Origin: Kineothrix sp. MB12-C1
GTDB lineage: Bacteria > Bacillota > Clostridia > Lachnospirales > Lachnospiraceae
DNA length: 64,000 nt
NCBI RefSeq assembly: GCF_030863805.1
Contig: NZ_CP132957.1
Location: 2,790,001 to 2,854,000, forward strand
Direction of reading: 5' to 3'
Shown here: positions 1-64,000 of the stretch, piece after piece
Layout: each line of letters begins with the position of its first letter
How positions within the stretch are numbered: position 1 is the stretch's first letter
The notes under the pieces: generated by a model
The model's database searches: none
The model's input: the letters and a program-made list of their open reading frames with translations, nothing else
Told to the model about the DNA's origin: nothing
Translations under genes and position numbers: made by a program

Positions 1-2
1 TT

Positions 3-1067
3 GGAATGATGTTGTTGGGCGGTGAGGAAACAATCCGATCAACAATAGTGGAGGCGGACTTGTCTGCGAAAGAAGTGGCGGAGCAGATTGTGGATGTGTG
101 GAAAAAAGGTATGTTCCATGCGGAAAGTATGCATACAAAGCTGGTGCTGCCTATTTGTACCCTTTATTTCTTCTATTTGAACGGACGATATATAGTAAAA
201 AGAAATATAAAAGGCGTCTTCCATGATATATATAATCTAGTGATGCTTATCCTTTTATTTAACAGCATTATATATGGGATTTATAATTGGGGTGATTTTC
301 GGAGACTTGTGGAAACCCTTTTGCCGCCGCTTAAAGGATTTCAGTTTAACCGGACTATATTTTTCAGTCCGTTCTTGTGGTATGCCGCTTTCTTTCTTAT
401 TCTGCAAAGGGTCTATGATATCCCCGTTTCGCTTACAAAGAAAGTGGGATATCAAAGGGCTTTGTCCTGGTTAGCCAATGGGTTGGCTCTCGCGGCCGTT
501 GCTGTGATTCTTTTCACCCCAAGTAAGTATAACGATTGGCGTGCTACGTGCAAAAATACGGCGCTGGAGCTTCTGAAAGGCAAAGTGAGCGATAGTATGT
601 CCTATGGTGAATTCTACTCTGTGGAGTTATTTGAGGAAATAAAAAAAGACATTAACTATCAGGAGGAATGGTCGGTGGCATATGGTATTCATCCGGCTGT
701 GCTTGAGTATAATGGCATTGCGACTTTGGATGGCTATCTTGGCTTTTATTCCAGTGAGTATAAGGCGGATTTCCGTAAGATGATTGCCCCCGCCTTGGAA
801 AGGGTGGAGGCGAGTCGTATTTATTATGATGATTGGGGAGCCAGGGCATATCTGTATCCGGGAACAGATTTATCAGTGGTAAGCGCTACTTGGTCGATGG
901 CGGTAACGGATTATGATTTGTATATGGATACGGAGGCTTTCCGGGCGTTGGGCGGCAAGTATATCTTTTCCCGTATTGAACTTGGAAATGCTCAGGAACT
1001 GGGGCTTACGTCAGTAGGAAGCTATGCGCGTCCCGGTTCACCCTATGTCATTTATTTATATGAATGA
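3..1067 (+). CDS. Multi-pass membrane protein, 3' part only (DUF6044-like)
   Basis: The reading frame is open to the left edge, so the gene begins before the window and the true start is not visible. The visible part has about four hydrophobic segments (residues about 44-62, 74-94, 120-135 and 152-170, counted from the ATG at 6), then about 180 mostly polar residues rich in Tyr, probably outside the membrane. This layout fits the uncharacterised or GT-C-like membrane proteins often found in clostridial surface-glycan loci; DUF6044 is my best family guess, not verified. The next gene is another GT-C-like protein on the same strand, 168 bp away. The stop codon lies inside an inverted repeat at 1064-1137. 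A role in glycan assembly is inferred from context only. Confidence 0.6.
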   Translation, partial: GMMLLGGEETIRSTIVEADLSAKEVAEQIVDVWKKGMFHAESMHTKLVLPICTLYFFYLNGRYIVKRNIKGVFHDIYNLVMLILLFNSIIYGIYNWGDFRRLVETLLPPLKGFQFNRTIFFSPFLWYAAFFLILQRVYDIPVSLTKKVGYQRALSWLANGLALAAVAVILFTPSKYNDWRATCKNTALELLKGKVSDSMSYGEFYSVELFEEIKKDINYQEEWSVAYGIHPAVLEYNGIATLDGYLGFYSSEYKADFRKMIAPALERVEASRIYYDDWGARAYLYPGTDLSVVSATWSMAVTDYDLYMDTEAFRALGGKYIFSRIELGNAQELGLTSVGSYARPGSPYVIYLYE

Positions 1068-1137
1068 TACCAGGGTCAAAAGGTCAGGTGTTTCATGCTA
1101 GCGAGAGCACAAAGTGTGTAGTGACCGCAGGTATCAT
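1064..1137. repeat. Imperfect inverted repeat over the stop codon of the first gene
   Basis: ATGATACC at 1064-1071 pairs with GGTATCAT at 1130-1137, and GGTCA just inside pairs with TGACC at 1122-1126. The left arm contains the TGA stop at 1065-1067. No T-run follows, so it is not a standard terminator. It could be a decayed inverted-repeat element. Confidence 0.45.
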
Positions 1138-1175
1138 GGGGCCAAAATACCCTTTGCCCTCAACAGCATCTGAAT

Positions 1176-1219
1176 GTAACGCTCAGTAGGTCAGAGTATT
1201 TACTGTGCTGAACAGTTGC
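1176..1219 (+). repeat. Short degenerate copy of the GTAAC/GTTAC element (family A)
   Basis: Begins GTAACGCTCAGTAGGTC and ends CTGAACAGTTGC, the two ends of the family A element, with only part of the first hairpin between them. No target duplication is visible. It lies just before the start of the next gene. Confidence 0.55.
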
Positions 1220-1235
1220 AAGAAAAGAGGTTTGG

Positions 1236-2705
1236 ATGGAAGAAATAAAGAATACGATGGAGAGGAAGAGATGGGAGAAGACGGCGGAGGTTGTCTTTTA
1301 TATCCTCGTGTTTGCTGCAATCAGTTGTTTTGCCATGCTTCAGGTATATGGAGATCCTCCCGATGAAATTAACCGATTTAAGATAGTCAGTTACATCTGG
1401 AATTATGGATATTTGCCAAAAGGAGGAGATCCGGAGGTGATTCTGGCAGGATATGGCGCCTCTTATGCGTTTCAGCCGATCCTGACCTATATCATACAGG
1501 GATACTTGCTTCGTTTTCTCGGAATGTTTACGAAAGATGGATATGTGCTGCTTCTGGCCGCACGCATGGTGAATGTTTGCTTCGGTGTTCTTATGGCATA
1601 CTATGTACGGTGCATTGCAAAGGAAGCGTGGAAGAATCCCTATGTGCAATGGACATTTACGCTTTTGGTCGTATTCCTGCCTCAGAATATTTTCATTCAT
1701 TCTTATGTGAATACGGATTCTATGGCGATGCTCTCTGTGGCGATTATTTTCTATGTGCTGCTTCGGGCAATGAGAACCGGCTATAGCAGAAAAGATTGCG
1801 TTTTGCTTTCGATAGGAATCATATTGTGTGCGATGTCTTATTATAATGCTTATGGCATTATAGTGGCAGCAATTCTTGTATTTATTATGAACTTCGTACA
1901 TAGGCAGGAGGGGAAAACAAAGAAAGTAACGATAGAGTGGAGGGAAATGCTGAGAAAGGGCGGATTGATATCCGCAATTGTACTACTCGGCATCGGTTGG
2001 TGGTTTGTCCGCAATGCGGTGCTTTATGATGGTGATATCATAGCGATGAATGCCAGGCTGCAATGCGCCATAGAGACGGCTACACCGGACTATAATCCTT
2101 TGACGCGATTCACTTATCAGAAGGAAGGGATTCCTCTAAGGGAGATGTTATTTGATACGGGGTATGTGACCTTGCTTCGCGATAGCTTTATCGCAATGTT
2201 CGGACCGATGGCAATACCGACTCATGGGTTGATTTATATCTTTTATAAATACTTATGGATTATAACGTGTGCGGCGGCAGTTCTTCCGATGAAAACGTGG
2301 ATAGATAAAGGTTGCTCTCAGGAAGCCTCTCCGTGGAAGTCAGAGGATGTGGGCGATTGGAAGAAAAAGGCGGTATTTTATGGCGGCATGTTATTGTTTT
2401 GCTTCATAACCATTGGGCTTAGTATTTATTATTCCTATACATGGGAATTCCAGCCTCAGGGAAGGTATATTCTACCGGTACTCGTCCCCTTTATGTATTT
2501 GGTAACGTTAGGAATTCAGAAGCTTTGCATTTTGGCAGAACATTTTCGTATAACAAGAGCTGTTAAATGTGCCAGGTTGCTTTGTATCGGTATTATGTCT
2601 TATGTTATGCTGGCATTTGCCTATAGTTTATTCGATCGCTTTATTCCGTATTATTTACAAGGAGAAAACATGTTCTCTATGTACGGGAAGATATTTATAC
2701 CTTAG
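1236..2705 (+). CDS. Polytopic membrane protein, GT-C / DUF2142-like
   Basis: A 489-residue protein with about ten hydrophobic segments. After the first one (residues about 19-37) comes PPDE at 41-44, the place where GT-C lipid-sugar-dependent glycosyltransferases and the DUF2142 family carry their conserved acidic motif. By analogy it would transfer a sugar from a polyprenyl-phosphate donor on the outer membrane face; that is inferred. The start at 1236 is supported by AGAGG about 5 nt upstream. The stop codon TAG lies inside the first unit of a five-copy tandem repeat (2702-3088), so the last codons read into repeat-like sequence. Its neighbours are another membrane protein upstream and a radical SAM gene downstream, all in the plus direction. 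Confidence 0.65.
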   Translation: MEEIKNTMERKRWEKTAEVVFYILVFAAISCFAMLQVYGDPPDEINRFKIVSYIWNYGYLPKGGDPEVILAGYGASYAFQPILTYIIQGYLLRFLGMFTKDGYVLLLAARMVNVCFGVLMAYYVRCIAKEAWKNPYVQWTFTLLVVFLPQNIFIHSYVNTDSMAMLSVAIIFYVLLRAMRTGYSRKDCVLLSIGIILCAMSYYNAYGIIVAAILVFIMNFVHRQEGKTKKVTIEWREMLRKGGLISAIVLLGIGWWFVRNAVLYDGDIIAMNARLQCAIETATPDYNPLTRFTYQKEGIPLREMLFDTGYVTLLRDSFIAMFGPMAIPTHGLIYIFYKYLWIITCAAAVLPMKTWIDKGCSQEASPWKSEDVGDWKKKAVFYGGMLLFCFITIGLSIYYSYTWEFQPQGRYILPVLVPFMYLVTLGIQKLCILAEHFRITRAVKCARLLCIGIMSYVMLAFAYSLFDRFIPYYLQGENMFSMYGKIFIP

Positions 2706-3088
2706 CCGCAAGCGGCCACGGTATGTTTTTTTGCACACTCGCTTTGCTCGGCGCAGTATAATATTGTTAAATATTATACTTTAGCCGCAAGCGGCCGCGG
2801 TATGTTTTTGCACACTCGCTTTGCTCGGCGCAGTACAATATTGTTAAATATTATACTTTAGCCGCAAGCGGCCGCGGTATGTTTTTGCACACTCGCTTTG
2901 CTCGGCGCAGTACAATATTGTTAAATATTATACCTTAGCCGCAAGCGGCCACGGTATGTTTTTGCACACTCGCTTTGCTCGGCGCAGTATAATATTGTTA
3001 AATATTATACCTTAGCCGCAAGCGGCCACGGTATGTTTTTGCACACTCGCTTTGCTCGGCGCAGTATAATATTGTTTAAATATTATAC
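2702..3088. repeat. Tandem repeat, five units of 77-79 bp
   Basis: Units begin with TTAGCCGCAAGCGGCC at 2702, 2781, 2858, 2935 and 3012. The first is 79 bp and the others 77 bp. Each holds two hairpins: GCCGC-AA-GCGGC, and a 24-nt inverted repeat with arms GTATAATATT and AATATTATAC around GTTA. Copies 2 and 3 carry GTACAATATT, which breaks one pair. The array fills most of the 561-bp gap between 2705 and 3267; the rest (3089-3160) shows nothing recognisable. It is not CRISPR, because there are no variable spacers. Confidence 0.95.
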
Positions 3089-3160
3089 CTTGATGGCTTG
3101 TCTTGACCGTAGATGGAATAAAGTGGTATGATAAATAGCATTGCTTACAGAAGATATGGT

Positions 3161-3230
3161 GTAGTTATTCAGCAGGTCTGTGCACTAGCTGCGCTGACCG
3201 TAAGAATATGTGAAGGTGCTGAACAGTTAC
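3161..3230 (+). repeat. Short family A element copy
   Basis: Runs from GTAGTTATTCAGCAGG through the first hairpin to CTGAACAGTTAC and lacks the central AAAATCCCATCACC hairpin. The flanks GATATGGT and GATATAGG agree at 6 of 8 positions, consistent with a decayed 8-bp target duplication. Confidence 0.65.
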
Positions 3231-3266
3231 GATATAGGAAGTGTTTGCGATAAAGGAGATAAGGAT

Positions 3267-4250
3267 ATGGCAGTAAGGGTACATAATTTTCTGGGAAGAT
3301 TGGGATGGAATGCGAGGAAATATTTTCCTATGCTTGCCAGTGAAAGTTATTTAAAGCTTCAATTTATTACGAGAAGGAAGTTGCAGAAGAATTATATCGA
3401 GCATTTTATGGGGAAGGAAGAAGTTCCTATGCCGCTCGTTGTCAATCTGGAGACGATTAACCGTTGCAATAGTACATGTGAGTTCTGTACTGCGAATAAA
3501 AATGCGGAAAAACGTCCTTATAAACGCATGGAGGACGAGTTGTTCTATAGTATTATCGATCAGCTGGCAGATTGGGGATATAAAGGCCATTTGACGATGT
3601 ATGGCAATAATGAACCATGGCTGGATACCCGTATTGTAGAATTCCATAAATATGCGAGAGAGAAGTTACCGGAAGCATTTATTTTCATGTCCACCAATGG
3701 ACTTTTGCTCGATGTGGATAAGGTGAAGTCGATTGTGCCATATGTGGATCAGCTTATTGTCAACAACTATGGACTTGATATGAAGCTGCACGATAATATT
3801 CAGGTAGTCTATGAATATATTAAGGCGCATCCCCAGGAATTCGAAGGTGTGGATATCCTTATTCAGATGCGTTACTTAAAAGAAGTGCTCACGAACCGTG
3901 CAGGAAGTGCGCCGAATAAAAAGGCTACGGAGAAGGTAATTACAGAGACTTGCCTCATGCCTTATACGGATATGTGGATTATGCCGAATGGAAGATTAGG
4001 CATATGCTGCTGCGATAATTTAGAGGTAACAAACCTGGCTGATTTACATGAGATGCCGTTAAAAGAAGCGTGGAACAGCAAGAAATATCAGGAGCTTCGT
4101 GAAGCGATTAAGACAGGCAGACAGAACTATGGCTTCTGCAAGCATTGTGACTTTATCGATGCAGGGCTGCGGATGGATGCGGTAGATGATGTGCTGAAAG
4201 ATAATGAAACGATGCATGGAGCGAGACAGTCCATATTTAAGAATAAATAA
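3267..4250 (+). CDS. Radical SAM protein with SPASM-type C-terminal cluster region
   Basis: About 327 residues. The radical SAM 4Fe-4S motif CNSTCEFC (C67, C71, C74 from this start) follows a short N-terminal region. The C-terminal part has CLMPYTDMWIMPNG, then GICCCD and later FCKHCDF, the Cys spacing expected of a SPASM auxiliary-cluster domain. I place the start at 3267 because AAAGGAG lies about 7 nt upstream. The frame is open to 3210, but those extra codons would be translated from the end of a mobile-element copy (3161-3230). SPASM enzymes modify peptides, proteins or small molecules by radical chemistry; the substrate here is unknown. It lies in a glycan locus, so a sugar or cell-envelope substrate is possible. 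Confidence 0.88.
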   Translation: MAVRVHNFLGRLGWNARKYFPMLASESYLKLQFITRRKLQKNYIEHFMGKEEVPMPLVVNLETINRCNSTCEFCTANKNAEKRPYKRMEDELFYSIIDQLADWGYKGHLTMYGNNEPWLDTRIVEFHKYAREKLPEAFIFMSTNGLLLDVDKVKSIVPYVDQLIVNNYGLDMKLHDNIQVVYEYIKAHPQEFEGVDILIQMRYLKEVLTNRAGSAPNKKATEKVITETCLMPYTDMWIMPNGRLGICCCDNLEVTNLADLHEMPLKEAWNSKKYQELREAIKTGRQNYGFCKHCDFIDAGLRMDAVDDVLKDNETMHGARQSIFKNK

Positions 4251-4258
4251 ATGAAGAG

Positions 4259-4293
4259 CCGCTGCAAAAGATGAGAAAGATATTTTGCAGCGG
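4259..4293 (+). terminator. Hairpin after the radical SAM gene
   Basis: CCGCTGCAAAA (4259-4269) pairs with TTTTGCAGCGG (4283-4293), an 11-bp stem with a 13-nt loop. The sequence after it is only moderately T-rich, so termination is plausible but not certain. Confidence 0.6.
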
Positions 4294-4305
4294 AACTTTA
4301 TATAT

Positions 4306-4580
4306 AATTTTGTGACTGAGGAGGGGACGACTTTATCCATATTAGTTTGGCCTCCGGCGCGCGCGGCTGTATTTTCTAAATGAAACGGGTGTGTATTGGA
4401 AGGGGACGGGGCGGCAAGAAGGTACATCCATGTACCGTTTTGCCTAAATACCGCATCCTTGCGGTATTTGCCCTGCGCTACAATCGGTTTCATTAAGAAA
4501 ATTCGGGCCGTTTGCTTAATAGAGTCCAAACTAACATGGATAAAGTCTGTTTCCCGGCTAACTTACAAATTGTGTATAAA
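4306..4580. repeat. Long imperfect inverted-repeat element with two inner hairpins
   Basis: The outer arm with CTTTATCCATATTAGTTTGG pairs with CCAAACTAACATGGATAAAG near 4527-4547. Further in, TATTTTCTAAATGAAAC pairs with GTTTCATTAAGAAAAT. At the tip are two hairpins: GGTACAT-CC-ATGTACC, and AAATACCGCA-TCCT-TGCGGTATTT. The pairing weakens towards both ends, so the limits are approximate. It occupies most of the 389-bp gap between genes. It differs from the GTAAC/GTTAC elements and carries no gene. It is probably a non-autonomous insertion element, or less likely a structured RNA. Confidence 0.7.
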
Positions 4581-4639
4581 GTTACCGAAAATATCGGGGA
4601 GTGAATAGCTGAAGGGATTTAAAGAGGAGAGAGTATGAG

Positions 4640-5704
4640 ATGAAAGGTGGAAGAGGTATGGGTGTTTATAAAAAGGTGATAGTTTTGTTTTTGATGTTGT
4701 TTGCGGCTGGCTATATTGTAGGGTGTGGACAAGGTGCTGATTCGGGGCAGGATATGGTGGACAAGGGTGTTATGGAAGGGGAAGTAGCGGAGGATAGCTC
4801 TGTGGCAGAAGATGATTCAATAGAGGGGGAACGTTCTGATGCGGATAAGGGAGCAGTGGAGAGTAAGGATGTAAAGGATGGCGGGGAAGGAAATGGTGTA
4901 GGTATCGAGGGAGGAGAGAATGCAGAAGGCGATGCGGGGAAAAGCGGAGCAGACGACGAGGTGAAGGCGGAAGGCAGTCAGCCGGTTTCTCCGTGGGCTG
5001 GAAAGAAGGTTTCTATATGTGGTGACAGCCTTTCCACTTTTACCGGCTATATTCCGGACTATTATAGCAAGTTTTATCCGGAAAATGGTGAGATAACGCA
5101 GGTGGATGATACATGGTGGATGAGGGTGCTTAATCGGACAGGGATGGAACTGTGTCGGAATGCTTCCTATTCGGGAAGTACGGTGAGTGGGCCGTCTTTG
5201 GATAATAGTGATGGGAGGTATTCTTGCGGTGACCGGCGAATAATGGATTTAGCGGGGGAAGCAGGAGAGCAGCCGGACATTATTATTGTGCTGATGGGGG
5301 CTAACGATCTGCTGAATAATATTCCTCTTGGAGATTATGACGGTGTTTCGACAGTGGAAGAAGGTGTGATAGGGACTTTCAGCGAAGCGTATGCCTTGAT
5401 GCTGGATAAGATGAAACGTTCATATCCCGACGCGGAGATTTATTGCGCTACAATTGCAGAAGTATCCCGCTGGAATGATAAGGGAGAAAAGTTTCCATTT
5501 ATGAATGCAGAAGGTCTGACTGCGGAGGACTATAATGAATGGATAAGGGCAATTGCTCAGGCTAAAGGGGTGCATCTTATCGATGTGTATCAATGTGGAA
5601 TCACTTCTGAAAATGCGCAGGAATATACTAGTGATGGAACGCATCCAAATGCAGAAGGCGCCGGGCTTATAGCGGATAAAGTCTGCGAAGCCTTCGAACT
5701 TTGA
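4640..5704 (+). CDS. Lipoprotein with SGNH/GDSL-type hydrolase domain
   Basis: 354 residues from 4640; an alternative start at 4658 would still keep the signal sequence. Residues about 9-29 form a lipoprotein signal ending IVGC (C29). A long acidic, Gly/Glu/Asp-rich linker spans about 30-118. The SGNH domain follows: GDSLS with the nucleophile S130, GAND in the middle, and DGTHPN near the C-terminus with D332 and H335. Such enzymes remove or transfer acyl groups on polysaccharides or lipids. A membrane-anchored extracellular deacetylase or acetyl transferase acting on the surface glycan is a reasonable inference, given the MBOAT acyltransferase about 5 kb downstream. An RBS-like GAGGAG lies upstream. 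No partner gene overlaps it. Confidence 0.85.
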   Translation: MKGGRGMGVYKKVIVLFLMLFAAGYIVGCGQGADSGQDMVDKGVMEGEVAEDSSVAEDDSIEGERSDADKGAVESKDVKDGGEGNGVGIEGGENAEGDAGKSGADDEVKAEGSQPVSPWAGKKVSICGDSLSTFTGYIPDYYSKFYPENGEITQVDDTWWMRVLNRTGMELCRNASYSGSTVSGPSLDNSDGRYSCGDRRIMDLAGEAGEQPDIIIVLMGANDLLNNIPLGDYDGVSTVEEGVIGTFSEAYALMLDKMKRSYPDAEIYCATIAEVSRWNDKGEKFPFMNAEGLTAEDYNEWIRAIAQAKGVHLIDVYQCGITSENAQEYTSDGTHPNAEGAGLIADKVCEAFEL

Positions 5705-5868
5705 ACTTTGTAGGTGTGCGGTTTAACGTTTATTTGAATGAAGTGTGTAAATGTTATTGTGATGGGAAATTTAATGTGATATAGTTTATTTATTGGAAAC
5801 TAGAGCCAGGCGGCTTACCCTCTTTTATCGGAGGGATTATCCTTCCAGACGAAAGAAAGGAGGGTGCT

Positions 5869-5961
5869 ATGAATGGTTACATATGCGGATTTACTGCGCT
5901 GACCGTAATAATACATGGAAAAGCAAGGGGAAAAGAAAATAGCCGCCACTACTCACAATAG
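5869..5961 (+). pseudogene. Remnant of a holin-like (type I) toxin gene interrupted by an element fragment
   Basis: AAAGGAGGGTGCT precedes an ATG at 5873 that reads MVTYADLL and then stops (TGA at 5900-5902). MVTYADL is the usual N-terminus of the small holin-like toxins of Firmicutes. An overlapping frame from 5869 gives 30 residues ending ENSRHYSQ (stop 5959-5961). The hydrophobic helix expected after the N-terminus is missing. In its place is a family A element piece matching GCGCATTTACTGCGCTGACC (about 5885-5918). The downstream hairpin is that of a typical toxin/antitoxin RNA end. I infer loss of function by replacement of the membrane segment. Identification rests on a 7-residue motif and the flanking layout, so it is tentative. 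Confidence 0.5.
5885..5918 (+). repeat. Internal fragment of a family A element
   Basis: GCGGATTTACTGCGCTGACC followed by GTAATAATACATGG matches the first-hairpin region of the complete copies. Neither element end is present, so this is a remnant within the toxin pseudogene. Confidence 0.65.
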
Positions 5962-5969
5962 TGACGGCT
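5941..5969. terminator. Hairpin at the end of the toxin remnant
   Basis: AGCCGCCACTA pairs with TAGTGACGGCT across a 7-nt loop (one mismatch). It lies between the plus-strand toxin remnant and the minus-strand oxidoreductase gene, so it may end transcripts from both sides. The rest of the gap from 5705 to 5868 has no other feature I can name, apart from a GC-rich leader before the toxin start. Confidence 0.5.
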
Positions 5970-6004
5970 GTTTGAAATAACAGCTATTATTATTTTGCCG
6001 ATTA

Positions 6005-7600
6005 TTATTCTATTTCGTTTGATTTCGCCTCTTCGTGGTATTCCTTTTCTGTATTAACGCTCCATACATTGTCTTTGCGGTTAATGCCGTATTTGATATT
6101 TTTAACGGCCTCAAAGGAGGTACACATGGAATGGTCGATATTGTTATACCGATGTTGTCCGTTACGTCCTACGCAATAGAGGTTGTCGATCGTATCCAGA
6201 TAGGCGGTAAGCTTATCCATGTCCTTATATGTATCGAAATAAGCAGGATATGCCTTTTTCACCCGTTCTACATGGGTATCCAGAACCTGGGAAGCATCGT
6301 CGATCAGATCCATCTGTACCATTTCTCCGATGGCGAGAGAAGTGAATTCTTCCTCGTTCATATTCCAGAAAGAGTCACCTTCATTGCAGAAATATTCCAA
6401 TCCTATCCACACAGTATGTTCCAAATCTTTAATCATATAAGGGGACCAGTTGTTGTATATTTGCAGGCGGCCCAATTTGACCGTTCTATCGTGAACATAA
6501 ATCCAGCAGTCGGGAACAATATTGCCGACGGTTTTCATCTTGGTCAGATTCTTTAGATTCAACTTGGGTACGAGGACACCAAGAGTCATGTAATCGCGGT
6601 AAGGGAGACCGGAGGCAATGGCGGCCATATCGGCAGGCACATCATTCATACCGCCGACTAAATCTTTAATCGGCATAGAAGAGATGAAGATATCACCTTC
6701 GATAGTGGAGACTTCACCCTCGTGCTCATAAGTAAGTGCGGTAATATGATTATCTTTATTTTTAACAAAACCGGTTACTTTACTGTTTTTTAAAATTGTT
6801 CCGCCCAGCTTCGTAATTTCATCGGCTGTGACTTCCCATAACTGACCGGGGCCGAGTTTGGGATATTTGAACTGTTCGATCAAAGAGGTCTCTACTTTGC
6901 GATTTTCTTTGCCTGGCAGCATTTTTTCGAAGACATCTTTTAAAATAGCAATAATGGAAAGACCCTTTACACGTTGGGAGCCCCAATCCGGAGCAATTTC
7001 ACTAGGGTTACGTCCCCAAAGATTTTCTGTGTAGTTCTCGAAGAACATGGAATAAAGCTTCCTGCCAAAGCGATTGATATAGAAATCTTCCAGAGAGTTT
7101 TCTTTTCTCTTAACGACCAAAGATTTCAAATAGCTGAAACCGACAACAATAGTCGTAGCAAGCCCCATATTCCGAAAGGTTTCAAACTTAAAAGAAATAG
7201 GATAGTCGAAAAAATTCCTGTTAAAATAAATGCGGGATACGCGGTTTCGGTTCAACATAACACGTTCTTCTTTTTCCGGATCAGGTCCACCCTTTGCGAG
7301 GGGCATAGAACGGTTTAACAGTATATCATCATAGGCAGGAGAACCCTGTTCCGGAAGCATATTAGCCCACCATTCGTTGACTTCAGGGACTTTGGAAAAG
7401 AAGCGATGACCGCCCATATCCATGCGGTTTCCGTTATGATTAACTGTTCGGGAGATACCGCCGAAAGCAGCGCTTTCTTCCAATACGATGACTTCGAAGT
7501 CATTATCTATATCCGGGTTACCGGGCTGCCTGTTTGTCAATAATTCGTAGGCTGCGGTCAGTCCGGCAGGACCGGCGCCTATGATAAGAGCTTTTCTCAT
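6005..7600 (-). CDS. NAD(P)/FAD-dependent oxidoreductase, amine oxidase / UDP-galactopyranose mutase-like
   Basis: 531 residues. The N-terminus [21 protein letters not shown] is a dinucleotide-binding fold with GAGPAG at 8-13. [22 protein letters not shown] is the FAD-contact region shared by protoporphyrinogen-oxidase-like and UDP-galactopyranose-mutase-like flavoproteins. The start is supported by AGAGG about 9 nt upstream of the ATG. Relatives are common in glycan loci of clostridia, and a role in sugar-nucleotide or lipid-linked sugar chemistry fits, but no substrate can be assigned. It is transcribed against its neighbours and separated from the upstream plus-strand gene by 247 bp that include a short element copy. 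Confidence 0.78.
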
Positions 7601-7766
7601 GTAAAGATTCCTCTCACTTCACTCAATTTTTGTCTTGGTAAATTGACAATGGAAATAAATCACAATTACGATATATTTTAACATGTAATCGGGTAATTGC
7701 CAAGATAATTGTAATGGATGCCATGAAAATAGGGATATGGACAGATAGAATAAATTAAGTTAAACT

Positions 7767-7828
7767 GTAACTATTCATCAGGTCTGCGCATTTACTGCGC
7801 TGACCGTAAGAAAACGCAGAACAGTAAG
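7767..7828 (+). repeat. Short family A element copy
   Basis: GTAACTATTCATCAGG, then the complete first hairpin GGTCTGCGCA-TTTAC-TGCGCTGACC, then an abrupt end at AGAACAGTAAG. It lacks the central hairpin and has no clear target duplication. The rest of the divergent gap (7601-7766) is AT-rich and probably holds promoters, but none stands out. Confidence 0.65.
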
Positions 7829-7847
7829 TGAAATGGAGCAGATAGTA

Positions 7848-8927
7848 ATGATAGTGGTTAAGATAATTGGCATAATATTTTGGATGTTCGTACTTCCCTT
7901 TTGTATCGGCCTAATCCCTATGCAGTGGATGCCGAAGGAGAAGAAGAATATAGGCGTTGCTTTTCTTGCGGGATATTTAATTATGCTTCCTTTATGTTGG
8001 ATTGTGGCGGTACCGACCCTCCTGCTTGTAACATATAGCAGTTTCCTTGTTATGGTGCGTATTTTTACTGTACTTTTAGGGGTTGCGGGAATATTAGGAG
8101 TAGGTCTTAGTGCCCGCTCGATCAGAAGAGAGCAGTGGGACAGCCTTCGCCCAAGCTTCTCACTGAAAGATATGTCGATAGAAGAAAAGATAGAATGGGT
8201 ACTGTTTCTGGCTCTTCTGGTCTTCCAGCTTTATAAAGCATTTACTCTTACTTCTTTTGATGGAGACGATGCGGAATATGTGGCGCAGTCGCTTGTGACT
8301 CAGCAAAGTAACACTATGTATCTGATCAAACCCTATACGGGAGGTACCACTTCTTTGGATATTCGTCATGCACTTGCGGTACTTCCTATATGGATTGCCT
8401 ATATCGGAAGAATGACGGGAATCCACACGACGATATTAGCACATAGCGTGATCCCTTTTGTGTTCATCCCATTAACCTATTTCGTTTATTACGAAATAGG
8501 CAAACAGCTATTAAAACGAAAAAAAGAGTTCCTACCTGCTTTTATGATATTTATGTCTCTGTTACAAATATTTGGAAATGTATCTATTTATACGAGTGAG
8601 ACCTTCTTTCTGACAAGAACATGGCAAGGGAAATCGTTGGCTGCTAACTTTGTACTTCTTTTCATACTGTGTCTGCTTTTGTGGATTTTCGACAGGGAAA
8701 AGGAGAGGAGAGAAAACGAACTTGTTTTATGGATATTACTGGCATTGACTAATATGACGGCGGGAGTATGTACGTCTATGGTGGTATTCCTGAGTGCAGT
8801 GATGATTGCAGCGATGGCATTTTGGATGATGATTGCGGAACGGAAATTCAGTGTGCTTGTGAAGGCAGGGCTCGTGTGTATACCTAACGCAGCCTATATG
8901 TTGTTGTATCTGTTTTTGCATGTTTGA
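7848..8927 (+). CDS. Polytopic membrane protein, DUF6077-like
   Basis: About 359 residues and nine or so hydrophobic segments, with SFDGDDAEYV in the first third, an Asp-rich motif that recalls the catalytic acidic motif of GT-C glycosyltransferases and of DUF6077 proteins. The start at 7848 is chosen because GGAG at 7835-7838 sits 9 nt upstream; the longer frame from 7833 has no ribosome binding site and would use the GGAG as coding sequence. It is followed by another membrane protein in a different frame after 50 bp that contains a GTAACAGTTAG remnant. The two could be halves of one ancestral gene, but each has its own start signals. Function in glycan assembly is inferred. Confidence 0.65.
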   Translation: MIVVKIIGIIFWMFVLPFCIGLIPMQWMPKEKKNIGVAFLAGYLIMLPLCWIVAVPTLLLVTYSSFLVMVRIFTVLLGVAGILGVGLSARSIRREQWDSLRPSFSLKDMSIEEKIEWVLFLALLVFQLYKAFTLTSFDGDDAEYVAQSLVTQQSNTMYLIKPYTGGTTSLDIRHALAVLPIWIAYIGRMTGIHTTILAHSVIPFVFIPLTYFVYYEIGKQLLKRKKEFLPAFMIFMSLLQIFGNVSIYTSETFFLTRTWQGKSLAANFVLLFILCLLLWIFDREKERRENELVLWILLALTNMTAGVCTSMVVFLSAVMIAAMAFWMMIAERKFSVLVKAGLVCIPNAAYMLLYLFLHV

Positions 8928-8977
8928 TAATGAAATGACGTAACAGTTAGGGAATTGAACCGAGGAGAGTCTTAGCT

Positions 8978-9793
8978 ATGTATGGAATTTTTATGGAAAG
9001 TGTTGTTATTTTTAAAAATTACGCGGGGGGTCACTGGATAGTAGCTTTATTTTTGCTGTCGCTGTTCCTGCTGCTTTGGATGGAGAAAGATAAAAGGCGT
9101 CGTGCCCTCTTTGTATATACCCCATTATCCTTGTTACTTTTATTCTTTTTCCCTATATTCAGGAAAATATTTGTGAGGCTGATGGGCGGTGAGGGGGATA
9201 CCTATTACCGTGTGCTCTGGTTAATACCCATGGGCGTAATCATCGCTTATGCAGGGGTGAAGCTCGCATCGTTGTTATATGATAAAAAAGGGGAATGGGC
9301 GAAGCGTGCAGTGTTAGCCGCTGTGGTTGTGGCGATTATTTTCAGCGGTAAGTATGTATATGCCAGTCAGTACATGTCGAAGGCGGAGAACCTATATCAC
9401 CTTCCACAGACGGTAGTCGATATTTGTGACTTGATAGCTCCGGAAGAGGGAGAGGAAAGAATTTGGTCGGTCTTCCCGACCGATTTAGTGTATTTCGTAA
9501 GACAGTACGATACGAATATACAGATGCTTTATGGCCGCGAGATGGTGGAACCGAAATGGCAGTATGCGGAGCCGGTGCATACGATTATGAATCATCCGGC
9601 AGTCATCGATATAGAGGAGCTTCTATTGCTGACAAGGGAGCGATATTGCACCTATATCGTCCTTCCGAGTAATAAAGGAGTGACGGAGTCGCCGGAGAAC
9701 TTTGGATTGGAGCTGCTGGATACGATAGATGGGTATCCGGTGTATTATGACCCGGTAGCAGCGGAGGCAATTTTGCAGTTATCAAACGGATAG
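8978..9793 (+). CDS. Membrane protein with extracytoplasmic C-terminal domain, function unknown
   Basis: 271 residues. Hydrophobic segments lie at about 20-36, 45-62, 83-99 and 112-125, followed by a soluble domain of about 145 residues rich in Tyr and acidic residues. GDTYYRVLWLIP just before the third helix resembles a stretch seen in other large glycan-locus membrane proteins, including the type of the first gene in this window. GAGGAG lies 13 nt before the ATG. It follows the DUF6077-like gene and precedes an MBOAT gene, so it is probably part of a glycan-modification unit. Not a family I can name with confidence. Confidence 0.6.
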   Translation: MYGIFMESVVIFKNYAGGHWIVALFLLSLFLLLWMEKDKRRRALFVYTPLSLLLLFFFPIFRKIFVRLMGGEGDTYYRVLWLIPMGVIIAYAGVKLASLLYDKKGEWAKRAVLAAVVVAIIFSGKYVYASQYMSKAENLYHLPQTVVDICDLIAPEEGEERIWSVFPTDLVYFVRQYDTNIQMLYGREMVEPKWQYAEPVHTIMNHPAVIDIEELLLLTRERYCTYIVLPSNKGVTESPENFGLELLDTIDGYPVYYDPVAAEAILQLSNG

Positions 9794-9796
9794 AAG

Positions 9797-9836
9797 GTAA
9801 TTTTCACAAGTAGCTGCGAGGGGACTGAACAGCTAC
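9797..9836 (+). repeat. 40-bp mini-element with changed but still paired stem
   Basis: Starts GTAATTTTCACAA and ends GTAGCTG...CAGCTAC. Other copies have GTAACTG...CAGTTAC, so both sides of the stem changed together. The flanks GATAGAAG and GATAAAAT match at 6 of 8 bases, compatible with an old 8-bp duplication. Confidence 0.6.
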
Positions 9837-9862
9837 GATAAAATGTGACGGACGGTGTAGCG

Positions 9863-11338
9863 ATGTTATTTAATTCATATGAATTTGTATTTTTATTTCT
9901 GCCGATAAGTATTCTTGGTTATTATTTTCTTGTAAGGAAAGAAAAAAGCGAGGCAGCAAAAGTGTGGATGACAGCAATGTCATTTTGGTTTTACGGAAGT
10001 TTTCGGATGGAATACTTATGGGTGCTGTCAGGAAGCCTGATCTTCAACTATGGAGTGATTCTTATCCTTAAAAGAAAGCCTATCCCTCCATGGTCGATGA
10101 GCAGGAGAAAAAAGGGGATACTGGCGGTTGGAATTGCAGGAAATCTTGGACTTTTATTCTATGTGAAGTATATGAATTTTTTCATTGAGAATATAAATGA
10201 AATACGGGGTGGCTCATGGCCGCTTTTACAAGTTCTCTTGCCGGTAGGAATTAGTTTTTTTACTTTTCAGCAGATTTCCTTTTTGGTAGATTATGCTAAG
10301 GGTGAAGTACAGGAGTGCAGTTTCATCGACTATGTCCTTTATATTTCTTATTTTCCTAAATTGACAGAAGGTCCTATTGTGACTCATGAGGAACTTTTTT
10401 CCCAATTTAGACAGATTGGAAATAAGGAGTTAGATAGCGAAGAGATAAGAAAGGGAATGACTCTATTCGTCTTCGGTATGGCAAAAAAGGTTCTATTGGC
10501 AGATACCTTCGGCAATGCTGTTAATTATGGTTACGATAATCTACATCTCATACATAGCCCGGATGCGATACTTTTAGTTCTGTTTTATGCTCTGCAGCTT
10601 TACTTCGATTTCAGCGGTTATTGTGATATGGCGATGGGTATTAGCAGGATTTTTGGCATTAGACTCCCTCTTAATTTTAACTCTCCGTATCAGGCGAAGA
10701 ATATTGTGGATTTCTGGAAGCGGTGGCATATAACGCTGAGCCGTTTCTTTACAAAATATGTATATATTCCTCTGGGAGGCAATCGCAAAGGGACGGCAGT
10801 TATGTGTAGGAACATGTTGATTGTGTTCTTCCTGAGCGGCCTATGGCATGGTGCAGGATGGAATTTTATCCTCTGGGGAATGCTGCATGGGGGATTGTAT
10901 GTCTTCACCCGTATGTGGCAAAGGAGAAAGCAAGGGAAAGAAAGTAAGGGAAGTGTTCTGCTTACTTTTGTTTATGTGAGCATCGCTTGGGTTTATTTCA
11001 GGGCCAGGAGTGTGGCACAGGGAAATGAATTACTTCGTCTTGCGATAAGCGGTGGATGGGAACGGGTAAATAAAAATCTGGCCGGATATTTTAATCTGGA
11101 TGAATTCTGGTATGTGTTAAAGGTGCTGCGTTTGGACCGTTGGGAATATGGGCATTATTTATTAATGTTTGTCATTACAGCTTTTTCTCTGGTGCTGGTA
11201 TTTTTGGGGAAAAATGCAGTAAAGGTGACAGAAGAGATGAAGCCGAGAACTTGGTCTGCTGTTTTTACGGCAGGGTTATTTTTCTGGTGCATTTTGATGT
11301 TTTCCAATGTCAGTAGTTTTTTGTATTTCAATTTTTAG
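9863..11338 (+). CDS. MBOAT family O-acyltransferase (AlgI/DltB-like)
   Basis: About 491 residues from the canonical MLFNSYEF start at 9863; a GTG at 9845 is in frame but the family start is at MLFNS. About ten membrane segments. The MBOAT signature is present: KRWHITLSRFF, then FFLSGLWHGAGWNFILWG, with the His of WHGAGW the expected catalytic residue. MBOAT proteins move an acyl group from a cytoplasmic donor across the membrane to an extracellular acceptor such as a polysaccharide. The next gene encodes a secreted SGNH-like partner, the usual two-part layout for surface O-acetylation. A 27-bp mini-element begins seven bases after the stop codon. Confidence 0.92.
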   Translation: MLFNSYEFVFLFLPISILGYYFLVRKEKSEAAKVWMTAMSFWFYGSFRMEYLWVLSGSLIFNYGVILILKRKPIPPWSMSRRKKGILAVGIAGNLGLLFYVKYMNFFIENINEIRGGSWPLLQVLLPVGISFFTFQQISFLVDYAKGEVQECSFIDYVLYISYFPKLTEGPIVTHEELFSQFRQIGNKELDSEEIRKGMTLFVFGMAKKVLLADTFGNAVNYGYDNLHLIHSPDAILLVLFYALQLYFDFSGYCDMAMGISRIFGIRLPLNFNSPYQAKNIVDFWKRWHITLSRFFTKYVYIPLGGNRKGTAVMCRNMLIVFFLSGLWHGAGWNFILWGMLHGGLYVFTRMWQRRKQGKESKGSVLLTFVYVSIAWVYFRARSVAQGNELLRLAISGGWERVNKNLAGYFNLDEFWYVLKVLRLDRWEYGHYLLMFVITAFSLVLVFLGKNAVKVTEEMKPRTWSAVFTAGLFFWCILMFSNVSSFLYFNF

Positions 11339-11345
11339 AATTTGT

Positions 11346-11372
11346 GTAACTGTGAGAGTACTGGACAGTTAC
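11346..11372 (+). repeat. 27-bp mini-element with near-duplicate flanks
   Basis: GTAACTGT, spacer, ACAGTTAC. The flanks are GAATTTGT (11338-11345) and GAATTTGC (11373-11380), 7 of 8 identical. This suggests that the 27-bp form was itself inserted, or was left by a deletion inside a larger copy. The left flank shares a base with the MBOAT stop codon. Confidence 0.65.
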
Positions 11373-11403
11373 GAATTTGCCGGGAATAAGAAGTGGGGGA
11401 AAG

Positions 11404-12456
11404 ATGAAACAGGATAGAAGATGGATATGGATATTTGTCCTGACCTTGGCGGCAGCCATGGTGATGGTTATCTCGCTGGTAGTATATGTAGATCCTTTTT
11501 TTCAATATCATAAGCCGTTGGATGACTTCCCATATATTGTGGATCATCAAGTGAACCAGAATCCGGGGATGGCGAGACATATGGATTATGACAGCGTAAT
11601 TCTTGGCTCGTCTATGACTGTGAACTTCAATACCCATTGGTTTGATGAACTGTTGGGACTTAAGACGCTGAAGCTCAGTTATAGCGGCGCATTTCCTAAG
11701 GATCAGGCTAATATCATGGATATTGTTTTTCAAAGCGGGCATAAGATCGATGCTGCTTTTCTTGGAATTGATGTAATTACTTATACCGGCGGAGTGGAAG
11801 AGACGAAATATCCGATTCCTGCTTATTTGTATGACACTTCGGTATGGAATGACATTTCCTACGTATTGAATAAGGATGTGCTGCTTCAGTACATACTGCG
11901 GCCGATGGCAGATCCGGATAAGACGGATCTGGCTACCGTATATGCCAGTTGGTGGACGGAGGAATATTATAATAAGCAGTGGGTAATGCATAATTATGAG
12001 CCGCCGGAGGCAGTAAAAGAGGAAGCGGCCCCGGAAAATTATATACGAAGCGTAGAGGAGAATTTGTCAGTCAATATTTGCCCCTATATCGAAAGTAATC
12101 CGGATACGGAGTTTTATATCTTTTATCCGCCCTATAGTATTTTATTTTGGAATGATGTATTGCTGGAAAATCATATGGAGGCGACCATAAGTGAGTATGA
12201 GTATATTACAAAACGTTTACTCGCCTATGATAATGTACGTGTATTTTTCTTCCCTAATCAGGAGTGGATTGTTTGTAATCTGGATAATTACGCAGACTAT
12301 AGCCACTATCACCCGAATATTAATCGGTATATGACGGAGTGTTTTGCCTCGGGAGAGTGTGAAGTGACGAATGAGAATCTGGAAGCAGAATTACTTAAGA
12401 TGAGGGAGATTGTTGCAGCCTATGATTATGAAGAGCTGTTTTCTGTAGAATATTAG
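11404..12456 (+). CDS. Secreted SGNH-like partner of the MBOAT acyltransferase (DltD/AlgJ-type role)
   Basis: About 350 residues. The start at 11404 has GTGGGGGA directly upstream; an upstream in-frame start at 11377 lacks a site. One N-terminal membrane helix (about residues 6-28) is followed by an extracellular domain. DPFFQYH and VILGSSMTVNF resemble the first block of DltD/AlgX-like SGNH proteins, with the Ser of GSSM the likely nucleophile, and HYHPN near the C-terminus could supply the catalytic His. Such proteins finish the transfer of acyl groups handed over by an MBOAT. Adjacent placement supports this, but acceptor and acyl group are unknown. Confidence 0.75.
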   Translation: MKQDRRWIWIFVLTLAAAMVMVISLVVYVDPFFQYHKPLDDFPYIVDHQVNQNPGMARHMDYDSVILGSSMTVNFNTHWFDELLGLKTLKLSYSGAFPKDQANIMDIVFQSGHKIDAAFLGIDVITYTGGVEETKYPIPAYLYDTSVWNDISYVLNKDVLLQYILRPMADPDKTDLATVYASWWTEEYYNKQWVMHNYEPPEAVKEEAAPENYIRSVEENLSVNICPYIESNPDTEFYIFYPPYSILFWNDVLLENHMEATISEYEYITKRLLAYDNVRVFFFPNQEWIVCNLDNYADYSHYHPNINRYMTECFASGECEVTNENLEAELLKMREIVAAYDYEELFSVEY

Positions 12457-12472
12457 TTACTGTTCAAACCGT

Positions 12473-12494
12473 GCCGTGCATATCACTGCACGGC
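12473..12494. terminator. Bidirectional hairpin between convergent genes
   Basis: GCCGTGCA (12473-12480), 6-nt loop, TGCACGGC (12487-12494). It sits between the ends of a plus-strand and a minus-strand gene. A strong T-run is lacking on the plus side. Confidence 0.6.
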
Positions 12495-12528
12495 ATCGGA
12501 ATTATTAAGGTAGAAAGTGTAAATAAAC

Positions 12529-13518
12529 TTATTTGGAAGAGCTGTGTCCGGTATTGATAACCTCCGCTAATCTGTCGGCGAGAGCGTTCCTCCCGGCATC
12601 ATTTAAGTGAAGATAATCGGTCATGTAATCTTTGTAGTTGTCCTCGTTTATTGTACCATAGTAATTATCGATAATAGATACTCCGCAGGAAATAGCCACA
12701 TCCACTTCCTTTACGAGATAATGGGGAAGGGGACCGTGACCGAGATCTGTTGTGCCGCCATTTTGATAGTTGCCGTTCTCATCGATGCTTTGTGCATAAG
12801 TATGAGACATAACGAAGATACGAATATGAGGATAAGCTTGCTGGATCGCTTCAATACCGTTTCGCAGACCACCGGTATAGGTACTGAGTTCATAAGGGTC
12901 ATTTGGATTATCGGAGGGTATCCGTTCCATATAATCGATAGCGTCGTACATAACTACCATAATATCCACCTTGTCATAATCGATAGATTCCAAGGTATTT
13001 GTTGTATCGGCATAAATTTCTTCCGTCTCGGAAGCCAGTGCCGATTTCATAGCAGAGAAATCCTTCGACGCAATACTTTTTGCCACATAGGGAAAGTTGA
13101 AGTTATCTCTCGGATAGCCTTCGTTATAAGAAGAGTATTTCGCTCCGATGCCGGAATTAGGGAAGCCTCCATTGTATACGGTAGCATCTGTCTTAGCAGC
13201 GAGCAGCGAAGTGAAGCTATTAGCCCCGGAACCGTCGGTTAAGGGATTGCCGCCCAGGCAAAGAATCGTAGTCACGCCATCGTCCACCCTGCCTTCTAAG
13301 TTAGCAGCGCTTAAAGGAATGATAGTATCCAGTGCTTCAATATCGTAACCTTCCGCCAGATTATCCGGGTCATAATCAGACTTCGTCCCGATGTTCCATA
13401 AGATGAGCTTAATGATGGCAACAAGTGCGATAATGACGATAGCTCCAATGAGCATTATATGCAAATTGAGGCGGGATATTATGCTATTTTTAGCATTCTC
13501 TTTATTTGTTTTTTTCAT
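12529..13518 (-). CDS. Membrane-anchored SGNH/GDSL-like hydrolase
   Basis: 329 residues with one N-terminal membrane helix (about 19-42). The extracellular part begins ILCLGGNPLTDG, a variant first SGNH block in which GDS is replaced by GGN, so the usual nucleophile Ser is not obvious. NGGFPNSG and later DYLHLNDAG match the other blocks, the last giving the Asp-His pair. The start has AAGGAGG about 6 nt upstream. It may be a modified SGNH enzyme or a non-catalytic relative acting on the surface glycan. It faces the MBOAT partner gene across a shared terminator. Confidence 0.7.
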   Translation of the reverse strand: MKKTNKENAKNSIISRLNLHIMLIGAIVIIALVAIIKLILWNIGTKSDYDPDNLAEGYDIEALDTIIPLSAANLEGRVDDGVTTILCLGGNPLTDGSGANSFTSLLAAKTDATVYNGGFPNSGIGAKYSSYNEGYPRDNFNFPYVAKSIASKDFSAMKSALASETEEIYADTTNTLESIDYDKVDIMVVMYDAIDYMERIPSDNPNDPYELSTYTGGLRNGIEAIQQAYPHIRIFVMSHTYAQSIDENGNYQNGGTTDLGHGPLPHYLVKEVDVAISCGVSIIDNYYGTINEDNYKDYMTDYLHLNDAGRNALADRLAEVINTGHSSSK

Positions 13519-13549
13519 AAAATACCTCCTTGAGACGTGTCTATTGTAC

Positions 13550-13698
13550 GTAACTTGTTCAATACCCTCACAGTTACGAAAGCAAAGATTGCTTTGTGAA
13601 AATCCATTAAAATCACCTTTGGTGATGGGATTTTAACTTATCTTTCCACGTATTCTTACGGTCAGCGCAGTAAATGCGCAGACCTGCTGAATAGTGTC
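13550..13698 (-). mobile_element. Family A IS66-type MITE with exact 8-bp duplication
   Basis: 149 bp, opposite in orientation to most copies. It begins GTAACTTGTTCAATA and ends TGCTGAATAGTGTC. TATTGTAC is present on both sides (13542-13549 and 13699-13706); the direct repeat actually extends to 13 bp because GTGTC also occurs in the left flank. The two inner hairpins are kept. It fills the gap upstream of the SGNH gene at 12529. Confidence 0.85.
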
Positions 13699-13730
13699 TA
13701 TTGTACTATTATTTATTACAAAAAGCTATA

Positions 13731-13780
13731 AAAAATATAAGCGGGATAAAATTTTAAGATTTTATCCCGCTTATATTTTT
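13731..13780. terminator. Strong bidirectional terminator
   Basis: AAAAATATAAGCGGGATAAA (plus AT) pairs perfectly over 22 bp with the arm at 13759-13780, with a 6-nt loop. A-rich and T-rich ends allow termination in both directions. It follows the small zinc-ribbon gene at 13798 on the minus strand. Confidence 0.85.
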
Positions 13781-13797
13781 TCTCCACATTAAATGGC

Positions 13798-14055
13798 TCA
13801 GCAACGCTGGCTATTTAACTCTTTGTACCATTTGCTGTACTTATACATACGGTATGTAGTGCTAAGGTTCTTTAATTGATCCTTATCGGCACATTTTTCT
13901 TTGAACTCATTTCTTTCAGCGATATCCATACTAACATACTCCATGTATGGGATACGCAGCTCGGTAATAGATTCTCCGCATTTCGGACATGTCATCTTGT
14001 GACCATTTAGCATGTGAACCCGATGACAAAGTTTGCAATAGTGCATGTACATCAT
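13798..14055 (-). CDS. Small zinc-ribbon protein, function unknown
   Basis: 85 residues. CKLC near the start and CPKC about 19 residues on form a four-Cys zinc-binding knuckle. The rest is charged and helical, ending with a Lys/Tyr-rich stretch. The ATG at 14055 is chosen because AAGGGGAA lies 5 nt upstream; the longer frame from 14079 would read through that site. Similar short proteins beginning MYMHYCKLC occur widely in Lachnospiraceae as I recall, with no known role. It has its own strong terminator and is transcribed away from the large GH25 gene. Confidence 0.75.
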   Translation of the reverse strand: MMYMHYCKLCHRVHMLNGHKMTCPKCGESITELRIPYMEYVSMDIAERNEFKEKCADKDQLKNLSTTYRMYKYSKWYKELNSQRC

Positions 14056-14320
14056 GAAAATTCCCCTTCTCAAATACATAAATTATTGATCTCGTTTTTT
14101 ATTTTGTCAGCAATAGCGAAAAAAGTCAATAACTTAATGTAGTAATTCATCGACAAAAGTTAAAAAAATATCAATTTTTTCATACAATTAACCAAAAATA
14201 TGTAAATCTTAGAAAAGTATAGCTCGAAATGAGGGAATAAAAGGCAATAAATGTTGAAAAAACAGCTTTTCCATGGTAAGATATTGCCAAATACTCATTT
14301 GGGAAGGGTTCGCAGAAATA

Positions 14321-16963
14321 ATGAAGAAGAAATGCGGTAGAAGTGGTGATTCTGTCACGAATAGCAGACTTGTAATCGATGAATTGGATTTGATAGATTT
14401 TGATATACCTGATAAGGAAAATTTCAGAAATATCAAAGAGTTAGACGGAGCTATTAAGCCGTCCGTAACTTCAAATAAAAAACAATCCGGGAAAAAGACT
14501 TCGTCAAAGAAGAAATCTACAGCGGGAAAAAATACTTCTGCGAAGAATGATATTTCGCTAAAGAAAAGTGCTGTGATAAAGAAAAGTTCCGGTAAGGCCA
14601 GGAAGATATCTCGGGATAGAAGGCGTAACGAAAGAAAGAGCGGGCTTTGGTATAAAATAAAACATATGGAGACGATGGACAGAGTGATCACTGCAGGCGG
14701 TGCTTTGATTATGGTATTTGCAATTGTGACTTGTTCGATGTATGCAAATGCGAAGGTGCTTCATAGTCAAGTCACTTCTTTTCAAGAGGTGGGGACTGGC
14801 ATGGAAGGAATTGCGATAATCGGTGAGAGTGGGCTTCTTGCAGTGGCAGACGCACATGCGGCGAGGACAGCGGTTCAGGAAGAAGTGGCGGCGGCCGTTA
14901 TGGAGTATGAAGAGAAGGAGCTGGAAGAAGCCGGGGCCGTAGAAGTGAAGATGCAGCTGAGTTCTATGCAGAAAGATTTAAAGATAAAATTTATCAATGA
15001 GAAGACCGGGAAGCTGGTAGCGAGCGTTCCTTTCGAAGTGAAGATTACGGATGCGAAGAAGAAAACTTATACCCTCAAAGATGAGGATAAAGATGGTGTT
15101 ATTTACCAGACGGATATGGCTCCCGGTAATTGTATGGTATCGATGGAAAACATCGAAGCTGCGACAGGCTATTCCTTTTCCACACAGGGAATAGAGGTAG
15201 CGATTAAGGATAAGATCGAATATAAAAAGGTGGACGTTTCCGATGAAGTGAAGAAAGAATCGGATGTGAACGTGGCCATTGAGGATACGAAGATACAGGA
15301 GACGGTGATAGAGTCTGCGCTTACGGATACTGTTGCATGGGTAGAATCCACCAAGACCGCAGCAGATGGCAGCAGCGACAATACCGGATATGAAGAAGTA
15401 TCTAAGGATAAGATTACAGATCCTATGACTTTGGTAAAAGCTACTGGATTCATGCGTTTTGCAGCGGTAAATGGGGAACCCCAGACGGAAAACCAGGAGG
15501 CAGGAACCGATGCAGCTACGGATACAACAATAGATACAACTACGGATACAACGGCAGATACAACAACGGATTCCGGAACCAATCCCCCGGTTGAGATAAA
15601 GGTAAGCTTGGATAAAGCGAGCCTTGCATTGAAGACAGGTGAAACGGCAGTTGTAACAGCGACGACCGATCCTTCCGGAAATACAGTGGAATGGGGAAGC
15701 AGTAATGCTGATATAGTTTCCGTGTCCGGAGGGACCGTTACTGCATTAAAGGTTGGGACTGCAGATATTACGGCTAAGACCGCTACCGGTCATATGGCGA
15801 CCTGTACGGTAACCGTGACGGAGAAGGAGAAGCCATCCATAACAATTAGCGCCGCTTCCGGTAAAGTACTGACCGGTAAAACGCTAACGCTCAGCGTGGA
15901 GGTGAAGAATGTAAGTGACACGTCTGTCACATGGTCGTCCGATCATGATGCGGTGGCTGTGGTAGCTTCTGATGGTACGGTAACAGGTATCAGTGAAGGA
16001 ACGGCAACGGTGAAAGCAGTGAGCAATGCGGACAACTCGGTGATGGCTACTTGCAATATCACAGTGAGAAATAATCCGGAAAATGATAAATCGACTAAAT
16101 TAAAAGACAATGATGGCAATCAACTATTTATCAAAGATTCCGAAGGAAACTATAAAGAGGCGGTTTATTCCGATTATTTCACAGCGGGGAAATTCTATAA
16201 ACAGGTAAAAGCTACGGAGAATAAAGAGTATAAATATACCGGTTGGCAGACCATAGATGGAAAGACCTATTATTTCGATGCGAACGGTAATAAAGTGACC
16301 GGAGAGCAAGTAATTCAGGGGGCAAAATATAATTTTGGCAGTGATGGAGTGCTTGCGGCTTCTTCTGGAAATATGGGAATTGATGTATCGAAATGGAATG
16401 GAAATATCGATTGGAATGCAGTGAAGAACTCCGGTGTATCCTATGTGATTATCCGCTGTGGCTACCGCGGATCTACGACGGGTGCTTTGATCGAGGATCC
16501 GAAGTTCCGTTCCAATATCCAGGGGGCGACTGCGGCTGGCCTGAAGGTAGGGGTATATTTCTTCACACAGGCAGTCAATGAAGTGGAGGCAGTGGAAGAG
16601 GCTTCTATGGTATTGAATTTAATTAGCGGCTATAAGATAGCGTATCCGGTGTTTTTGGATGTGGAGCCCAGCGGAGGCCGTGCGGATGGAATTAACAGGG
16701 ATATGAGAACTGCAGTTTGTAAAGCATTCGCTCAGACGATTCAGAACTCCGGATATACGGCAGGAATCTATGCCAATAAGACATGGTTCACATCGTATAT
16801 CAATACGGCCAGCCTGACAAATTATAAAATATGGTTGGCTCAGTATGCAGCAGCTCCCAGCTATACAGCGACGAAGTATGATCTGTGGCAGTATTCTTCC
16901 ACAGGGTCTGTAGCAGGCATTAGCGGCAAAGTGGATTTGAACATTAGTTACCTGGGATATTAA
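14321..16963 (+). CDS. Membrane-anchored GH25 muramidase with Ig-like and wall-binding domains
   Basis: About 880 residues from the ATG at 14321. An upstream in-frame ATG at 14273 has no ribosome binding site, while GGGAAGGG lies 12 nt before 14321. The order is a Lys/Ser-rich cytoplasmic head (to about residue 120), one membrane helix (about 123-142), a SpaA/prealbumin-like stretch, a Thr/Asp linker, two bacterial Ig-like (Big_2) domains (about 430-590), a wall-binding repeat containing GKTYYFDANG, and a C-terminal GH25 domain (about 685-880). GH25 landmarks are [15 protein letters not shown] and DLWQYS; the Asp/Glu pairs are the expected catalytic residues. It should cut peptidoglycan glycan strands outside the cell. 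Its catalytic domain is a close paralogue of that of the gene at 19330. Confidence 0.9.
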   Translation: MKKKCGRSGDSVTNSRLVIDELDLIDFDIPDKENFRNIKELDGAIKPSVTSNKKQSGKKTSSKKKSTAGKNTSAKNDISLKKSAVIKKSSGKARKISRDRRRNERKSGLWYKIKHMETMDRVITAGGALIMVFAIVTCSMYANAKVLHSQVTSFQEVGTGMEGIAIIGESGLLAVADAHAARTAVQEEVAAAVMEYEEKELEEAGAVEVKMQLSSMQKDLKIKFINEKTGKLVASVPFEVKITDAKKKTYTLKDEDKDGVIYQTDMAPGNCMVSMENIEAATGYSFSTQGIEVAIKDKIEYKKVDVSDEVKKESDVNVAIEDTKIQETVIESALTDTVAWVESTKTAADGSSDNTGYEEVSKDKITDPMTLVKATGFMRFAAVNGEPQTENQEAGTDAATDTTIDTTTDTTADTTTDSGTNPPVEIKVSLDKASLALKTGETAVVTATTDPSGNTVEWGSSNADIVSVSGGTVTALKVGTADITAKTATGHMATCTVTVTEKEKPSITISAASGKVLTGKTLTLSVEVKNVSDTSVTWSSDHDAVAVVASDGTVTGISEGTATVKAVSNADNSVMATCNITVRNNPENDKSTKLKDNDGNQLFIKDSEGNYKEAVYSDYFTAGKFYKQVKATENKEYKYTGWQTIDGKTYYFDANGNKVTGEQVIQGAKYNFGSDGVLAASSGNMGIDVSKWNGNIDWNAVKNSGVSYVIIRCGYRGSTTGALIEDPKFRSNIQGATAAGLKVGVYFFTQAVNEVEAVEEASMVLNLISGYKIAYPVFLDVEPSGGRADGINRDMRTAVCKAFAQTIQNSGYTAGIYANKTWFTSYINTASLTNYKIWLAQYAAAPSYTATKYDLWQYSSTGSVAGISGKVDLNISYLGY

Positions 16964-16975
16964 AAGTGTATAAAC

Positions 16976-17107
16976 GTAACTATTCAGTAGGTCTGCGCAT
17001 TTACTGCGCGGATCGTAAGAATACATGGGAGAATAGGTGAAAATCCCATCACTGAAGGTGATTTTAATGGATTTTCACATGTAGCGGTGAGGGCACTGAA
17101 CAGTTAC
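16976..17107 (+). mobile_element. Family A IS66-type MITE
   Basis: 132 bp from GTAACTATTCAGTAGG to CTGAACAGTTAC with both inner hairpins. The flanks are GTATAAAC (16968-16975) and ATATAAAC (17108-17115), 7 of 8 identical. It lies 12 bp after the stop of the GH25 gene and before the rfbB promoter. Confidence 0.85.
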
Positions 17108-17156
17108 ATATAAACAAAAGATGAGACGAATTCAGAGATTATTAAGAGATACCAAG

Positions 17157-17185
17157 TTGCAAAACTGAAGAAAATAGGTTATATT
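17157..17185 (+). promoter_or_regulatory. Sigma-A type promoter for rfbB
   Basis: TTGCAA (17157-17162), 17-bp spacer, TATATT (17180-17185), about 35 bp before the rfbB start. It is independent of the upstream MITE. Confidence 0.6.
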
Positions 17186-17220
17186 ATTCATAAATAAAAT
17201 CGCGAAAGGCATAAAATATT

Positions 17221-18303
17221 ATGAGGACTTATCTGGTAACAGGAGGAGCAGGTTTCATCGGCTCCAATTATATTCATTATATGTTCAAAAAGTACGGGGA
17301 TGGTATACGAATTATCAATGTGGATGTACTCACTTATGCGGGTAATCCGGAGAATTTGAAAGAAGTGGAACGAAGAGACAATTATGAGTTCGTGAAAGCT
17401 GATATTTGTGATAAGGATGCCATTGCTAAGATATTTGCAGAGAATGATATCGACCGAGTGGTGCATTTCGCAGCAGAAAGCCACGTAGATAGAAGCATTC
17501 GCAATCCGGAAGTGTTCGTACAGACGAATGTACTTGGAACGGCTGTTATGTTGAACTGTGCGAAAAATGCATGGGAGCTTGAGGATGGTACTTTCAAACA
17601 GGATAAGAAGTTCCTGCATGTATCCACGGATGAAGTATATGGTTCCTTAGAGGAGGAAGGTGAATATTTCTACGAGACCACACCATATGATCCTCATAGT
17701 CCTTATTCCGCCAGCAAAGCAGGTTCCGATATGTTAGTGAGAGCTTATATGGATACCTATCGTTTCCCTGCTAATATTACGAACTGCTCGAATAACTATG
17801 GGCCTTATCAGTTCCCGGAGAAGTTAATTCCTTTGATTATCAATAATGCGTTGCAAGGTAAGACGTTGCCGGTATATGGAGACGGTAAGAATGTCAGAGA
17901 CTGGTTGTACGTGGAAGACCATGCGAAGGCAATCGATATGGTACAGGAAAAGGGAAGACTGTTCGAAACTTACAATGTGGGCGGTCACAACGAAAAGCAG
18001 AACATTGAAATTATCAATATTATTATAGAGACGCTGCAGGAAATGCTTCCGGAAGGCGACGAAAGAAAGAAGTTAGTGAGTAAAGATTTAATTACTTATG
18101 TGGAAGATAGAAAAGGCCATGACAGAAGATATGCCATTGCCCCGGATAAGATTAGAGAAGAAATAGGCTGGGAGCCGGAGACGATGTTCAAAGAAGGTAT
18201 TAAACTGACGATTCAGTGGTACTTCGAGAATGAGGATTGGATGAAGAACGTCACAAGCGGCGATTACCAGAAATACTATGCGGATATGTACAGCGGGGAA
18301 TAA
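17221..18303 (+). CDS. rfbB: dTDP-glucose 4,6-dehydratase
   Basis: 360 residues, the normal length. VTGGAGFIGSN at residues 6-16 is the NAD-binding glycine motif. STDEVYG and YSASKAGSD (Tyr and Lys of the SDR YxxxK pair) form the catalytic region. It converts dTDP-glucose to dTDP-4-keto-6-deoxyglucose, the second step to dTDP-L-rhamnose, in the cytoplasm. AAAGG lies 11 nt upstream of the ATG. It has its own promoter and terminator, so it may be a separate transcript from rfbA although they are only about 170 bp apart. Confidence 0.96.
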   Translation: MRTYLVTGGAGFIGSNYIHYMFKKYGDGIRIINVDVLTYAGNPENLKEVERRDNYEFVKADICDKDAIAKIFAENDIDRVVHFAAESHVDRSIRNPEVFVQTNVLGTAVMLNCAKNAWELEDGTFKQDKKFLHVSTDEVYGSLEEEGEYFYETTPYDPHSPYSASKAGSDMLVRAYMDTYRFPANITNCSNNYGPYQFPEKLIPLIINNALQGKTLPVYGDGKNVRDWLYVEDHAKAIDMVQEKGRLFETYNVGGHNEKQNIEIINIIIETLQEMLPEGDERKKLVSKDLITYVEDRKGHDRRYAIAPDKIREEIGWEPETMFKEGIKLTIQWYFENEDWMKNVTSGDYQKYYADMYSGE

Positions 18304-18326
18304 GCTGGAAGGATAAGAAAAATGAG

Positions 18327-18356
18327 AAATGGGAACGATTTGGATCGCTCCCATTT
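18327..18356 (+). terminator. Terminator after rfbB
   Basis: AAATGGGAACGAT pairs with ATCGCTCCCATTT (one internal mismatch), followed by TT and A. It lies 24 bp after the stop. Confidence 0.7.
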
Positions 18357-18470
18357 TACATGTAAAGAGTTTTATTTTACATTTTTCATTCTGAGTATTT
18401 TATGATATACTAAGAAATAGTATACGTTGAAATATTATAGCATTACAAAAAGAGATTTATGGAGGTTATC

Positions 18471-19340
18471 ATGAAAGGAATTATTCTTGCAGGGGGAAGC
18501 GGAACGCGCCTTTATCCTCTGACGAAAGCAATTTCCAAACAGATTATGCCGGTATATGACAAACCGATGATTTATTATCCGTTATCGACGCTTATGTTGG
18601 CGGGAATCAGAGAGATCCTTATTATATCTACGCCTAGGGATGTTCCCGTTTTCGAAGAATTGTTCGGTACGGGTGAACAACTTGGACTTTCGATTTCCTA
18701 TGCGGTTCAGGAGCAGCCGAGAGGGCTTGCGGATGCCTTTATTATCGGGGCAGATTTCATAGGAAGTGATAGCGTGGCTCTCGTGCTGGGAGACAACATC
18801 TTCTATGGTCAGAGTTTTTCTAAGGTGCTTCGTGAAGTAGCGGAGAGAGGAAGAGGAGCTACCATATTCGGTTATTATGTCCGTGATCCGAGAGAGTATG
18901 GCGTTGTTGAATTCGATGATAATGGAAAGGCCCTTTCCATCGAGGAAAAACCGGAGAACCCAAAGAGCAATTACGCGGTACCGGGTCTTTATTTTTATGA
19001 TAATGACGTGGTAGACATTGCCCAAAATGTAAAACCTTCCGCAAGGGGAGAGATAGAAATAACAAGTATTAACAATGAATATCTGCGTAGGGGAACATTA
19101 ATGGTGGAGACCTTAGGCAGAGGTTTTGCTTGGTTGGATACAGGCAATCATGATTCTTTGCTGGATGCGGCAGATTTCGTGTCCGCGTTTCAGAAAAGAC
19201 AGGGACTTTACATTTCCTGTATTGAAGAGATTGCTTATAAGAGAGGATTTATTACGAAGGAACAGCTTCTTAAGTTGGCAGAACCGTTGATGAAAACGGA
19301 CTATGGAAAATATATGATAGAGGTTGCAAATGGACTCTAG
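18471..19340 (+). CDS. rfbA: Glucose-1-phosphate thymidylyltransferase
   Basis: 289 residues. [18 protein letters not shown] is the nucleotidyltransferase signature; GDNIFYG and [10 protein letters not shown] are the other conserved blocks. It makes dTDP-glucose from dTTP and glucose-1-phosphate, the first step to dTDP-rhamnose, and the phosphoglucomutase encoded at 30106 could supply its substrate. The start at 18471 is set by GGAGG about 5 nt upstream. Its last 11 bases overlap the start of a GH25 gene, an arrangement that suggests coupled translation. Confidence 0.96.
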
Positions 19341-20730
19341 TCTGAAGAGAATGACCATTTTTATGGTCGTGATAATGTTTGCGGTAGTAGCCGGTACGGT
19401 ATTCTATGCGAACAAAGATTTATTTATGGGAAAAGAGAGCCAGGAGACATCGGCAGAAATTGTACAAGAAGAAGACCAGGCAGGGGAGGCTGCAGCCAGC
19501 CGGATTGGTTCGGACAGTCGCGCTTTTTTGGCAGATGAGACGTTCTTCAATCCGGATAAAAAGCCTTATTCAGCTATAGAAAAGGTAAATGAGAAGCATC
19601 TCTCCCTCCTTATGACTTCTGTGGAGAAGAATCTGCGCATTCAAGTGGTGGATAATGCGGGGAAGTTAGTGACGGGAGAGACATTCTGTGTGGTACTTAA
19701 TAATGATAAAGAATATCTGGACGAGGATCAGGACGGCGTTATCTATATCGATCATCTGAGAGCGGGCAGATATGAAGTGATTCTGAAAGAAGTGGCAGGA
19801 TATCGTGTACCGGAGGCACCATCCGTAATTGAAGTAAAACAGAGCGTGGAATATGTGGTAATTGATGATATTAGTCTGCTTATTTTTACGGAAGAGGATA
19901 TTGATCCTACTTTGGAGGACCTGGAAGTGAACGGTGCTCTTGACGATGCGGATAACTCTGAAATTACGAAGATGCAGGCAAGTAATGCCAACGCTAAGGT
20001 GGGAATTGATGTTTCCAAATGGAATGGAGAAATCGATTGGGATAAGGTGAAGCAGGCAGGTGTGGAATATGCGATTATTCGTGTAGGCTACCGGGGGGCT
20101 ACTACGGGAGCACTGATTGAGGATCCCTATTTTACGAAAAATATAAAGGGAGCTGCCAAGGCAGGAATTCCTGTCGGGGTTTATTTCTTCACCCAGGCAT
20201 TGAATGCTGTGGAGGCCGTGGAAGAGGCCAGCATGGTCATTAATATGTGTAAAGAGTATAAGATTACCTATCCTGTGTTCATCGATACCGAAGGCGCCGG
20301 CGGTAACGGCCGGGCAGACGGATTGGATGTGGAGACAAGAACTCAGGTGTGTAAAGCTTTTGCGGCGACGGTGGAGAGTGCAGGGTATCGTGCGGGTGTG
20401 TACGGTGCTCGCAACTGGTTTAATGAGATGCTCGATATGAATGTGCTTAGAAACTATATTATCTGGCTGGCAGAATATCGTGATGTACCGGTTTATCAGG
20501 GGTATTATCATATGTGGCAATATACATCCAGTGGAAAAGTGGATGGTATTGAAGGGAAAGTAGATTTTAACTTGAGCTATTTGAAGATTGAACCGAATGC
20601 CTTAGACGAAGAAGAGATGAATAAAGCAGCCGCTTTAGCGGGCGATTCGGAGACTTCCGAAGATGCGTCGGCGGTGGATGGAGAAATCGTGGAGCCGAAG
20701 CCCATCGGCGCGGAAAATGCGGATTGGTAG
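19330..20730 (+). CDS. Membrane-anchored GH25 muramidase inside the rhamnose gene set
   Basis: 466 residues from the ATG at 19330 (AGAGG 6 nt upstream), overlapping the end of rfbA. One N-terminal helix (about 7-26) is followed by a spacer, a SpaA-like beta stretch (about 95-180), the GH25 domain (about 224-420) with [17 protein letters not shown] and HMWQY, and an acidic tail. In the GH25 gene at 14321 the matching motif is FLDVEP; here it is FIDTEG, keeping Asp and Glu. The catalytic domains share long near-identical blocks ([37 protein letters not shown]). Cell-wall cutting linked to glycan export or attachment is an inference from the overlap with rfbA. Confidence 0.9.
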
Positions 20731-20764
20731 ACGATATAATTTAGAGAGCTAAAAGGAGTTTAAA

Positions 20765-21313
20765 ATGGGAAAGATAACAGTAGAAACATGTGAAATAGAA
20801 GGTCTTAAAGTGATTACCCCTAAGGTATTCGGGGATGAAAGGGGATACTTCATGGAGACCTATCATTACGAGGAATTTAAGGAAGCAGGCATTGATCAGA
20901 TATTCGTGCAGGATAATCAATCGGCATCGAAAAAGGGGGTGCTTCGCGGATTGCATTTTCAGAAGGAATTCCCTCAGGACAAGCTGGTAAGAGTGGTAAA
21001 CGGTGAAGTCTTCGATGTGGCCGTGGACTTAAGAGAAGGAAGCGAGACCTTCGGAAAGTGGTTTGGCGTTGTACTATCTGCAGAGAATAAGAAACAATTT
21101 TTTATTCCTAAGAATTTTGCCCATGGTTTTCTTGTATTATCCGATTATGCGGAATTCGCTTACAAATGTACGGATTTCTACCATCCGAATGATGAGGGCG
21201 GGCTTCTTTATAACGATCCCGATATTGGGATAGAATGGCCTATTCCGGAAGGAATGGAGCTTATCATGTCCGAAAAAGATATGAACTGGGGCGGTATCGC
21301 AGAATTTAGGTAA
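20765..21313 (+). CDS. rfbC: dTDP-4-dehydrorhamnose 3,5-epimerase
   Basis: 182 residues, typical. RGLHFQ carries the active-site His; FAHGFLVLSD and KCTDFYHP are conserved. It epimerises the 4-keto-6-deoxy sugar on the way to dTDP-L-rhamnose. AAAAGGAG precedes the ATG. The TAA stop is made by the first bases of a mobile element (GTAA...): the element's 8-bp target duplication GAATTTAG ends at 21309. The element therefore replaced the original C-terminus, which may have been longer. No rfbD reductase is in the window, so the pathway is completed elsewhere or the sugar is not rhamnose. Confidence 0.95.
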   Translation: MGKITVETCEIEGLKVITPKVFGDERGYFMETYHYEEFKEAGIDQIFVQDNQSASKKGVLRGLHFQKEFPQDKLVRVVNGEVFDVAVDLREGSETFGKWFGVVLSAENKKQFFIPKNFAHGFLVLSDYAEFAYKCTDFYHPNDEGGLLYNDPDIGIEWPIPEGMELIMSEKDMNWGGIAEFR

Positions 21314-21408
21314 CAGTTCAGCCATCAGTACCGCGAAGCCCAAATTGCTTCTCTATGCAATTTTGTGTGTATTAATTGTTACTGTGAAGCTGAAGGCTGA
21401 ACTGTAAC
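21310..21408 (+). mobile_element. Family B mini-element with exact 8-bp duplication
   Basis: 99 bp from GTAACAGTTCAGCC to GGCTGAACTGTAAC, flanked by GAATTTAG at 21302-21309 and 21409-21416. The interior differs from family A but the ends and target size agree. The insertion supplies the rfbC stop codon. Confidence 0.8.
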
Positions 21409-21417
21409 GAATTTAGC

Positions 21418-21470
21418 GTAACTATTCAGTAGGTATGCGCATTTGCGGCGCTGATCGTAAGAATACATGG
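21418..21470 (+). repeat. 3'-truncated family A element
   Basis: GTAACTATTCAGTAGG followed by a first hairpin with GCGCATTTGCGGCGC and GTAAGAATACATGG. The right half is missing. It begins one base after the right duplication of the family B copy, so the two are in tandem. Confidence 0.75.
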
Positions 21471-21484
21471 ATAGGAATCTTCAT

Positions 21485-22525
21485 ATGAAAGCAGTAAAAA
21501 AAGAAAGCGATGTTAGAAGTGGTTTTAAAATGAATATAAAGCATATTCCCAAAAAGGCGGTGATGACCGCCTTCTATTTCCTTGCCTTCATTTTGGCAGG
21601 AATTATAGTGACACACCATAATCCATTGGCAGACCAGGGAACGGAGCTAATGAAAAAGGTAATGGCATGTATTCTTATCGTCTTTACCTGCGTGATATTC
21701 GGTATTTTTTACGATCGTCTCGTAGTATTGCCTAAGGAACTTTTGCAGAATAAGAAGCTGATCTGGAAGCTGGCAAAAAATGACTTTAAGAAGAGATATG
21801 CAGGCTCATATCTAGGTATGATATGGGCTTTTGTACAGCCAATCGTAACGGTTGTTATGTATTGGATCGTATTCGACCGCGTATTTAATACGAGAAGTCA
21901 GCTTGTGGCCGGAGGAATTGAAGTTCCATATGTGCTCTATCTTACGGCAGGTCTGGTACCGTGGTTTTACTTCTCGGAAGCGCTGACAAATGGAACGACG
22001 GCGCTGATGGAATACAATTATCTGGTAAAAAAGGTAGTATTTAAAATTAGTATTCTGCCTATTATCAAGGTGATAGCGGCTACCTTTATACATGCATTTT
22101 TTGTAGTGGTCTTATTACTTATTTCAATTGCTTACGGCTATTATCCGAGCATATATACATTACAAATTTTTTATTACAGCTTCTGCGAATTCGTGTTGGT
22201 GTTGGCTATTAGTTATACGACATGCGCGATTGTCGTTTTCTTCAGGGATTTACAACAAATTATCGGTATTGTTCTTCAAATTGGAATGTGGGCTACACCG
22301 ATTTTATGGGATATTTCTATGTTGAGCGATAAGATGAAGCCTTTATTTAAGTTGAATCCGATGGTTTATATTGTGAACGGCTACCGAAGTGCAGTGTATG
22401 AGCAGGAATGGTTTTTTGAACATTTCTATTCTTCCACTTACTTCTGGATATTTACCATTACATTATTCTGTATCGGGTCCTTGATCTTCAAGAGATTGAA
22501 GGTCCATTTTGCGGATGTAATGTAA
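21485..22525 (+). CDS. ABC-2 polysaccharide export permease (Wzm/TagG type)
   Basis: About 346 residues. Two N-terminal hydrophobic helices (about 17-70) precede a standard ABC-2 domain of about 260 residues with six helices. NDFKKRYAGSYLGMIWAFVQP is the cytoplasmic entry motif of this family and NPMVYIVNGYR is near the C-terminus. It forms the channel that moves lipid-linked glycan across the membrane, powered by the next gene. The start at 21485 has AGGA 8 nt upstream; the in-frame ATG at 21467 lies in the element remnant. The two extra N-terminal helices are not part of the classical Wzm fold. Confidence 0.92.
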   Translation: MKAVKKESDVRSGFKMNIKHIPKKAVMTAFYFLAFILAGIIVTHHNPLADQGTELMKKVMACILIVFTCVIFGIFYDRLVVLPKELLQNKKLIWKLAKNDFKKRYAGSYLGMIWAFVQPIVTVVMYWIVFDRVFNTRSQLVAGGIEVPYVLYLTAGLVPWFYFSEALTNGTTALMEYNYLVKKVVFKISILPIIKVIAATFIHAFFVVVLLLISIAYGYYPSIYTLQIFYYSFCEFVLVLAISYTTCAIVVFFRDLQQIIGIVLQIGMWATPILWDISMLSDKMKPLFKLNPMVYIVNGYRSAVYEQEWFFEHFYSSTYFWIFTITLFCIGSLIFKRLKVHFADVM

Positions 22526-22551
22526 TAACAGGATGATGGAGAAGCGGCGGA

Positions 22552-23829
22552 ATGGAAGAAAGAAAAATAGCAATCCGGACAAAGGATTTGGAGAAAGTAT
22601 ATAAATTATATGAAAGGCCCTCAGATCGCATGAAAGAGGCCTTTGGCATCTCGAAAGCGAAGAAGTACAAAGAGCATCATGCGCTTGATAAAGTGGATAT
22701 GACGGTGTACCAAGGGGAAACGGTAGGTATTATCGGAACCAATGGATCCGGCAAATCTACCATTCTTAAAATTATTACCGGTGTGCTGAATCCTTCTGCA
22801 GGAGAGGTGACGGTAAATGGGCGTATTTCCGCTCTTCTGGAGTTGGGTGCCGGATTTAATATGGAGTATAATGGCATTGAGAATATTTATTTGAATGGTA
22901 CGATGATCGGCTTCTCGGAGAAGGAAATCGAAGCGAAGATGGACTCTATTTTATCGTTTGCGGATATTGGAGACTATGTATATCAGCCTGTGAAGACTTA
23001 TTCCAGCGGTATGTTCGTGCGTCTTGCCTTTGCGGTAGCCATCAATATCGAACCGGAAATACTGATTGTAGATGAAGCACTATCGGTGGGAGATGTCTTT
23101 TTCCAGGCGAAATGCTATCATAAATTCGAAGAATTCAAGAAACTGGGAAAGACAATCTTGTTCGTCAGTCATGACTTGAGCAGTATCAGCAAATATTGCG
23201 ACAGGGTAGTGTTGTTAAATCAGGGGAAGAAGCTGGGAGAAGGCCCGCCGAAGGAGATTATCGATGTCTACAAGCGCGTGCTGGTAGGACAATACTCGAT
23301 AGAGGAAGAAGACTCTTCGAACCTGTTAAATGATAATGAAATAAGAAAGGCGGCCGGAGCGAAGGCTTTCGCCAATCCGGATTTGCTGGAATACGGAACG
23401 AAAGCGGCACAAATAACAGAATATTACATTACAGATAGTGAAGGAATCCGAACGACGGCTATCATGAAAGGACAGGAATTCACCATTCATATGAAGGTGG
23501 AATTCACCCAGAGAGTTCCTGCCCCGATCTTTGCCTTTACGGTAAAAAATGTGAAAGGGACAGAGATTACAGGAACGAATACAATGCTTGAGAAGACGTT
23601 CTTAGAGTCAGTAGAAGCGGGGAGTGTGAAAATGGTGACATTTTGCCAGAAGATGAACCTGCAAGGAGGAGAATATCTTCTGTCTTTCGGTGTAACAGGG
23701 TATGAAAACAATGATTTTGCCGTATACCATAGATTGTATGATGTGATGAACCTGACGGTAATATCCGACAAGGATACGGTAGGATATTATGATATGGATA
23801 CAAGGGCATCGGTTGTAGAATATAGATAA
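22552..23829 (+). CDS. ABC export ATPase with C-terminal glycan-binding-type domain (Wzt)
   Basis: 425 residues. ATPase domain to about 245: Walker A GTNGSGKST, signature SSGMFVRLAFA, Walker B ILIVDEAL, and SHD switch. The remaining ~180 residues form a beta-rich domain like the C-terminal domain of Wzt, which in Gram-negative O9a-type systems binds the chemically capped end of the glycan. It works with the permease 26 bp upstream. The presence of the extra domain, followed directly by a methyltransferase-kinase fusion, suggests capped-chain export. The TAA stop at 23827-23829 lies in a 27-bp mini-element. Confidence 0.94.
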   Translation: MEERKIAIRTKDLEKVYKLYERPSDRMKEAFGISKAKKYKEHHALDKVDMTVYQGETVGIIGTNGSGKSTILKIITGVLNPSAGEVTVNGRISALLELGAGFNMEYNGIENIYLNGTMIGFSEKEIEAKMDSILSFADIGDYVYQPVKTYSSGMFVRLAFAVAINIEPEILIVDEALSVGDVFFQAKCYHKFEEFKKLGKTILFVSHDLSSISKYCDRVVLLNQGKKLGEGPPKEIIDVYKRVLVGQYSIEEEDSSNLLNDNEIRKAAGAKAFANPDLLEYGTKAAQITEYYITDSEGIRTTAIMKGQEFTIHMKVEFTQRVPAPIFAFTVKNVKGTEITGTNTMLEKTFLESVEAGSVKMVTFCQKMNLQGGEYLLSFGVTGYENNDFAVYHRLYDVMNLTVISDKDTVGYYDMDTRASVVEYR

Positions 23830-23852
23830 CAGTGAAGGAACTGAACTGTTAT
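23826..23852 (+). repeat. 27-bp mini-element providing the Wzt stop codon
   Basis: ATAACAGT, spacer, ACTGTTAT. Compared with GTAACTGT...ACAGTTAC, several bases changed on both sides with pairing kept. No clear target duplication is left. Confidence 0.5.
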
Positions 23853-23867
23853 GGGAGGAGAAGCAGT

Positions 23868-25973
23868 ATGACGGAGCAAATCGGAAAAGTAGTTCTTGAT
23901 TATAAATATTATCCCGGCGAGGATTTTTACTGTGATGGAGAGGTGGAGGATGAACTTCTCGATATTGTAAGAAACCGCTCTGCAGTCGAATACAGAAGTA
24001 TTATTGAAGAACGTGCGAAATGGCCGATTCTTTATCATCTATCATCCCTAAGAGAGAATATTGTGGATTGGATTCCTATGGGGAAAGATGCCAAGGTGCT
24101 GGAAGTGGGCGCCGGATGCGGAGCGATTACCGGAGGACTTGCACGCAATGCAGGAAGTGTGACCTGTATCGATTTATCCAAGAAAAGAAGCTTGATCAAT
24201 GCGCATCGCCATCATGACTGCGATAATGTGAAGATACATGTTGGGAATTTTAAGGATATTGAGCCGGAGCTTCCGTGTGATTTCGATTATATCTTTTTTA
24301 TCGGAGTATTTGAATACGGACAGAGCTATACGGGAACGGAGCATCCTTATGAAGATTTGCTGAAAATGATGATGCGCCATCTGAAGAAGGATGGACGTAT
24401 TGTGATTGCGATTGAGAATAGGCTGGGGCTTAAATATTTTGCCGGATGCAGAGAAGATCATTTGGGGACTTATTTTTCAGGGATTGAAGATTATGCACAA
24501 GGCGGAGGCGTCAGGACTTTTACAAGACAAGGTCTGGAAGCTATTTTTAAAGCCTGCGATGTGAATGAATATTCCTTTTACTATCCCTATCCGGATTATA
24601 AATTTATGACAGCCCTTTATTCGGATGAGAGACTACCGCAGTTCGGAGAACTATCAGAAAACATGAGAAACTTCGATAGAGACAGGATGTACCTGTTCGA
24701 TGAGAAGCAAGCTTTTGATGGAATCATAAAGGATGGTGTGTTCCCTTTGTTTTCCAATTCATATGTAGCGGTAATCGGAAAAGGCTTCGATGTGAAGTAT
24801 GCCAAGTACTCCAACGATCGTTCGCCGGAATATGCAATCAGAACAGAAATCGTTATGGATGAAGAGGGAAAGAAAAAGGTAAAAAAACACGCGTTATTTA
24901 ATGAAGCAAAGGAACATGTCCGCAATATGGAAACGGCCTATATCGATTTGAAGAAGCGATTTGAAGGCGGGAAGCTTGCGGTGAATCAATGTACTCTGGG
25001 GAAAGACGGTGCTTGTGCAGAGTTCGAATATGTAGAAGGAAGAACGCTGGAAGAAGTGTTGGATAGCTGTTTAGAGATTGGGGAAACAGATAAATTTCAC
25101 TTGTTATTTAATGAATACCTGGAAAGAATATCCTATGGTGAAGAGATGCCGGTGGCAGATTATGATCTTATTTTCTCCAATATATTGATAACGTTAAAAG
25201 AAGCAACATCGTGGGAAGATTTTCTTAAAGAAATTAACGTGGAAGCGGTCAAAGAAGCCGATTGGACTATTATTGATTATGAGTGGACATTTGGAAAACC
25301 GGTGATAGCTAAGGAGATTGCCTTCCGGGCTATCTATTGTTATGTACTGGAAAATGAAAAGCGAAATAAGTTAAATTTGGATGTTATCATCGATACGCTC
25401 GGCATTACGGAAAAAGAGGCGGAGGAGTTCAGGGAACAGGAAATGGAATTCCAGCAATTTGTTACCGGAAAGCATAAGTCCATGGCGCAGATGAGAGATG
25501 CGATAGGCTGTCGGATTGTAGAGCCTTTAAAGTGGGCACATAAATTCGATGATTCCTCTGTGAAAGAGAGAGTTCAGATTTATGAAGATAGAGGAAGTGG
25601 CTATAGCGAAGAGACTTCTTATTTCGTAAGAGATGCCTATGAGGGGGAGAATCTGATTTCCCTTAAGTTGGAGGTCGATGGAAATGTTTCCATGCTCCGT
25701 ATCGATCCGGTCATGGATTATTGTGTCGTAAGGATTATAGACCTTCTCCTAAACGGCATTGAGATAGAGATGACGAGAAAAAATATTGTAACGAATGGAA
25801 GGCGGCTTAAGGACGGAAGCTATGTCTTTGCCACCGCGGACCCCAATATCAATATAGCAGTTGGAAATCTCAGCCAAAAGGAACAGAACGTGTTGACGGC
25901 GCACATGGAAATTGTACGTATTCCGGAAGAAATTGCGAAAGATTTGGCAGGAGCAGTCAAAAAGGTGTGGTAG
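23868..25973 (+). CDS. SAM methyltransferase fused to a kinase-like domain; candidate WbdD-type chain terminator
   Basis: 701 residues from the ATG at 23868 (GGGAGGAG 7 nt upstream); the frame is open to 23832 through a mini-element. Residues about 60-245 form a class I methyltransferase with LEVGAGCGAITG at 78-89. Residues about 300-480 look like a protein-kinase/APH fold: YAKYS strand, Lys-rich VKKHAL near 340, helix with NEAKEHV, hinge-like FEYVEGRTLEE at 386-396, DYDLIFSN at 431-438 as catalytic loop and IIDYEW at 468-473 as metal-binding motif. The last ~220 residues are helical then beta-rich. WbdD of E. coli O9a joins methyltransferase and kinase to cap chains that Wzt recognises, and this gene follows Wzt directly. 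Kinase assignment is by motif only. Confidence 0.8.
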   Translation: MTEQIGKVVLDYKYYPGEDFYCDGEVEDELLDIVRNRSAVEYRSIIEERAKWPILYHLSSLRENIVDWIPMGKDAKVLEVGAGCGAITGGLARNAGSVTCIDLSKKRSLINAHRHHDCDNVKIHVGNFKDIEPELPCDFDYIFFIGVFEYGQSYTGTEHPYEDLLKMMMRHLKKDGRIVIAIENRLGLKYFAGCREDHLGTYFSGIEDYAQGGGVRTFTRQGLEAIFKACDVNEYSFYYPYPDYKFMTALYSDERLPQFGELSENMRNFDRDRMYLFDEKQAFDGIIKDGVFPLFSNSYVAVIGKGFDVKYAKYSNDRSPEYAIRTEIVMDEEGKKKVKKHALFNEAKEHVRNMETAYIDLKKRFEGGKLAVNQCTLGKDGACAEFEYVEGRTLEEVLDSCLEIGETDKFHLLFNEYLERISYGEEMPVADYDLIFSNILITLKEATSWEDFLKEINVEAVKEADWTIIDYEWTFGKPVIAKEIAFRAIYCYVLENEKRNKLNLDVIIDTLGITEKEAEEFREQEMEFQQFVTGKHKSMAQMRDAIGCRIVEPLKWAHKFDDSSVKERVQIYEDRGSGYSEETSYFVRDAYEGENLISLKLEVDGNVSMLRIDPVMDYCVVRIIDLLLNGIEIEMTRKNIVTNGRRLKDGSYVFATADPNINIAVGNLSQKEQNVLTAHMEIVRIPEEIAKDLAGAVKKVW

Positions 25974-25992
25974 TTCGTGAGGATGGAATGAA

Positions 25993-28056
25993 ATGAAGCG
26001 GTGGATTAAGGAGAAGATAATAGGAATAGAGAATCGGAGATATCATCGGCTTCTTGAGAGAAAGAGCATTTCTTATGATGCCTGGATTCGAAAAAGGGAA
26101 GTTATGCTCGAACAGGAATTAAAGGAGATGGGAGAAGTGTCGAAACTGACATTTCGATGGATTCCCTATGAAGCGGCACAGAGTTATGTGACGATGTATG
26201 AGATGGAAGAGGAAAAATCTGCAGACATCACGGTGTTTCTGGCACAGGATGGGAAAGCTTCTGTCTTATCCGAGGCGGCGATGAGCCGTTTCTTTCTTGC
26301 GAATCCCCATATGTCCCTCGCTTATGGGGATGAAGATGTGATAAGCCCGGATGGTCTTCGTTATACACCGTGGTTAAAGCCGGACTGGTCGCCGGACACC
26401 TTTTTATCTTATTTTTACTTTGGTTCCGTATTTGCTGTTCGTACTTCTATATGGAAGGAATTATTGAAGGAAGAAATTGCTTCTTTTGGAGGGAATTCTG
26501 TAGATAATCCTACTGTATGGATTTATCGTATGTGCTGTCTCCTTGCGAAGAAAGCGGGAGGATTTGAAAGAAGAACACAGGGTGAGTTGAATGGAAATTC
26601 CCCTATCGGACATATCGATGAGATTTTATTTCATTCTTACTCCAATCGAGAGATGAATTTATTATATAATGATGATATTCTTGAAGTGGAAGACTTCACA
26701 GACAGTAGCAATGTTTTCGACCGGAATATTACTTCTGAACGAGAGACACCTCTTGTTTCTGTGATTATTCCTTCCAAAGATAATGAAGAAGTGCTTCGGC
26801 GATGTATCGAATCGATACGAGAAGTGACGGAGCTTCCTTATGAAATTATTGTGGTGGATAACGGCAGTAGGGAAGATACGAAGAATCGTTTGGAGGCCTA
26901 CTTGAAAGGGCTTGCAGTTTCGGGCACGTATATTTATGAGCCGATGGAGTTTCATTTTTCCCGTATGTGCAATCGGGGAGCGCTGGAAGCATCCGGGGAG
27001 GTGCTGCTCTTTCTGAATGATGATGTGGAAGTGCCGCAGCGCGAAGAGGGACTCGGATGGATGGAAGGGCTTTATAATCAGGCTGTGCGGCCTTACGCAG
27101 GAGCGGTGGGAGTGAAGTTATTATATCCGAATACGAAGCGGATACAGCATGGAGGCATTGTGAATCAGCGTCTCGGCCCTGTTCATAAGCTGCAATTCAA
27201 AGATAATGATGCTTGCTATTATTATGGGTGGAACTGTGCGAAAAGAAATGTGATTGCTGTAACGGGTGCTTGTCTTGCGGTGCAACTGGAAAAGTGGAAA
27301 GAAGCAGGCGGATTCCCGGAAGAGCTGCCTGTAGCTTTTAACGATGTGGATTTATGCTTTTCCTTATATGAAAAGGGATATTATAATGTGGTACTGCAAG
27401 AGACCGTGCTGTATCATTGGGAGTCGCTGAGCAGAGGGCAGGATGAGGAAGAGGGCAAGCTGAACCGGCTTCTTACGGAGAAGAGAAAGCTCTATGAACG
27501 GCATCCGGAACTTTATGGAAAAGACCCTTTTTACCATAAGTATTTGGCAGGAGATATGCTAAGTACGGGATTCGAATTAAAGGCAGATTATGAATGGAAG
27601 GAAGACCTCTCTTTCGGAAAGCCCATATCAGTCAGTGGGATTGCGGACCGGGCGAGAGAAGAGCCCTGCGTTATAATCAGCCTGGAATATGCAGGAACGG
27701 TAGAGGAATGGCGTTCCGGACAGGTTCCGAAATGCGAGGATGAATATTATATTCAAGGCTACTCTTTTGTATCGGGATCGAACAATGCTTGTTATGACAA
27801 GAAGATTTTACTTCAGAGCGGCAAGAAGCAGTTTTGTATCATTCCTGAACTGTTACCTCGAAGGGATGTGGAACAGAACCTTCCCGATCAGGAGAATGTG
27901 GGCTTGACGGGATTTGCTGTGCGGCTTCGAAAGGGAGACTTGGAAGATGGAAGATATCGGATCGGGGTGTTAGCACAAGACCGATGTACCGGCCATAAGT
28001 TATTCTGTTGGACGGAAAGATACCTGGAGGTGAAAGGATGCAGGAGGAAAAGTTAA
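25993..28056 (+). CDS. GT2 family glycosyltransferase, multidomain
   Basis: 687 residues. The N-terminal ~230 residues contain LAYGDEDVISPDG, which resembles half of a GT2 fold, but no full donor-binding region. A complete GT-A domain starts at about 253 (VSVIIPSKDNEEVLRRC) with FLNDDVEVP as DxD-type motif, then VTGACLAVQ and FNDVDLCFSLYEKGY. The C-terminal ~130 residues are a beta-rich extension of unknown role. It adds a sugar from a nucleotide donor to the growing glycan on the cytoplasmic side. The start has GAGG 10 nt upstream. It overlaps the next glycosyltransferase by 19 bases, so the two are likely translated together. Confidence 0.88.
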   Translation: MKRWIKEKIIGIENRRYHRLLERKSISYDAWIRKREVMLEQELKEMGEVSKLTFRWIPYEAAQSYVTMYEMEEEKSADITVFLAQDGKASVLSEAAMSRFFLANPHMSLAYGDEDVISPDGLRYTPWLKPDWSPDTFLSYFYFGSVFAVRTSIWKELLKEEIASFGGNSVDNPTVWIYRMCCLLAKKAGGFERRTQGELNGNSPIGHIDEILFHSYSNREMNLLYNDDILEVEDFTDSSNVFDRNITSERETPLVSVIIPSKDNEEVLRRCIESIREVTELPYEIIVVDNGSREDTKNRLEAYLKGLAVSGTYIYEPMEFHFSRMCNRGALEASGEVLLFLNDDVEVPQREEGLGWMEGLYNQAVRPYAGAVGVKLLYPNTKRIQHGGIVNQRLGPVHKLQFKDNDACYYYGWNCAKRNVIAVTGACLAVQLEKWKEAGGFPEELPVAFNDVDLCFSLYEKGYYNVVLQETVLYHWESLSRGQDEEEGKLNRLLTEKRKLYERHPELYGKDPFYHKYLAGDMLSTGFELKADYEWKEDLSFGKPISVSGIADRAREEPCVIISLEYAGTVEEWRSGQVPKCEDEYYIQGYSFVSGSNNACYDKKILLQSGKKQFCIIPELLPRRDVEQNLPDQENVGLTGFAVRLRKGDLEDGRYRIGVLAQDRCTGHKLFCWTERYLEVKGCRRKS

Positions 28057-30074
28057 AAGGCATAGATGAGGCTTCTTATTACAAGGAAGCTTATGAGAGG
28101 GAGCATATCAAATGTGCTGATCTGGCGGGCAGGATTGCGGAACTGGAAGAGAAGAACGACGAGCTCTCCTTTAAAATAAACAGAATTAAGAGCAATCCGA
28201 TTTGGAAGGCAAGTGCTCCTGTTCGCAGGGGAGTCCATTTCCTATTGCGTCTGCGCAGTCGGTTGAAAAACTGTGGAAATCTTAGGGGAATTATAGCCAA
28301 GATTAAATATAAGCAAAGAGAGCGGGAGGCGATGGAAAGCTTCGGAACGGCCAGCTTTCCAGATGAGGCCAGAAGAAAACAAGAGAGGGAAAGTGTCTTT
28401 CCCCGTATGGTGAAGTTCAGTATTTTGGTGCCTCTTTACAATACACCGGTAGAATTTCTGAAGGCGATGCTCGATTCTGTAATAAATCAGACGTATGAGA
28501 ATTGGGAACTCTGCCTTGCGGATGGCTCCGATAGTGAACATGCTTATGTAGGTGAAGTGTGCAAAGAATATATTGAAAGAGACAGAGCCTATGGGAAAGG
28601 GGAATCCCGTATTCTTTATCAGAAGCTGGAGAAGAATGAAAAGATATCGGGGAATACCAACCGCTGCTATGGGATGGCTACGGGAGAGTATATCGGCCTG
28701 TTCGATCATGATGATATATTGCATCCATCAGTGCTTTATGAATATAATAAAGCGGTCAATGAGCAAGATGCTGATTATATTTATTGTGATGAAACGACCT
28801 TTAAAAATAACGATATCAATAAAATGCTCACTATGCATTTTAAGCCGGATTACGCTATCGATAATCTTCGTGCCAATAATTATATCTGTCATTTCAGCGT
28901 ATTTGACAGGAAGCTTTTGGAAGGTACCGAGCTCTTTCGTTCGAAATATGACGGCAGTCAGGATCACGATATGATTCTCAGACTGACCGACCGTGCGAAA
29001 AAAGTGGTACATGTACCTAAATTGATGTATTACTGGCGCTCTCATGCAGGCAGTGTGGCATCCGGTATTGAAGCGAAGCCTTATGCCATCGATGCGGCGA
29101 AAGGGGCAGTGGCAGAACATTTGCGCAAGCACGGATATAAGCATTTCAAGATTACGAGTACGAGGGCTTTTGAGACGATTTTCAAGATTAGTTATCAGAT
29201 TATAGGCAATCCGAAGATTTCTATTATTATTTCTAATAAGGATCATAAGGATGACCTCGATAGATGTATTACTTCCATCCTGGAGAAATCCACTTATGAT
29301 AATTATGAGGTCATTATCGTAGAGAATAACAGCGAAACTGCAGAAATATGGGAATACTATGAAAAGCTCAAAGAAGATGAGAGAATAAAGATAGTGGATG
29401 CCAATGAAAGTAAGGCCACAAAAGGAAGTTTCAATTATTCGGCAGTCAACAATCTGGGAGTGGAGGAGGCATCGGGAGACTATATTCTGCTTTTGAATAA
29501 TGATACGCAGGTCATCACGGTCAATTGGATGGAAGAGCTTCTGATGTATGCGCAAAGAGAAGACGTTGGGGCAGTAGGAGCCAAGCTTTACTATGAGAAT
29601 AAGACGATACAGCATGCAGGTGTTGTTCTGGCTCTTGGCGCTCATCGTACGGCAGGACATAGTCATTATGGGCAGCATAGAGAAAATCTGGGGTATATGG
29701 GAAGGCTTTGCTATGCTCAGGATGTGTCGGCAGTAACAGGGGCTTGCCTTATGGTTTCCAGAGAATTATACGATAAAGTAGGAGGGCTGGATGAGTCTTT
29801 CGCTATTTCTTTAAACGATGTGGATTTCTGCCTCAAACTTCGACAACTGGGATATTTGAATGTATTCACCCCTTTTGCGGAGTTATATCATTTTGAGTCC
29901 ATATCCAGAGGTTTGGATGATAAGGGGGAAAAAGCGAAGAGGTATGAGGAAGAATCGGCAAGGTTCAGGGGGAAGTGGAAAGAGGTGCTCCAAAAGGGCG
30001 ACCCTTATTACAATCCTAATTTTTCTTTAGACAGGAGTGACTTTTCTTTAAAAATTGAAAAAAATATGATATAA
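28038..30074 (+). CDS. Bifunctional GT2 glycosyltransferase (two GT-A domains)
   Basis: 678 residues from the ATG at 28038 (GGAGG 7 nt upstream), inside the end of the previous gene. An N-terminal coiled coil (about 15-60, ending SNPIWKASAPVRR) is followed by GT-A domain 1 (KFSILVPLYNTP, with LFDHDD) and GT-A domain 2 (KISIIISNKDH, with LLNNDTQV and SLNDVDFCLKLRQLGY). The same design is known from rhamnan and capsule synthases that add two residues alternately. It is related to the gene at 32153, which has lost most of domain 2. The C-terminal sequence overlaps the promoter of the phosphoglucomutase gene. Confidence 0.9.
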   Translation: MQEEKLKGIDEASYYKEAYEREHIKCADLAGRIAELEEKNDELSFKINRIKSNPIWKASAPVRRGVHFLLRLRSRLKNCGNLRGIIAKIKYKQREREAMESFGTASFPDEARRKQERESVFPRMVKFSILVPLYNTPVEFLKAMLDSVINQTYENWELCLADGSDSEHAYVGEVCKEYIERDRAYGKGESRILYQKLEKNEKISGNTNRCYGMATGEYIGLFDHDDILHPSVLYEYNKAVNEQDADYIYCDETTFKNNDINKMLTMHFKPDYAIDNLRANNYICHFSVFDRKLLEGTELFRSKYDGSQDHDMILRLTDRAKKVVHVPKLMYYWRSHAGSVASGIEAKPYAIDAAKGAVAEHLRKHGYKHFKITSTRAFETIFKISYQIIGNPKISIIISNKDHKDDLDRCITSILEKSTYDNYEVIIVENNSETAEIWEYYEKLKEDERIKIVDANESKATKGSFNYSAVNNLGVEEASGDYILLLNNDTQVITVNWMEELLMYAQREDVGAVGAKLYYENKTIQHAGVVLALGAHRTAGHSHYGQHRENLGYMGRLCYAQDVSAVTGACLMVSRELYDKVGGLDESFAISLNDVDFCLKLRQLGYLNVFTPFAELYHFESISRGLDDKGEKAKRYEEESARFRGKWKEVLQKGDPYYNPNFSLDRSDFSLKIEKNMI

Positions 30075-30075
30075 T
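30047..30075 (+). promoter_or_regulatory. Promoter for the phosphoglucomutase gene
   Basis: TTTAAA (30047-30052), 17-bp spacer, TATAAT (30070-30075). It lies at the end of the upstream glycosyltransferase gene, 30 bp before the next start, allowing separate expression. Confidence 0.55.
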
Positions 30076-30105
30076 TGTAATAAGAAAAATGGGTACAGGA
30101 GGAGC

Positions 30106-31833
30106 ATGGATATGAGTTACAAGAATGAATTTGACTTTTGGTTGAATGATTCCTATTTTGATGAGGCGACGAAGAAAGAACTTGTGGCAATTAAGGATGA
30201 TGAAAAAGAGATAGAAGACCGTTTCTATAAAGAGTTGGAATTTGGTACCGGCGGTTTGCGCGGAGTAATCGGTGCGGGAACGAATCGTATGAATATCTAT
30301 ACCGTAAGAAAGGCAACACAAGGTCTTGCTAATTATATTATAAAGCAGGGCGGAAAAGACAAAGGAGTAGCAATTGCCTATGACTCCAGAAGAATGTCCC
30401 CTGAATTCGCAGATGAAGCAGCTCTTTGTCTGGCAGCAAATGGCATCAAGGCTTATGTATTCGAATCCTTGCGTCCGACGCCGGAATTATCCTTTGCGCT
30501 TAGAACCCTGGGTTGTATTTCAGGTATTGTTATTACTGCAAGCCATAACCCGCCGGAATATAATGGATATAAAGCTTATTGGGAGGATGGCGCACAGGTA
30601 ACAGCTCCGAAAGATGAAGAGATTATTGCAGAAGTAAAGAATGTTACGAACTACCATGATGTGAAGACCATGGATAAGGAAAAAGCGATAGAGGCTGGTC
30701 TATATCAAGTAATCGGCAAAGAAATTGATGATGCCTATATGGAAGAATTGAAAAAGCAGATCATCCATCCGGAAATCATCAAAGAAGTATCCGATGAAAT
30801 TAAGATTGTGTATTCCCCCTTTAACGGTACGGGAAATCTTCCGGTAAGGCGTATTTTATCGGAGCTAGGATTCAAACATGTCTATGTGGTTCCTGAGCAG
30901 GAAATGCCGGATCCTGATTTTACTACTTTGGATTATCCGAATCCGGAAGATCCAAAGGCATTTGAACTTGCTCTTAAGTTGGCGAAGGAAAAGGACGCAG
31001 ATATCGTATTGGCAACGGATCCGGATGCGGACAGGCTCGGTATTTATGCACTCGATACGAAGAGCGGCGAATATGTTCCTTTTACCGGAAATATGTCGGG
31101 AATGCTCATTGCAGAATATATTTTGAGAGAAAGAAGTGCGACAGGAACGATGCCGGAGGATCCTGCGCTCGTTACGACCATCGTTACTACTAATATGGCG
31201 ATGGCAATTGCTGATGCTTATCAGGTAAAATGTATCGAGGTATTGACAGGATTTAAATACATTGGCGAACAGATTAAATGGTTCGAAGAAAGCGGTTCCA
31301 ATCACTACGTATTCGGCTTGGAAGAAAGCTACGGCTGTCTGGCAGGTACTCATGCCAGAGATAAGGATGCCATAGTTGCTGTTATGTGCCTGTGTGAAAT
31401 GGCTGCATGGTGTAAGAAGCAGGGCAAGACAGTATGGGATCAGATGCTCGATCTCTATGAGAAGTATGGATACTTCAAAGAAACTCAGTATGCGATTACC
31501 TTAAAAGGAATTGAAGGTTCTAAGCAGATTGCCCAGATTATGGATAAGTTAAGAAATAATCCTCCGAAGAACTTTGGTGACCTTCAAGTAGTGGAGGTAA
31601 GGGACTATGCTTCCGGTAAGGTTGTAAATATGCAGACGAAGGCTGAGAAAGAGACAGGACTTCCTAAGTCTAATGTGCTCTATTTCGAGTTGACGAATGA
31701 TTCTTGGTGCTGTGCCCGCCCGTCGGGAACGGAGCCGAAACTTAAGTTCTACATGGGAGTTAAGGGAACTAGCTTAGAGGATGCACAGGCTAAGGTGGAT
31801 AGGCTGACAGAAGATTTAAAAGCTTTGATTTAG
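30106..31833 (+). CDS. Phosphoglucomutase / phosphomannomutase
   Basis: 575 residues, the length of the Bacillus PgcA type. Conserved sites are GTGGLRG, TASHNPPEYNGYK (phospho-serine loop), DPDADRLG (Mg binding), GLEESYG (sugar specificity) and RPSGTEPKLK (phosphate binding). It interconverts glucose-6-phosphate and glucose-1-phosphate and so can feed RfbA. GGAGG lies just before the ATG. Transcription can start from its own promoter, so it may also serve general metabolism. Confidence 0.95.
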   Translation: MDMSYKNEFDFWLNDSYFDEATKKELVAIKDDEKEIEDRFYKELEFGTGGLRGVIGAGTNRMNIYTVRKATQGLANYIIKQGGKDKGVAIAYDSRRMSPEFADEAALCLAANGIKAYVFESLRPTPELSFALRTLGCISGIVITASHNPPEYNGYKAYWEDGAQVTAPKDEEIIAEVKNVTNYHDVKTMDKEKAIEAGLYQVIGKEIDDAYMEELKKQIIHPEIIKEVSDEIKIVYSPFNGTGNLPVRRILSELGFKHVYVVPEQEMPDPDFTTLDYPNPEDPKAFELALKLAKEKDADIVLATDPDADRLGIYALDTKSGEYVPFTGNMSGMLIAEYILRERSATGTMPEDPALVTTIVTTNMAMAIADAYQVKCIEVLTGFKYIGEQIKWFEESGSNHYVFGLEESYGCLAGTHARDKDAIVAVMCLCEMAAWCKKQGKTVWDQMLDLYEKYGYFKETQYAITLKGIEGSKQIAQIMDKLRNNPPKNFGDLQVVEVRDYASGKVVNMQTKAEKETGLPKSNVLYFELTNDSWCCARPSGTEPKLKFYMGVKGTSLEDAQAKVDRLTEDLKALI

Positions 31834-31856
31834 TAAAATCAATATGAATATGAGAC

Positions 31857-31883
31857 GTAACTGAGAGGATACTGACCAGTTAC
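31857..31883 (+). repeat. 27-bp mini-element
   Basis: GTAACTGAGAGGATACTGACCAGTTAC has both ends of the family. No clear target duplication. It lies in the 319-bp gap after the phosphoglucomutase gene. Confidence 0.6.
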
Positions 31884-31891
31884 TACGATAT

Positions 31892-31945
31892 AGGACTGCC
31901 ACAGGAAAGGTTGCGGGAAGGTGAGCGCGCGTCTGTGACAGTCCT
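31892..31945. terminator. Hairpin after the phosphoglucomutase gene
   Basis: AGGACTGCCACAG (31892-31904) pairs with CTGTGACAGTCCT (31933-31945), one mismatch, with a long GC-rich loop. No T-run follows, so the terminator role is uncertain. The sequence from 31946 to 32001 shows nothing else. Confidence 0.45.
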
Positions 31946-32009
31946 GTGCGTTACGTACCAGTTGTAAAGAGAATGGGAACCGTGATGGAAGCTTTATTGT
32001 AAACCCAGG

Positions 32010-32141
32010 GTAACTATTCAGCAGGTCTGCGCATTCACTGCGCGGACCGTAAGAAAACATGGAATAACAAGTGAAAATCCCATCACCGAAGGTGATTTTA
32101 ATGGATTTTCACCCGTAGCGGTGAGGGTAGTGAACAGTTAC
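32010..32141 (+). mobile_element. Family A IS66-type MITE with exact 8-bp duplication
   Basis: 132 bp from GTAACTATTCAGCAGG to GTGAACAGTTAC with both hairpins. AACCCAGG is present at 32002-32009 and 32142-32149. The right duplication is directly followed by AATATGG, so the element sits immediately at the start region of the next gene. Confidence 0.92.
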
Positions 32142-32152
32142 AACCCAGGAAT

Positions 32153-33559
32153 ATGGAAAAGTGTGAGAAAATGAGAAGTGCCATAATAAAAGTAAGCAAT
32201 TTAAAGAAGACCTTTTATTATCTGAAGAAAAATGGAATAAAGAATGCATATTATGCGGTGCTGGAACGGATTGGAAGAGAAAAGGCGGCAGCCTATTCCT
32301 ATCAGGAACCGGAAGCACATGTGCTTCGCACCCAGCGCCGGGAGTCTGAGGAGCTGCCTTATACTTTTAGCATCCTTGTGCCCGCTTATGAGACGAACGC
32401 TTCTTATCTGAGGGAAATGGTGGATTCAGTGCTGGCTCAGACCTATTCTCAGTTCGAGTTGATCATAGCGGATGCCAGTCGGTCCCCGGAGGTGCAGAAG
32501 GTGATAGAAGCCTACAAGGATGAGAGAATTCGCTATACTAGGCTTAAGGAGAATAAAGGGATTTCCGAGAATACCAATGCTGCCCTCGAAATAGCCCGGG
32601 GAGAATACATTGGTCTGCTCGATCATGATGATGTTCTCACGCCGGATGCTCTTTATGAAATGGCGGCAGCCATTGAAGAAGCAAAAAGGGAAGGCAAGGA
32701 AGCATGGATGCTGTATTCTGACGAGGATAAGGGAAATGGAGATTGTACAGTATTCTATGACCCACATGTGAAACCGTCCCTAAATGTTGATTTGTTGTTA
32801 TCCAACAACTATATTTGTCACTTTCTTGTGATGAAGAAGGAACTGATGCAAGACTTGAAGTTTCGTGCGAAGTACGATGGAGCTCAAGATTTCGACCTTG
32901 TGCTGCGCGCCGTAGGAAAGCTTCTTTATGAGAATGGTGAGAACGGTAAGAAGAGGGAATCCATCCGCCATATTCCTAAAGTGCTATACCATTGGCGCTG
33001 CCATACCGGTTCTACCGCAGAGAATCCGGAAAGTAAACGCTATGCCTATGATGCCGGAAAAAGAGCGGTGGAAGATTTCATTGCGAAGCGGGGCTGGAAA
33101 GGGAAGGTAGAACATACCCTCCATCTTGGATTCTATCGAATCAATTACGAAGGCGGTATCTTTGCACAGCGTTCGGATGTAGGAATAATCGGCGGTAAGG
33201 TATTGGACTCCCGTAAAAGAATAGTAGGGGCTATTTACGATAAGAAAGGAAACAATAGTTACGAAGGTCTTCATAAGGAGTATAGCGGTTATATGCATAG
33301 AGCTTCTCTTTCGCAAGAAGCCTATGCCGTGGATATACGCGGTATAAAAGTGCGAAGAGAGCTTCAAGGCCTGTTTGAAGAAATTATGGGTGTCCCATAT
33401 CTTGAAGATCCTGTTACTGGACTTTTTGCATACCAATCATGTGGAAAAGTGTTAGAGCCCAGACAACAAAGTATGAATCTTTGTCAAAAGATGCGGCAAG
33501 TTGGTTATACTATTGTTTTTACCCCGGAAATAACAACAGTATTAAAGGGAAAGGTATGA
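32153..33559 (+). CDS. GT2 family glycosyltransferase with a reduced second domain
   Basis: 468 residues. GT-A domain 1 spans about 65-290 (YTFSILVPAYETN, LLDHDDVLTP, YDGAQDFDLVLR). The C-terminal part (about 325-460) corresponds to the back half of the second domain of the 28038 protein (VGIIGGKVLDS..., LEDPVTGLFAY), but the front half with its donor-binding acidic motif is missing. Probably only one domain is active. The start is uncertain: 32153 has AGGA very close, and an ATG at 32171 has no good site. It overlaps the next gene by ATGA. The MITE upstream may have replaced its original leader. Confidence 0.82.
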   Translation: MEKCEKMRSAIIKVSNLKKTFYYLKKNGIKNAYYAVLERIGREKAAAYSYQEPEAHVLRTQRRESEELPYTFSILVPAYETNASYLREMVDSVLAQTYSQFELIIADASRSPEVQKVIEAYKDERIRYTRLKENKGISENTNAALEIARGEYIGLLDHDDVLTPDALYEMAAAIEEAKREGKEAWMLYSDEDKGNGDCTVFYDPHVKPSLNVDLLLSNNYICHFLVMKKELMQDLKFRAKYDGAQDFDLVLRAVGKLLYENGENGKKRESIRHIPKVLYHWRCHTGSTAENPESKRYAYDAGKRAVEDFIAKRGWKGKVEHTLHLGFYRINYEGGIFAQRSDVGIIGGKVLDSRKRIVGAIYDKKGNNSYEGLHKEYSGYMHRASLSQEAYAVDIRGIKVRRELQGLFEEIMGVPYLEDPVTGLFAYQSCGKVLEPRQQSMNLCQKMRQVGYTIVFTPEITTVLKGKV

Positions 33560-34527
33560 TTATTAGAATGAATGCAACGATTGTGATCCCTAATTATAAT
33601 GGAAAAGCTTATCTCGCCTCTTGTTTGCAATCGATATATGAAGGCACGACGGTTCCGAAAGTCATTGTTGCAGATAACGGTTCCTCCGATGGAAGCCTTG
33701 CTCTTATCGAGGAAAACTATCCTCAGGTACAGATAATAAGATTTCCTGATAACCAGGGATTTTGTACGGCGGTGAATGCGGGAATACGCGCAACAGATAC
33801 AAAGTATGTTATTTTATTGAACAATGATACAAGAGCGGAGGCACATTTCGTGGAAGAGTTGGTGAAATCCATTGAGAAGAAGCCGAATGCTTTTTCCGTC
33901 AGTGCGAAAATGCTCTCCATGAAGGAACCGGATATCATTGATGATGCAGGTGATTTGTACTGTGCTCTCGGTTGGGCGTTCGCCCTGGGAAAAGGAAAAG
34001 TAAAGGAGTACTGTGATAAGGAGAGGGAAATCTTCGCAGCTTGTGGCGGTGCGTCTATTTACCGGAGGTACCTTTTTGAAAGAATCGGTTATTTCGATGA
34101 AAATCATTTCGCTTATCTGGAAGATATGGATATCGGATATCGGGCGAAGATTTTCGGATACCGGAATTATTTTACGCCAAAGGCAATCGTTTATCATGCA
34201 GGCAGCGCGGTAAGCGGTTCCCGATATAATGAATTTAAGGTGAAACTTTCCTCCAGAAACAGCATATATTTAGTTTTTAAAAATATGCCCTTGCTGCAGC
34301 TGCTTGTGAATCTTCCGTTTTTACTTCCCGGATTTCTCATAAAATTCTTATTTTTTGTTAAAAAGGGACTTGGAAAAACTTATTTTCTCGGCTTGTTGCG
34401 AGGTATCGGTTTATCCTTTTCACGAGAAGGAAAACAAAATAAAGTGAAGTTTCAAATGGAAAATATAAATAACTATATGAGAATACAGCTTGAACTATGG
34501 ATAAATATGGCTTTTTTATCTTTATAG
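33556..34527 (+). CDS. GT2 family glycosyltransferase, rhamnosyltransferase-like
   Basis: 323 residues from the ATG at 33556, which overlaps the previous stop (ATGA) and has GGGAAAGG just upstream; the longer frame from 33439 is not needed. TIVIPNYNGKAYLASCL, VADNGSSDGS, LLNNDTRA and YLEDMDIGYR are standard for WbbL-like rhamnosyltransferases. The C-terminus has a hydrophobic stretch (LLVNLPFLLPGFLIKFLFF) that may hold it to the membrane. With rfbBAC close by, rhamnose transfer is plausible but donor specificity cannot be read from sequence. Confidence 0.88.
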   Translation: MIIRMNATIVIPNYNGKAYLASCLQSIYEGTTVPKVIVADNGSSDGSLALIEENYPQVQIIRFPDNQGFCTAVNAGIRATDTKYVILLNNDTRAEAHFVEELVKSIEKKPNAFSVSAKMLSMKEPDIIDDAGDLYCALGWAFALGKGKVKEYCDKEREIFAACGGASIYRRYLFERIGYFDENHFAYLEDMDIGYRAKIFGYRNYFTPKAIVYHAGSAVSGSRYNEFKVKLSSRNSIYLVFKNMPLLQLLVNLPFLLPGFLIKFLFFVKKGLGKTYFLGLLRGIGLSFSREGKQNKVKFQMENINNYMRIQLELWINMAFLSL

Positions 34528-34589
34528 AAAATTAAGTTGTACTTTTGGGGATAATATTGTAAAATATGTAGCAGTATAGGAAACTTGAT

Positions 34590-34618
34590 AGTAATTGCTC
34601 AGTAGGTCTGCGCATTTA
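34590..34618 (+). repeat. Truncated family A left end
   Basis: GTAATTGCTCAGTAGG then TCTGCGCATTTAC, after which the match stops. It lies 15 bp before the sugar-transferase start. Confidence 0.55.
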
Positions 34619-34632
34619 CACTTGGTGAAAGC

Positions 34633-36042
34633 ATGATAAAAGATAACCAAAGGTATTTCAATAGATTACACCTGCTGGTGGATGCGGTTGTCGTAGCACT
34701 TTCCTATTCACTCGCATGGTTAATAAAGTTTAAGACGCCCTTCGCAGATACAGAGCCTGGTATTTCTGCGCTCTCTGTGGAGATATATTTTAGTGCGCTT
34801 TATTTTATTGTGCCCGGATATGTTTTGCTTTATTATTTCTTTAATATGTATACTCCGAAGCGGGCTACCAGACGGAAATATGAGATATCGAGTATTATTA
34901 AAGCGAATACGGTAGCAATATTTCTGTTTATGGTGGTGTTATTTGCTATTAAGCAAGAACACTTTTCCCGCTCTTTAATTGTTATATTTTATGTAATTAA
35001 TATTATTTTAGCTACGTTGTTCCGGTCATTGATTCGTAATGGCCTGCAATATTTCCGCAAAAAAGGGTATAATCTAAAGTATATTCTGTTAGTGGGATAT
35101 TCCAGAGCAGCAGAGGAGTACATTACGCGAATCAACGCCAATCCTCAATGGGGATATGTGGTGCGGGGAATCTTAGACGACAAAGTACCGAGCGGTACCT
35201 TATATAAGGGTGTGAAGGTGTTAGGAAGAATTGACAACCTGCTTTATATTTTGCCGGAGAACAAGCTGGATGAAATAGCCGTTACTTTGGCACTTGAAGA
35301 TTACAATAGGTTGGAGAGAATCGTAGATTTGTGCGAGAAGTCCGGTGTGCATACGAAATTTATTCCGGATTATAACAGTCTTGTACCGAGCAGGCCGTAT
35401 ACGGAGGACTTGATGGGACTTCCGGTAATTAATATTCGTTATGTGCCTTTGACCAATACGTTGAATTGGATAGCAAAACGGGCAGTCGATGTGATGGGTT
35501 CCCTTTGTGGAATTATTATATCTTCGCCGCTCATGCTTATTGCAGCTATTTTAGTGAAGTGTACAAGCCGTGGACCGGTGATTTTCAAGCAGGAACGCGT
35601 GGGCCTTCATAATAAACCATTCAAAATGTATAAATTCCGTACGATGGAGCTGCAAAAACCTTCTCAGGAACAAAAGGCATGGACAGTGAAAGATGATCCC
35701 CGTGTGACGCGAATCGGAAAGATTATGAGAAAGACGAGTTTGGACGAGCTTCCCCAGTTGTTCAATATATTGGCAGGGGAGATGAGCCTTGTAGGTCCAA
35801 GGCCGGAGCGTCCGTTGTTTGTTGAAAAGTTCAAAGAAGAAATTCCCCGATATATGATTAAACATCAAGTGCGGCCCGGACTTACCGGTTGGGCACAGAT
35901 TAATGGGTATAGAGGCGATACCTCTATAAGAAAACGTATTGAATATGATATATTTTATATAGAAAATTGGACGATGGGGCTGGACATTAAAATCATGTTT
36001 TTGACGATTTTCAAAGGCTTCATCAATAAGAATGCTTATTAA
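34633..36042 (+). CDS. Undecaprenyl-phosphate sugar phosphotransferase (polyprenyl glycosylphosphotransferase)
   Basis: 469 residues. Four N-terminal helices, a Rossmann-like middle part (ILLVGYSRAAEEY), a fifth hydrophobic helix (about 283-303), then the catalytic domain: GPVIFKQERVGLHNKPFKMYKFRTM, TSLDELPQLFNILAGEMSLVGPRPE and VRPGLTGWAQI, all diagnostic. It starts glycan synthesis by moving a sugar-1-phosphate to undecaprenyl phosphate at the membrane. GGTGAAAGC precedes the ATG. It is followed after 27 bp by an LCP ligase gene, so the first and last membrane steps are neighbours. Confidence 0.95.
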   Translation: MIKDNQRYFNRLHLLVDAVVVALSYSLAWLIKFKTPFADTEPGISALSVEIYFSALYFIVPGYVLLYYFFNMYTPKRATRRKYEISSIIKANTVAIFLFMVVLFAIKQEHFSRSLIVIFYVINIILATLFRSLIRNGLQYFRKKGYNLKYILLVGYSRAAEEYITRINANPQWGYVVRGILDDKVPSGTLYKGVKVLGRIDNLLYILPENKLDEIAVTLALEDYNRLERIVDLCEKSGVHTKFIPDYNSLVPSRPYTEDLMGLPVINIRYVPLTNTLNWIAKRAVDVMGSLCGIIISSPLMLIAAILVKCTSRGPVIFKQERVGLHNKPFKMYKFRTMELQKPSQEQKAWTVKDDPRVTRIGKIMRKTSLDELPQLFNILAGEMSLVGPRPERPLFVEKFKEEIPRYMIKHQVRPGLTGWAQINGYRGDTSIRKRIEYDIFYIENWTMGLDIKIMFLTIFKGFINKNAY

Positions 36043-36069
36043 ATTTGCAAAAAGATAAGGGAGATGGAA

Positions 36070-37191
36070 ATGGCTACAAATTCTAAAAAAAGTGGAAGAA
36101 GCGAAGATACTAAGATGAATAGCAAAAGCAAGAAAATGTCGGCAAAAGAAAAAGAGAGGAGAAAAAGAAAAAAGATTGTTCTCTTTATTGTAGAAATTTT
36201 CATATTGCTCATTATGGTAGGTGTGTTGTACTTTGTTCTTAAAGGTGAAAAAGTAGGTAAAGTTGAGTTAAATGCAGATAAGCTCGTGATTAACGAAGAA
36301 GTAAAACAAAGAGAAGAGACAACGAATATGAAGGGCTATCGCAATATCGCTTTATTCGGTGTGGATTCCACTACAGGAGCTTTAACGAAGAACACACGAA
36401 GTGATACCATTATGATTGCTTCCATTAACTTGGACACAGGAAATTGTAAGCTCGTTTCCGTATATCGTGATACCTATTTGAATTTAAGTAATGATACTTA
36501 TAATAAGTGTAATTCTGCTTATGCCAAGGGCGGTCCGGAGATGGCGATTAACATGTTGAATATGAACATGGATATGAACATCACAGACTTTATCACCGTA
36601 GGATTCGCAGGACTTACAGATACGATCGATGCGCTTGGCGGTATTATGGTAGACGTGGATAGTGCGGAGATTCATCATTTGAATAGTTATCAGTTCACGA
36701 TGGCAGAGGATTTGAAGCGCCCTTATAAAGAAGTAACAGAAACAGGCTATCAGCTTTTGAGCGGTCTTCAGGCAACAGCATACTGCCGGATTCGTTACAC
36801 GGCAGGAGATGACTTTAAGCGTGCAGAACGTCAGAGAGAAGTGCTGATGGCAGTAGCGGATAAGGCGAAGACGGCATCCCCGGCCACTTTGAATCAGATT
36901 GCTAACGATGTATTCAGCGAGATTTATACATCTCTCGATTTGACAGAAATCCTTGAGCTGTTAGGTGGTATCAGCAAATATAATATCGTGGATCAGGCCG
37001 GATTCCCCTACGAGCAGTATAGAACGACAGGGACGATTGGCTCTAAGGGAAGCTGCGTTATTCCGGTTGATCTGAAAGAGAATGTGGAATGGCTCCATAA
37101 GTTCTTATTCGATGAAGAATACACCGTATCTTCGGATGTACAGTCATACAGCGATAAAATAAAGAGTGACACCGCTTCCTATATCAGATAA
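36070..37191 (+). CDS. LytR-CpsA-Psr (LCP) family glycan ligase
   Basis: 373 residues. A Lys-rich cytoplasmic head, one membrane helix (about 39-58), and an LCP domain (about 93-330) with NIALFGVDS, TRSDTIMI, VYRDTYL, YCRIRYTAGDDFKRAERQR. These Asp and Arg residues bind polyprenyl pyrophosphate. LCP proteins transfer finished glycans from the lipid carrier to peptidoglycan. The start at 36070 is preferred because AAGGGAG is 8 nt upstream; the ATG at 36064 is too near. The gene ends with a clear terminator. Confidence 0.95.
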   Translation: MATNSKKSGRSEDTKMNSKSKKMSAKEKERRKRKKIVLFIVEIFILLIMVGVLYFVLKGEKVGKVELNADKLVINEEVKQREETTNMKGYRNIALFGVDSTTGALTKNTRSDTIMIASINLDTGNCKLVSVYRDTYLNLSNDTYNKCNSAYAKGGPEMAINMLNMNMDMNITDFITVGFAGLTDTIDALGGIMVDVDSAEIHHLNSYQFTMAEDLKRPYKEVTETGYQLLSGLQATAYCRIRYTAGDDFKRAERQREVLMAVADKAKTASPATLNQIANDVFSEIYTSLDLTEILELLGGISKYNIVDQAGFPYEQYRTTGTIGSKGSCVIPVDLKENVEWLHKFLFDEEYTVSSDVQSYSDKIKSDTASYIR

Positions 37192-37228
37192 GAACATAAG
37201 AAGAGATTGATATAAATAAAGATAAAAT

Positions 37229-37253
37229 AAAAGGACCTTCCAAGGGTCCTTTT
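37229..37253 (+). terminator. Rho-independent terminator after the LCP gene
   Basis: AAAAGGACC, 7-nt loop, GGTCCTTTT, then ATTG. The T-run CTTTTATT is also the target site of the adjoining mobile element. Confidence 0.9.
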
Positions 37254-37256
37254 ATT

Positions 37257-37398
37257 GTAACAGTTCAGCTCTTAACGCCGCGAGGTGTTTTTTGTGAGCG
37301 AAGATCACAGAAAACCCGAGTTTGGCAAGCGCGAAATACTGCTATGCAGTATTTCTGTGCATAAATTGTTGCTAGGAAGCCGTAGGCTGAATAGTAAC
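37257..37398 (+). mobile_element. Family B element with exact 8-bp duplication
   Basis: 142 bp from GTAACAGTTCAGCTC to GGCTGAATAGTAAC, with an inner hairpin GAAATACTGC-TAT-GCAGTATTTC. CTTTTATT flanks it at 37249-37256 and 37399-37406. It has a long interior unlike family A. Confidence 0.85.
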
Positions 37399-37406
37399 CT
37401 TTTATT

Positions 37407-37539
37407 GTAACTATTCAGTAGGTCTGCGCATTTACTGCGCTGACCGTACGATAACGTTGAATAACAAGTAAAAATCCCATCACCGAAGGTGATTTGAAAT
37501 GGATTTTTGCTCGTAACTGTGAAGGTACTGAACAGTTAC
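37407..37539 (+). mobile_element. Family A IS66-type MITE sharing the same target duplication
   Basis: 133 bp from GTAACTATTCAGTAGG to CTGAACAGTTAC. CTTTTATT stands at 37399-37406 and again at 37540-37547, so three copies of the 8-bp target separate two elements in tandem. Confidence 0.92.
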
Positions 37540-37578
37540 CTTTTATTAAATAATGAGGGAAAGGGGCAGGATAAGTTG

Positions 37579-38532
37579 ATGAAGGAAATAGATGTGATTA
37601 TCCCTGTATATAAACCGGACAAGGCTTTTTTGATGTTAATAGACAGCTTGCAGAATCAGACAGTTTCCATAGGGAAGATTATTATTATCAATACGGAGCA
37701 GAAATATTTCGACCGCCTGGTATATGGGACTCCATTTTTTGAGAAGAACAAGAATGTAGTTATTACCCATATTGGGAAGAAGGAGTTCAATCATGGCGCA
37801 TCCAGAAACCTGGGGGTGAGTAAGTCGCAGGCTCCTATTTTCGTTATGATGACACAGGATGCACTTCCGGGAGATGAGCATCTAATTGAGAATCTGGTGC
37901 GGCCGCTGGGGAAAGAGGAGGCCGCCGTCTCCTATGCAAGGCAGCTTCCGGCAGATGATTGTAATGAAATGGAACGATTTATGCGGGCCTTCAACTATCC
38001 TGCGAAAAGTGTGGAAAAGTCAGCGCGGGATATACAGCGGCTGGGGATAAAAACTTATTTCTGTTCCAATGTGTGTGCGGCATATAAACGAGAGGTATTC
38101 GATGCCCTCGGAGGTTTTGTGAAATGTACAATTTTCAATGAGGATATGATCTATGCGGCGGGAGCGATAAAGGCAGGATATCTGATTGCTTATGCGGCAG
38201 ATGCTAAAGTGATTCATTCTCACAACTATACTTGCAGGCAGCAGTTTCATCGTAACTTTGACTTGGGGGTATCTCAGGCGGATCATCCTGAGATTTTTGA
38301 GGGGGTTCCTTCGGAGAAGGAGGGTATCGCTCTTTTGAAAAGTTTGACAAGGCATTTGTGGAAGAATAGAAAGAGAGGAAAGATTCCGGTATTTTATATA
38401 AATAGTGCTTTCCGCTACGCGGGATTTTTACTCGGAAAGAAGTATAAGAGGCTACCTATGGCTCTCGTTATGAAATGTACATCGAATAAGGACTATTGGG
38501 GACAGATACGAAGAATAAAGGTAACTATCTGA
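37579..38532 (+). CDS. GT2 family glycosyltransferase, RfbF/rhamnosyltransferase-like
   Basis: 317 residues from the ATG at 37579 (AGGA 8 nt upstream); the frame continues up to 37507 only through the mobile element. IDVIIPVYKPDKAF begins the GT-A fold; FNHGASRNLG and MTQDALPGDE give the donor and metal-binding region; FNEDMIYAAGAIKAGY follows. It is close to dTDP-rhamnose transferases. Its last codons (GTA ACT ATC TGA) are the left end of a family A element, so the original C-terminus has been cut off and replaced by three element-encoded residues. The protein length is still normal for the family. Confidence 0.9.
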   Translation: MKEIDVIIPVYKPDKAFLMLIDSLQNQTVSIGKIIIINTEQKYFDRLVYGTPFFEKNKNVVITHIGKKEFNHGASRNLGVSKSQAPIFVMMTQDALPGDEHLIENLVRPLGKEEAAVSYARQLPADDCNEMERFMRAFNYPAKSVEKSARDIQRLGIKTYFCSNVCAAYKREVFDALGGFVKCTIFNEDMIYAAGAIKAGYLIAYAADAKVIHSHNYTCRQQFHRNFDLGVSQADHPEIFEGVPSEKEGIALLKSLTRHLWKNRKRGKIPVFYINSAFRYAGFLLGKKYKRLPMALVMKCTSNKDYWGQIRRIKVTI

Positions 38533-38649
38533 TAGGTCGGCGCATTTACTGCGCTGACCGTACGATAACGTTGAATAACAAGTAAAAATCCCATCACCGA
38601 AGGTGATTTTAAATGGATTTTTGCAACTGTGAGGGTACTGAACAGTTGC
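38521..38649 (+). mobile_element. Family A MITE inserted in the 3' end of a glycosyltransferase gene
   Basis: 129 bp from GTAACTATCTGATAGG to CTGAACAGTTGC. Exact duplication GAATAAAG at 38513-38520 and 38650-38657. The TGA at 38530-38532 ends the upstream gene. Confidence 0.92.
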
Positions 38650-38657
38650 GAATAAAG

Positions 38658-38721
38658 GTAACTATCTGATAGGTCGGCGCATTTGCGGCGCCAACCGTAA
38701 AAACACGTGGAAAACAGTTAA
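38658..38721 (+). repeat. Second, shorter family A copy in tandem
   Basis: GTAACTATCTGATAGG with a first hairpin GGCGCATTTGCGGCGCC, then a jump to AAACAGTTAAC. It starts right after the right duplication of the preceding copy and shares its unusual ATCTGATAGG left end, so it probably arose by duplication of the same insertion. Confidence 0.75.
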
Positions 38722-38809
38722 CAAAAAACGCATATTTTTATCACAAAAAGAACACAATTCCTCGATATACTGATAGCAAATATAAGGAAAGGAAGAATGA
38801 GTGCGAACC

Positions 38810-38855
38810 ACTCATAATGAGTAAAGAATACTCATAATGAGTAAAAAACACTCAT
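38810..38855. repeat. 20-bp repeats with palindrome ACTCATAATGAGT before htrA
   Basis: ACTCATAATGAGT at 38810-38822 and 38830-38842, then half a unit ACTCAT at 38850-38855. An ATGAGT also lies just upstream at about 38797. They end 11 bp before the htrA start, so they are within its leader. Similar units occur before metQ (56971-57045). Confidence 0.7.
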
Positions 38856-38866
38856 AGGGAATTGTT

Positions 38867-40411
38867 ATGTATGAAAATAATTATCCAAACGATTATGAAA
38901 AGAAAAATTCGTTGCCTGGTTCAGCAGAAGGAAAACCGGAAGAAACTGGATTAAATGGACAAAGTACCGGCGAATACGGTACGGGCTACTATAATACAAA
39001 CACTTCCGCTTATGGCAATGGCAGTTACCGTTACGGAAATAACTATAATTATATTGAGAATGCTTATCGAGCAGGCAATGGCTATGGCACCGGAGAAAGT
39101 GCAAATAAGCCTCCTGTCAGAGAGAAAAAGGAGAAAAAATCAGGCGGATATTTTAAGAAAGCGTTAGTCGCGGTAAGCCTGGGGTTATTCTTCGGAATTT
39201 GCGCCGGAGCCGGATTCGTTGCGGTAGAATCGGCAACAGGCGCCTTCAGAAGTAATATAATGACAGCCACATCGGAGGCAACACAGAATGTGAAAGACAT
39301 CTCGGACGGTGTGAAAACAACGGCGGAGACAATTGCAGAAACCGCTCAGAATATAGATGCAGTACCGGGTGGGGAGACTACAGCGGTAGTTACAGATGTT
39401 AGCAATGTAGTGACAGCAGTAATGCCGGCTATCGTTTCTATTAATAATATTTACACAGAGACAACTTCTTTCTTCGGACAGTCCATGCAAAGTGAAGGAA
39501 CGGCGGCTGGTTCAGGCATTATTGTGGGGGAAAGTGATACAGAGCTTTTAATTGTATCCAATTATCACGTGGTAGAAGGAGCCGATAAATTAATGGTACA
39601 ATTCGCTGATGGTTCAGAGGTGCAGGCCCAGATGAAAGGATCTGATCCTGATATGGACTTGGCAGTTATCGCGGTAGACTTGGAACAGGTGGAAGCCTCT
39701 ACAAGAAATGCGATTGCAGTTGCGACCCTTGGAGACAGCGATGCTTTGACCGTAGGAGAACCTGCCATCGCCATCGGTAATTCCTTAGGATATGGGCAGT
39801 CTGTAACGGTAGGTGTTATCAGTGCGCTTGACCGAGTTATCAATTTATCCGGTGGGAATGGTAGGGTAACGGATTCCGATGCTTCTTTTATACAGACGGA
39901 TGCAGCTATTAATCCGGGTAATTCAGGCGGTGCCCTTCTCAATCTGCGCGGTGAGGTAGTTGGTATTAATTCCAATAAGATTGGCGGTTCTGTAGTGGAA
40001 GGAATGGGGTATGCAATTCCCATTTCCGCAGCGAAACCAATTATTCAAGATTTGATGTTAAAAGAAACGAGAGCAAAAGTAGCACAGGAAAATAAAGGTT
40101 ATCTTGGTATTTCTCCTCTTACCGTAGTGGATGAGATGGCGGAGACCTACGGAATGCCTAAGGGGGTATATGTGTCACAAGTATACGAAGGTACAGCCGC
40201 AGAGACAGCCGGAATTAAGAAAGGCAATATCATTACGGAATTCGATGGTAATAAAGTGACGAGTGCTGAGGATTTATTAAGCATGATGGAATATTATGCG
40301 GCAGGAGATACGGTTAACGTTACAATTATGCAAGGAAGTCCTAACGGTTGGGACAGCCAGGCTGTTACTGTTACTCTTGGCGGAAGAGCGGATATAGATG
40401 TCAATAATTAA
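38867..40411 (+). CDS. HtrA/DegP-like membrane serine protease with PDZ domain
   Basis: 514 residues. A Tyr/Asn/Gly-rich cytoplasmic head (to about 85), one membrane helix (about 98-120), a trypsin-like domain with catalytic H234 (NYHVV), D264 (DMDLAV) and S353 (GNSGG), then one PDZ domain (about 412-500). It degrades or refolds damaged proteins outside the membrane. AGGG lies 7 nt before the ATG. It has its own terminator, and the repeats in its leader may take part in regulation. Confidence 0.95.
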   Translation: MYENNYPNDYEKKNSLPGSAEGKPEETGLNGQSTGEYGTGYYNTNTSAYGNGSYRYGNNYNYIENAYRAGNGYGTGESANKPPVREKKEKKSGGYFKKALVAVSLGLFFGICAGAGFVAVESATGAFRSNIMTATSEATQNVKDISDGVKTTAETIAETAQNIDAVPGGETTAVVTDVSNVVTAVMPAIVSINNIYTETTSFFGQSMQSEGTAAGSGIIVGESDTELLIVSNYHVVEGADKLMVQFADGSEVQAQMKGSDPDMDLAVIAVDLEQVEASTRNAIAVATLGDSDALTVGEPAIAIGNSLGYGQSVTVGVISALDRVINLSGGNGRVTDSDASFIQTDAAINPGNSGGALLNLRGEVVGINSNKIGGSVVEGMGYAIPISAAKPIIQDLMLKETRAKVAQENKGYLGISPLTVVDEMAETYGMPKGVYVSQVYEGTAAETAGIKKGNIITEFDGNKVTSAEDLLSMMEYYAAGDTVNVTIMQGSPNGWDSQAVTVTLGGRADIDVNN

Positions 40412-40435
40412 TGAGAATTAATAAAGATATGATAG

Positions 40436-40486
40436 AAACGGTTATTCGGCTATTTCTCAAGGTGGAAAGGCGGGTAACCGTTTTTC
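40436..40486 (+). terminator. Terminator after htrA
   Basis: AAACGGTTA (40436-40444) pairs with TAACCGTTT (40475-40483), followed by TTTC. The loop is 30 nt. Confidence 0.7.
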
Positions 40487-40532
40487 TAATAAATTTATAA
40501 ATTATAAGAACAGTAATTTAGAAAATGTTAAC

Positions 40533-40561
40533 TTGTACAACATTTGTGAATACCGTATAAT
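40533..40561 (+). promoter_or_regulatory. Sigma-A type promoter for the clpX-like gene
   Basis: TTGTAC (40533-40538), 17-bp spacer, TATAAT (40556-40561), about 60 bp before the start codon. Confidence 0.75.
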
Positions 40562-40622
40562 AAAAATCGGTACATTGGCTTACGATAAAGAATAAATTTA
40601 ATGTAAGGATAAGGAGCGGACT

Positions 40623-42218
40623 ATGAGCGATTTTAATAATAATGGAGACAATAATAACGAAGAGAACAATAATAGGAATAAAAATAATAATGAAGATATT
40701 CAAAATAAGGATCATAAAGAATATGAGAATGATGAAGTGAAATCTGATGGAGGGGAAAAAGAAGACGATCGCGGAAGCATGAAGGATTTTAGCAATTCGG
40801 GAAAAGAAACTGATTACGAAGATGTTTGTTTTATATGCCGCAGACCGGAGAGAAGGACGGGGAAGATGTTCAAGCTTCCCAATAACATATCTGTATGTAA
40901 TGACTGTATGCATAAGACGATGGATACGGTCAGCCAATTCGATTACCAAGGGATGTTGAATAATCCTAGTCTGAATGAAGAGTTGAATAAGCTAAATGGC
41001 GGTAAGGGAATGCCTAATATCAGCTTCGTGAATCTGGCAGATTTACAAGGGGACGGCGGTATCCCGAATAAGCAGAAAATAAAGAAGAAAAAACAACAAA
41101 CGAGCGAAGCGCCGGTGCTGGATATTAAGAATATTCCTGCCCCTCATAAAATAAAGGCACAGCTCGATGAGTATGTGGTAGGGCAGGAGAAGGCAAAAAA
41201 GATTATTTCCGTAGCAGTTTACAATCACTATAAGCGTGTGGCTACCGGTACGATGGATGAAATCGAGATTGAAAAATCTAATATTTTGATGTTGGGGCCT
41301 ACAGGAAGCGGAAAGACCTATTTGGTAAAGACTTTGGCAAGGCTGCTGGATGTTCCTCTTGCCATAACGGATGCCACTTCACTAACGGAGGCAGGTTATA
41401 TCGGAGATGATATTGAAAGTGTGGTATCTAAGCTCCTTGCCGCCGCAGATAATGATGTGGAGAAAGCTGAGAAAGGAATTATTTTTATCGATGAAATCGA
41501 TAAGATTGCTAAGAAGAAAAATACAACATCCAGAGATGTCAGCGGAGAGTCTGTACAGCAAGGAATGCTTAAGCTGTTGGAAGGTGCGGAAGTAGAAGTT
41601 CCTGTGGGTGCTAATAGCAAAAATGCCATGGTACCTCTTACTACGATCAATACGAAGAACATTCTTTTTATCTGCGGCGGAGCGTTTCCTGACCTGGAGG
41701 AAATTATTAAGCAGCGTCTGAATAAGAGAACCTCCATAGGCTATACTGCAGAACTGAAAGATAAATATGATAAAGATAAGAATATATTAAGCAAGGTGGC
41801 TGTGGAAGATATTAAGAAGTTCGGTATGATTCCTGAATTCATCGGACGTCTGCCGATTATCTGTACGCTGGAAGGCTTGTCGAAGGAAATGTTTATTAAG
41901 ATACTGAAAGAGCCCAGAAATGCTATTTTAAAACAGTATCAGAAGCTGTTGGAGCTGGATGAGGTACAGCTTATGTTCGATGATGGCGCTTTGGAGGCGA
42001 TTGCTGAGAAGGCTATGAATAAAGAAACCGGGGCAAGGGCGCTCCGCGCTATTATTGAAGAATTTATGCTGGATATTATGTACGAAATCCCTAAGGATGA
42101 TAATATAGGAAGGGTAACTATTACGAGGGAATATATTGAAAATACAGGAGGGCCTGTAATTGACATTCGCAGTAATTCTGTAGAATTGCCGGAGAATCTT
42201 AACGTAATCGAGCAATAA
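40623..42218 (+). CDS. clpX: ClpX-type AAA+ unfoldase with Asn/Asp-rich N-terminal extension
   Basis: 531 residues against about 420 for typical ClpX. The first ~65 residues are almost all Asn, Asp, Glu and Lys. Then comes the four-Cys zinc-binding domain (C69, C72, C92, C95), a 60-residue linker, and the AAA+ module: GPTGSGKT Walker A, EAGYIGDD pore loop, FIDEIDKI Walker B, SRDVSGESVQQ, EFIGRLP sensor region. The ClpP-docking loop reads IGY (372-374) where E. coli has IGF. It unfolds tagged proteins, normally for ClpP. No clpP or lon lies beside it. AAGGAG precedes the ATG. It may be the only ClpX or a paralogue; the window cannot tell. Confidence 0.92.
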   Translation: MSDFNNNGDNNNEENNNRNKNNNEDIQNKDHKEYENDEVKSDGGEKEDDRGSMKDFSNSGKETDYEDVCFICRRPERRTGKMFKLPNNISVCNDCMHKTMDTVSQFDYQGMLNNPSLNEELNKLNGGKGMPNISFVNLADLQGDGGIPNKQKIKKKKQQTSEAPVLDIKNIPAPHKIKAQLDEYVVGQEKAKKIISVAVYNHYKRVATGTMDEIEIEKSNILMLGPTGSGKTYLVKTLARLLDVPLAITDATSLTEAGYIGDDIESVVSKLLAAADNDVEKAEKGIIFIDEIDKIAKKKNTTSRDVSGESVQQGMLKLLEGAEVEVPVGANSKNAMVPLTTINTKNILFICGGAFPDLEEIIKQRLNKRTSIGYTAELKDKYDKDKNILSKVAVEDIKKFGMIPEFIGRLPIICTLEGLSKEMFIKILKEPRNAILKQYQKLLELDEVQLMFDDGALEAIAEKAMNKETGARALRAIIEEFMLDIMYEIPKDDNIGRVTITREYIENTGGPVIDIRSNSVELPENLNVIEQ

Positions 42219-42257
42219 GTCATATAGTAATAATAAAGATAAAGAGTGAATAATATT

Positions 42258-43982
42258 ATGGCTTGCAGAGAACAAATGCTGTCAAATGATTACATGGAGA
42301 TTACGCTGGATTATATTGCGCCTGTTGGCCTAGTGACAGCGCCGGGCTCTTGTTATGAAGTGATTGACGAACAATTTGTTGTGTTGTTAGTTGATAGGAA
42401 TCTTGTTTCTACTATCAGCATTAGCGAACTTACTTATACTGCTGTTCCGAAGTTATATGGGTTAATGCAAGTGGAAGCTTCTCCCGGAGAAGCTGTTTTC
42501 GATCCGCTAAGTTTAATAAGATCAGGGATTCTTCAAGTGCAAAGGGCTCCTTTATCCTTAACAGGAAGAGGGGTGGTCCTGGGCTTTGTGGATACGGGCA
42601 TTCGTTATGATTTGGATGTATTTAGGCGGCCGGACGGTACTTCCAGGATTCTGGCTATATGGGATCAGACCATTCAGGATGGGGAACCTCCTGAAGGATT
42701 CTCTTATGGCACTCTTTATACGAATGAACAAATTAATGAAGCGTTGCAAAGTGATGATCCTTTATCTATCGTCCCATCTACGGACACAGATGGGCATGGA
42801 ACGGCCATGGCTAGCGTAGCGGCAGGGAGCACCGTAAATTTTGGTCTTTCCTTTATCGGCGCAGCACCGGATGCGGATATTGTTATGGTAAAATGCCGAG
42901 AGGCGAAGCCGTATTTACGCGACTATTATTTTATTCCGGAAGGAGTTCCGGCCTATTCCGGAACGGATATTGGAATGGCGGTCAAGTATTTGGAGAACTT
43001 TACTGAAATAGGAAGCAGGCCAGTGGTTATAAGTATCGGCATGGGGAGTAACATGGGAGATCATGCCGGGAATTCAATTTTGTCTAGATATTTGAATCGT
43101 GTAGCGGAGAAACGAAATCGTACAGTGATTATATGCGGAGGTAATGAGGGCAATGCCGGACATCATTTCAGCAGTTTGATTACAATGAGTGCCAGACTTG
43201 TAGTGGAAACGGTAGAAATGAGAGTTGATGCCGGAGAAGTTGGATTCTTAGTGGAGCTGTGGGGGGCTCCCCCTAACGTATTGAGTGTTGCTATCCGCTC
43301 CCCGGGGGGAGAAGTGATTCCTGCTATCGATTACCGAAGTAAGACAACAAGAAATTTCTCGTTTATCTATGAGAGAACGAGGGTAACCGTAGACCATCTT
43401 TTGGTGGAGGAACGAACAGGGGAACAGGTCGTTGTGTTCCGCTTCGAAGATCCGACACCGGGAGTATGGACATTTAACATAGTGGTTGAGGGGGATAGTG
43501 ATTACTCTGAAATTAATATGTGGCTCCCCATCACAGATTTCTTAGTTGGTGATACTCGCTTTTTGCGTTCTACGCCCTATACCACACTGACAGAACCGTC
43601 TTTGGCTCGATTCACTATTACCCCATCCACTTACGATGACACTAACGATAGTTTTTTTATAGAATCGGGAAGGGGATTTTCCAGAGCGGCGGAAACGAAG
43701 CCGGACTTTGCGGCTCCGGGTGTTAATGTATCGACGGCGCTTGGAGATAGAACCGGTGCGAGCATATCGGCAGCCATTACAGCGGGAGCAGCAGCTCAAT
43801 TCATGCAATGGGCGGTAGTGCAGAACAATGTACCGTTGGCTAATACGAATCAAGTGAAAAGTTATTTTATACGTGGTGCGAGAAGAGATGTGGAGGTAGT
43901 CTATCCGAATCGGTCCTGGGGATATGGACAACTGGATATTGAACGTACTTTCAGGATAATTGCAGGAACGATAGGAGGATAA
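42258..43982 (+). CDS. Subtilisin-like S8 protease, Csp-like
   Basis: 574 residues from the ATG at 42258; a GTG at 42246 is in frame but neither has a strong site. The catalytic triad is visible: Asp in GFVDTG (D112), His in GHGTAMASVAAG (H180), Ser in GASISAA (S502). A long insertion sits between His and Ser, as in the Csp proteases of clostridia that activate spore-cortex lytic enzymes. There is no signal peptide, so a cytoplasmic or spore-associated location is likely. It is followed after 3 bp by an LspA-like gene. Csp-like is a family-level statement; a germination role is not shown. Confidence 0.85.
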   Translation: MACREQMLSNDYMEITLDYIAPVGLVTAPGSCYEVIDEQFVVLLVDRNLVSTISISELTYTAVPKLYGLMQVEASPGEAVFDPLSLIRSGILQVQRAPLSLTGRGVVLGFVDTGIRYDLDVFRRPDGTSRILAIWDQTIQDGEPPEGFSYGTLYTNEQINEALQSDDPLSIVPSTDTDGHGTAMASVAAGSTVNFGLSFIGAAPDADIVMVKCREAKPYLRDYYFIPEGVPAYSGTDIGMAVKYLENFTEIGSRPVVISIGMGSNMGDHAGNSILSRYLNRVAEKRNRTVIICGGNEGNAGHHFSSLITMSARLVVETVEMRVDAGEVGFLVELWGAPPNVLSVAIRSPGGEVIPAIDYRSKTTRNFSFIYERTRVTVDHLLVEERTGEQVVVFRFEDPTPGVWTFNIVVEGDSDYSEINMWLPITDFLVGDTRFLRSTPYTTLTEPSLARFTITPSTYDDTNDSFFIESGRGFSRAAETKPDFAAPGVNVSTALGDRTGASISAAITAGAAAQFMQWAVVQNNVPLANTNQVKSYFIRGARRDVEVVYPNRSWGYGQLDIERTFRIIAGTIGG

Positions 43983-43985
43983 GGA

Positions 43986-44438
43986 TTGAGTTATATTGCG
44001 ATGATAGCGGCGATTTTCGGTATGGATTTCTTTTTGAAAGATCATATGGAGAAGACGTTGGAAGAAGGGCGGGATAAGAAAAAGGCGAAGGGATGGATTA
44101 TACTTCGCAAACATCACAATAAGGGAGCCTTCCTGAATACCGGAGAGAAGAAGCAGAAGGTGGTAGCGTGGATTTCCTTATTACTTACCCTCGTACTGAC
44201 CGTATTTTTCGTTATAACTCTGGGAGCGAAGGGAAAAGGGGCTTTGAAGGCAGGGCTTACCCTTTTGCTGGGCGGGGCTTTCAGCAATACCTATGATCGG
44301 CTTAAGCGGGGATATGTGGTGGATTATGTAAGCTTTGGTGTGAAGTGGAAGTGGTTTGCAAATATTATTTTTAATGTTTCTGACTTTTTTATTATAATAG
44401 GCGCCTTTGTTACTGCGCTGTCCCTGGGAAATAATTAA
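43986..44438 (+). CDS. Signal peptidase II-like (LspA family) membrane protein
   Basis: 150 residues from a TTG start with AGGAGG 7 nt upstream. Four hydrophobic segments. The LspA blocks are recognisable: NKGAFLN, GGAFSNTYDRLKRGYVVDYVSF and IIFNVSDFF. The two Asp expected at the active site (VVDY and VSDF) are kept. It differs from standard LspA by a longer charged loop after the first helix (KDHMEKTLEEGRDKKKAKG). LspA cuts lipoprotein signal peptides. Divergence in the first part leaves open a specialised paralogue. Confidence 0.78.
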   Translation: MSYIAMIAAIFGMDFFLKDHMEKTLEEGRDKKKAKGWIILRKHHNKGAFLNTGEKKQKVVAWISLLLTLVLTVFFVITLGAKGKGALKAGLTLLLGGAFSNTYDRLKRGYVVDYVSFGVKWKWFANIIFNVSDFFIIIGAFVTALSLGNN

Positions 44439-44444
44439 TATATC

Positions 44445-44576
44445 GTAACTGTTCCGTACCCTCACAGTCACATGTAAAAATCCATTAAAATCACCTTCGG
44501 TGATGGGATTTTTACTTGTTATTCGACGTTATCTTACGGTCAGCGCAGTAAATGCGCAGACCTACTGAATAGTTAC
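44445..44576 (-). mobile_element. Family A IS66-type MITE
   Basis: 132 bp in reverse orientation, from GTAACTGTTCCGTACC to CTACTGAATAGTTAC. The flanks are AATATATC (44437-44444) and AATATACC (44577-44584), 7 of 8 identical. It sits between the LspA-like gene and its terminator. Confidence 0.87.
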
Positions 44577-44597
44577 AATATACCATTCTAAAAATCT

Positions 44598-44640
44598 CGG
44601 TAATGTGAAGAGTGATTCATCTTCGCATTACCGATTTTTT
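44598..44640 (+). terminator. Rho-independent terminator
   Basis: CGGTAATGTGAAGA (44598-44611), 8-nt loop, TCTTCGCATTACCG (44620-44633), then ATTTTTTT. One G-T pair. It was separated from the LspA-like stop codon by the MITE. Confidence 0.9.
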
Positions 44641-44733
44641 TATTCTATAAGGAAAGACCTTGGGGTGGAGTATATCTTTGTTCTATCGAGATAGAGAGTT
44701 TGCTAGACTTATAAAAAATTGAGATTTGTCAAG

Positions 44734-44901
44734 AAGGTACACCTTTTTAGCCTATCATTTATTAACAAAATAACTTATTTATCATATAACAATATTCGTT
44801 AAATTGCAATTAAAAATATGTTTTTTACGATACATAGAGGAAATAAACCTTATTTTTTGTGAAACATTACCCGGTCTGGAAATTTTAGGAAGGTGTACCT
44901 T
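44734..44901. promoter_or_regulatory. Two AAGGTRYACCTT palindromes before the chemoreceptor gene
   Basis: AAGGTACACCTT at 44734-44745 and AAGGTGTACCTT at 44890-44901, each an inverted repeat with 5-bp half sites and flanked by matching AG...CT. The second is 42 bp before the start. They may be operator sites. The AT-rich sequence between them has TTGCAA at about 44803 as a possible -35 element. The rest of the 504-bp gap is taken by the MITE and terminator. Confidence 0.4.
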
Positions 44902-44942
44902 CTAAACAGCCAAATAATACCGGAGATAAGGAGAATATGATT

Positions 44943-47078
44943 ATGGATTTCAAGAAAATGAAACTATCGACGAAAGCGTCGCTGATTACGACGAGTGTAT
45001 TGGTGCTTTCTTTTATCGTACTGATTGGTGTATCCGTTATGACAGTGAGTCGTGCAATGACGGCAACAATCAATGGAGAGGTGTCAGGAATATCTGCACA
45101 GAACGGACTTATTGTGCAGGGTATTATGGACGATGCGCAAACAGTTGCGGAAAGTCTGCAAGATTATTTGGGAAGTACCTATGTGAAATATGAGGATATG
45201 CTGGCGACGCAAGCAGTAGATGCACAAGGGCAGAAGATTCCCTTTCCTACGAAAAAAAGTGCTATTTATAATGTGAATTTGATGGAATTAAATTATGACG
45301 TTGAGAATTACATTTTAAACAATGCATGGTCCACAGTGAACCATAATGAGAATATCACCGGTATCGGTGCTTTTTTTGAACCTTTTGCTTATGATGATGC
45401 GATTAAAGATTATACAATTTATGTAAGTGATGATGAGGCGAAAAAGAAAACCTCACGCTCCTACGGCTCTTATGAAGAATATAGCAAAAATGATTATTAT
45501 GAACGTGCGGCAACAACGCAGGAGCCGTATTTTACTAACCCTTTTGTAGATTCAGGAATTACTATGGTAACGGCTTCGTTTCCCGTTGTTTTCAATGGTG
45601 AAACACAGGGAGTAATTATGTCAGATATCAATGTGGATAACTTTGCACAGATGAAATCGACAGATGAAAAATATCCTTCCTTATTTGTAGAAATTATCAC
45701 ACAGGATGGTACGATTGTGTATAACACACAAGATAAAGAGCTGATTGGAGAATCATTTAGTGAGCTTCTGGGCGGGCAATACGATAAAATTAACGAAAAG
45801 ATGCAGGCGGGTGCAGCGTTTTATATGGATATCAAATGGGAAGGTTCCAAGGTGGTAGAATATTATCATCCCATTAAAGCAGGTAATGAAACTTGGTGGG
45901 CCGTTACCAGTCTCGATAAAAAGGATCTTAATAAGGATACGATTAACTTAAGTCTTCTTATGGTTATCCTTTCTCTTTGTGCATTGGCCGCTATCGCAAT
46001 CTCCACTACGGCACTTCTGCGGAAGATGTTATACCCCATTAACAATGTGGTAGATGCGGCAAAGAAAATTGTAGAAGGAAATCTGGACGTTCAATTGGAT
46101 GTAAAAACGGAGGATGAAATTGGCCTGCTTTCAAAAGAATTCGCTGAAATGACAGGTGGATTAAAGCTGATTATTTCTGATGTGAACTATTTACTCGGAG
46201 AAATGTCCAGAGGAAACTTCCGCCTGCAGACGGAAATAGAAGAAAAGTATGTAGGGGAGTATAGGGATATTTTACTTGCAATGCGAGGAATTAACCGAAG
46301 TCTTAGCAGTACACTTTGGGATATCGATACGGCGGCGGATCAGGTATCTTTGGGATCGGAGCAAATTGCAGGCGGCGCTCAGGCACTCAGTGAAGGGGCT
46401 GCAGAACAGGCGAGCTCGGTGGAAGAACTATCAGTCACGATTTCGGATATCTCGCAGCGCATTGAGGAAAATGCGGAGAATGCGGCGACAGCAGGAAAGT
46501 TATCCATAGAGGCAGGTGCCGAAGTTGCTAACAGTAATCGGCATATGGAAGATCTGGTGGCAGCGATGGATGAGATTACGGATTTCTCCAATAAGATCGA
46601 TGTAATTATCCATACTATTGGGGACATTGCTTCTCAAACTAATCTTCTTTCGTTGAATGCAGCGATTGAAGCGGCTCGTGCAGGTGAAAATGGAAAAGGT
46701 TTTTCCGTGGTTGCCAATGAAGTTCGCAACCTTGCTGAAAAGTGTGCGGAAGCGGCACAAAGTACGACCTTGCTAATTGAAAGTACAGTGAATGCGATCG
46801 GAAATGGTACAAGACACGCGAATGAGACCGCAAAATCGCTACAGGATGTGATAAAAGAGGTAGATTTGGTAAGTGAAACTGTCCAACAAATTGCCGGAGC
46901 ATCTGAGGAGCAATCACAGGCCATTTCTCAGGTTGCCGCGGCAATCGAACAAATCTCAGCGGTTGTACAGAATAATTCGGCGACAGCCGAAGAAAGTGCT
47001 GCCGCCAGCCAAGAGTTGAGCAGCCAGGCACAAACGTTGAGGAATTTGGTAGGACAGTTCCTGTTACGGGAGGAATAA
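44943..47078 (+). CDS. Methyl-accepting chemotaxis protein with Cache sensor
   Basis: 711 residues from the ATG at 44943 (AAGGAG 9 nt upstream). One N-terminal helix (about 13-34), a large extracellular double-Cache-like sensor (to about 335), a second helix (about 338-358), a HAMP domain, a spacer, and a cytoplasmic signalling domain with the hairpin tip [22 protein letters not shown]. It senses an outside ligand and controls CheA. No other chemotaxis or flagellar genes are in the window. The tip block is fully conserved. Confidence 0.95.
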
Positions 47079-47089
47079 TCCTCCCATCC

Positions 47090-47341
47090 TTATTTTTTTC
47101 TTTTTTTGACACAGTCCGCGAGCAGATATTCGATTTGTCCGTTAATGGATCGGAAATCATCCTCTGCCCAGGCGGCTAATTCATTCCATAGACTGGGAGA
47201 GAGTCTGAGAAGCACTTGCTTTTTCGCTTTCTCCTTTTCTTTTACCGCCTTTTCACTTTTTAAAATAGCAGCTTCCATTTCTTGAATTTTCTCGAGCCTT
47301 GCTTTAAGGGCTTCTTCTTTTTGCATTAATTTATCTTCCAT
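47090..47341 (-). CDS. Coiled-coil protein with ribbon-helix-helix (Arc-like) DNA-binding domain
   Basis: 83 residues. Residues 1-42 are a Glu/Lys-rich coiled coil; residues about 43-80 (KQVLLRLSPSLWNELAAWAEDDFRS then INGQIEYLL) match the beta strand and two helices of Arc/MetJ-type repressors. AAGGA lies 8 nt before the ATG. It follows the SPFH gene by 12 bp, in the same direction, so the two form an operon. Ribbon-helix-helix dimers bind palindromes, and a perfect one overlaps this operon's promoter, so autoregulation is a natural inference. The coiled coil is an unusual addition. Confidence 0.78.
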   Translation of the reverse strand: MEDKLMQKEEALKARLEKIQEMEAAILKSEKAVKEKEKAKKQVLLRLSPSLWNELAAWAEDDFRSINGQIEYLLADCVKKRKK

Positions 47342-47353
47342 AATAAATCCTTA

Positions 47354-48361
47354 TTAATAAATAGTGCCCGTATTTACGATGGGTTGAGCATCTCTATTAC
47401 CACAGAGGATTACGAGTAGGTTGCTCACCATAGCAGCCTTGCGTTCTTCGTCGAGAACCATAATCTCTTCTTCGCTAAGTTGATCGATAGCCATTTTAAC
47501 CATGCTGACAGCACCTTCTACGATCTTCTGGCGAGCTGCTATAATCGCTACAGCCTGTTGTCTTTGCAGCATTGCAGCGGCAATTTCCTCAGAATAGGAT
47601 AGGTGAGTAATGCGTACTTCTTTGATTTCGAGTCCCGCTTCTAATACTCGCTCCTGCAATTCACGTTTCATGGAATCCGCAATTTCCTGGCTGCTGCCTC
47701 TTAAAGTCTTCTCATCTGCATCGTCTTCCATAGTATCATAAGGATAGAGCCTTGCAATGTTACGGATGGTAGAATCGCATTGAATGGATAGGAAAGACTT
47801 GTAATTTTCTACATTGAATACCGCTTTGGTAGGATCAGTAACCTTCCAGATAACGATGGCTCCGATAATAACCGGATTGCCTAGGATATCATTTACCTTC
47901 TGTTTGTCATTATTCAAAGTCATCGTCTTCGTGGATATCTGCTTTCTGCGCGGTGCGGCAGCGGATACTTCGGTCGCTCCGGTGGCAATGATGAAATTAG
48001 CGGAAGTAGGTGTGCTTGTAGGATTGAGACCTGTAGCAAAAGGATTGGTGAAATAGAAGCCTTCCTTCTTAATAGTACCATAATATTTACCGAATAAAGT
48101 CATGACTAATGCTTCATTGGGATTTATGACGTGTAAGCCTGCCAACGAAATGCATAGAGCGAGAAGTAATATCATTCCCAAAATGAATAAAAATCCGCCA
48201 AGTATCGGCATCGGCATGGAAAGCAAAATGCATCCGGCAACGATAATAAGTACAGAGAGAGCCAATCCGCATAGTATGGATATAAGGGCAACGGCTCCAT
48301 TTTTTAGAACAATTTCTTTTTCTTCGATCATGTTAATGCTGTTATTATTCTGCATACTCAT
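47354..48361 (-). CDS. SPFH/band 7 domain membrane protein
   Basis: 335 residues from the ATG at 48361 (GGAGG 8 nt upstream). Two close hydrophobic segments (about 23-48 and 52-75) are followed by the SPFH domain starting LHVINPNEALVMTLFGKYYGTI, then a helical region with LQRQQAVAIIAARQKIVEGAV. Relatives assemble into large membrane rings or scaffolds. The C-terminal helix AVSMVKMAIDQL is typical of the QmcA/YdjI-like group. It shares a promoter with the ribbon-helix-helix gene. The pairing of a scaffold with a repressor hints at stress-dependent expression. Confidence 0.9.
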   Translation of the reverse strand: MSMQNNNSINMIEEKEIVLKNGAVALISILCGLALSVLIIVAGCILLSMPMPILGGFLFILGMILLLALCISLAGLHVINPNEALVMTLFGKYYGTIKKEGFYFTNPFATGLNPTSTPTSANFIIATGATEVSAAAPRRKQISTKTMTLNNDKQKVNDILGNPVIIGAIVIWKVTDPTKAVFNVENYKSFLSIQCDSTIRNIARLYPYDTMEDDADEKTLRGSSQEIADSMKRELQERVLEAGLEIKEVRITHLSYSEEIAAAMLQRQQAVAIIAARQKIVEGAVSMVKMAIDQLSEEEIMVLDEERKAAMVSNLLVILCGNRDAQPIVNTGTIY

Positions 48362-48379
48362 AAGAAAATCCTCCAAATT

Positions 48380-48440
48380 AATTATTATAATGATATCGTT
48401 TTGATATCATTATAATAATTGAAAATCGGGAAAATGTCAA
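48380..48440 (-). promoter_or_regulatory. Promoter with a perfect 18-bp-arm palindromic operator
   Basis: Reading on the minus strand: TTGACA (48440-48435), 17-bp spacer, TATTAT (48417-48412). The arms at 48380-48397 and 48403-48420 are perfect inverted repeats around a 5-bp centre and cover the -10 region and start site. This is the classic placement of a repressor site. Confidence 0.8.
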
Positions 48441-48509
48441 GACAAATTAGGATAATGCCACAGCGTGTTGCCGGTCACGGAGTGAACAGTATAAACTATT
48501 ATGTGCAGA

Positions 48510-49079
48510 TTATTGAGATACGTATTCCGCGCCTCTTGTAGGGAGAACTGTCAAGTCAGATAGCTGGAGCCGTAAGTATTCATATCCATTTTCCTCATAT
48601 AATTCTAATGTTCCGACGACCTCTACCCAATCATTCTTATTAGGATAATCGCCATCCCACATGATTTCAAATCCCGCATTTCCATCCGTACCACAGCAGC
48701 CCGGGCCGTAGCGAATGACATATGCATATGTTTCGCCGGTTTCTTCCCATGTAAACTGATCGAAAATTCCTTCATATTTAATGGTTTTTCCTAAGTAGTC
48801 ATCCACATTTAAGTAAATATCATTTGTCTGTGCGATGAACATCTTTTCTTTTATTTCGATAGTATCGGAGTTCTTGCTATCGATAGTAAGCGTCCCGTGT
48901 GCGGGTGCCGAGCTGCCGGAGTCCGGCTCAGGCTCAGCGGGCGGTGTACTTTCTTTTTCAACGGAAAGGACAGCTTGTGTACCTCCGTTATTGGCAGGTG
49001 GAGCCTGGGAAGTTTCTATGCGGCAGCCGGATAAGATGAGTATGCCGGCAATTAAGACTATGATTTGACGTTTTTTCAT
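48510..49079 (-). CDS. Lipoprotein, TIGR03943-like, last gene of the zinc operon
   Basis: 189 residues from the ATG at 49079 (GGGGAGG 9 nt upstream). The signal ends LILSGC (lipidated Cys about 19), then a Pro/Ser/Glu linker. The C-terminal ~110 residues are beta-rich with LGKTIKYEGIF and RYGPGCCGTDG, which look like the OB-type domain of TIGR03943 proteins linked with zinc uptake or metal insertion. CC within GPGCCG could bind metal. Its ATG overlaps the permease stop (ATGA). Zinc binding outside the membrane is inferred from context. Confidence 0.75.
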   Translation of the reverse strand: MKKRQIIVLIAGILILSGCRIETSQAPPANNGGTQAVLSVEKESTPPAEPEPDSGSSAPAHGTLTIDSKNSDTIEIKEKMFIAQTNDIYLNVDDYLGKTIKYEGIFDQFTWEETGETYAYVIRYGPGCCGTDGNAGFEIMWDGDYPNKNDWVEVVGTLELYEENGYEYLRLQLSDLTVLPTRGAEYVSQ

Positions 49080-49903
49080 GAGCTTATCCTCCCCTTGAGT
49101 AGATTTATCAGCCAAAAAAGAAGCAAGGCAATAATATTGATAATAACAACGCTGGCTCCTGTAGGTGTTTCATATACATAGGAAGCGACCACACCGATAA
49201 AGAAACAAGTGATTGATACGATTGCCGAGCAAATAGTTACGGTCTTAAACCGCTTGCAAATGCGCATGGAAGTGAGTGCAGGAAAGATAATAAGGCTTGA
49301 AATAAGCATAGCTCCCATCATTCTCATACCGAGCACAATGGTAATTGCTGTTAGAAAAGCGATTACCATATTATAAAGGCCTGCGTTCGTTCCGGTCGCC
49401 TTAGCAAAGGTCTCATCAAAGGTTACTGCAAAGATCTTATTGTAAAAGAGAACGAATAGAATCAATACCATAATGGCCAGAATAATACTTAATTTCACAT
49501 CATCCTTGCTCATAGCGAGAATGCTGCCGAATAGGTAGTTGCAAACATCGGTATTCATTCCGGTCGTCATGGAGATAACGACTGCACCTATGGCGAGTGA
49601 ACCTGTTGAGATTAAAGCGATAGCAGCATCGCCTTTGATCTTACTGCTTTCGCTGATCCGCAGAAGCAGGAAGGCGGCTAAGACTACAATCGGTATGGAA
49701 ACCGTCAGGGGAGCTACATTTAAAGCGGTGGCAATGGCCAATGTTCCGAAGCCTACATGAGATAATCCATCGCCGATCATGGAATACCTCTTAAGTACAA
49801 GGCTTACACCGAGCAGGGCAGCGCATAGGGCAACTAACAGTCCTACAATCACAGCACGGACGAGGAATGTATAAGAAAACATTTCAAGTAGTATATTGAT
49901 CAT
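49076..49903 (-). CDS. znuB: Zinc/manganese ABC transporter permease (ZnuB type)
   Basis: 275 residues with about eight hydrophobic segments. GLVVALCAALLG-like first helix, DGLSHVGFG and ISLI-type loops match the ABC-3 family of metal permeases; GMRMMGAMLISSLIIFPA is a hallmark. It forms the membrane channel for the substrate brought by ZnuA. Start and stop overlap the neighbouring genes by ATGA, so translation is coupled. Confidence 0.93.
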   Translation of the reverse strand: MINILLEMFSYTFLVRAVIVGLLVALCAALLGVSLVLKRYSMIGDGLSHVGFGTLAIATALNVAPLTVSIPIVVLAAFLLLRISESSKIKGDAAIALISTGSLAIGAVVISMTTGMNTDVCNYLFGSILAMSKDDVKLSIILAIMVLILFVLFYNKIFAVTFDETFAKATGTNAGLYNMVIAFLTAITIVLGMRMMGAMLISSLIIFPALTSMRICKRFKTVTICSAIVSITCFFIGVVASYVYETPTGASVVIINIIALLLFWLINLLKGRISS

Positions 49904-50610
49904 TTTTGTGTACCTCCCAGAAAATCGACTCCCGCATTAGACTGTATATATTCTTCGGTTGTGCCGAAAAACACCTGTTCATTTTTCAAGTGTAAGATAT
50001 TCCCGGCGTATTTAACGGCGCTGTGAATGTCATGAGATACCATAATGATGGTTATTCCGAGTTCTTCATTTATTTTTGCAATAAGGGTGTATAGCTCCTG
50101 TGTCACAATGGGGTCGAGCCCCGACACAGGCTCATCCAGAAGAAGAATCTTTTGTGTAGCGCAGAGCGCTCTGGCCAGAAGAGTCCGCTGCTGTTGGCCG
50201 CCGGATAGCTCCCGGTAGCATTTATTACGTAAGTTCTGTATACCGAGCCGGTTTAAATTTTCTTCGGCAGCCTCTTTATCCTTCTTTGTATAGAAGGGAA
50301 GAATACCACGCATACTGAGGCGGCCGGATAAAACCACTTCATATACACTGGCAGGAAAATCCTTCTGGGCAGCGGTCTGTTGGGGTAAATAGCCGATTTC
50401 GTTTGCCTTTAATTCCTCGTTCAAAGATAATTCTCCTTTGTAGGGCTGCTTTAATTGCAGCAGCCCCTTAATCAACGTACTTTTGCCGGAACCGTTCTCT
50501 CCGACAATACACAAATAATCTCCGCTATTCACCGTGAAATTCAATCCTTCAACGACGATATTGCCATCGTAGGCGAATGCAGCGTTTTGACATGTAATTA
50601 GTGCCATCAT
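49900..50610 (-). CDS. znuC: Zinc ABC transporter ATPase (ZnuC type)
   Basis: 236 residues from the ATG at 50610 (AAGGAGG upstream). Walker A GENGSGKST, signature LSGGQQQRTLLARAL, Walker B ILLLDEPVSGLD, switch His in VSHD. It powers the ZnuB permease from the cytoplasm. Both ends overlap the neighbouring genes by ATGA. The longer frame to 50643 lies inside znuA and is not needed. Confidence 0.94.
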   Translation of the reverse strand: MMALITCQNAAFAYDGNIVVEGLNFTVNSGDYLCIVGENGSGKSTLIKGLLQLKQPYKGELSLNEELKANEIGYLPQQTAAQKDFPASVYEVVLSGRLSMRGILPFYTKKDKEAAEENLNRLGIQNLRNKCYRELSGGQQQRTLLARALCATQKILLLDEPVSGLDPIVTQELYTLIAKINEELGITIIMVSHDIHSAVKYAGNILHLKNEQVFFGTTEEYIQSNAGVDFLGGTQK

Positions 50611-51671
50611 TGTAATGCCTCCTTCAAAGTATCCACATTGCATGTCATTAATTCCAGATAAGTAATGCCGTTTTCAAAGTCATCCTTTGTAATGTTATGG
50701 CAGGAATGTAAGAGAAGTTTTTCTGCGCCTGTGGCTTCAGAAATGGTGTTGGCCATTTTCTCATTGGAAAACTCAATATGAAATACAGCAGGGATATTTT
50801 CCTCCTTTACTTTGTCGATAAGGAAGGCAACCGTAGAAGCGCTTGCTTCGGTTTCTGTAGAACAACCGGGAAAAGCCGCAAAATAATCAAGGCCATACGC
50901 ATCTGCGAAGTAACGGAATGGGAAACGATCGCCAAATACAAGAGTTTTTCGACTGCCTGCCGACACTGCTTCCTTGAATGTATTATCCAGATTTTCCAGC
51001 TCTTCAAGATAAGAAGCAGTGTTTTGCTCATATATAGAAGCATTTGCAGGATCCAGTACACAGAGCATATCGGATAAAGACTGTACGATTATCATTGCAT
51101 TTCGAGGGGAAGTCCAGACGTGTTCGTCATATTCAACTTCGTGCTCGCTATCGTCATGCCCACTGTCGTCGTGCTGTTCAGCGGCTTCTTCATGTTCGCC
51201 GTCATCATCATGTTCATGGTCATCGCCATCGCTGTGCTCGCTGTCATCATCATGTTCATGACCATGTTCATCCTCCATGCCTTCGACGATTTCCTCTTCG
51301 ACGATATCGACAAGATTCATGAGAGATACAATTTCCATATTACTTGTATCCATGGAGCTTAAAATATCGTCGATCCAGGAATCAGATTCACCGCCTACGT
51401 AAATGAACATATCACTGTTCTGTATTCTGATGATGTCCTGGGGTGTGGGGTCAAAGGAATGGCTTTCGGCGCCGGGAGGCAGGAGCATGGATAATTCTAC
51501 GTTGTCCCCTGCGATCTGCCTGATAAAATCATATTGCGGGAAAATAGTGGCAACAACACTAATTTTTTTACTCTCATTTTCACTGATAGTGGCTGTATTG
51601 CGGCCGGAACAAGCGGTGAAAAACATTGCTGCCGCCGTAAGGATTGAAATAATTGTTAAAATGCGCTTCAT
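50607..51671 (-). CDS. znuA: Zinc-binding lipoprotein (ZnuA/AdcA type) with His/Asp-rich loop
   Basis: 354 residues from the ATG at 51671 (GGAGG 8 nt upstream). Lipobox FFTAC at about 18-22. The cluster-A1 metal fold starts VVATIFPQYDF. A loop at about 140-188 is almost all His, Asp and Glu, followed by EHVWTSPRN, where the His is a metal ligand. His-rich loops mark zinc rather than manganese binders. It collects zinc outside the membrane for ZnuBC. Confidence 0.94.
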   Translation of the reverse strand: MKRILTIISILTAAAMFFTACSGRNTATISENESKKISVVATIFPQYDFIRQIAGDNVELSMLLPPGAESHSFDPTPQDIIRIQNSDMFIYVGGESDSWIDDILSSMDTSNMEIVSLMNLVDIVEEEIVEGMEDEHGHEHDDDSEHSDGDDHEHDDDGEHEEAAEQHDDSGHDDSEHEVEYDEHVWTSPRNAMIIVQSLSDMLCVLDPANASIYEQNTASYLEELENLDNTFKEAVSAGSRKTLVFGDRFPFRYFADAYGLDYFAAFPGCSTETEASASTVAFLIDKVKEENIPAVFHIEFSNEKMANTISEATGAEKLLLHSCHNITKDDFENGITYLELMTCNVDTLKEALQ

Positions 51672-51771
51672 GATATGAACCTCCATATATTCTTAAATTT
51701 GCACACAAAAAGAAAGGCAATAGCATATGCCGCAAAAATAGATCAAAAATGGACATAGTTATCCCTTTGCT

Positions 51772-51786
51772 TGAGAATCATTCGTT
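51772..51786. promoter_or_regulatory. Possible Fur/Zur-type site
   Basis: TGAGAATCATTCGTT fits a 7-1-7 inverted repeat with 4-5 of 7 paired positions (TGAGAAT / ATTCGTT). It lies between znuA and the small His-motif gene. Weak on sequence alone. Confidence 0.25.
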
Positions 51787-51791
51787 ACTAT

Positions 51792-52109
51792 TCAATTATC
51801 TAATCGGACTTTAAGTGAAACGAGAGTACGGAATGCCATGATATCGATGCTTCGATATACAATGGATATAATGATAAGAAATAAGCTCAATGCCGCTGCC
51901 GGGATTAAAACGACCGCAAAAATATTTTTCAGCAGATATCTGGCGCTATCGAGCTGTATACAGACGGCACAGGCATCCTCAGGACCGTTATGGTCATGCA
52001 CGTGCTCAGTATGTGTAAACAGAAATGCAGCAGAAAAGGAGGTGGCAAACAAAAAAGCAACAAGCAGTAATGTAGCAAGAGCTCTTTTTTTCGTATGATG
52101 TTGAAGCAT
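51792..52109 (-). CDS. Small membrane protein with His/Asp/Cys motif, zinc-operon linked
   Basis: 105 residues. Two hydrophobic helices (about 10-32 and 60-85) enclose an extracellular loop with HTEHVHDHNGPEDACAVC, a likely metal site. AAGGAGGAG precedes the ATG. It lies 120 bp before znuA on the same strand and 27 bp after the carbamate kinase gene. The motif and position suggest metal handling. I do not know a named family. Confidence 0.7.
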   Translation of the reverse strand: MLQHHTKKRALATLLLVAFLFATSFSAAFLFTHTEHVHDHNGPEDACAVCIQLDSARYLLKNIFAVVLIPAAALSLFLIIISIVYRSIDIMAFRTLVSLKVRLDN

Positions 52110-52136
52110 GCCTGACTCCTCCTTTTCAAGATGGTT

Positions 52137-53090
52137 TTATTGAGATATTGATGTAATTATAGTTCCGGCCTTCCCTTTTATTGCATCACTAACGTGTTCC
52201 AGGGATGTAATGAGAGCACTTCCTTTAGGGCATGCGCTCAGATAAGCAATAGCAGCCTCTATTTTGGGGAGCATATTTCCTTCTCCGAATTGATTTTCCT
52301 CGATGTATGTTTTTGCTTCCGCAATGGAAAGAGAAGAGATGGCCTGCTGGCGGTCTGTACCGAAATCCTTATAGATACAAGGAACGGTCGTAAGAATAAT
52401 CAATTGGTCAGCATGCAAGTCTTCCGCAAGCTTTCCTGCGATAGAGTCTTTCTCAATAACTGCAGATGCGCCCTGAAGTGCGTGGTTTTGTTCGATTACG
52501 GGAATTCCGCCTCCTCCGCATGCGATTACGGTCTGTCCTGCCTGTGCAAGAAGACGGATGGCTTCGATTTCTACGATATCAATAGGCTTCGGTGCTGCTA
52601 CTACGCGGCGAAAGCCTTTTCCTTCTTCCCAAGCGACATAATTGCCTTTCTCCAATTCGAGATCGGCATCCTCTTTGGACATATAGCGGCCAATACGTTT
52701 CGTAGGCTCATAGAATGCTTCATCATAAGGATCTACAGTGACCTGAGTCAAAATAGTGCTGACAGTCTGTGGAATACCACGGCTTAAAAGCTCAGCGCGC
52801 AGAGCATTCTGAATATCGAAGCCCACATATCCCTGGCTCATGGCGGAGCATACGCACATAGGAGCCGGCGTATAGTCTGTGGATACCCGGCGAAGTTCTG
52901 TCATCGCCTTATGGATCATGCTGACCTGAGGTCCATTGCTGTGTGTGATGGTGAGCTGATACCCTTCCTCCACCAAGTCAGCGAGTGCTTTTGCCGTTAC
53001 CTTTACGGCATCCCACTGTTGTAACGTTGTATAACCCAGTGCTTGATGACCGAGAGATACCACAACTTTTTTCTTCATATTAATAACCAT
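52137..53090 (-). CDS. arcC: Carbamate kinase with variant N-terminal motif
   Basis: 317 residues. The amino-acid-kinase fold is clear: KKKVVVSLG start, HSNGPQVS, CGGGGIPV, LLAQAGQTVIACGGGGIP, and a DADLELEKGNYVAWEEGKGFRRVVAAP block typical of carbamate kinases. The first glycine loop reads LGHQALG where most carbamate kinases have LGGNALG. It makes ATP from carbamoyl phosphate and ADP. A start at 53078 is as likely as 53090. No arginine deiminase or transcarbamylase genes lie nearby, so the source of carbamoyl phosphate is not visible. Confidence 0.9.
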   Translation of the reverse strand: MVINMKKKVVVSLGHQALGYTTLQQWDAVKVTAKALADLVEEGYQLTITHSNGPQVSMIHKAMTELRRVSTDYTPAPMCVCSAMSQGYVGFDIQNALRAELLSRGIPQTVSTILTQVTVDPYDEAFYEPTKRIGRYMSKEDADLELEKGNYVAWEEGKGFRRVVAAPKPIDIVEIEAIRLLAQAGQTVIACGGGGIPVIEQNHALQGASAVIEKDSIAGKLAEDLHADQLIILTTVPCIYKDFGTDRQQAISSLSIAEAKTYIEENQFGEGNMLPKIEAAIAYLSACPKGSALITSLEHVSDAIKGKAGTIITSISQ

Positions 53091-53180
53091 ACCTTTCTCA
53101 TAGCATTGTGTGAAAAATTATTTTCTCCCAATACATTTATTTCTATATTTCACTCTTTTTATTTATTGAAAGATAATAAA

Positions 53181-53209
53181 ATTATATCAAAATGCCGGGT
53201 ATTGGACAA
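53181..53209 (-). promoter_or_regulatory. Promoter for arcC and probably the downstream genes
   Basis: On the minus strand: TTGTCC (53209-53204), 17-bp spacer, TATAAT (53186-53181). No terminator is visible before the zinc genes, so read-through is possible. Confidence 0.6.
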
Positions 53210-53211
53210 CC

Positions 53212-53898
53212 TTAATTTATAAGAAGAGATTTTATTATATGTATGGAGCGTTCTGCATAATCATCCATCAGGGAATCCTCTGTATCCAGGCGGACAGCAG
53301 CATAAGGGTCGGCGGTGGGAGGGAGAAATTCCATAGTTAAGCTTCCGGAGTAGTTAATTTCTTTTAAAGTATCTAGAATCTCTCGGAAATCAGTATTTCC
53401 CATTCCGGCAGCCTCTCTCGTATTATCAGCAATATGAAAATGCCAGAGATAAGGAGCGATCACCCTAAGCTTCTGCAGAAAATTTCGTTCTTCAAACCCG
53501 GCATGGAAGCAATCCGCCATAAGTCCTACGGTAGGATGGGATAAGTCTTTTACGAAGGAGTGAGCCAATGAAAGATTAGAAAGAAGGCAAGTTTCATAAC
53601 GATTAATAGCTTCAATAACGAATTTGATATTTCTTTCTTGCGCGTAATCTGCAGCGGAACGTATGCTTTCAAGCGCCCTGCTTAAATCTCTTTCCTCTGT
53701 AAAGATTCCGCAAATCGATGTGCATTTTAATCCATATTTCGTAAGAAGGGGGGAAAGTTCCTCGGCGTTAATGCTATCCGGTTCTCCTGCGAGTTCAATA
53801 CCATCATAGCCGAAACGGGAAAGCCTTTGCAGGCTTTGTATGATCGGTTCATTTCCAAAGATCCATTGAGTTGCGCTAAATGTATAGAATAAAAGCAC
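53212..53898 (-). pseudogene. Sugar phosphate isomerase/epimerase, probably degraded
   Basis: Homology begins at YTFSATQWIFGNEP and continues as an AP endonuclease 2-type TIM barrel: YDGIELAGEP, FVIEAINRYET, MADCFHAG, WHFHIADN and TMEFLPP. No ATG lies near the expected start; a GTG at 53898 has no ribosome binding site. Between GIFTEERDLS and ALESIRSAADYAQERNIKFVIEAINRYE, about 45 residues normally present seem to be missing, in frame. The open frame to 54006 lacks family character. Loss of start and of a barrel segment suggests a non-functional gene, but I cannot align it here. Confidence 0.55.
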
Positions 53899-54062
53899 TC
53901 CGTGCAGGATGCGCAGCTCGCAGAAATGAAGATTGCCGTAAACGGCACTGCTCGCGCGCGGAACAAAAGCTGTGCTGCCAAAGTTTTCAACCGTGAGAGT
54001 AGGCAAAGCACACTTTTGCTCGGTATCAGAGGCAAAAAGAATAAAAAAACTTAAAATAATGG

Positions 54063-54091
54063 TTGACAGAGGTAAAATGAGGTGGTATTAT
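54063..54091 (+). promoter_or_regulatory. Consensus promoter for cysK with adjacent dyad
   Basis: TTGACA (54063-54068), 17-bp spacer, TATTAT (54086-54091). About 20 bp downstream, ACTGAATTAGT forms a dyad that a CymR/Rrf2-like regulator might use; an Rrf2 gene lies 4.7 kb away. Confidence 0.8.
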
Positions 54092-54157
54092 TCAAATCAT
54101 AATAAACCTACTGAATTAGTATGAATTAACAAAAGAATAAAAAATTAAAATTGATTT

Positions 54158-54183
54158 GAGACTTGTGGCAGGCACAAAGTCTC
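54158..54183 (+). other. Leader hairpin before cysK
   Basis: GAGACTTGTG pairs with CACAAAGTCTC (one bulged A) across a 5-nt loop. It ends shortly before the ribosome binding site. There is no T-run, so it is not a terminator; it may protect the mRNA or affect initiation. Confidence 0.4.
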
Positions 54184-54209
54184 CGGACGGTGAAAGGAGC
54201 GGGTATTAA

Positions 54210-55148
54210 ATGGCGAATATTAAAAACAGCGCAACAGAATTAATCGGAGGGACGCCCTTACTGAATGTGAAGGGGTTCGCTAAGTTCGCAGGAGTAGAGA
54301 ATGCGACTCTTTTAGCGAAGTTAGAATATCTTAATCCAGCAGGAAGCGTGAAGGATAGAATTGCACTTGCTATGATTGAAGATGCGGAAAAAGCAGGAAC
54401 TTTAAAGGAAGGTGCAACGATCATTGAGCCTACCTCCGGCAATACAGGAATCGGCCTCGCATCCGTAGCGGCAGCAAGAGGATATAGAGCGATTCTTACA
54501 CTTCCCGATACGATGAGCGTGGAGAGAAGAAACTTATTAAAAGCATACGGTGCAGAGCTCGTTCTTACAGAAGGCGCAAAAGGAATGAAAGGTGCGATTG
54601 CGAAAGCGGAAGAGTTGAGAGATTCTATTCCCGGTTCCATTATTCTCGGACAGTTCGATAATCTGGCGAATCCGGCAGTGCACGAAGCGACAACAGGACC
54701 TGAGATTTGGAATGATACGGACGGTCAGGTAGATATTTTCATCGCCGGAGTAGGAACAGGCGGAACCATTACGGGTGCAGGCAAATATTTAAAATCCAAG
54801 AAGGCTGATATACAGATTATTGCGGTAGAGCCGGAAGCATCTCCGGTACTTTCCGGAGGTAACCCTGGTCCTCATAAGATTCAAGGTATCGGAGCAGGAT
54901 TCGTCCCATCTATATTAAATACAGAAATCTATGACGAAGTAATTCAGGTGAAAAATGAAGACTCTTTTGCGGCAGGCAAGGCAATCGCATTAAAAGAAGG
55001 AATCCTTGTAGGAATCTCTTCCGGTGCGGTACTTCACGCAGCGGCTCAGGTAGCAAAGAGACCGGAAAATGCTGGAAAGAATATCGTGGTATTGCTTCCG
55101 GACTCCGGAGACCGTTACCTTTCCACACCGTTATTTACGGAAGAATGA
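54210..55148 (+). CDS. cysK: Cysteine synthase A
   Basis: 312 residues. [11 protein letters not shown] holds the PLP lysine; [12 protein letters not shown] binds substrate; [14 protein letters not shown] is the phosphate-binding glycine loop; GISSGA is near the C-terminal part. It makes cysteine from O-acetylserine and sulfide. GAAAGGAG precedes the ATG. With metNIQ next to it and an Rrf2 regulator close by, the region handles sulfur amino acids. It has a strong promoter of its own. Confidence 0.96.
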
Positions 55149-55215
55149 AGGAAAGTTTCCTTTGCAAGATTGTGCAAGGAACGTTAAAAAATAAAGAACC
55201 GGAAGAGTACGCACA

Positions 55216-55244
55216 TTGAAAAAAAAGACAGCTTATGGTATGAT
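55216..55244 (+). promoter_or_regulatory. Promoter for metNIQ
   Basis: TTGAAA (55216-55221), 17-bp spacer, TATGAT (55239-55244), about 40 bp before the metN start. No S-box riboswitch is visible in the short leader. Confidence 0.75.
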
Positions 55245-55284
55245 ACGGTCTGTACTATTATATTTTGGATAGATGGGAGCAATT

Positions 55285-56295
55285 ATGGAGACTATCATAC
55301 GGGTAAAAGATGTTGGTAAGACATTTGTCGGTAAAGATAATACGGTAGAAGCGCTGAAGGGTATCAATCTCGATATCAATAAAGGCGATATTTACGGAAT
55401 TATCGGCATGAGCGGTGCGGGAAAAAGTACTTTAGTACGTTGTCTTAATTTTTTGGAGAAACCGACCACCGGTACGGTTATGATAGAAGATAAGGATTTG
55501 GCGTCCTTGTCGGAAAAGGATCTCCGTAAAGAGCGCACGCAGATATCTATGATTTTTCAGCATTTTAATTTGCTGATGCAAAGGACTGTGCTCGATAATA
55601 TCTGCTTTCCTCTGGAAATTACAGGAAAAAAGAAAAAGGAAGCGAGAGAACGTGCGAAGGAATTGCTTGAGATTGTAGGACTTTCCCAGAAGGAAAAGGC
55701 TTACCCGGCTCAGTTATCCGGTGGTCAGAAGCAAAGAGTGGCGATTGCCAGAGCTCTTGCGACCAATCCGAAGATTCTTCTTTGCGATGAAGCGACCAGT
55801 GCTCTCGACCCGACGACGACGAAAGCGATTCTCGCACTTCTAAAAGATATTAACAAAAAGTATGGTATTACGATTGTCATTATTACCCATGAGATGGCAG
55901 TGGTACAGGAAATTTGTACACATGTAGCCATTATCGATGGCGGCGGGCTTGCGGAATCGGGAACGGTGGAGGAAGTATTCACCAGGCCGAAGACGGCAGC
56001 GGCCAAGGCGCTTGTATTCCAAAACGGCGGTAAGTACACCGAGATGAACGGCAAGCGTTGTATACGCATTGTATTCAAGGATCAGTCCTCCTTTGAGCCT
56101 GTGATTTCCAATATGGTATTGGAATGTAAAGCTCCGGCAAATATATTGCTGGCCGATACGAAAGATATCGGTGGGGTGGCACACGGACAGATGATATTAC
56201 AGCTTCCAGAGGATGAAATCGTAGCAGGCAAGATGATTCATTATCTGAAGGAAAGAAAACTGGAAGTGGAGGAACTTGATAATTATGTGGGATAA
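55285..56295 (+). CDS. metN: Methionine ABC transporter ATPase
   Basis: 336 residues from the ATG at 55285 (GGGAG 5 nt upstream). Walker A GMSGAGKST, signature LSGGQKQRVAIARAL, Walker B ILLCDEATSALD, then a C-terminal NIL domain (about 260-336) that senses methionine. It powers uptake of methionine. It overlaps the start of metI by 11 bases. Confidence 0.95.
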   Translation: METIIRVKDVGKTFVGKDNTVEALKGINLDINKGDIYGIIGMSGAGKSTLVRCLNFLEKPTTGTVMIEDKDLASLSEKDLRKERTQISMIFQHFNLLMQRTVLDNICFPLEITGKKKKEARERAKELLEIVGLSQKEKAYPAQLSGGQKQRVAIARALATNPKILLCDEATSALDPTTTKAILALLKDINKKYGITIVIITHEMAVVQEICTHVAIIDGGGLAESGTVEEVFTRPKTAAAKALVFQNGGKYTEMNGKRCIRIVFKDQSSFEPVISNMVLECKAPANILLADTKDIGGVAHGQMILQLPEDEIVAGKMIHYLKERKLEVEELDNYVG

Positions 56296-56950
56296 TGCAA
56301 CAGTTATGATGCTTGTGAAAGAAACAGGAATTACCTTATATATGACGCTTACTTCGACCTTATTTGCCTATGTAATAGGACTCCCTATGGGGATATTCCT
56401 TGTTGTTACGGCAAAAGACGGACTTAGACCGAATAAACTCGTTTATAAAACTTTAGATATTATAGCTAACGTAGTACGAAGCGTTCCTTTTTTGATCTTG
56501 CTTATGCTTCTGATTCCCTTTACCAGATTCGTCGTAGGGAAGAGTTATGGGGCGACAGCGACGATTGTGCCTCTTACTGTGGCAGCAGCTCCATTTATCG
56601 CCAGACTGGTGGAATCCTCTTTATTGGAGGTGGATAAAGGAGTAGTCGAAGCAGCTCAAAGTATGGGAGCGAGTACGGCTTATATCGTATGGAAAGTACT
56701 CTTGGGGGAAGCGAGAACGTCGTTGATTGCAGGAGCGACTATCGCTCTTGGAACGATTTTAGGATATTCCGCTATGGCAGGAGCTGTCGGCGGCGGCGGT
56801 CTTGGTGATGTGGCAATTCGTTATGGATACTATCGTTACCAGGCAGATATTATGATAGTTACTGTTATTTTGCTTGTTATACTTGTTCAGATTCTGCAGT
56901 TTATCGGAACGAAACTATCCAGGAAGCTGGATAAGCGAATTAGCGGATAA
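56285..56950 (+). CDS. metI: Methionine ABC transporter permease
   Basis: 221 residues from the ATG at 56285, inside the end of metN; a TTG at 56276 is also in frame. Five helices with the binding-protein-dependent permease loop EAAQSMGASTAYIVWKVLLGEA, and AGAVGGGGLGDVAIRYGY typical of MetI. Coupled translation with metN is likely. Confidence 0.94.
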   Translation: MWDNATVMMLVKETGITLYMTLTSTLFAYVIGLPMGIFLVVTAKDGLRPNKLVYKTLDIIANVVRSVPFLILLMLLIPFTRFVVGKSYGATATIVPLTVAAAPFIARLVESSLLEVDKGVVEAAQSMGASTAYIVWKVLLGEARTSLIAGATIALGTILGYSAMAGAVGGGGLGDVAIRYGYYRYQADIMIVTVILLVILVQILQFIGTKLSRKLDKRISG

Positions 56951-56970
56951 TTGCGGATTCATGATAAAAG

Positions 56971-57045
56971 TGAGTAGAATACACTCACAATAAGTAGAGT
57001 ACACTCGTAAGTGGAGCATACTCATAAATGAAATGCAGTCATAAG
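56971..57045. repeat. Degenerate ~20-bp repeats before metQ
   Basis: Four imperfect units of the kind TGAGTAGAATACACTCACAA / TAAGTAGAGTACACTCGTAA, followed by GTGGAGCATACTCATAA and ATGCAGTCATAA. They resemble the ACTCATAATGAGT units before htrA. They separate metQ from metI by 108 bp. Confidence 0.6.
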
Positions 57046-57058
57046 GAGGAGAAATATT

Positions 57059-57970
57059 ATGAAAAAGAAAGTTTTAGCGGCAGTGCTTGCAACTGTGCTT
57101 GCGGTCGGAACATTGACAGCTTGCGGTTCGGGCAGTGAGGCCACACAGGCGGCGGCAGAGCCGGCAACAGAAGAGGCGGTAGCAGAAGAAGCACCGGCTG
57201 AGGAAGCAGCAGAAGAAACTTCTGCCGAAGTAGTAGAAAAAGGTGTCATTAAGGTGGCGGCAACGGAAGTTCCTCATTCAGAAATCCTTGAAGCAGTAAA
57301 ACCGATTTTGGCAGAACAGGGATGGGATCTTCAAGTTACAGTATTCAATGATTATGTACAGCCAAACGAAGTGGTGGAAGCGGGAGATTTCGATGCGAAT
57401 TATTTCCAGCACACTCCTTATCTTGACAGTTTCAATGTAGAAAAAGGTACACACCTTGTAAATGTAGGCGAGATTCACTATGAACCGCTTGGAATCTATG
57501 GCGGAACAGAATCTGATCTGGCAAACATTTCAGATGGTGCAACGATTGCAGTTCCTAACGATACGACGAACGAAGCGAGAGCGCTTTTGCTATTGCAGGA
57601 TAACGGTATCATCACATTAAAAGAAGGCGCTGGAATGGAAGCGACAAAGAATGATATCGCAGAAAATCCTTACAATGTGGAAATCGTAGAATTGGAAGCA
57701 GCGCAGGTAGCCAGAGTAATCGGAGAGACTTCTTTCGTTGTATTAAATGGTAACTACGCGTTACAGGCAGGCTTAAATGCACAGACAGATGCTCTTGCAT
57801 ATGAAACTTCCGATTCAGAAGCAGCAAAGACATATGTAAATATTATCGTAGTGAAGGAAGGCAATGAAGGAAACGAAGGAGTAGCAGCACTTGTTGACGT
57901 ACTCAAGTCTGATGATATCAAAGCTTTTATCAATGAGAAATATCAAGGTTCTGTAGTACCGTTTGAATAA
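57059..57970 (+). CDS. metQ: Methionine-binding lipoprotein
   Basis: 303 residues. The signal ends TLTAC (C22), followed by an Ala/Glu-rich spacer of about 35 residues with repeated EEA. The NlpA-type domain starts KVAATEVPHSEILEAVKPIL and contains NDYVQPNEVV, FDANYFQHTPYLD and AVPNDTTNEARALLLLQ, all diagnostic of MetQ. It delivers methionine to MetNI. AAGGAGG precedes the ATG. The acidic spacer resembles that of the SGNH lipoprotein at 4640. Confidence 0.95.
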   Translation: MKKKVLAAVLATVLAVGTLTACGSGSEATQAAAEPATEEAVAEEAPAEEAAEETSAEVVEKGVIKVAATEVPHSEILEAVKPILAEQGWDLQVTVFNDYVQPNEVVEAGDFDANYFQHTPYLDSFNVEKGTHLVNVGEIHYEPLGIYGGTESDLANISDGATIAVPNDTTNEARALLLLQDNGIITLKEGAGMEATKNDIAENPYNVEIVELEAAQVARVIGETSFVVLNGNYALQAGLNAQTDALAYETSDSEAAKTYVNIIVVKEGNEGNEGVAALVDVLKSDDIKAFINEKYQGSVVPFE

Positions 57971-57985
57971 AAAAATAGCAGCTAT

Positions 57986-58012
57986 GAGAGGGCGTGTATG
58001 ACGCTCTCTTTT
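57986..58012 (+). terminator. Terminator after metQ
   Basis: GAGAGGGCGT (57986-57995), 5-nt loop, ACGCTCTC (58001-58008) with one bulged G, then TTTT. Confidence 0.75.
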
Positions 58013-58054
58013 GGCATGATTGGTGGATAAAGGAAGAAAGGAACAGGAGTGGAA

Positions 58055-58867
58055 ATGAAATATATTTTTTTGGATATTGATGGTACCTTGCTCGATCACG
58101 ATACTTTTAGTATTCCGGAAAGTGCCAAACAGGCAATAACGTCTGCTAAAAGTAAAGGGAATAAAGTGTTTATTTCCACAGGACGTACTTGTTGTATGCT
58201 GGATGTGGTAGAGGATATAGAGTACGACGGAGTGATTTCGGCCTCGGGGGCACGCGTGACAGTAGGGGACGAAGTCCTCTATGAAGAGAAAATAGAAGCA
58301 GATGCTCTTAAGAACATATTGGATTGCTGCAACGACCAGGAAGTAGCATATATTCTGGAAGGACAAAATGGTGTATATATGGATGATAAGGTCAATCTAT
58401 ATTTCAACCAAAGAAGTGGCAAGAAAGATGAGCCGCATGAATTTTTCACACAGGCAATATTTCATAAGGCGGCAGAGTATAGAGAAGACGAGGAATTGAT
58501 TTACAAATTATCGTTATATGCTTTGGAAGAAGAAAAATTGTTCAAAATAAAAGAACTGCTGGAAGAAAAATACCATGTAGTGTTTGGGCGAGTGAATGAA
58601 AAATATCCGTATGGAGCGGAGCTTACTCTGAAAACGACCAATAAGGCCAGCGGAGTGAAAAGAATATTGAGGCACTTAAAGGCGAGTATGGTAGATACTA
58701 TCGCTATAGGAGATAGCTTAAACGATTTGGAAATGATTAAAGAATGTGGAGTAGGGATTGCCATGGGAAATGCCGATGAGAGATTAATGGCACATGCAGA
58801 TTTCGTGACAGATAAGATCGGAAGTCATGGAATATACAAAGCCTTTGAGCAATACCGATTGATATAG
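58055..58867 (+). CDS. HAD-family phosphatase, Cof type
   Basis: 270 residues from the ATG at 58055 (AGGAG 5 nt upstream); a GTG at 58049 is in frame. DIDGTLL holds the nucleophile and acid/base Asp; STGR is motif II; KASGVKRIL carries the motif III Lys; GDSLNDLEMI is motif IV. The cap is of the C2 (Cof) kind. It removes phosphate from sugar phosphates or flavin-type substrates in the cytoplasm; the substrate is not predictable. It follows the metQ terminator, so it is a separate unit. Confidence 0.92.
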   Translation: MKYIFLDIDGTLLDHDTFSIPESAKQAITSAKSKGNKVFISTGRTCCMLDVVEDIEYDGVISASGARVTVGDEVLYEEKIEADALKNILDCCNDQEVAYILEGQNGVYMDDKVNLYFNQRSGKKDEPHEFFTQAIFHKAAEYREDEELIYKLSLYALEEEKLFKIKELLEEKYHVVFGRVNEKYPYGAELTLKTTNKASGVKRILRHLKASMVDTIAIGDSLNDLEMIKECGVGIAMGNADERLMAHADFVTDKIGSHGIYKAFEQYRLI

Positions 58868-58878
58868 TATAAAAGATT

Positions 58879-58905
58879 GTAACTGTGAGGGTACGGAACA
58901 CTTAC
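58879..58905 (+). repeat. 27-bp mini-element with near-duplicate flanks
   Basis: GTAACTGTGAGGGTACGGAACACTTAC. The flanks are AAAAGATT (58871-58878) and AAAAGCTT (58906-58913), 7 of 8 identical. Confidence 0.65.
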
Positions 58906-58936
58906 AAAAGCTTTAAGGGAAGGAAGGGATGTATTT

Positions 58937-59377
58937 ATGAAGATTTCAACCAAGGGGCGCTACGCGGTTCGGGTAATGATAGATCTGGCCTTGAACAATA
59001 CGGGAGAATATGTGAAGGTAAAGCAGATAGCAGAAAGGCAGGGCATATCTGAAAAGTACCTGGAGCAGATTATCGCGGTTCTAAATAAAGCGGGTTATGT
59101 GAAAAGTGCCAGAGGAGCGCAGGGCGGATATCGTATTGCGGGGGATCCCGGAAACTACACGATAGGAATGATACTTCGCCTTACAGAAGGAAGTCTCTGT
59201 CCGGTGGCTTGTCTGGAGGATGAAGTGAATGAATGTGAACGTTGTGATACTTGTGAAACATTAAGCGTATGGAAAGAATTAAATGATGCCATCGATAAAG
59301 TGGTGGATGGAGTTACCATTGCAGACCTTGTGGAACGTCAGATGATTCGGGAGGATGCTATCGACTATTCCATCTAA
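58937..59377 (+). CDS. Rrf2-family regulator with Cys cluster
   Basis: 146 residues. MKISTKGRYAVRVMIDLA and the winged-helix recognition part ISEKYLEQII with KAGYVKSARGAQGGY are family hallmarks. CPVACLEDEVNECERCDTC has five Cys; IscR-type members bind an Fe-S cluster with three of these, while CymR of Bacillus lacks them. It may therefore sense iron-sulfur or cysteine status. AAGGAAGGGA precedes the ATG. Proximity to cysK and metNIQ points to sulfur control; no iscS/iscU genes follow. Confidence 0.92.
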   Translation: MKISTKGRYAVRVMIDLALNNTGEYVKVKQIAERQGISEKYLEQIIAVLNKAGYVKSARGAQGGYRIAGDPGNYTIGMILRLTEGSLCPVACLEDEVNECERCDTCETLSVWKELNDAIDKVVDGVTIADLVERQMIREDAIDYSI

Positions 59378-59403
59378 ATAACAAACCATACTCATGTAGT
59401 TTT

Positions 59404-59542
59404 GTAACTTATTCATCTTCATCAGGTCTGCGCATTTACTGCGCTGACCGTAAGACAATGTGGAATGGCAAGTGAAAATCCCATCACCGCAGGTGATTTT
59501 AATGGATTTTCACATGTAACTGTGGGGGTGCGGAACAGTTAC
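59404..59542 (+). mobile_element. Family A IS66-type MITE
   Basis: 139 bp from GTAACTTATTCATC to CGGAACAGTTAC with both hairpins. The flanks are GTAGTTTT (59396-59403) and ATAGTTTT (59543-59550), 7 of 8 identical. It fills half of the 280-bp gap before ptsI; the rest is AT-rich and likely holds the ptsI promoter. Confidence 0.87.
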
Positions 59543-59657
59543 ATAGTTTTATATATTTACTTATCCGTAGTTATGCTTTAAACTATAAGTACAAAATTAG
59601 ATAAGCCACAGGAATAAGTGATAAGACGGAAGATGTTGGTTTGGAAAGGTAGAGGAT

Positions 59658-61271
59658 ATGATAACATTCGTAGGAAAGCCTGTTTTTTCAGGAATTGCAA
59701 TTGGGAGGATTGCTATTCTTAAAAAGGACAATCAGAGTGTAAAAAGAACGCATGTAGAGGATACAGGCAAGGAACTTGAGCGCCTGAATGTCGCTAAGAA
59801 GAAGACGATTGAACAATTGAAGGAATTATATGATAAGGCTGTATTGGAGGTTGGAGAATCAGGAGCAATGATCTTCGAAGTACATCAGATGATGGTGGAG
59901 GATGAGGATTATCAAAGTTCCATCATCAATATGATTAAAGCACAGGATATCAATGCGGAATATGCAGTAGCATCTACAGGAGATAACTTCGCCCAGATGT
60001 TCGCGTCCATGGATGATGATTACATGAAAGCGAGAGCAGCGGATGTAAAGGATATCTCTGAACGGTTAATCAGCGCACTGCAGGGCAAAGCCGGTGCTTC
60101 CCTGGATGCAGATGAGCCGGTGATTGTGGTAGCGGAAGATTTGGCTCCGAGTGAGACGGTGCAGTTGGATAAGAGTAAAGTGCTGGCCTTTGTGACCAGA
60201 TTCGGTTCCTCGAACTCCCATACGGCAATTTTAGCCAGAACCATGAATATTCCCGCGTTGATCAGTGTAGATTATCCCGCAGATGTCAATGGTAAAATGG
60301 CAGTTGTGGATGGATTTTCCGGTAAAATAATTGTGGACCCGGAGGAAGCTGTATTAAAGGAATATGAAGACAAGCTTCGTCGGGAGCTTGAGAAAAAGCA
60401 GCTTCTCTTAGAATTAAAAGGAAAAGAGAACGTTACGAAGAGCGGGAAGAAAATTAATATTTACGCTAATATCGGGAATGTATCCGATGTGGCGAGTGCT
60501 CTGCAGAACGATGCCTGTGGAATTGGGCTGTTTCGCAGTGAGTTCCTTTACCTGGAGAAGGATACATTCCCTACGGAAGAGGAACAGTTCCAAGTGTATA
60601 AAACAGTAGCTGAGAATATGGCGGGTAAGAAGGTAATTATCCGTACGCTTGATATTGGTGCTGACAAGCAGGTGGATTATTTTGGTTTAGAACATGAAGA
60701 AAATCCTGCGATGGGATACCGGGCTATCCGTATTTGCCTGGATCAGCCGGATATCTTCAGAACACAGCTTCGTGCGTTATTCCGCGCCAGCGTATTTGGA
60801 ACGATTTCTATTATGTATCCGATGATTATTTCAGTGAGCGAAGTGAAACAAATTAAAGCGATCGTACAAGAAGTGAAGGAAGAACTTACAAGAGAGGGTA
60901 TTCCTTTTGCTGAAGTTGAACAGGGAATTATGATAGAAACACCTGCAGCGGCTATTATTAGTGATTTGTTGGCAAAAGAAGTGGACTTCTTCAGCATCGG
61001 TACGAACGATTTGACACAATATACCCTTGCCATAGATAGGCAGAATGCAAAGCTGGATCCTATTTATGACTCCCATCATGAAGCACTTTTACGATTGATT
61101 AAGATGGTAGTGGATAATGCTCATAAGGAAGGCATTTGGGCAGGAATTTGCGGAGAGTTAGGGGCTGATACAACTCTTACGGAAGAGTTTGTGAATATGG
61201 GAGTAGATGAACTTTCGGTAACTCCCACCTTTGTATTACCGGTTAGAAAAGTAGTAAGAGATATGGAGTAA
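59658..61271 (+). CDS. ptsI: PTS enzyme I (phosphoenolpyruvate-protein phosphotransferase)
   Basis: 537 residues, slightly short of the usual 570. The phospho-His is H188 in SNSHTAILAR. GIGLFRSEFLYL, RTLDIGADKQ, GYRAIR and FFSIGTNDLTQYTLA form the PEP-binding domain; ICGELGAD holds the C-terminal catalytic Cys. It passes phosphate from PEP to HPr for sugar uptake. GAAAGG is 8 nt upstream. No ptsH gene follows. Confidence 0.95.
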   Translation: MITFVGKPVFSGIAIGRIAILKKDNQSVKRTHVEDTGKELERLNVAKKKTIEQLKELYDKAVLEVGESGAMIFEVHQMMVEDEDYQSSIINMIKAQDINAEYAVASTGDNFAQMFASMDDDYMKARAADVKDISERLISALQGKAGASLDADEPVIVVAEDLAPSETVQLDKSKVLAFVTRFGSSNSHTAILARTMNIPALISVDYPADVNGKMAVVDGFSGKIIVDPEEAVLKEYEDKLRRELEKKQLLLELKGKENVTKSGKKINIYANIGNVSDVASALQNDACGIGLFRSEFLYLEKDTFPTEEEQFQVYKTVAENMAGKKVIIRTLDIGADKQVDYFGLEHEENPAMGYRAIRICLDQPDIFRTQLRALFRASVFGTISIMYPMIISVSEVKQIKAIVQEVKEELTREGIPFAEVEQGIMIETPAAAIISDLLAKEVDFFSIGTNDLTQYTLAIDRQNAKLDPIYDSHHEALLRLIKMVVDNAHKEGIWAGICGELGADTTLTEEFVNMGVDELSVTPTFVLPVRKVVRDME

Positions 61272-61300
61272 ATCTTTTGTAACTATTATAGAAAGATACT

Positions 61301-61337
61301 CGGCACAAAGAATCTGCATTGCAGATTCTTTGTGCCG
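61301..61337. repeat. Perfect 18-bp inverted repeat after ptsI
   Basis: CGGCACAAAGAATCTGCA (61301-61318), one T, then its exact reverse complement (61320-61337). There is no T-run, so terminator activity is unclear. Partial GTAACTAT upstream and ATAGTTAT downstream recall the ends of the mobile elements. Confidence 0.8.
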
Positions 61338-61387
61338 TAATGGGAAAGTATAGTTATAAGTTTTCTTATACTAGGAGATTACATACT

Positions 61388-62752
61388 ATGGAAAAGAGTT
61401 CAACAAAGGATATGACAAGCGGTTCTCCGATGAAGTTGATATTAGGTTTCTCCATTCCGCTTTTATTCGGATTTTTATTTCAGCAGCTTTACAATATTGT
61501 TAATATGGTTATTGTAGGAAGGTTTCTCGGTGTGAATGCCCTGGCAGGGGTAGGAAGTACGGGCTCTGTTAACTTTCTGATTATCGGTTTTTGCATGGGC
61601 GTCTGTAACGGATTCGCAATTCCGTTGGCTCATAAGTTCGGTGCGAAGGATTTCGCCGGTATGCGTCGGTTTATCGCCAATAGCGTCTGGCTGTCAGCGT
61701 TGTTCGCGGTAGCTATGACAGCGTTGACCGCCATTTTCTGTCGTCCCCTTCTTATTCTTATGAAGACGCCGGAAAATATTTTTGCGGATGCTTATATTTA
61801 TATTTTTATTATTTTCTTAGGGATTCCGGCCACTTATCTTTACAATCTGTTGTCCGGAATTATCCGTGCTATGGGGGACTCTAAGACACCTCTAGTTTTC
61901 CTTACGATATCCTCTGTATTAAATATTGTTTTGGATCTGATATTTATTCTGGTATTCGGTATGGGAGTTGCAGGAGCGGCAATAGGAACAGTTGTATCTC
62001 AGACAGTATCTGGGATTATGTGCCTGCTCTTTATTAGAAGGTTCCCGATGTTGAGAATCGAGAAGGAAGAGTGGAAAATAGACTTACATCATATGGTGAC
62101 GCTGTGCAATATGGGAATCCCTATGGGGCTTCAATATTCTATTACGGCAATTGGAAGCGTTATCCTTCAGTCAGCAGTTAACAGCCTTGGTTCAGGTGTG
62201 GTAGCAACGGTTACTGCTGCCAGCAGAGTAAGCCTCTTCTTTTGCTGCCCTTTTGACGCTCTCGGTGCAGGAATGGCAACTTACAGCGGGCAGAATGTAG
62301 GAGCCAGGAAGTTAGATCGTCTCAGTGCAGGAGTGAAGGCTAGCTCTGTACTCGGAATTATTTATTCCATCCTCGCATTCTTTTTCCTGTTTTTCTTCGG
62401 TGGGCATCTATCAGCCTTATTCCTCGATGCAGGGGAGACACATTTGCTTGCGGATGCGAGATTATTTTTAATAATAAGCAGCGCGTTCTATATACCTTTA
62501 GTCTTTGTAAATATTCTACGTTTTACGATTCAGGGGATGGGATTTAGTACATTTGCCATTCTTGCCGGCGTGTGTGAGATGGCAGCAAGAACCTTAGCGG
62601 GAATCCTACTCGTTCCCGCCTTTGGCTTCGTGGCTGCGTGCTTTGCCGGTCCGTTAGCTTGGATATTTGCAGATGTCTTTTTGTTTCCTGCCTATATCCA
62701 TGTGAAGAAGAAGCTGGAACGGATGATAAATAGTGAACAGATTACTTCATAA
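61388..62752 (+). CDS. MATE family efflux transporter
   Basis: 454 residues from the ATG at 61388 (AGGAG 10 nt upstream); the longer frame from 61319 crosses the inverted repeat. Twelve helices in two halves. GSPMKLILGFSIPLLFGFLFQQLYNIVNMVIVGRFLG is the MATE start; GSGVVATVTAASRV is the second-half counterpart. It exports cationic drugs or metabolites using Na+ or H+. Its stop overlaps the convergent MFS gene by six bases. Confidence 0.94.
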   Translation: MEKSSTKDMTSGSPMKLILGFSIPLLFGFLFQQLYNIVNMVIVGRFLGVNALAGVGSTGSVNFLIIGFCMGVCNGFAIPLAHKFGAKDFAGMRRFIANSVWLSALFAVAMTALTAIFCRPLLILMKTPENIFADAYIYIFIIFLGIPATYLYNLLSGIIRAMGDSKTPLVFLTISSVLNIVLDLIFILVFGMGVAGAAIGTVVSQTVSGIMCLLFIRRFPMLRIEKEEWKIDLHHMVTLCNMGIPMGLQYSITAIGSVILQSAVNSLGSGVVATVTAASRVSLFFCCPFDALGAGMATYSGQNVGARKLDRLSAGVKASSVLGIIYSILAFFFLFFFGGHLSALFLDAGETHLLADARLFLIISSAFYIPLVFVNILRFTIQGMGFSTFAILAGVCEMAARTLAGILLVPAFGFVAACFAGPLAWIFADVFLFPAYIHVKKKLERMINSEQITS

Positions 62753-63913
62753 ATTTTTATCATGGACTTTATTCATCCTTTCAACCATTAAGAACATAAG
62801 TACAACGAAGATGATTAAGTATATTGGGTACAGGCGGATGGTGATATGTTGTGCGATTAAGCCGAATAAAGGTGGGATAAGGGTACTGCCCACATAAGCA
62901 CAGGCCATCTGCATGCCCATAATAGCCTGCGACTTGTCAGCTCCGAAGTTATCAGGAGTCTCATGCAGGAGGCTCGGATAAATGGGGGCACAGCCAAGTC
63001 CGATAAGGATTAGTCCGACAAGGGTCATAGAAGTGCCGAGAGGAAGAAGCAGAAGAAGGGTACCAATTCCTGCAATAGCCTGTCCGAGGCGTACCATGTT
63101 CCGATCCCCCAGACGATCCGTAATAAATCCGCAGACAAATCTTCCTATTGTAATTCCCAAGTAGAAAAGAGAAGCCCATTTAGCAGCAGTCTGTGTACCG
63201 ATACCTTTATGGAGTACCATATAGCTGCTGGCCCATAATCCGGTAGTTGATTCCAGAGCACAGTAGCAGAAGAAAGCCACAAGAATGGCTTTTGCTCCGG
63301 GAAGTTTTATTGTATCGGTCAGACTGAGTGCTTTAGGTTCATGTACCTGCATCTCTTCTGGCTTTTTTCCATTTTTCCATAGGGGCAATGAGGCGATTAA
63401 AAGGATAACGAGTACGGATTGCACGATACCGATTACCGTATAACCGGAATTCCATTGTAAACCGTTAGTAAGACAAAGTCCCATCACATAAGGACCGGCG
63501 GTGGCTCCTACACCCCAGAAGCAGTGAAGCCAGCTCATATGGCGGGATTTATAGTGAAGCGCAACGAAATTGTTAAGGGCAGCATCGACGCTTCCTGCTC
63601 CGAGCCCATAAGGGATACCCCAGAGGCATAAGTGCCAGAAGGAACTGGAGAAAGAGAAACCAAATAATGCGATTGCTGTCATAGCGACGCTGATAAGGGT
63701 TACTGTTCCGGTACCGAAGCGTCGAATCATTTTATCGCTCAGAAGGCTGGAGATAATAGTGCCTCCTGCGATAATCATACTAATGATTCCGGCATAGGAT
63801 ATGGATACTCCGAATTCTTTGTATATGGCTGGCCAGGCTGAGCCTAATAAGGCATCCGGTAACCCCAGACTGATGAATGCTACATAGATAATTACTAATA
63901 AAATAGATGTCAT
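62747..63913 (-). CDS. MFS transporter
   Basis: 388 residues with twelve hydrophobic segments. SLGLPDALLGSAWPAIYKEFGVS and DKMIRRFGTG give the first helices and the inter-helix motif A; GRFVCGFITDRLGDRNMVRLGQ is the matching second-half motif. It resembles the sugar/proton-type (FucP/YcaD-like) group. AAGGGAG lies 8 nt before the ATG. The substrate is unknown. It converges on, and overlaps, the MATE gene without a terminator between them. Confidence 0.92.
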   Translation of the reverse strand: MTSILLVIIYVAFISLGLPDALLGSAWPAIYKEFGVSISYAGIISMIIAGGTIISSLLSDKMIRRFGTGTVTLISVAMTAIALFGFSFSSSFWHLCLWGIPYGLGAGSVDAALNNFVALHYKSRHMSWLHCFWGVGATAGPYVMGLCLTNGLQWNSGYTVIGIVQSVLVILLIASLPLWKNGKKPEEMQVHEPKALSLTDTIKLPGAKAILVAFFCYCALESTTGLWASSYMVLHKGIGTQTAAKWASLFYLGITIGRFVCGFITDRLGDRNMVRLGQAIAGIGTLLLLLPLGTSMTLVGLILIGLGCAPIYPSLLHETPDNFGADKSQAIMGMQMACAYVGSTLIPPLFGLIAQHITIRLYPIYLIIFVVLMFLMVERMNKVHDKNL

Positions 63914-63934
63914 GATAGTTCTCCCTTAGCATAG

Positions 63935-63940
63935 ATTATA
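63935..63940 (-). promoter_or_regulatory. Possible -10 element of the MFS gene
   Basis: TATAAT on the minus strand, 22 bp before the ATG. No good -35 element is visible at 17 bp. Confidence 0.3.
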
Positions 63941-64000
63941 CTGTAATGTAATAATACCGCCTTCTATCTCTTGAAACAATACTTATATGGACATATAATA

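Follow-up and report, generated by a model that had tools for sequence, protein, structure and literature searches.

Two miniature elements of different families share one 8-bp target behind an LCP gene in Kineothrix sp. MB12-C1

In the window analyzed here, a 64,000-nucleotide stretch of the Kineothrix sp. MB12-C1 chromosome (NZ_CP132957.1, positions 2,790,001 to 2,854,000), two complete MITE-type elements of different families lie in tandem behind a gene of the LytR-CpsA-Psr (LCP) family and are bounded by three copies of the same 8-bp word, CTTTTATT. This double insertion into one 8-bp target in a member of the Lachnospiraceae is real and not a chance match of words. The arrangement probably arose by two successive insertions into a single A/T-rich target, a coincidence that needs no homing.

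The LCP gene (36064-37191, plus strand; ORF with PF03816, E=4e-34) is followed by an intrinsic terminator at 37226-37256 on the same strand (hairpin of -15.9 kcal/mol, z -4.46). As the sequence-only reading had proposed, the first copy of CTTTTATT lies in this terminator (37249-37256), where it is made up of the 3' arm of the hairpin plus the T-run; this is the ancestral position, the one at which congeners carry a single copy. It is followed on the plus strand by the 142-bp family B element (37257-37398), a second copy common to both elements (37399-37406), the 133-bp family A element (37407-37539) and the third copy (37540-37547), ahead of a glycosyltransferase family 2 gene (37579-38532, plus strand; ORF with PF00535, E=1e-12). 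The claim that one target sequence flanks two different elements three times was thereby borne out. Both elements were delimited by their ends and duplications, B running from GTAACAGTTCAG to CTGAATAGTAAC and A from GTAACTATTCAG to CTGAACAGTTAC. Apart from these ends the two families have no recognizable sequence in common, and the best relatives of each, up to 96% identical, sit elsewhere in the genome, which indicates that A and B arrived separately.

A comparison with one genome per species placed the LCP terminator, free of any element, at the corresponding position in 14 congeners. Exact CTTTTATT ends the terminator, once, in six of these 14 (G003, G005, G006, G007, G009 and G010), the run is one T longer in G001 and G002, and the remaining congeners differ in the run; no match at the LCP terminator locus was obtained in G014. 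Because the 14 congeners have the terminator without an element, both insertions are specific to the lineage of strain MB12-C1.

The two elements belong to an abundant superfamily whose hallmarks are imperfect 12-bp inverted ends, GTAAC[T/A][A/G]TTCAG, and 8-bp target duplications. The chromosome is complete (3.94 Mb), and the analysis covered about a third of it, some 1.36 Mb, in the form of stretches and loci. A scan of this DNA for 12-bp ends 24 to 320 bp apart, flanked by an 8-bp duplication with at most one mismatch, gave 68 matches, or 66 elements once two composites were removed, and none in the reversed sequence. In the 1.26 Mb whose choice did not depend on elements, made up of the window and stretches at even spacing, there were 41 elements, equivalent to about 130 (128) with intact duplications in the whole genome. 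The end motifs themselves numbered 751 against 269 in the control, an excess that suggests up to about 240 genomic copies when decayed ones are included. Element sizes cluster at 131-133, 140-143, 148 and 154-158 bp, and also at 26-33 bp. A and B are MITEs in structure because neither contains a gene, ORFs of 80 codons or more being absent from both; moreover, the duplication is of fixed length across the 66 elements, copies are dispersed and relatives have the empty site.

By exact word, family A was also found in Coprococcus comes, Blautia parvula, Mediterraneibacter agrestimuris and several further Lachnospiraceae. Among species of the genus, the source species and congener G008 have it in abundance, with at least 41 matches on the contigs of the latter (loci L231-L250); in other congeners, most of which had no matches or few, it is rare or undetected. 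Judged from these counts, the contrast would reflect sporadic bursts of amplification. A plasmid search with A and B returned no match and an Rfam search returned nothing, while a phage search returned five records of faecal phages, all unannotated, in each of which A or B was matched but not both.

Free-standing 27-bp units, GTAACTGTGAAGGTACTGAACAGTTAC, representing the right end of family A, were also observed with 8-bp duplications. The 8-mers flanking these solo copies agree with at most two mismatches in 26 of 64 cases, whereas a shifted control gave 2 of 64; examples in G000 are those at 418108, 1016722, 1056002, 1065729, 1325180, 1707371, 3106548, 3242221 and 3310981. At the last of these, between apparent apt and relA genes, congeners lack both the 27-bp unit and the second copy of the target. 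The unit could be either a minimal mobile form or what is left of a full element that collapsed in place between its GTAACT repeats. A possible hybrid junction, GTAACTAT..., was seen in 4 of 26 of the 27-bp units and in none of 33 full elements.

The 66 sites carry 65 different duplications, which rules out a strictly sequence-specific target. What the targets share is a weak, symmetrical preference for A/T-rich DNA, with an A preceding the 8 bp and a first half of the form R-A-W-W. Under a matrix trained on 114 sites, tandem sites left out, the window target falls in the 96th percentile of non-coding positions and the other targets have their median in the 94th. On cross-validation the preference concentrates insertions 4.6- to 5.0-fold (about 4.8). 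For 450 kb of non-coding DNA, ORFs of 100 codons or more being taken as an approximation of the coding part, the model predicts per genome 0.17 exact double hits at 128 copies, 0.61 at 240 and 1.3 at 350, values that inherit the extrapolation of copy number from roughly one third of the chromosome. One exact double hit is thus unremarkable and does not require a special mechanism: since high copy number and a weak A/T-rich preference together predict 0.2 to 1.3 such events, no homing need be assumed.

In the reading that we prefer, a first MITE-like element would have inserted into CTTTTATT behind the LCP gene, duplicating the 8 bp, and a second, at a different time, would have inserted into one or other of these copies and duplicated it in turn, leaving three. 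The ends and duplications point to a transposase that makes staggered cuts of 8 bp; both the type of transposase and the succession of insertions are what we infer rather than observe. The sequence-only reading had offered this as one of two routes, and the completeness of both elements, the identity of the three 8-mers and the element-free congeners speak in its favor.

Chance alone may not account for everything, as the ends of neighboring elements cluster at 3-12 bp and the strict spacers at 6-11 bp. We regard it as a less likely alternative that new insertions are drawn to the side of a resident end, by the transposase or by the shape of the DNA there, and so yield shared or overlapping duplications. 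Gaps of 3-12 bp between a right and a left end numbered 14 against one in the reversed-sequence control (14 against 8 at 13-60 bp), and pairs of unrelated elements depart from exact sharing by 0, +1, +3, -1 and -5 bp. A strict pattern, with spacers of 0-30 bp allowed, found nine junctions in seven of 397 genomes of the family, all nine with spacers of 6-11 bp and none in the control; a second congener has gaps of 6 and 7. In Blautia parvula (L172), two non-identical A-type elements lie between AAAATACA, AAATACA and AAAATACA, which are near-identical copies of a target. However, at least four of the 14 close gaps belong to local copies with shared private mutations, several of the nine strict junctions involve partial copies or self-tandems, the matrix gives tandem targets no higher scores than the rest, and chance alone expects about one to several near-exact pairs per genome. 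A modest preference for sites next to an end is possible. The stronger claim, that the superfamily transposase prefers the few base pairs beside resident ends, often re-using the duplicated target, and so produces shared-duplication tandems across the Lachnospiraceae, is in our estimate rather doubtful. P elements of Drosophila also make 8-bp duplications, and their second insertions occur at or beside an existing element; they are eukaryotic and unrelated, so that the parallel is one of analogy only.

It is improbable that the pair was built by recombination or slippage, whether a target and its element were duplicated in tandem or, as the sequence-only reading had also suggested, units were exchanged at shared ends. 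Such processes do appear to operate elsewhere in the superfamily. Element-target-element tandems whose second units share the private mutations of the first occur at window position 38513 and at 2677001, 3100799, 3676384 and 1528007. The window example (38513-38724, plus strand) consists of GAATAAAG, a family A element (38521-38649), GAATAAAG again and a partial A copy (38658 to about 38724) that has private variants in common with its neighbor. The element beginning at 38521, at the 3' end of the glycosyltransferase gene, now contains the stop codon of that gene. Another genus of the family has a 2.5-copy, 140-bp family A array (L187, 1446-1800) with the target ATCTTTTT between units. To judge from the shared variants, these tandems and the array suggest that one insertion was followed by slippage or by unequal exchange. 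At the LCP locus, by contrast, B and A are unrelated internally, so neither copied the other; their common ends of about 12 bp offer little for ordinary ectopic exchange; and the CTTTTATT duplication was found at no other sampled copy, A elements included, the rest having their own 8-bp duplications of differing sequence. An exchange of units is therefore not needed to account for the pair. The open-access literature that we searched contained nothing direct on shared-duplication tandems in bacteria.

Homing of the elements to intrinsic terminators, suggested by the T-run in the window target itself, is very improbable: the diversity of the duplications shows targets scattered genome-wide, and terminators are not enriched among them. 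A strict predictor that misses many terminators placed one no more than 15 bp away from 3 of 66 targets, compared with 2.5-2.8% of non-coding positions drawn at random, and a T-rich run behind a folded 32-mer was found at 9 of 65 targets against 11% (Mann-Whitney p=0.6), both comparisons being relative. As a general rule, site-specific targeting of terminators is refuted by these two counts, as far as the limited sensitivity of such predictions allows.

No transposase of the superfamily was found, and scans of the sampled DNA for long elements with superfamily ends and duplications gave no convincing parent. IS66 (PF03050) and ISL3 (PF01610) are absent from the source genome, and an IS256-type candidate (PF00872) was rejected, its single gene copy not being flanked by superfamily ends. 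The IS66 family, a possible parent, resembles the superfamily in its GTAA ends, a weak likeness of four bases in common, and its copies in relatives have perfect 8-bp duplications. Beyond GTAA the ends diverge, those of IS66 in relatives reading GTAAGCGTCAAATA (two copies gave both ends).

Other bacterial MITEs offer a closer structural comparison. QMITE1 and QMITE2 of Coxiella are short, gene-less and intergenic, with terminal inverted repeats, direct repeats of 7-9 bp, strong hairpins and many size variants (PMC10969869). They differ in ends and sequence from the elements described here, which form several modular families with one 12-bp end motif in a Lachnospiraceae host. The small BOX, RUP and SPRITE elements of pneumococci are bunched in intergenic DNA and inserted in or beside one another (PMC3049150, PMC10969869), whereas here two families share one exact 8-bp duplication.

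Two further repeat features were observed in the window. At 2651-3112 a 77-bp unit (CCGCAAGCGGCC..., ...AATATTGTTAAATATT) occurs five times in tandem; this array has a membrane-protein gene on one side and, at 3161-3230, a short element of family A on the other. The repeats of low complexity at 51157-51258 are due to the long His/Asp/Glu-rich loop of a lipoprotein encoded at 50607-51686 on the minus strand, by eye of the zinc-binding ZnuA/adhesin type.

The analysis documents an abundant superfamily of Lachnospiraceae MITEs with 8-bp duplications, of which we found no description in the open-access literature searched. It also offers a worked example of a conspicuous shared duplication that copy number plus a weak target preference can account for. 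Targeting next to resident ends, if confirmed, would give new insight into target choice by a bacterial transposase.
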